Positions 1 to 22,563 of a stretch of 22,563 nt of DNA are shown here, piece by piece. The stretch covers positions 1 through 22,563 of IMG/VR virus record IMGVR_UViG_3300035698_016412. One strand, 5' to 3'. Origin of the DNA: a virus. Below the pieces are notes generated by a model. That model was not told the origin of the DNA and searched no databases. It worked only from the letters and a program-made list of their open reading frames with translations. The position numbers and the translations under genes were made by a program. Numbering within the stretch: position 1 is the stretch's first letter; every line of letters begins with the position of its first letter.

Positions 1-1
1 A

Positions 2-484
2 GAGGATCCTCTCACTGGTTTTCAGGGTGATGTGACTTTTAATAAAGGAGATGGTTCCGGTGCAGTAGCTCAGACTGTAATGGGGCTTAGTTTTACACTT
101 AACAATAATCTTTTTGGTGATAAGTTTGAGTTGGGTGATCGTCAAAGAGCGGCTCTTGTTCCCCAGAGGAGAACAACTGAAGGAACTTTAAATATGGAGT
201 TTGATGATCTTGATATTTTTAGAATGTTTGTTAATGGAACCGCTGGAGATTTGACTGTTACCATTACGTCTGATGAATACGTTCCAGATGAAGATGGAAC
301 AGATACTACCACTAAAATGTCTATTCAGTTGAGATTTCCTAATCTAAAATTTAGTGGAACAACTCCGGTAATCGGAGGAGAAGAACTAATAGTTACTGAT
401 TTTCCATTTACGGCACTATATGATGATACGGAAGATATTCCCGATATGCGTATTGTCATGGTGAATGGACAAAGTTATATATAA
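2..484 (+). CDS. Major tail tube protein, 5' truncated by window edge
   Basis: This is the C-terminal 160 or so residues of a phage tail tube protein. The frame is open to the first base, so the true start lies upstream. The GTG at 32 lies within the open frame, and nothing marks it as the start. The visible part is beta-rich, with alternating hydrophobic and polar strands, the segment FGDKFELGDRQRAALVPQRR, then an EGTLNMEFDD strand. This is the pattern I know from siphovirus tail tube proteins, which stack as rings around the tape measure to form the hollow tail. The position just before two tail assembly chaperones and the tape measure gene is the expected one. The family call is by recall of sequence pattern plus synteny, not by a search. 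Confidence 0.8.
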   Translation, partial: EDPLTGFQGDVTFNKGDGSGAVAQTVMGLSFTLNNNLFGDKFELGDRQRAALVPQRRTTEGTLNMEFDDLDIFRMFVNGTAGDLTVTITSDEYVPDEDGTDTTTKMSIQLRFPNLKFSGTTPVIGGEELIVTDFPFTALYDDTEDIPDMRIVMVNGQSYI

Positions 485-498
485 TGTCTAATGGAGAG

Positions 499-535
499 AA
501 ATGGCTATAGTGTTTATATGTCACTATAGCCATTT
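499..535 (+). terminator. Perfect 14-bp hairpin after tail tube gene, possible terminator
   Basis: Bases 499-512 are exactly complementary to 522-535, with a 9-nt AT-rich loop (513-521). The stem begins 14 bases after the tail tube stop. It is only moderately GC-rich and is followed by ATTATG rather than a T-run, so it is not a textbook intrinsic terminator. It could partly terminate or protect the 3' end of the abundant tail tube mRNA. That would lower expression of the chaperones relative to the tube, a ratio phages commonly maintain. The stem is seen directly; the function is inferred. Confidence 0.45.
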
Positions 536-790
536 ATTATGAATTTTGAACACTTAATATTAATATTTTTAATTTCAGTCTTCTTGGTTAACTTGAGGGC
601 TACCTCTTGTTTTATTAGTTCGATATTTTGGTTTCCATATGCTTCCTATGTTTGTATGCAAGTTTACTTGTTGTTTATTTTGAATACAATTGTTAATCAC
701 AGGATTAAGCATTGGAAATTTGGATATATATTTAAATTTTGTTTAAGGGCTGAAACAATTTTAATAAATTTAAAGGAGGTAAGTGAGCTT
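536..790 (+). other. AT-rich leader between tail tube and chaperone genes
   Basis: This 255-base stretch lies between the hairpin and the first chaperone start. It is T-rich, and I see no convincing sigma70 promoter. One frame, in phase with the chaperone, stays open from an ATG at 539, but that ATG has no ribosome site and the encoded 84 residues are low-complexity hydrophobic. I treat the stretch as non-coding leader. It holds the chaperone ribosome site at its 3' end. Confidence 0.5.
772..780 (+). promoter_or_regulatory. Ribosome binding site fixing the chaperone start at 791
   Basis: AAAGGAGGT lies 10 bases before ATG 791. It is the only strong Shine-Dalgarno match in the leader. It supports ATG 791 over the upstream in-frame ATG at 539, which is preceded only by hairpin sequence. 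Confidence 0.75.
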
Positions 791-1156
791 ATGAAAGGTG
801 TAAGATTTGATCAAACTCATAATTATGTATGTAAGTGTGATCTTGATCTTCCTAAAAAGGAAGACAAGGCTGTTTTTCAAGTAAGATTTTTAACGGCTAA
901 AGAACAGGCAAAGGTAAGAGATTCAATGTATGCTGTAACTGGAATTGGAGCAGCGAGAAGGGAAACGTTTCGTACTGGTTCAGCAACTCAGAATGCTCTA
1001 GAACTAGGAGTAGTTGGGTGGACGAATTTTAAGTACGGAGATACAGGAGAAGAAATTCCGTTTTCTATTGAGAATATCTCTTGTATTCCACCAACGGAAC
1101 GAGATGAGCTCTCTAACTACATTCGTGGTATAGAGGAAGTTGAAGGTGAGATTTAG
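791..1156 (+). CDS. Tail assembly chaperone (lambda gpG-like), copy 1
   Basis: This 121-residue acidic protein lies between the tail tube and tape measure genes, where siphoviruses encode the chaperones that bind the tape measure and recruit tube subunits. The start at ATG 791 is chosen because of the strong ribosome site at 772-780. The central part reads LTAKEQAKVRD, then LGVVGWTNF, EEIPFSIENIS and RDELSNYIRG. The GW-NF / IPF / helix pattern is typical of G-type tail chaperones. The next gene repeats the same pattern, so the two are paralogues. Its stop overlaps a TTG-started extension of the next frame (1140), but a better start for the next gene lies at 1188. Role assignment rests on position, size and the pattern match. 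Confidence 0.75.
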   Translation: MKGVRFDQTHNYVCKCDLDLPKKEDKAVFQVRFLTAKEQAKVRDSMYAVTGIGAARRETFRTGSATQNALELGVVGWTNFKYGDTGEEIPFSIENISCIPPTERDELSNYIRGIEEVEGEI

Positions 1157-1187
1157 TAATGAGAATAATTTTAAGGAAGATTCTGTT

Positions 1188-1985
1188 ATGGCAAGACTTG
1201 ATCCAAAAAATATATATCCTTATGTTTGCGAAGAAGAGAAGGGAGATAAAAACAGTACAACTTTCTTCCTAAAGGGTCTTACGGTTGCCGAATATCGCGA
1301 ATGCGAGGAACTGCTTTCAGAAGGAAGTATGTTTGGTGAATATGGATTAAGAGTTGTTAAATATGGTTTGGTCGGATGGGATAATTTTGTCTATGAAGAT
1401 GGCGAAGTTATCCCATTTGATTTTAATAATATTGGTTCAATTCCATATATATTCCAAATAGAAATATCTAATGAAATTGTTGAGTTGTCTGAATTGAATA
1501 ATGAATTATTTGAAGAGTTGGAGTTGGTGGCAAAATGGGGAGATTGGATTAGTAGGAGTAGTCATCCAGAACATTGGGAGTGTGAATATTGTTCTGAAAA
1601 AAAACTTTCTAGTATTCGTAACTGTGATGGAACTCAAACTTATGAATGTCAGAAATGTAAGGGAAGAAGTAATGATGAAATCTGTAAGAAATGTGGTATT
1701 GCGACAAAAGTTGCATTTAGATTCAGGTTTAGTAACAAGAAGGAAGATTATGTGAAGAGATGTCCCGTGGCTATATTGACATCAAGAGCTATTAAGATTA
1801 CTAATCTTGTTAATTTTATGGAGAATTCTAAAACTCTTCCTTTTCCAGGAGGAGCCTTAGAACAAACTAATTTTTTTTATATGTTAAGAAGTATGGTTTT
1901 ATCTGAACAAAATGAATTGCTTAGAGAAGAAATGGATCGCAGTAAAAAAGAGTTAGAAAGAAAAAGTAAAGGGACGGGAAATTAA
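1188..1985 (+). CDS. Tail assembly chaperone copy 2 with zinc-ribbon-like and T-like C-terminal part
   Basis: ATG 1188 is chosen because AAGGAAG sits 8 bases upstream; the frame also opens from a TTG at 1140 without a clear ribosome site. The product is 265 residues. Residues 25-105 repeat the pattern of the preceding chaperone (LTVAEYRE, YGLVGWDNF, EVIPFDFNNIGSIP). Then comes a cysteine-rich region: CEYC at 132-135, C146, CQKC at 154-157 and CKKC at 166-169. This spacing suggests one or two structural zinc ribbons. The C-terminus has LPFPGGALEQ (217-226) and a charged helix, which recalls the T part of lambda GT or the large chaperone of other siphoviruses. It ends 3 bases before the tape measure ATG. 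The phage may thus encode short and long chaperones as separate genes. Metal binding is inferred from cysteine spacing only. Confidence 0.65.
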   Translation: MARLDPKNIYPYVCEEEKGDKNSTTFFLKGLTVAEYRECEELLSEGSMFGEYGLRVVKYGLVGWDNFVYEDGEVIPFDFNNIGSIPYIFQIEISNEIVELSELNNELFEELELVAKWGDWISRSSHPEHWECEYCSEKKLSSIRNCDGTQTYECQKCKGRSNDEICKKCGIATKVAFRFRFSNKKEDYVKRCPVAILTSRAIKITNLVNFMENSKTLPFPGGALEQTNFFYMLRSMVLSEQNELLREEMDRSKKELERKSKGTGN

Positions 1986-1988
1986 ATC

Positions 1989-4900
1989 ATGGCTGCTACT
2001 AGTCGCGAAATAAAATTTCAGATCAGGATGATTAATTTAGCTGATAAAGGTATGAAGCAATTTACTGCTGATCTTAGAGAAATGCAAAAAGGTGTTTCTA
2101 GTCTTAATAGGGTTCTAGGTAGTGATGCCGGATCTAAAAGAATAAAAACAACTACTAACAATATTAGAGAATTTATGAAGGCCATGAGTGTGTCTTCTAA
2201 AGCTAAATATTTTGAAGGGTTTACTAAGGTTGCTGATTCATTTCAAAAGATATCCCAAGCTGCCTGGACTGCTGAGGGATCGCTTAAAGCTTTTTCAAGT
2301 GTAATAACTGAGGCTGCTAACATTGGAAGTCAATTTAGAGCATCTGGAGAGGCAGTAAAGTCTTTCTCAACTACTTTTGATGAAATAGCGGTTGCTATGC
2401 AAAAATTCAGCGGTATTAGTAATAAGAAGATGACTGGTATTTCTAATATGTTTTCACAAATGAGAAAAGCTGGAGAAACTGGAGCCGGTGGTGGTTTAGT
2501 AAGAGCAATTGAAAGTATTGCAGCGATTAAAGGAGATGTGGTTATAGTTGCGAATGCTATAGAAAGAATGACAATTGCCCTTAACAGTGCAAAAGTCGTA
2601 GGTGGCGCTAGGGGAATTGTGGGAGGAGCATTAGCAGGAGGTGGCGGAATTGGAGGTGGAACAGGAGAGGGTGATTTAAGTACTCCAATGAGATATATGG
2701 ACTGGGGAATGGTTTCTGGAGGTGGAAAAGATATATTCGAATCCCTACAGAGAAATTTACCTGATTTTTTATCCGGAGGTGGTCCCACGTCTAAAGTGGG
2801 AGCCGATCAGGCTGCACAAGAATTTATAGGTAATCTTGAGAGGGGAAATCTTCATATAAATGAGAAAATTGAAAAAATGATGAAGACAAAATCGGTTCAC
2901 ATGAAAGAGATAATTAGTCAAGTTGATAAAGTTAACATAGCTAAAGGAAAGCCAGGAACTACAGGGATAGTAAGTGCTAGTGGTTTTGCAAAGCTTCTTT
3001 CAGGAAGAACTTGGGCAGAAAGCATTCCTGGAGAAAAAGCAACATTTGGAATGGCTAGAGGTACTGCCTTTCATGGTGTTGCTGAGCATCTTGTAAAAAT
3101 GATCGATGAACAACACACAGTTGGTTCTTTTATTGAAAAGCATGGTCATAGGACAAGAAAATGGGCTAATCACATTGTAACAGAAGCAAGGACAGCCGAG
3201 GCTCAATTTAAAATAATAGCACTAAAGGCGGCCGAAACTAAGGGACTTCCCATGACTAATGTCATGAGAGATCAAATAAACGCATCGGCTAGACAACTTA
3301 AAAAAGAGATATTGAGATTTGGTGGGAAGGGAGGGTTTTTTGCTCAGGTTGGTAGTAGGGTTATGAGAATGGTTAAAGGAGATACGAAGAAATTTTCAAA
3401 AGTTATGAGCGGCCTTAGTGTTGAATTGGAAAAAGAACTTGCACCATTAATGATTTTAAAACCTGGAGGAAAATTTGCTGATCTTCCACCACATTTAAAG
3501 ACTGAAGCAGTTTCTTATGTAAAAGATGCCATTAGGCAGTTAAGAAGATCGCTTGGTCCAACTACTCAAGCTTATAAGAATGTTATGGCAAACATCAGGA
3601 AGTTCGGTTTAACAATAATGGGAACAGCTGATGTTGTTATGAATTTAGGTGCGGATTTAGGCAAGGTAGTAGTTGACTATAAGACAGGTGTATCTTCTGC
3701 TGCTAAGGGAAGGTCTACCAGACAACAAACAGCCGCTTATCAGCTACAAGCAGCTAAGGAATATGGACAACCAATAGAAGGACCGGGAGGAATTCAAGCT
3801 TGGGCATATCGTCCTCAAACAGGAATGAAGACTACAGGATTTGGAGTTTCTGAAGAGGAATTAAGGTTAAATGAAAGGTCAGAGAAAATTCAAAGACAAA
3901 AAAATCAAAGCTTAAAAGAAGAAAAACTGATTTCAGAAGATCTTAAGAGAGTAACTGCTGAGAAAGTCGCTGCCGAGGAATCTGCTGCTGGACATAGAAC
4001 AGCTAGTGTTGAATTGTCTCGACAGTTAGAACTATCTGCTCAGAGAGAGCTTGCTCTTAAACAAGGTATATTAAGAACATCTGAAAAACAAAAGACAGTA
4101 AATTCTGAAATAAGAGCAGCAGGTGGAGGAACAGTAGGGGGTGGAGGAATTGCTCCCGTAGTGGGAATTCCTGGTTTTAAGTTAAAAGATAGGATGGCTG
4201 TAGAGAATCGCGGAAATCTCATGGCTATGAGTCGATTTAATGAAGTTTTAACTGCTTCATATCTCAAGCAAGGAATGTTAGGAGAGAGAATTGATCTTAC
4301 TAAAGTAAAGATGTCTGAATATAATCGTTTAGTGGAACTTCTTTCTGGTTCTTTAGGTAAGTATGTTATGCTTGAAGATAAACAAGATAAAGAACTCATA
4401 GATACTGTTGGACATCTTGAACGGTTAGATATTGCATTGAGGAAAAATCGGGAAGAATATGACAGATCTATCGCTCAGAGACAAAGATATGCAACTATAG
4501 AAAAGACAGTAAGGGCAAGATTGGAAGGTGCGGAAATACAGGGTGCGAAATCTGGTGCGGCAAGAACAGCTATATTAAAAGGACCAAAAGGAGAACAGTT
4601 TTTTGCAGGAATAAGAACAGAAGCTGAAACCTTTAAGGGATTGGGACTTTCTAGGTTAGCTAAAGATGCAGATAATGCAAAATCTGAATTTTTGGATTTA
4701 GAAAAAGGAACACAAAAGTTTAACGAAAGTTTAGTAACAGCTATGAACACAGAAGAAAATTTCAATACTGAAATTGGTAGAACCGTTACACACCTAAAAG
4801 AAACTGATCCTATTTTTAGAAAACAAGCTAAAGGAGTAAGAGATGTAGGTAAGGCTACGGAAGTATTAACAGGAGCAGTAAGGAGAGGTAACAGAGCTTA

Positions 4901-7900
4901 TGTTTCTAATATAGGAACATTTAGTAGAACAATTGATACGATGAGGGAACTTGATAGAAGATACGATTCTTTAAATATAAGAACTAAGGGATATGATTTA
5001 TCTGCTGGAAAATTGGCTATAGCCATTCAAATACTTAAGAAAAACCAGACTGAATTAGCTGTTACCCAAGATAGAGTTTCTAAAGCTATGGGGCTGCAAG
5101 AAGATCATTTACATAGATTGTTGTCGGCGGAAAATAGAAATTCTACTGAAATTAATAAAACTAGAGGGAAATTAATTGCTCTTGAAAAAACTTATGATAA
5201 GTTGTCAGCTAAACAAAGAGTATATACAACCAAACTTAATGAGTTTGATGTTGTTCAGAAGAGAAGTTTGGGGAAAACATCTGAGCATTTTAGAGCAATG
5301 ATGAGGTCGCAGATAGCTGGTTTTGCAGACATGATGAAATCGCAAACAGCATGGATAGCTGGATATGCTGTAATGTTTGGAACTGTAAGGGGTATCAAAT
5401 CAGCTTTAGCTTCGGTAATTACTGTTCAGCATGAATTTGCTAGGGCAATGAGAACTGCTAGGCAAGAATCAATGACTACCCTCGAGATTCAAAAGAGATA
5501 TGAATCAGAGGGTGTGGCTGCAATGATAAAATTCGGTAGGGCTGTTGGAGATGTAGGAGAAGTCCTTTACCAATTAGGTAGTGCTGGTTTGAAGTCAAAA
5601 GAATCCTTAGCTGCCTTGAATTCAACTATGCAGATGATAGTCGGTACCGAAGAGGAAATGACCGAAGGAACAAAAATGGTTGCTGCGGTTTATAATAATT
5701 TTGGAGAACAGATAAAGAGTGCAACTGGTCTTAGTGGAAAATTTAAATATATAAATGATATAGTTGTGGCTACATTTAGAGATCATCAGGTTGAATTGAA
5801 TGAACTTAGAGAAGGTTATAAGCATTTAATGGCTATGGGAAAAGTTTCTAATTTAAGTTTTCTTGAAATGTCTGGAATTCTCGCAACATTAAATGACCAT
5901 TTAATTAAATCAGGAATAGCTGGTAGGTCAGTGCAGACAGTCTTAAGCAGAATATCAAGGCAACCGGCTGATTTTGCTAAAGCTTTTGGTGTGGTTATAG
6001 ATCCAGATGAACCTATTAACTTTCTCAAATTAATAGGACAAATAGGTAACAAATATAAAGATACAGGAATGACTGTCGAAGATGTTGGTCGTATTTTTGA
6101 AAAATTGGGATTAAGAGGAGCTAAATCTTTTACAATTCTAATTCAAAATGTTGATAAATTAAGAGAAAATATTGAACTACTTAAATATACTTCTGAAGAT
6201 GCTGCGGAGATTATGGCAGAGGTTATGTTGAGGAAACCAGATGTTGCTTTCGCAAGAATGAGAGAGACGCTGGCTGCATTAATTCGTCAAGGTCTTTATC
6301 CTATAGTCGAAGCAGCTAATCTTGTTGCCGTGTCTGTATCTATGATAGGAATGAGCGTTGTCGGGGCAGATGAAGCAGCAAAATCTTTCTTAGGGACGTT
6401 AGTTACGTTAGCAGGAATGGCTATTACATTGACGGCGATAACTGCCGGAGTAAGAGCATTACAGGCCAGAGCACAAATTGGTGCGGCTGATTGGAAAACT
6501 GTAGGGGATTATTGGAGTAGAATTACAGCGCATTTTGCTGGTGCTGCGATTGCTGTTAGAAATCTTGCTATGTCTTTCACGACGTTAAAGATTTCTTCCA
6601 TAAGTGCTGCCTGGGTTGCGTTTGGGAATACTGTCTTTTTTTCAGTGGCTGCACTTAATCTTCTCATAGCTGCCGTAGGAATACTTCTTTTTTATAAGCT
6701 TTGGAAATGGCTTGATCAAGCTGCTGAAAGGGCTGTTGCTTTAACGGGAAAAATTCTTGAGGCTACGCAAGCATGGAAGAAAGAATCGGAATCTCTCATG
6801 GAGGAACGGGATGCACTAGAGTTACTAGGAGAAGAAAGATTAAAAGACATAGAGTTAATAAACGAACAGATAGAGGCTAAAAGAGTTTTACTTATGATGT
6901 CTATGAAGGAGGAAGGTGGGCTCAATAAGGTAAAAAAATCTGTATCTGATTTAATTGAAAAAACCAGAAAAATTATTAAACAAGAACCAATAATGATGAT
7001 TGGTTCTGAATATATTGGAGATGAGTCTCTTAAGATCCAAGAGAAGGAAAGACTAACAGATTTAAGACAAATAGCTAGGTTATTAATACAGGAGGGTACT
7101 CACCTTAGAGACTTAAGAATTACTCATCAAGAAGTGTTAGATCTTATGAATGAAAGAAGAAAAGCGAATAAATCTATAAATGAAGAACTATATAACGATA
7201 CAAAGAAGCTTGTTAATTTTTATACCCAAGAAGAAAATAAATTAAGAAGAGTTCGAAAAGAAGCACTGGAGGGACTGGGAAAGACAACAGAAAGTCCCAT
7301 ACGGAAAGGTAAAAAAGAAATAAAAGAATATATCGGCGAATGGGACAAATATATTGCAAAAGAAAAAAGATCTTTTGAAATTGGTCCGTATGAAAAGAAT
7401 ATAAGAGACAGAGCTAGGTTGGAAAAGGAACTACTGACAGAATCAAAAACTTTTGGAGAAAAGTGGGGTGTTCAAAGAATAAAAGATACATATGCTGCTT
7501 TAAAGTCAGGAGAAATTGAGAGAGCAGATGCGATAAAACATTTAATTCCTCTTTTAGATAAATTATCTACTGCTGATGTTAAGCAATTAGAGTTAGATAA
7601 GAAACGAGATAAAGCTATAAAGTCTCAGATAAAATCATATAAGGATTTTGCTGAGAAAATATCTGCACAAGCTACGGCAACTACGAAAGGTATGATTTCT
7701 TATAGTCCCTTAAAATCATTATTAACTATTGATAAAGAGACAGAAAATAAAGTAAAGCAAGTATTTAGAGATATAAATGCCCAAATGAGAAAAATCACAC
7801 AGGCTCCAGAAGAAGAAATAGCTGGTATTTTAAAGGGATTGGGACTTGATTTTAAAACTGTCAAAGAAGCAAAAAGTTACTTAAAAGAACTTGGTCTTGA

Positions 7901-9371
7901 ATATAAGAAAGTTATCGAGTTTGCCGGTGATCTTGCGAAACGTAAAGATAGGCTTAAGATGGAAAAAGATATAGCTAAATCTGTTCTATCACATTCAAGA
8001 GCAGTTGAGGATTTGAACTATCAGCTTGATATAAATCATAGTGAAGAAGAAAAACTAGAAAAATATAGAGTAGATAATGCACGTCAAATTGAAGATTTAA
8101 ATGTTGTACTTAAAGATCAAGTGGACATCTTAAAAGAGGCCGAGCTTATCCATAAGGAAATCGGCATAACAACTCCCGAACAAAAAGAGCGTATAAACTC
8201 ATTAATGAGAGAAGTTGAACAAACTGAAAAAATAATTGAACTTAAAAAATTGCTTTTTCCTGTTTTATTTAAAGAAAAGGAAATCATTTCAGAGATTAAC
8301 AAGGCCAAAGAAAGAAAAGCTTTTTTAGACAAGCATGCTCCAAATTTGATGGAGACAGGTAGGTATAACAAAGCACTAGAATTTCAATATAAATCTGAAG
8401 ATCAAAGACAAAAAATAGCCATTGCTGAGTCACAAAAATTATTAGAAAGTCAACTTGACAAAAAAATAATTACTGAACAAGAAATGAAAGATGCTTTAAT
8501 TGTTATGGAAGAATCTTTTGAAAGAAAAAAGTTTGAAATTTTCTTAAATTGGGAAGATGCTAGACTCGAAATTAAGAAAAAGAATTTGATGCTTGATTCT
8601 GAAATGAAAATGAGAGAGTCAGATAGCTTTGCTGCTTATTTGTCAGCAACACATGATGCAGTAAAAGCAGGAGCAATATCATATATCCAGGAGCAGAAGA
8701 CATGGGCTGAGACAGTTGCGGGAGTTACTAAAAATCTCTTAGATCAGACTACAGATTTAATAGCACAAAAAACTTCAGCTTGGCTTATAGGAAATAGAGA
8801 TGCTGCTTTGGATTGGAAACAGGTTATGGAATCAGTGCTAACAGATGTAGTTAGAGAATTGAATAGATATATTATTAAGTTAATGTTAGCCCAAATGATA
8901 CAAGCTGCTATGGGACTCTTACCAAGTGGTCAGAATACTTATTCAAGTAAAGTTCCAACACAGAATATAGGAACTGCAGGATCTATACCAGGTGCAAAAA
9001 CAATGCAACATGGTGGTCCTTTGATAGGAGGCGTTCCAGGAAAAGATTCTATTCCTCTTATGGGTACGCCTGGAGAATATATGATGCCTGCTGATTCTGT
9101 AGATTTTTATGGCAAAGATTTGTTTGATAGATTAAGAAAAAGAGAAGTTAAAAAAGCTAATACTGGTGGATATATAGGCGGTGGGAACTTAGTCACTTCT
9201 GGTTCTAATGCAACTCCTAATATTAAAGTTGAAATTATAAATAAGACAGACCAGGCAGTCGAAGCTGAACAGGCAGGGGTATCTTTCAACATGGAAGAAA
9301 TGGTTGTTGGAATTATTTTAAAGAAAGCTCAAACTTCTGGTAATTTTCGTAAACAAATGAACATCAAGTAG
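1989..9371 (+). CDS. Tape measure protein (2460 aa) with embedded nuclease-like domain
   Basis: This is the tail-length ruler, threaded inside the tube and ejected ahead of the DNA. At about 1.5 angstrom per residue the length predicts a tail near 370 nm. Order of parts: helical N-terminus (1-200); Gly-rich linkers (204-226 and 243-265); an apparent PD-(D/E)XK nuclease (about 325-610, separate entry); coiled coil (620-710); a second Gly-rich linker (711-720); more helices; a TP901-type core from about residue 1100 to 1500 with hydrophobic stretches near 1118-1136 and 1468-1492; a strong TM segment near 1556-1575; long charged coiled coil (1580-2230); then a lambda-type C-terminal helix region. 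The end (about 2328-2386) has the HGGPLIGGVPGKDSIPLM and TPGEYMMPADSV motif common in tape measure C-termini. The gene follows the chaperones by 3 bases. Identity as tape measure is nearly certain from length, composition and position. Confidence 0.95.
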   Translation: MAATSREIKFQIRMINLADKGMKQFTADLREMQKGVSSLNRVLGSDAGSKRIKTTTNNIREFMKAMSVSSKAKYFEGFTKVADSFQKISQAAWTAEGSLKAFSSVITEAANIGSQFRASGEAVKSFSTTFDEIAVAMQKFSGISNKKMTGISNMFSQMRKAGETGAGGGLVRAIESIAAIKGDVVIVANAIERMTIALNSAKVVGGARGIVGGALAGGGGIGGGTGEGDLSTPMRYMDWGMVSGGGKDIFESLQRNLPDFLSGGGPTSKVGADQAAQEFIGNLERGNLHINEKIEKMMKTKSVHMKEIISQVDKVNIAKGKPGTTGIVSASGFAKLLSGRTWAESIPGEKATFGMARGTAFHGVAEHLVKMIDEQHTVGSFIEKHGHRTRKWANHIVTEARTAEAQFKIIALKAAETKGLPMTNVMRDQINASARQLKKEILRFGGKGGFFAQVGSRVMRMVKGDTKKFSKVMSGLSVELEKELAPLMILKPGGKFADLPPHLKTEAVSYVKDAIRQLRRSLGPTTQAYKNVMANIRKFGLTIMGTADVVMNLGADLGKVVVDYKTGVSSAAKGRSTRQQTAAYQLQAAKEYGQPIEGPGGIQAWAYRPQTGMKTTGFGVSEEELRLNERSEKIQRQKNQSLKEEKLISEDLKRVTAEKVAAEESAAGHRTASVELSRQLELSAQRELALKQGILRTSEKQKTVNSEIRAAGGGTVGGGGIAPVVGIPGFKLKDRMAVENRGNLMAMSRFNEVLTASYLKQGMLGERIDLTKVKMSEYNRLVELLSGSLGKYVMLEDKQDKELIDTVGHLERLDIALRKNREEYDRSIAQRQRYATIEKTVRARLEGAEIQGAKSGAARTAILKGPKGEQFFAGIRTEAETFKGLGLSRLAKDADNAKSEFLDLEKGTQKFNESLVTAMNTEENFNTEIGRTVTHLKETDPIFRKQAKGVRDVGKATEVLTGAVRRGNRAYVSNIGTFSRTIDTMRELDRRYDSLNIRTKGYDLSAGKLAIAIQILKKNQTELAVTQDRVSKAMGLQEDHLHRLLSAENRNSTEINKTRGKLIALEKTYDKLSAKQRVYTTKLNEFDVVQKRSLGKTSEHFRAMMRSQIAGFADMMKSQTAWIAGYAVMFGTVRGIKSALASVITVQHEFARAMRTARQESMTTLEIQKRYESEGVAAMIKFGRAVGDVGEVLYQLGSAGLKSKESLAALNSTMQMIVGTEEEMTEGTKMVAAVYNNFGEQIKSATGLSGKFKYINDIVVATFRDHQVELNELREGYKHLMAMGKVSNLSFLEMSGILATLNDHLIKSGIAGRSVQTVLSRISRQPADFAKAFGVVIDPDEPINFLKLIGQIGNKYKDTGMTVEDVGRIFEKLGLRGAKSFTILIQNVDKLRENIELLKYTSEDAAEIMAEVMLRKPDVAFARMRETLAALIRQGLYPIVEAANLVAVSVSMIGMSVVGADEAAKSFLGTLVTLAGMAITLTAITAGVRALQARAQIGAADWKTVGDYWSRITAHFAGAAIAVRNLAMSFTTLKISSISAAWVAFGNTVFFSVAALNLLIAAVGILLFYKLWKWLDQAAERAVALTGKILEATQAWKKESESLMEERDALELLGEERLKDIELINEQIEAKRVLLMMSMKEEGGLNKVKKSVSDLIEKTRKIIKQEPIMMIGSEYIGDESLKIQEKERLTDLRQIARLLIQEGTHLRDLRITHQEVLDLMNERRKANKSINEELYNDTKKLVNFYTQEENKLRRVRKEALEGLGKTTESPIRKGKKEIKEYIGEWDKYIAKEKRSFEIGPYEKNIRDRARLEKELLTESKTFGEKWGVQRIKDTYAALKSGEIERADAIKHLIPLLDKLSTADVKQLELDKKRDKAIKSQIKSYKDFAEKISAQATATTKGMISYSPLKSLLTIDKETENKVKQVFRDINAQMRKITQAPEEEIAGILKGLGLDFKTVKEAKSYLKELGLEYKKVIEFAGDLAKRKDRLKMEKDIAKSVLSHSRAVEDLNYQLDINHSEEEKLEKYRVDNARQIEDLNVVLKDQVDILKEAELIHKEIGITTPEQKERINSLMREVEQTEKIIELKKLLFPVLFKEKEIISEINKAKERKAFLDKHAPNLMETGRYNKALEFQYKSEDQRQKIAIAESQKLLESQLDKKIITEQEMKDALIVMEESFERKKFEIFLNWEDARLEIKKKNLMLDSEMKMRESDSFAAYLSATHDAVKAGAISYIQEQKTWAETVAGVTKNLLDQTTDLIAQKTSAWLIGNRDAALDWKQVMESVLTDVVRELNRYIIKLMLAQMIQAAMGLLPSGQNTYSSKVPTQNIGTAGSIPGAKTMQHGGPLIGGVPGKDSIPLMGTPGEYMMPADSVDFYGKDLFDRLRKREVKKANTGGYIGGGNLVTSGSNATPNIKVEIINKTDQAVEAEQAGVSFNMEEMVVGIILKKAQTSGNFRKQMNIK
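2961..3818 (+). other. PD-(D/E)XK (RecB/Cas4-type) nuclease-like domain inside the tape measure
   Basis: This covers tape measure residues of about 325-610. The RecB-type motif order is present: an opening segment TGIVSASGFAKLLSG (325-339); motif I RGTAFHGVAEHL with H362 (codon 3072); motif II MGTADVV with D548 (codon 3642); motif III VVVDYKTG with D563 and K565 (codons 3675 and 3681); and motif IV QTAAY with Q580 and Y584. In RecB-family nucleases these residues bind the metal and cut the phosphodiester; the second Asp lies 15 residues after the first, as usual. About 185 mostly helical residues separate motifs I and II, longer than in RecB but within family variability. All catalytic positions look intact. 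Gly-rich linkers flank the domain at 204-265 and 711-720. Motifs are seen directly; nuclease activity is inference. Confidence 0.78.
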
Positions 9372-9379
9372 AGGTTTAT

Positions 9380-9736
9380 ATGGCTGATTTTCCAACATTA
9401 AGTGAAACCCCATCTGTTGATAGTTATGAAGAAACAGCAGCTTTTGATCCCGTTATAAGAAGTCCGTATGAAGCTGGATACATGCAGACAAGAGCTAAAT
9501 TCACTAGAGTTCCTGAAAAATGGAAAGTGAAGTATGAGGTTTTATCAACTGACGATAAAAATACGCTTAAAACTTTTGAACATTCAACAGTTGTTTTTGG
9601 TTCCCTTTCTTTTAATTGGACACATCCCATAACCAGCACAATTTATGAAGTTAGATTTGGAAAAGATCCAATTATTTATCGACCTATGGAGAATGATGAT
9701 TTTTGGGAATGTGAATTTATTTTAGAGGAGGTTTAG
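9380..9736 (+). CDS. Minor tail protein, lambda gpM-like
   Basis: This 118-residue protein starts 8 bases after the tape measure stop, with GAGG 5 bases before the ATG. It shows the pattern of the gpM-like tail tip family: RSPYEAGYMQTRAKFTRVPEKW, then YEVLSTDDKNTLKTFE, then FNWTHPITSTIYEVRF, ending in WECEFILEEV. Proteins of this kind form part of the ring joining the tail tube to the tip. Its position directly after the tape measure and before a gpL-like gene matches the lambda order. The assignment rests on pattern and synteny. The nearest alternative name would be a generic distal tail protein. Confidence 0.8.
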   Translation: MADFPTLSETPSVDSYEETAAFDPVIRSPYEAGYMQTRAKFTRVPEKWKVKYEVLSTDDKNTLKTFEHSTVVFGSLSFNWTHPITSTIYEVRFGKDPIIYRPMENDDFWECEFILEEV

Positions 9737-9737
9737 A

Positions 9738-10373
9738 TTGTTAACTCTAAGCTCAGAAGCAATTATAGAAAAAAATCGCCTTTCTTCTAGCGGTGCATGG
9801 ATTATTCTTCTAGACTTAACTTTAACCGACGAAGTAACTCATATCCGCTTGGCAAGAAATACGGAAGATATTGTTTGGAATGGAAATACTTGGATAAAAT
9901 TTCCATTTGAAGTAGATGATGCAAAAGAAGAAGGAGGCGGCGAGCATGGTATGTTAACCGTACGTGTTTCTAATGTTTTAAGAACTCTTATGGTGTATCT
10001 TGAAGATGAAAAAGGGATGGTTGGATGTAATGCTAGGTTATACATTGTTCATTCTGATCATCTTGATTTAACATCTGCTGAAGTTGACGAATCTTTTATA
10101 ATAACAAAGTCGGGAGCAAATAGCATGTGGGCAACTTTTGAATTATCTGCTTCAAATTTGTTTGGAATACAATTTCCTGATCATAGGTATATAAGAGATT
10201 GGTGTAGATTTAGATTTAATTATCCTGCAGGAACAGATGTCAGATGTGGATATTCTGGTGATGATTATCTGGAATGTGCGCATACTTTGTCTGCTTGTAG
10301 AGAAAGGGGAAATTCTGCAAATTTTGGTGGATATCCTGGCATTCCTGAAGGTGGTTTGTATGTTAGCAGTTAA
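9738..10373 (+). CDS. Minor tail protein, lambda gpL-like with four C-terminal cysteines
   Basis: The start is a TTG at 9738, one base after the preceding stop. AGAGGAGG just upstream supports it despite the non-ATG codon. The product is 211 residues. A beta-rich N-terminal part (LLDLTLTDEVTHIRLARN, then WNGNTWIKFPFEV) is followed by a C-terminal part with four cysteines at 156, 170, 180 and 187 and the closing motif RERGNSANFGGYPGIP. Lambda gpL is known to carry an oxygen-sensitive iron-sulfur cluster on four C-terminal cysteines, and the same layout is seen here. The protein is a tail tip structural subunit. The last 14 bases overlap the start of the NlpC/P60 gene. Confidence 0.85.
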   Translation: MLTLSSEAIIEKNRLSSSGAWIILLDLTLTDEVTHIRLARNTEDIVWNGNTWIKFPFEVDDAKEEGGGEHGMLTVRVSNVLRTLMVYLEDEKGMVGCNARLYIVHSDHLDLTSAEVDESFIITKSGANSMWATFELSASNLFGIQFPDHRYIRDWCRFRFNYPAGTDVRCGYSGDDYLECAHTLSACRERGNSANFGGYPGIPEGGLYVSS

Positions 10374-10770
10374 TATAAAAATAAGTGACCTAATGAGAAC
10401 TCCTTTTGTTAGCGAAGGTAGAGATTTTAAAGTTGGTCTAGATTGTTGGGGTCTTGTAATGGAAGTTTCTAAAAGAGCAGGAATTGAACTTCCAGATTTT
10501 ATAGTAAAAGCTTCTGATGAATGTGGAATTGAAAATAAATTTGCTTGTGAAATATCATCTGGCAAATGGAGAAAATTGGATAAAGCTGAAGTTGGGAGTA
10601 TTGTTGTGATTAGAAATTCATGTGGGCCTTTTCATAATCATTTTGGAGTTTATTTAGGTTATGGAAAATTTATACATGCACTTAAAAGGATGAAAGGTAT
10701 CGTGGTGGATCGAATCAGTAATCCAATATGGAAGACTAAAATTGATGGATTTTATGTGTTAAAAAAATGA
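10360..10770 (+). CDS. NlpC/P60 tail tip peptidase, lambda gpK-like
   Basis: The start is placed at ATG 10360, with GAAGGTGG about 6 bases upstream and a 14-base overlap with the gpL-like gene. The frame is open further upstream, but that would overlap the gpL gene by over 130 bases. The product has 136 residues. It has the NlpC/P60 cysteine-peptidase layout: GLDCWGLV with catalytic C29, HNHFGVYLG with H94, and FIHAL with H106 as the likely third polar residue. The family cleaves peptidoglycan stem peptides, and in the tail tip it would help penetrate the wall. Lambda gpK also has a JAB metalloprotease part, which is absent here. Stop and next start overlap (ATGA at 10767), implying translational coupling. 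Confidence 0.85.
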   Translation: MLAVNIKISDLMRTPFVSEGRDFKVGLDCWGLVMEVSKRAGIELPDFIVKASDECGIENKFACEISSGKWRKLDKAEVGSIVVIRNSCGPFHNHFGVYLGYGKFIHALKRMKGIVVDRISNPIWKTKIDGFYVLKK

Positions 10771-13700
10771 AAATAATTGGAAATGTAATAAAAACTGAAT
10801 TGCAAGGAAATTTTCCATTGGCTCTTTATACTGGAAGAATTCGCATAACTATACTTTATAATCCACTGAATCCAAGAAAGCGTAAGGAAATAATTGTTCC
10901 TTATGTGGCATCAAAGTCTGTTTCTGAATATATTTCTGAGATAAAATCATTAGCAAGTTGTGATGTTGAATTAATGTATTCAGTTAATGGAAGAGTTTTA
11001 GATAACTGTGACGTGGTACGTGTTTGTCCATCTTCCGGAAGCCAAATAGTAATAATGGCGAAACCTCAAGGTGGAGATAATAATATATTAAGATTGATAG
11101 CTATGGTTATCATTACAGTGATTGCTGCTGCTTTACAACAACACTATGCATATATTGGGATGTGGGCTAGTTATGGCATTATGGCAGGAGTCATGATTGC
11201 AGGAACTCTTCTTGTTAACGCTTTGTTTCCATATCAAACCCCCGCATTGCCAACAATGGGTAATGCAGGAGCCATTTCGCAAGGTGCTCAGGAAGAGTTA
11301 GATCAGACATCCACTTATGGATGGGGAGCCATGACTAACCTCCAAAATCAAGGTTTTCCAATTCCAAGATTGTATGGTGAAAGAAGAGTTCCGGGAAACA
11401 TTATTAATAGATTTATAGATATCCTTGGCGATAAACAGTTTTATAATGTTTTGTTATCTTTAGGAGAAGGAGTTTTTACAAGTATTAAGGACATAGAAAT
11501 AAATAGACAGCCTCTTGAAAATTATACTGAAGTATGGCAAAATGTGAGATTGGGTGATACTTCTCAAACTGTAATAAGTTATCATAATGATACTTTCAAT
11601 AGACAAAGCTATAACGTAGAACTAAGTACTTCGACATATGTCACTAAGGAAACTCCTGGTAATGCAGCGGAAGGATTAAGAGTTGAAATTACTTTTCCAA
11701 ATGGGTTGTATCATAGTTCATTTACTGGTTCTCTAACTTCAACTCTTCTTGAGTTTGCTTTGCAGTATAAGAAAGATGGGGAAGATGCTTGGAACAGTTA
11801 TACAAGTGGAGCCGCCGGAGGTGTAAAAGAATATACAGATCATCAATATACGCAAACAGGATTTAAATTTTTAGATGCTTGTGATAGTGTTAGTTTCTAT
11901 GCTGGTTGGGATGGCTATACCGAGACTTGGATTCCACCATCTATAGGGGCGATGGGATATGTATATCCAGGATACTATATTTATGGTGGAGATCTTCAAA
12001 ATGTATGGTATAGAACAGGTAGTTTCGAGACAGAGGATGATAGTGGTTGGAATCTTTGGGGATCTTCTTATGGACAAAGAACTATAACGCTTGTTAATCT
12101 CAATGGGCAACCGACCGAGGTTAAGTTTAAAAATGATCCTATTAACGCTGATCGTTGGGCTTCTGGTATCGTTAGAAGGATAGATTTGGGAGGAGGAGTG
12201 GGAGGCGTAAATGTAACGGCTGCTTCTAATAGTTCTATCAGGAGAGCTTATGATATAAGAAACTTATCACAAGGGAAATACAGTGTCAGACTTAAAATTC
12301 TAGATAGATCAGGTACAAGTGCAAGATACGTAAACAAATGTTTCCTTACAGGTATATCTGAAATAATTTTAGATGATTTTACATACCCGGGAACGGCTTT
12401 GTTGGGGGTTAGGGTTCTTGCTACTTCTCAATTGTCTGGTGGTCCACCTACTGTTACTTGTGTAGCAAATAGAGCTTATGTTCCGGTTCATAATGGAATA
12501 ACATGGGTTGCGAAAAGCGGAAAGAATCCAGCTTGGGCTAGTTATGATATATTATGTCGTCCTGTATATGATATGGAATCAGATGGAAGTGACATAACTG
12601 TTCATCACTTAGAAGGAGTTGATTATAGCCGTATTAATTATGATGATTTTGAAGAATGGGCTGATTTTTGTGACGAAAACTATTTTGAAGCAAACGTAAT
12701 TTTTGATTCTCAAGTTAGTATATGGGGAGCATTAACACATATTGCTCAAGTTGGTCGTGGAATGGTTGTGCAGAGAGGTACAAAGTTTTCTTGTGTCATT
12801 GACCAACTTGAATCAACTCCTGCTCAAGTTTTTAATGTTGCAAATGAATATAAAGATTCGTTTTCAGTAGAATATCTGCCCATGGAGGGTAGGGCTAATT
12901 GTGTAGAGGTTACTTATTTTGATAAGGATAAAGATTTTCAACGAGAAACATTTTTTGTATATGGTAATAAATACAATACCGCAGATAGAGTTATAAAAAC
13001 TCAATTAACGCTTAATGCTTGTACAGATTATAATCTTGCATGGAGAGAAGCTACTTATCGTCTTAATCTTAATGAATTCTTAATTAGAAAAGTAACCATT
13101 GATGTAGACGTTGATGCTCTGGCGAGTCAGTATGGGGATTTAATAGGTATTCAAAGCGACATACCGCAATGGGGATATGGAGGAAGAGTTGTTTCTTCTA
13201 CCAGCAGTTCAGTTACTTTAGATAGAACTGTTGGCATAAATGTTACTGATACTTATAAAGTTATGGTTCGTATTTCAGCAGATGATTCAACAGAAGAAAT
13301 GACAGTTACGAATTCTGGAGAAACAACTGCCACTATTAATATTTCTGGAACATGGACAACTAATCCTTCAAAATATGATCTTTGGTTTTTTGGGGTTAGT
13401 GATGCTTTATACAAAGAATACAAGATAGTTTCTATTACTAGATCAAGTGATCTGAAGCGTAAGGTAGTTGGAGTTGAATATAACGCTTCTATATATTTAG
13501 AAGGAGTGCCGACTTACTTAACAGAGTCTTCTTTGGTTGCATATCCTGTTGCTCATAATTCAAATGCATATGAAAGGTTAAGGTTTAATCAGGGTGGTTC
13601 TTGGGTTTCGGAGGTGCATTTAAATTGGGATAAAACTGATTCATCTTCTGAAGGTTCATGGAAGATATTTAGAATGGATATGTCTGTAGAATATTCTTCT

Positions 13701-14948
13701 TGGGAATATATAGGTCATTCAGAGGATACTTTTGTTATATTACAAGCTGATTGGCAGAAACAACATCAGTATAAAATAGCTATAGTTGGAATTTCCGAAT
13801 TAACTAAAGGTAGTGATTCCATAGAGAACGTCCTTCAGACAAGCATAGCTATTCTTTGGAAACAAGCTTCTCCGGATAATGTTGAAAACTTAACAGTTTA
13901 TCAAGAGGGATCAAGAGTATTTTTTAACTGGGATCATATTAGCGATGTAGATAGAGATGGTTATGAAATTCGATTAGGGGCTACTTGGGATGTGGGAGAA
14001 GTTTTAGTAAGCTTGGTTCAACAGAACAGTTTTGATTATCGACCTTCTGGAGATGGAACAAAAAAGTATTGGATAAAAGCTGTTGATACAAGTGGGAATA
14101 AATCAGAAATAGCCACTACTATAACTATCGTCGTTAGTAGAATATTAGATAGCTTAAATATTATTATAAATCGTGATGAAATTACTTTATCTCCAACTCC
14201 TGTTCCAGGAATTAAGGATAATATGTTGTTCGTGGCTGATTCTCCTGCATATTTGGGAGTTCCTCATGCATTTTTAGATGATGATGCCGTGATTACTGGA
14301 TGGGATGATACCACTGCCGATCCCAATATTTCAGGATATGATGGAAGTGTGGACTTAGATGGTTCTTACATTACTGAAATAATTGATTTATCTTCTAGTG
14401 CAAATGCTACTTTAAGGTTAGATATCGAAATTGATTCAGAGAATCTAGGAACTACTGATTTAACTTATCCAGATCGGCTGGATACTACTTATCCAAATGA
14501 TAGGGATGATTATATAACTTCTGAATCAATTTCAACACTTAGTTACAGATTCTCTACGGGGGCGGATCCTACCGGAGAAGATTGGAATGTGTATCTTGGT
14601 CCAGTAGATCTTACTGCTATGACTTTTCAAGTGAAATTTGATTTCTTATTAGATAATAATAAAACCACTTTTAAATTTACACAGTTAGGAATAGTTATTG
14701 ATGGAGTAGAAAAGGATCAGATTTTTAAAAACAAAAACGTTGCTCAGGGAGGAACAACGTTTAATTTACTTTCTGATTTTAGTTTAGTTATACTTGTTGA
14801 ATATGGTGTTTCTCTAACTGTTGTGGGGTCTAGTGCTTACTATCCTGTAATGAATAATTATTCCCTAACTAGCTTCGAAATAACGCTTTATGACAGTGAT
14901 GGAAATAGTCAGGCAGGAGTTGTTGATTTAAGAATAAGAGGTTTTTAA
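10767..14948 (+). CDS. Tail tip host-recognition protein, fused gpI-gpJ-like
   Basis: This 1393-residue protein is the central tail tip protein. Residues 1-155 resemble lambda gpI: a ubiquitin-like beta part, then two hydrophobic segments near 105-132 and 133-153. Residues from about 175 begin the gpJ pattern (YGWGAMTNLQNQGFPIPRLYGERRVPG). Around 608-828 lies the prophage-tail domain of the gpJ family, with DFEEWADFCDENYFEANVIF and WGALTHIAQVGRGM. Two fibronectin type III-like domains follow, roughly 920-1030 and 1036-1125 (the second with VFFNWDHISDVDRDGYEIR and YWIKAVDTSGNKS). The last 250 residues are beta-rich and unrecognised, and probably include the receptor-binding part. The start overlaps the previous stop by four bases. 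In lambda gpI and gpJ are separate; here they are one chain. Confidence 0.88.
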   Translation: MKIIGNVIKTELQGNFPLALYTGRIRITILYNPLNPRKRKEIIVPYVASKSVSEYISEIKSLASCDVELMYSVNGRVLDNCDVVRVCPSSGSQIVIMAKPQGGDNNILRLIAMVIITVIAAALQQHYAYIGMWASYGIMAGVMIAGTLLVNALFPYQTPALPTMGNAGAISQGAQEELDQTSTYGWGAMTNLQNQGFPIPRLYGERRVPGNIINRFIDILGDKQFYNVLLSLGEGVFTSIKDIEINRQPLENYTEVWQNVRLGDTSQTVISYHNDTFNRQSYNVELSTSTYVTKETPGNAAEGLRVEITFPNGLYHSSFTGSLTSTLLEFALQYKKDGEDAWNSYTSGAAGGVKEYTDHQYTQTGFKFLDACDSVSFYAGWDGYTETWIPPSIGAMGYVYPGYYIYGGDLQNVWYRTGSFETEDDSGWNLWGSSYGQRTITLVNLNGQPTEVKFKNDPINADRWASGIVRRIDLGGGVGGVNVTAASNSSIRRAYDIRNLSQGKYSVRLKILDRSGTSARYVNKCFLTGISEIILDDFTYPGTALLGVRVLATSQLSGGPPTVTCVANRAYVPVHNGITWVAKSGKNPAWASYDILCRPVYDMESDGSDITVHHLEGVDYSRINYDDFEEWADFCDENYFEANVIFDSQVSIWGALTHIAQVGRGMVVQRGTKFSCVIDQLESTPAQVFNVANEYKDSFSVEYLPMEGRANCVEVTYFDKDKDFQRETFFVYGNKYNTADRVIKTQLTLNACTDYNLAWREATYRLNLNEFLIRKVTIDVDVDALASQYGDLIGIQSDIPQWGYGGRVVSSTSSSVTLDRTVGINVTDTYKVMVRISADDSTEEMTVTNSGETTATINISGTWTTNPSKYDLWFFGVSDALYKEYKIVSITRSSDLKRKVVGVEYNASIYLEGVPTYLTESSLVAYPVAHNSNAYERLRFNQGGSWVSEVHLNWDKTDSSSEGSWKIFRMDMSVEYSSWEYIGHSEDTFVILQADWQKQHQYKIAIVGISELTKGSDSIENVLQTSIAILWKQASPDNVENLTVYQEGSRVFFNWDHISDVDRDGYEIRLGATWDVGEVLVSLVQQNSFDYRPSGDGTKKYWIKAVDTSGNKSEIATTITIVVSRILDSLNIIINRDEITLSPTPVPGIKDNMLFVADSPAYLGVPHAFLDDDAVITGWDDTTADPNISGYDGSVDLDGSYITEIIDLSSSANATLRLDIEIDSENLGTTDLTYPDRLDTTYPNDRDDYITSESISTLSYRFSTGADPTGEDWNVYLGPVDLTAMTFQVKFDFLLDNNKTTFKFTQLGIVIDGVEKDQIFKNKNVAQGGTTFNLLSDFSLVILVEYGVSLTVVGSSAYYPVMNNYSLTSFEITLYDSDGNSQAGVVDLRIRGF

Positions 14949-14963
14949 TTAAGGAGATATCTT

Positions 14964-16352
14964 ATGAGCCAGACTTATAATGCAGATAAGCCAGAATCAG
15001 CAGTAACCACTTTTGGTGAGTTGTATCTAATCATACGGAATCATATAGATGCCGTCGTGAGCAGTTTTTCAGGGACTTCGTATCCTTCTGATCCTGTAGC
15101 AGGACAATTATGCTATCGTACTGATTTGGGGGATAATGGTATTCTTAAGAAGTATAATGGTTCTGCTTGGGAAGATGTTGTTTATGAATCTGAATATATT
15201 ACTGAACTAATAAATTCTCGCGGTTCTGCTGCTAGTTTAGATGCTCGCTTAGACGTGGCTATAAACGAAGACGGAACTTTAAAAAGCGATACTCCGGCCG
15301 GCAGTTGGTGGTCAGAAGAGGCAGATGCAGTTGTTAATGTTTCTGGTGTGACTTTTACAGTTGCTGGAGATAAGGAAGCTATTTATACGGCTGGGAGGCC
15401 TATATACCTTACTGGTGTCTCTGGAGCTCCACAATATACCAGAGTTGTTTCTGCTGTATATGGAGTAACTACTTTAGTTACTATTGCAGATTCGATATCG
15501 GATGCTAGTATCAGCGGTGTCTTTTATGGTCAACCTCGTTATAATGCGGGTGTATATGAGGACGCTACTACAAGTAAAAAAGGAATTTCTGAGATGGCAA
15601 ATAGTGCTGAAACTATTGGTATGTCGTTAACTAATAAAATTGTTAATCCAGAAATGTTGGGAGAGCTTTTGCAATATGAAAATTTGTGGGTTGGTGCTGG
15701 AGCAATGATTCCAACGGATACTAATGGGGCTGCGAGTGGTACTCAAGAATACGCCACTAACGATATAATGATGGACTATTTTTCCTTTGATGGTTCTGCT
15801 AAAAATGAATATGCACAATTCTATTTAACAATGCCGCCTACTTGGGACAGAGAAACTCTTAGAATTATAGTATATTGGGCTCCTGGAGATAGTACCTGTT
15901 CAGAAGGGGATGATGTTGAATGGGAAATTTCTGCTGGAGCAATATCTAATGATGATGCTATTGATTATGACTATACTGCTGGAATAGTAACTATTGCTGA
16001 TGATGTTACTGCTGGAAAAGATGCAGACTTGCACGTGACAGGAACTACAGGTTTACTTACTGTTCAAGGATCTCCTGCTCTTTTAGATTTAGTTCATTTT
16101 ACTATAGGAAGAGACTATGATCATGGTGTAAGTCCTATGGTTGAGGATGCTCGGTTGTTTGGAATTGTGATTGAGTATAAAAGAGGAATAGCGGTTGCTC
16201 CATGGAGCAGTAGTTCTTCAAGTTCTTCTAGCAGCTTTAGTAGTTCTTCTAGCAGCTTTAGCAGTTCTTCTAGCAGCTTTAGCAGTTCTTCTAGCAGCTT
16301 TAGTAGTTCTTCTAGCAATAGCGTTAGTAGTTCAAGTTCATCAAGTAGTTAA
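14964..16352 (+). CDS. Tail fibre protein with Ser/Phe-repeat tail
   Basis: The start ATG 14964 follows AAGGAGAT. The product has 462 residues. The N-terminal segment (YNADKPESAVTTFGELYLIIRN) is of a type I associate with tail fibres that dock on the gpJ-like tip, and it is the first gene after gpJ. The middle is beta-rich with many Gly/Thr/Val, ending in a jelly-roll-like region (YLTMPPTWDRETLRIIVYW). After APW the last 48 residues are almost pure Ser with Phe every seven residues. Such a tail could be a flexible spacer, a glycosylation platform or a trimerisation tag; nothing decides among these. The fibre role is inferred from position and composition. Confidence 0.65.
   Translation: MSQTYNADKPESAVTTFGELYLIIRNHIDAVVSSFSGTSYPSDPVAGQLCYRTDLGDNGILKKYNGSAWEDVVYESEYITELINSRGSAASLDARLDVAINEDGTLKSDTPAGSWWSEEADAVVNVSGVTFTVAGDKEAIYTAGRPIYLTGVSGAPQYTRVVSAVYGVTTLVTIADSISDASISGVFYGQPRYNAGVYEDATTSKKGISEMANSAETIGMSLTNKIVNPEMLGELLQYENLWVGAGAMIPTDTNGAASGTQEYATNDIMMDYFSFDGSAKNEYAQFYLTMPPTWDRETLRIIVYWAPGDSTCSEGDDVEWEISAGAISNDDAIDYDYTAGIVTIADDVTAGKDADLHVTGTTGLLTVQGSPALLDLVHFTIGRDYDHGVSPMVEDARLFGIVIEYKRGIAVAPWSSSSSSSSSSFSSSSSSFSSSSSSFSSSSSSFSSSSSNSVSSSSSSSS
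16206..16349 (+). repeat. In-frame Ser/Phe-coding repeat, 21-bp unit
   Basis: The unit codes F-S6. Four Phe codons occur, each preceded by AGC, and the units differ only at a few third positions. It ends with an S-N-S-V interruption and an S8 end. Both Ser codon families (AGY and TCN) are mixed inside the unit. The last 27 bases (16324-16350) are identical to 22086-22112 in the larger tract. Confidence 0.9.
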
Positions 16353-16363
16353 CGGGAGATAAC

Positions 16364-17194
16364 ATGATTTATAAATGGATTAAGAAAAAAGGTCGTCTTT
16401 TGTATGTGCCTAAACGTCTTGTAAATGAAGATGGTTGGATTTATATTTTCAATAGGCGTATTCATCATGGATCTAATACTTCATGGGCTACATGGGATGG
16501 TACTACAAAGTCTGGCTGGAAAGGTAGTGATAATACATTTATTGGTTTTCTTAATGATACTAATGCAAATTCTAACGAAATAGGTCAACATTCATTTTTA
16601 AGTGAGGTCGATCGTACGCTTACTCAAGTAGATAATGTGGCAGGGGCTATTGGTGACCCCTTATATAGACCTATGGAAGGAGAACCTGGATCTGAATGTT
16701 TTACAGTAACTCCAACTTGGTTAAACACATTTTTCCAAAATAAGAGTTCTTACACCTTTTTGATAGAGTGCTACGTTGTTAACACTGTAACGAATCAAGT
16801 GGTGTGTGATTTTCATCCTGACTCTACATCTGCAAGACTTGGAATACAAAAAAGTGCTAATAAGGTATTGTTTTGGATTGGGAGTACTACTGGTTCGGAA
16901 TATAATGGCACAACTGCAAATAACATGCCTCTTAGTCAAATTATTTGGTTTGCAATATTCCGAAGAACCTGGTCTTCAAGTGTTTATGGTGGGTTTTCGA
17001 CCAGTAGGCCGATAAGGCAATCTGATTTTGGAACAGGTGACATAGTGTCTATAGGCGCAAGCTCTTTGAATGCAGCTTTCCCTGCTGATAAAGATTATGC
17101 TATTTTTGGACAATATCCAGATACTCGTCAAAATCATTCAGCTGGCAGAATATACAAGGTAATAGCATCAAGTGATTGTCTTATTGGTTCTTAG
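16364..17194 (+). CDS. LamG-like (jelly-roll) tail appendage protein
   Basis: The start ATG 16364 follows CGGGAG and lies 11 bases after the fibre stop. The product has 276 residues. After a basic N-terminus (KWIKKKGR), strands typical of a concanavalin/LamG-like sandwich appear: CFTVTPTWLNTFF, YTFLIECYVV, ARLGIQKSANKVLFWIGS, QIIWFAIFRRTWSSS and DYAIFGQYPDTRQNHSAGRIYKV. This fold commonly binds glycans. Together with its place among the fibre genes this suggests a receptor-binding or fibre-associated protein. There is no signal peptide or catalytic motif that I can identify. Fold call is by pattern only. Confidence 0.6.
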   Translation: MIYKWIKKKGRLLYVPKRLVNEDGWIYIFNRRIHHGSNTSWATWDGTTKSGWKGSDNTFIGFLNDTNANSNEIGQHSFLSEVDRTLTQVDNVAGAIGDPLYRPMEGEPGSECFTVTPTWLNTFFQNKSSYTFLIECYVVNTVTNQVVCDFHPDSTSARLGIQKSANKVLFWIGSTTGSEYNGTTANNMPLSQIIWFAIFRRTWSSSVYGGFSTSRPIRQSDFGTGDIVSIGASSLNAAFPADKDYAIFGQYPDTRQNHSAGRIYKVIASSDCLIGS

Positions 17195-17274
17195 GAGATT
17201 ATGATAAACTAGTAAATTTCAATCATAATGATCAATGGTTAGAGGAATAATGGAAAATAAGGGAGGTTAACAAC

Positions 17275-17691
17275 ATGGGTGAATGTCCTAACGAGGATTG
17301 TAAGGATAAGTTAGAAGAGACACATGATTCTGTTTTCAAGGACGCGAAAGGTGGTTGTAGATATGACATCACTCAACTAAAGTTAGCCATGAAGGATCTT
17401 TGTTCATCAATTGATAAGGCTTGTAGAAAATTTATACCTAGGAAAACTGTATGGGTAATTATGATTGTATTTGGTATTCCTGGCATTATAGCTTTTACTA
17501 ATATTTGGGCGGGAGATAAATTTTCCAAAGATAGGTTTGTTTCAAAAGGGGAATTTTCAGCGCAAGTAGGAGAAATTATTAAACTCAAAGAACAAGTTAT
17601 ATATGTCTGTAAGGAAATTGATGAATTAAAAAATCAGCAGAAAGCAGATACTATAAGAATAATTGAAGCTATTGAAAACATTAAGAAATAA
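17275..17691 (+). CDS. One-TM protein with cysteine-rich N-terminus and coiled coil, possible holin or spanin
   Basis: GGGAGGT lies about 8 bases before the ATG. The product has 138 residues. The N-terminal part holds CPNEDC and three further cysteines (28, 43, 50). A single strongly hydrophobic segment at 58-79 (TVWVIMIVFGIPG onward) is followed by a charged C-terminal helix likely to be a coiled coil (100-138). One TM plus coiled coil, just before a small gene and DUF5675 in the post-fibre region, suggests a lysis or membrane-associated role, such as a holin, spanin-like protein or superinfection-exclusion factor. I do not recognise a named family. The 80 bases before it hold a weak 8-bp inverted repeat (17198-17205 with 17222-17229) and a six-codon ORF (17250-17270). 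Confidence 0.6.
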   Translation: MGECPNEDCKDKLEETHDSVFKDAKGGCRYDITQLKLAMKDLCSSIDKACRKFIPRKTVWVIMIVFGIPGIIAFTNIWAGDKFSKDRFVSKGEFSAQVGEIIKLKEQVIYVCKEIDELKNQQKADTIRIIEAIENIKK

Positions 17692-17715
17692 TTTTAATTG
17701 GTGCTTGATGCTGAA

Positions 17716-17871
17716 ATGTTTAGGTTAATAAAAATTTGGATTGAACATTTTTTTAATCCTTTACATGTGTATTGCAGATTAATGGATGTTGGTTTTTCAA
17801 GAAAAAATGCAGGACGTTTATCTTTATTATATGAAGGGATTGTTAAGATAATATGGAAAATATTACGTTAA
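17716..17871 (+). CDS. Small phage protein (51 aa) with NPLHVYCRL motif
   Basis: This short gene fills the gap before DUF5675. Its residues read MFRLIKIWIEHF, then FNPLHVYCRLMDVGFSRKN, and it ends in a hydrophobic and basic helix. I recall similar 50-residue proteins with an NPLHVYCRL core next to lysis-region genes of other phages. Their function is unknown to me. The frame is also open to a GTG at 17701 and a TTG at 17698, and no start has a strong ribosome site, so the start is uncertain. ATG 17716 is preferred because it gives the length I remember for the group. The 3' end overlaps the next gene by 19 bases, suggesting coupled translation. Confidence 0.6.
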   Translation: MFRLIKIWIEHFFNPLHVYCRLMDVGFSRKNAGRLSLLYEGIVKIIWKILR

Positions 17872-18269
17872 TGAGAATAGAATCAGATGATCAAGGAACT
17901 CTTGGTTTCTTATATACTCCTGGTTTTTCATGCTATATGTTAGAGCTTCCATGGAAAAACAACCAGGTAAATGTTTCTTGTATCCCTGTTGGAACTTATG
18001 TTGTTAAAATTAAGAAAAGCCCTAAGTATGGAGTTGTTTATTGGATAACAGATGTGCCTGGCAGGACATTTATATATCAACATGCAGGAAATTTGGCAGG
18101 GGATGTTTCCATGGGGTTTAAGACAGATACTGAAGGGTGTCAATTGTTTGGCAGGTACTATGGGGTATTACAAAATCAGAGAGCTATTTTAAATTCTCGT
18201 TTCACAATGAATAATTTTATGAAATTTACTAATGGCAAGGATTATTTATTAACAATAAAAAATGGATAA
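17853..18269 (+). CDS. DUF5675 family protein, YkuD-like H/C motif
   Basis: This 138-residue protein matches the pattern of DUF5675: CYMLELPWKNNQVNVSCIPVGTYVV, then SPKYGVVYWITDVPGRTFIYQHAGN, then GFKTDTEGCQLFG (segments given separately, each from the chain). H77 and C96 in QHAGN and EGCQLFG resemble the His and Cys layout of L,D-transpeptidases (YkuD: HGxxx and SxGCxR). That relation is my inference, not an established assignment. The family is common in phages near lysis genes. The start ATG 17853 lies inside the end of the small upstream gene, with GAAGGG some 14 bases upstream, so coupling is likely. No signal peptide is seen. Confidence 0.78.
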   Translation: MENITLMRIESDDQGTLGFLYTPGFSCYMLELPWKNNQVNVSCIPVGTYVVKIKKSPKYGVVYWITDVPGRTFIYQHAGNLAGDVSMGFKTDTEGCQLFGRYYGVLQNQRAILNSRFTMNNFMKFTNGKDYLLTIKNG

Positions 18270-18283
18270 TAAAGGAGAATATC

Positions 18284-18574
18284 ATGAAAAAAATAATTGG
18301 AAGTATTTTAATGGCGGTTTTTGCTGTGTTTTTGGTTTGCGATCCTCAGTTTGGCGTGACTAATTATACTCTTGAAATTGATGGTGCAGAGGCTATTGTT
18401 GTTGAAGCAATAGATACTAAATTGTATTATGATGTTACCAGCATTGCATTTGGTTCTCATGAATTTGTCGTTAGAGCAAAGAACATATGGGGGGATGAAT
18501 CAGACTCCGTCCCTTTCGTATTTTCGAGAAACATACCGGAAAATCCACTTGGCATAAGATTATTAGTAGAATAA
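18284..18574 (+). CDS. Small exported beta-sandwich (Fn3-like) protein
   Basis: AAAGGAG lies about 6 bases before the ATG. The product has 96 residues. It starts with a signal-peptide-like segment (MKKIIGSILMAVFAVFLVC), two lysines and then about 15 hydrophobic residues. The cysteine at 19 is preceded by Val, so a lipobox is not well satisfied. The rest forms alternating strands (YTLEIDGAEAIVVEA, then GSHEFVVRAKNIWGDESD) like a single fibronectin type III or Ig-like domain. The final part PENPLGIRL is typical of these short phage proteins. It could sit on the host surface or the particle; its role is unknown. Confidence 0.6.
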   Translation: MKKIIGSILMAVFAVFLVCDPQFGVTNYTLEIDGAEAIVVEAIDTKLYYDVTSIAFGSHEFVVRAKNIWGDESDSVPFVFSRNIPENPLGIRLLVE

Positions 18575-18614
18575 AGTATTTCTTAAAATATATAATGGAG
18601 TTGAGGCATAAGAA

Positions 18615-19916
18615 ATGAATGTAACTGAAATAAATCCTATAAAAACCCCTGAATTATTTTATCTTCCTAGAGACACGGAAGAGAAGGATTCAGAAGACAA
18701 GATTATATATGCTTATGATCTCGTCAATGAAGAACAGGTGTTTGCTGAAGGAATATCTTTCCGGAAGAAGGCGTTAGATGATGGTTATCAAGACCTTCAT
18801 GTCTATGATGATGTGACGAAGTTATACCATAACAACGTGCTTGTTGCGGAAAGTAATGTGTATCTTGAGTATTTGGATGAAGAGAAATGGATTGAATATC
18901 CTTTTGGGAAAACGATTCCTGCAAACGAAGAGGATTCTTTTGGAACAAGTAAGGTGATTGGGGATATATCCTATGGCGTAAGTATCAAGTGGGATGGTGG
19001 GGATAATCCATCGAGTAAACAAACATTTAGCCTTGCTTATCCTGGAAAGACAATAAGATGCAAGTGGGTTATTACAATTCACGATAGTGAGAATCTTGAG
19101 ATTGGTTATAAGGATTATAAAGGGAATGTAGAGGACGATGAAGGAGAATCAACAAGAACAATCATTTTTGAGCCTAAAGGGGTTGTTGATGAATTGATAG
19201 TTGATCCTTACTTGAGTGTGACTGAAGCAGCCACTTATATCGATGTTACTTGTGATGGATATACCATAAGAACATATTCAAATGGCAGCGAAGTATTTCT
19301 TGGCAAAATATATGACTCTGATGCAGTAGGAACCGATGATTGGTTTACCTTTGGCTCCAAAGTTGTAGTAGGTGGCACAACTTATTGTATATCAGAAGAT
19401 ACTGGAATAACGCTTGAGCTTATGGAAAATACTCCTACAAGAGTAGTATTAAGAGTTGTAGGAGATTTCGAGGATTCTGGACAATCAAGCCTTGCGGACG
19501 AATCTGGTTCGGTTGTTTACCTTTATATTTATCAAGATAGAGTAATAATGCGAACTGAGTTTAATGCAACAGGGTCAATTACACTTGATGATGATGTTAT
19601 CAATGGCATTTGTTTTATGGATTCTACAGTAGGCAATCTTGCTAATGAGGATTCCAAATACGAAAACGCTGGTTCTGAGTCTGATGCCGGAAGTGATGGA
19701 GAACAAAATGCAGCTGACTATATTGCTACTTTATCAGATGAGTGCGATATTACAGGTATTTGTCTTGAAAATACTCTCGGCGGAGGAACAGCTACTTTTG
19801 GACAATATATTGACGATCCCGGAGTGGCTTTGAGGTTTGAATGGAACGATGGAACAATTACAGCATTATCTACTATAACAGTCATGTGGATAATTGATAG
19901 TGCTGAAAGAGAATAA
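18615..19916 (+). CDS. Unrecognised beta-rich structural protein, probable tail appendage
   Basis: GAGG lies 8 bases before ATG 18615. The 433-residue product is acidic and beta-rich, with no signal peptide, TM segment or catalytic motif that I can name. Residues 1-130 include LHVYDDVTKLYHNNVLVAES and later strands. Residues from about 185 on (IIFEPKGVVDELIVDPYLSVTEA and VYLYIYQDRVIMRTEF, read as separate strands) resemble large beta-sandwich domains seen beside polysaccharide lyases, but this is a weak impression. The gene is richer in GC than those before it. It sits between an exported small protein and a beta-helix gene, which suggests a receptor-binding or fibre accessory protein gained as a unit. 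Function unknown. Confidence 0.55.
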   Translation: MNVTEINPIKTPELFYLPRDTEEKDSEDKIIYAYDLVNEEQVFAEGISFRKKALDDGYQDLHVYDDVTKLYHNNVLVAESNVYLEYLDEEKWIEYPFGKTIPANEEDSFGTSKVIGDISYGVSIKWDGGDNPSSKQTFSLAYPGKTIRCKWVITIHDSENLEIGYKDYKGNVEDDEGESTRTIIFEPKGVVDELIVDPYLSVTEAATYIDVTCDGYTIRTYSNGSEVFLGKIYDSDAVGTDDWFTFGSKVVVGGTTYCISEDTGITLELMENTPTRVVLRVVGDFEDSGQSSLADESGSVVYLYIYQDRVIMRTEFNATGSITLDDDVINGICFMDSTVGNLANEDSKYENAGSESDAGSDGEQNAADYIATLSDECDITGICLENTLGGGTATFGQYIDDPGVALRFEWNDGTITALSTITVMWIIDSAERE

Positions 19917-19928
19917 GAGGAGAGAAAA

Positions 19929-20288
19929 ATGGGAATAGTATCGACCAAAATAATTGAACAGACAACCCAGGCCGATGGAGCGCGGAGAACTCAAGTGGCC
20001 TTTATCGATCACTTGGGCAAGGCCCATCGCCGATCTTTTGACTTCCCGGCTGGTGCTGATGTGGCAAAGTCTATCAGTGGTAGGATATCGAACATCGAGA
20101 ATGGTTTGAAAAACCGAGACATTGAAAATGCTGTCAGCCAGATAGAACAAGATAAATCGTTCGAGCTGGAATATGTTTCTGTTGCTGATCTCAAGATTAG
20201 ACTACAAGAATGCGAAGTAAACAAACAAGATGAGATTGATAGATTGACCTTTGAAAAAACTAATATCAGTTTGGAGGTAAGTAAGTAA
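19929..20288 (+). CDS. Small protein, GC-rich N-terminus and coiled-coil C-terminus
   Basis: GAGGAG sits about 6 bases before ATG 19929. The product has 119 residues. The N-terminal 50 residues (TTQADGARRTQVAFIDHLGK and onward) are coded by clearly GC-rich DNA: 33 of 60 bases in 19981-20040 are G or C, while a tape measure line such as 8041-8100 has 16. The C-terminal 45 residues (ADLKIRLQECEVNKQDEIDR and onward) are helical, charged and AT-rich in coding. The protein is thus chimeric in composition. Its stop overlaps the next ATG (TAATG), so it is probably translated together with the beta-helix protein and may be its chaperone or adaptor. I do not recognise a family. Confidence 0.6.
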   Translation: MGIVSTKIIEQTTQADGARRTQVAFIDHLGKAHRRSFDFPAGADVAKSISGRISNIENGLKNRDIENAVSQIEQDKSFELEYVSVADLKIRLQECEVNKQDEIDRLTFEKTNISLEVSK

Positions 20289-21613
20289 TGGCAGCTATTG
20301 AATATGTAGACAGCACAATAGGGACTGGTGATAATGATGGCACAAGCTGGCCTAATGCTTGGAGAGATAATCCAGGAGCTATGACTGCTGCTCTTGCATC
20401 TTGTGATGCTGGTGGAAGAATCTATGTCCAGAGTGATCATCCAGAGACATTTGCTGGAGACACCACTCTTGCAAGCGCAAACGGAGTGGACGGAAATCCA
20501 GTAACTATAATCTCAGTTAAGAATACTAATGAACCTCCTGTAGCTGGTGACTATGAAACCATGGTAACTGGAGGAGGCAATTTAGATGCAACTGGCGGGG
20601 TTTATGATATATATTTTGAAGGGTGGGATGTCTGGATAGGGATACATTCTAAATCTGGAGACGATACGGAACTTGCTGGTGCCAGCGATGTCAGCACAAT
20701 ATTTATTGATTGTAAAATTGAGACTGCTGGCACTTTCATTTTTGGAAAAATATATAGCGTTCCAGCGGACAGATTGGTAACATTAGAAAACTGCGATCTT
20801 GTTCATACAACTATTGGAACGCTGAATATGTATGCAAGTCTAAGATGGACTGGGGGGACTTATAGTTGGGCTGGTGCTGGCGCAATTACTACAAATTTTT
20901 TAACTTTAGGCGCAGGTGTTGTCATAATAATCGAAGATGTGGATATTCAGGATTTGGATGCCGGAGATTATTTGGTCGAAAGTGACAATCTTTCCTGTGA
21001 CATATTATTCAAACGCTGTAAAATCCCCGCTGCTTGTAACTACATGAATGCTGGTCCTACAGGGGGAGGACAGAAAGTCAAGTTTCATTCAGTAGATGAT
21101 GGCAATAATATTTATACTTTCAAGGAATATTATTTTGAGGGATTGATAGAAAGCGATACTGGTATTTATCGCGATAGTGCCGCTACTTATGATGGCACAA
21201 ATGAATATTCTGTTAAGATGACTTCAAATGCCAATGCTATAGAATGGACAAGGCCGTTGCGATTTAAGTTGGCAGAGATTTGGTGTGCTGCAAATCCTAC
21301 GCTTACGGTTGAACTAAACACAGATAATGTAGTTTTGCAAAATGATGAGTTCTGGATTGAAATTGAGTATCCTGACGCAACTATAGGGGCGTATGGTAAG
21401 ATTGATAAAACAAGCAAACCTTTAACTATCTTAACCGCCCCTGCAAATTTAACAACCAGTGCCGTGGCATGGACAGAGAGTTTTGGAACTGAAAAGCCCC
21501 AAAAAATAGTTGAGACAATAGTGGGTGGTCAAGCGGGAATTCATACAGTTCATGCTTGCTTGGCTAAACCTTCAACAACTGTTTATGGGTGTCCAAAAGT
21601 GGATAAAAGCTAA
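20288..21613 (+). CDS. Right-handed beta-helix tail spike-like protein
   Basis: The start overlaps the previous stop by one base. The product has 441 residues. The opening segment YVDSTIGTGDNDGTSWPNAW, followed by AALASCDAGGRIYVQSD, is the standard start of pectate-lyase-like beta-helix proteins. Coils continue to about residue 260 with repeated V-I-I-E/F-D-C patterns (IFIDCKIETAG, LVTLENCDLVHT, VVIIIEDVDIQD and ILFKRCKIP). Residues from about 300 to the end look like one or two Ig or carbohydrate-binding sandwich domains. Such proteins bind or cut surface glycans. No catalytic pair can be named from the sequence. It is followed with no gap by the Ser/Phe-repeat protein. Confidence 0.72.
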   Translation: MAAIEYVDSTIGTGDNDGTSWPNAWRDNPGAMTAALASCDAGGRIYVQSDHPETFAGDTTLASANGVDGNPVTIISVKNTNEPPVAGDYETMVTGGGNLDATGGVYDIYFEGWDVWIGIHSKSGDDTELAGASDVSTIFIDCKIETAGTFIFGKIYSVPADRLVTLENCDLVHTTIGTLNMYASLRWTGGTYSWAGAGAITTNFLTLGAGVVIIIEDVDIQDLDAGDYLVESDNLSCDILFKRCKIPAACNYMNAGPTGGGQKVKFHSVDDGNNIYTFKEYYFEGLIESDTGIYRDSAATYDGTNEYSVKMTSNANAIEWTRPLRFKLAEIWCAANPTLTVELNTDNVVLQNDEFWIEIEYPDATIGAYGKIDKTSKPLTILTAPANLTTSAVAWTESFGTEKPQKIVETIVGGQAGIHTVHACLAKPSTTVYGCPKVDKS

Positions 21614-22563
21614 ATGGCTGATGTTAACTACATAGTTCCAGGAAGTGGAATAGTCCAAGATCAAGGAAATGATTATCAATTAATCATTCCTGGTTTTGGA
21701 ACTTATGATGAACAAGAATCAAGTTCCAGTTCATCAAGTTCTAGCTTTAGCAGTTCATCGTCTTCCAGCTTTAGCAGTTCCAGTTCATCAAGTTCTAGCT
21801 TTAGCAGTTCATCGTCTTCCAGCTTTAGCAGTTCCAGTTCATCAAGTAGTTCCAGCTTTAGCAGTTCCAGTTCATCAAGTTCTAGCTTTAGCAGTTCCAG
21901 TTCATCAAGTAGTTCTAGCTTTAGCAGTTCCAGTTCATCAAGTAGTTCCAGCTTTAGCAGTTCATCGTCTTCCAGCTTTAGCAGTTCCAGTTCGTCTTCC
22001 AGCTTTAGCAGTTCCAGTTCGTCTTCCAGCTTTAGCAGTTCCAGTTCATCAAGTTCTAGCTTTAGCAGTTCCAGTAGTTCCAGCTTTAGTAGTTCAAGTT
22101 CATCAAGTAGTTCCAGCTTTAGTAGTTCAAGTTCATCAAGTAGTTCCAGCTTTAGCAGTTCCAGTTCATCGTCTTCCAGCTTTAGCAGTTCCAGTAGTTC
22201 CAGCTTTAGTAGTTCAAGTTCATCAAGTAGTTCCAGCTTTAGTAGTTCAAGTTCATCAAGTAGTTCCAGCTTTAGTAGTTCAAGTTCATCAAGTAGTTCC
22301 AGCTTTAGCAGTTCATCGTCTTCCAGCTTTAGCAGTTCCAGTTCATCAAGTTCTAGCTTTAGCAGTTCCAGTTCATCGTCTTCCAGCTTTAGCAGTTCAT
22401 CGTCTTCCAGCTTTAGCAGTTCCAGTTCGTCTTCCAGCTTTAGCAGTTCCAGTTCATCGTCTTCCAGCTTTAGCAGTTCCAGTTCATCAAGTTCTAGCTT
22501 TAGCAGTTCCAGTTCATCGTCTTCCAGCTTTAGCAGTTCATCGTCTTCCAGCTTTAGCAGTTC
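21614..22563 (+). CDS. Ser/Phe-repeat protein, 3' truncated by window edge
   Basis: The ATG at 21614 directly follows the preceding stop (TAAATG). The frame is open to the last base, so the end lies outside. The first 35 residues (MADVNYIVPGSGIVQDQGND and a second part with IIPGFGTYDEQE) are ordinary. The remaining 281 residues are only Ser and Phe, Phe occurring 29 times. The N-terminal segment may attach it to a fibre or beta-helix partner, and the repeat would form an extended or fibrous region. No homologue is known to me. Because the stop is missing, a C-terminal binding domain could follow beyond the window. Confidence 0.7.
   Translation, partial: MADVNYIVPGSGIVQDQGNDYQLIIPGFGTYDEQESSSSSSSSSFSSSSSSSFSSSSSSSSSFSSSSSSSFSSSSSSSSSSFSSSSSSSSSFSSSSSSSSSSFSSSSSSSSSSFSSSSSSSFSSSSSSSSFSSSSSSSSFSSSSSSSSSFSSSSSSSFSSSSSSSSSSFSSSSSSSSSSFSSSSSSSSSFSSSSSSSFSSSSSSSSSSFSSSSSSSSSSFSSSSSSSSSSFSSSSSSSFSSSSSSSSSFSSSSSSSSSFSSSSSSSFSSSSSSSSFSSSSSSSSSFSSSSSSSSSFSSSSSSSSSFSSSSSSSFSS
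21719..22563 (+). repeat. Ser/Phe-coding minisatellite, variable 24-33 bp units
   Basis: There are 29 units, each beginning with TTT after AGC. The units code F followed by 7 to 10 Ser, so their length varies in steps of 3 bases and the frame is kept. Common unit types are 24 bp (F-S7), 27 bp (F-S8), 30 bp (F-S9) and 33 bp (F-S10). A higher-order copy is visible: 22058-22155 is identical to 22178-22275 (98 bases, offset 120). The window ends inside the tract, so its full length is unknown. Confidence 0.93.

Follow-up and report, generated by a model that had tools for sequence, protein, structure and literature searches.

The tail tape measure protein (TMP) encoded in a 22,563-nt stretch of DNA, IMG/VR virus record IMGVR_UViG_3300035698_016412, almost certainly contains a genuine RecB-like PD-(D/E)XK nuclease domain close to its N-terminus, Table 1. 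We refer to the whole of this stretch as the window. TMPs set the length of the tail, make a way through the envelope and in some cases digest the cell wall. Enzyme domains in tail proteins are known, as is a TMP-related nuclease in an injection system; a phage TMP with a RecB-like nuclease in it appears to be new, since we found no description of one in the open-access literature that we searched (subscription papers were not covered).

Table 1. Features of the window, with the evidence for each. Residue numbers are those of the TMP.
Feature	Position (nt)	Strand	Evidence
Tail tube protein, 5' end missing	2..484	+	Phage_tube_2 4.6e-12; phrog_290 4.2e-20
Two small paralogous proteins, probable tail assembly chaperones	791..1156, 1188..1985	+	Location between tube and TMP
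Tail tape measure protein (TMP), 2460 aa	1989..9371	+	PhageMin_Tail E 1e-17; PHROG families; gene order
TMP N-terminal segment, residues 1-198	1989..2582	+	Conserved in the family, MAFFT alignment of homologous TMPs
Gly-rich linker 1, residues 199-238	2583..2702	+	Gly-density scan; precedes the domain in 9/9 complete relatives
RecB-like PD-(D/E)XK nuclease domain, residues 343-624	3015..3860	+	PDDEXK_1 5.2e-8; AlphaFold2; fold matches
H362, motif G-T-x-x-H	3072..3074	+	Invariant in 10 distinct TMPs
E481, first core strand	3429..3431	+	Invariant in 9 aligned TMPs; kept in L039
G545-x-x-D548 (GTAD), metal-binding Asp	3621..3632	+	D invariant in 10 TMPs; G in 9
D548 codon	3630..3632	+	Translation
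D563-Y-K565, D-x-K catalytic motif	3675..3683	+	Invariant in 10 TMPs
D563 and K565 codons	3675..3677, 3681..3683	+	Translation
QxxxY-like motif, Q580-Y584 (QTAAY)	3726..3740	+	Q invariant in 9 aligned TMPs, Y variable
Gly-rich linker 2, residues 701-733	4089..4187	+	Follows the domain in 9/9 complete relatives
PhageMin_Tail TMP core, residues 1179-1334	5523..5990	+	52-63% identity between relatives
Tail tip genes: M-position protein, L, K (NlpC/P60), J	9380..14948	+	Domain matches

The tape measure protein and its gene neighbourhood

Homology and gene order show that the long open reading frame is a TMP; its presence in the virion and its role in setting the tail length are inferred. The PhageMin_Tail match was obtained in a scan of the full-length protein, which also matches the PHROG tape-measure families 167, 1272 and 4704. 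The genes of the window run from the tail tube through two genes at the chaperone position to the TMP and on to a set resembling M-L-K-J of lambda. In the tail tip set we found matches to Phage_tail_L (2.8e-12), NLPC_P60 (1.2e-13), FNIII-A_GpJ (4.2e-17) and Phage-tail_3 (5e-9), and the M-position protein (9380-9736) matches phrog_384 (4.4e-14). The two small proteins upstream of the TMP are 43% identical over 53 aa (E 2e-10) and are likely to be a two-gene tail chaperone set, a role inferred from their position. The second of them contains CxxC pairs of a zinc-finger-like kind, and L008 and L010 have similar proteins ahead of the TMP.

Downstream of the tail genes there is a DUF5675 protein (17853-18269, 9.6e-26). 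The window also contains arrays of Ser-Phe repeats at 16221-16317 and 21614-22563, with units of 21-33 bases in up to 28 copies. Almost the whole of the last open reading frame, truncated by the contig edge, consists of them, as does the end of the one at 14964-16352.

Identification of the nuclease domain

Scanned alone, the domain matches PDDEXK_1 (Pfam PF12705) with E-values between 2.6e-8 and 5.2e-8 and 33.6-34.5 bits, against a curated cut-off of 22 bits, and residues 301-637 alone give 3e-8 and 34.3 bits. The same library does not list PDDEXK_1 when the full-length TMP is scanned. That the domain is seen only in the isolated scan could explain why annotation pipelines overlook it, and is a warning that enzymes embedded in very long phage proteins can escape whole-protein scans. 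Six of the nine family members match PDDEXK_1 at E <= 0.01, and one gives a marginal hit to the Cas4 model TIGR00372 (E 0.0025). The best PDB sequence match of a profile built from six members is MGME1, a mitochondrial RecB-like exonuclease, at a weak E-value of 0.035. In a profile comparison with the stand-alone exonucleases of phages D29 and P23-45, the G-x-x-D, D-x-K and Q motifs line up correctly, with probabilities of 55 and 38 and E-values of 1e-4 and 3e-4; a stretch of the TMP body, used as a negative control in the same comparison, gave 0.1.

The domain is basic in all nine members, with a net charge of +6 to +21 and a pI of 9.2-9.9, and none of the nine (the window protein and eight relatives) has a cysteine in it. 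The histidine is found at 12-15% of the length of the TMP.

A preliminary description of the window, made from the sequence alone, had proposed an intact RecB/Cas4-type nuclease at residues 325-610 with the RecB-family motif series H362, D548, D563, K565 and QTAAY (580-584). All of these residues were confirmed at those positions, and the claim of an intact domain rather than a chance resemblance is upheld by the Pfam score, the invariant columns and the predicted topology. We adjust the extent of the domain to approximately 343-624 and add a further conserved residue, E481, which the series lacked; in the QTAAY motif Q580 is invariant and the tyrosine is not. The RecB part of the assignment held. 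The strict Cas4 part failed, as there are no cysteines for an Fe-S cluster, and membership of Cas4 is ruled out by the absence of cysteine from the domain in nine members.

Conservation in related tape measure proteins

Relatives were gathered from IMG/VR using the conserved TMP core as query; a query of IMG/VR with the domain of a single protein returned nothing. The H, E, D and D-x-K residues are kept in all ten distinct TMPs from IMG/VR contigs that have the region (the window, L002, L003, L005, L008, L010, L015, L019, L024 and L039). Nine of the domains could be aligned, with 17-36% identity to that of the window, and only nine of the 282 columns are invariant: G358, H362, E481, G540, G545, D548, D563, K565 and Q580. 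If all columns are taken as equally likely, five residues named in the preliminary description would all land in the invariant set with a probability of about 9e-9. In L039, judged by eye, a serine replaces the glycine at the G545 position, with H, E, D and D-x-K retained. The conservation of the active site is in this way shown directly by the alignment.

The remote TMPs L026-L030, with 25-28% identity in the core and a length of about 1830 aa where complete, do not have the domain, and a tree separates them from the domain-bearing TMPs. Two of them, L026 and L027, have one Gly-rich stretch, ahead of the core. L009 is truncated ahead of the domain region. Among 50,697 phage records there was no match to the domain, and no cultured relative with it was found. 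The phage matches listed for the full TMP are confined to the region near the C-terminus, and those for L024 to the core. No relatives were found in bacterial and archaeal genomes. Within the clade the domain is fixed, has a single fold and is vertically conserved.

Predicted fold

The AlphaFold2 model of the domain, built with nine homologues, has an alpha-beta-beta-beta-alpha-beta topology with a pLDDT of 89.7 and a pTM of 0.86, and agrees with an earlier model from six sequences. In the numbering of the model, a helix at 6-33 carries H362 and a strand at 135-148 carries E481, followed by two helices; D548 is on the strand 199-210, D563 on the strand 217-222 with K565 just beyond it, and Q580 on the helix 229-250, after which comes a strand at 260-266. 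The preliminary description would have been refuted by a model without this core, or by homologues in which H, D and D-x-K vary freely. The core is present in the model, and free variation was not seen, the residues being constant.

Against a viral structure library, four matches fell below 1e-3, and PD-(D/E)XK, Cas4 or RecB exonucleases account for most of the top matches that carry names. In the PDB, the best fold matches include ACE1 (Cas4 family), AdnA, AddAB, RecB and MGME1 amid unrelated low-probability entries. The Foldseek scores against the PDB are weak, with an E-value of 0.014 at best and TM-scores mostly of 0.15-0.42. Even so, the majority of the credible nearest structures are RecB/AddAB/Cas4/MGME1 nucleases. 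The fold evidence, which is predicted by a model, favours the RecB-like family and is insufficient by itself.

Comparison with known systems

The domain shares with the PDDEXK_1/RecB nucleases (AddB, RecB, MGME1 and the RecB/Cas4-like exonucleases of phages) both the fold and the order G-T-x-x-H, E, G-x-x-D, D-x-K, Q. It differs from them in being embedded in a TMP, in the roughly 200 largely helical residues that separate the H motif from D-x-K, and in having no helicase partner. The fold also resembles that of the iron-sulfur nucleases of the Cas4/AddB type, but without cysteines the TMP domain cannot have a 4Fe-4S cluster.

The closest precedent is Tme of Streptomyces davawensis (PMC11126660), a TMP-related protein that bears a nuclease in a tail-like particle. 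However, its nuclease is C-terminal, of the EndA type (DRGH/H-N-N) and not RecB-like, and it belongs to a bacterial contractile injection system and not to a phage. To the preliminary description, which knew of no TMP with a PD-(D/E)XK nuclease, Tme adds a TMP-related nuclease of another fold that is not itself in a phage TMP. Muralytic phage TMPs, such as that of mycobacteriophage TM4, are a precedent for catalysis by a TMP, although they act on the cell wall, whereas the enzyme described here belongs to a nucleic-acid family. In the BtI1 hub (PMC2147016) a staphylococcal nuclease domain is likewise fused to a tail protein; the protein is a baseplate hub rather than a TMP, the nuclease is of another family, and functional data are absent.

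A proposed role at DNA entry

The domain is likely to be catalytically active. This is inferred, and there are no activity data. In phage 80alpha the DNA end is capped by the tail completion protein, to which the TMP attaches through its N-termini, and the TMP C-termini are in the baseplate; in lambda the tail tip contains the C-terminus of the TMP (PMC11661146, PMC10721106). During injection the lambda TMP is located at the inner membrane (PMC13190303). If the layout is alike here, the nuclease would by analogy be located beside the DNA end, would exit just before the DNA and could act at entry. The preliminary description had the TMP ejected first; by the same analogy with 80alpha and lambda we refine this, since the N-terminal domain would leave after the rest of the TMP.

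We propose that a functional RecB-like PD-(D/E)XK DNA nuclease is tethered near the N-terminus of the TMP by two flexible Gly-rich linkers. The domain would be packed in the upper part of the tail tube, adjoining the leading end of the DNA, and would be expelled with the TMP immediately ahead of the DNA, so that the nuclease would work on DNA during or just after entry. Its likeliest task would be to trim or resect the incoming genome end prior to any phage gene expression. We lean towards action at DNA entry, a timing that is inferred without localisation data. That the genome end of the phage itself is the main substrate, also an inference, we consider slightly harder to believe than to doubt. 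As a whole, the favoured explanation, a virion-delivered RecB-like nuclease that acts at entry and likeliest on the phage's own DNA end, has in our view as good a chance of being wrong as of being right. In 80alpha and lambda the TMP is a trimer, which would give few copies per virion. A housekeeping task at the DNA end is preferred over a weapon because of this low copy number and the fixation in the clade, which is an inference.

Several points speak against the entry model. Data are lacking on activity, on presence in the virion and on location. Three copies of 31 kDa would be tight in a lumen of about 4 nm, and stacking, trimming or partial unfolding would be required; possibly, the Gly-rich linkers could allow three copies to be stacked in the narrow lumen, although this too is inferred. 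Moreover, a nuclease that is active next to the phage's own DNA would have to be held in check, and no such restraint has been identified.

If the entry model is true, it describes an injection step previously undescribed for a phage TMP. A DNA-processing enzyme would be built into the injection apparatus and act before host defences or phage genes, which may explain how some phages cope at entry with host nucleases, with circularisation or with rival DNA. A bolder reading is that a siphophage-like clade delivers a RecB-like nuclease via the TMP to process the leading end or competing DNA before expression; we would not bet on either side of this, and the activity it assumes is inferred.

Alternative explanations

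The main rival, which remains possible, is that the delivered nuclease attacks the host chromosome, plasmids, prophages or rival phages, favouring the incoming phage. It is supported by the TMP-related, nuclease-bearing effector that the injection system of Streptomyces davawensis delivers (PMC11126660). RecB-like enzymes can degrade linear DNA, which supports this rival as well. Against it, the domain is fixed, of a single fold and vertical, whereas domains used as weapons tend to be scattered and swapped (an inference); there would be few copies per virion; and the window shows no obvious gene for self-protection, although no systematic search was made. The roles suggested in the preliminary description, on host or rival DNA, the phage DNA end or plasmids, are all still inference.

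An assembly role, for instance the trimming of a protruding DNA end after packaging or at the joining of head and tail, is unlikely. The N-terminal part of the TMP adjoins the packaged DNA end in 80alpha (PMC11661146) and the phages carry their own terminase and portal, both of which are in its favour. However, the DNA end has already been made by the terminase, and in 80alpha the tail completion protein lies between the DNA and the TMP.

It is also improbable that the domain only grips the DNA end without cleavage in vivo. The domain is basic, and gp44 of 80alpha, a virion protein, binds and protects blunt ends (PMC7290940), but binding alone is not expected to keep H, E, D and D-x-K invariant across such divergence.

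That the motifs match by chance in a coiled-coil protein, a view for which the weak PDB sequence and fold scores could be cited, is all but excluded by conservation and the fold model, with the Pfam score and the coincidence of the invariant columns with the catalytic motifs.

Other genes on related contigs

The related contigs comprise two of 96 and 115 kb and one of 140 kb, and are possibly incomplete. No further PDDEXK_1, YqaJ, Cas4, RecT or ERF protein was found on the three. RecA, a metallophosphatase and a Rad50-like protein are encoded inside 4 kb on contig G001, and RecA and a Rad50-like protein on G003; the Rad50-like protein is an AAA_23 match in both. The idea that the TMP domain is the sole end-resecting enzyme was dropped in view of these genes, which suggest that some of these phages have another route of end resection. 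For the entry model this is a further objection, since RecA and the Mre11/Rad50-like proteins of G001 may cover recombination-type resection once they are expressed.

Contig G002 encodes a PolIII alpha subunit, gyrase A, thymidylate synthase, terminase and portal. The phage-encoded DNA gyrase subunit A is located at L044:11602-14004 (PF00521, 7.5e-166). The same contig contains a TnpB/IS605-type protein and an RRXRR-HNH protein (L045:17729-18901 and L046:281-1450).
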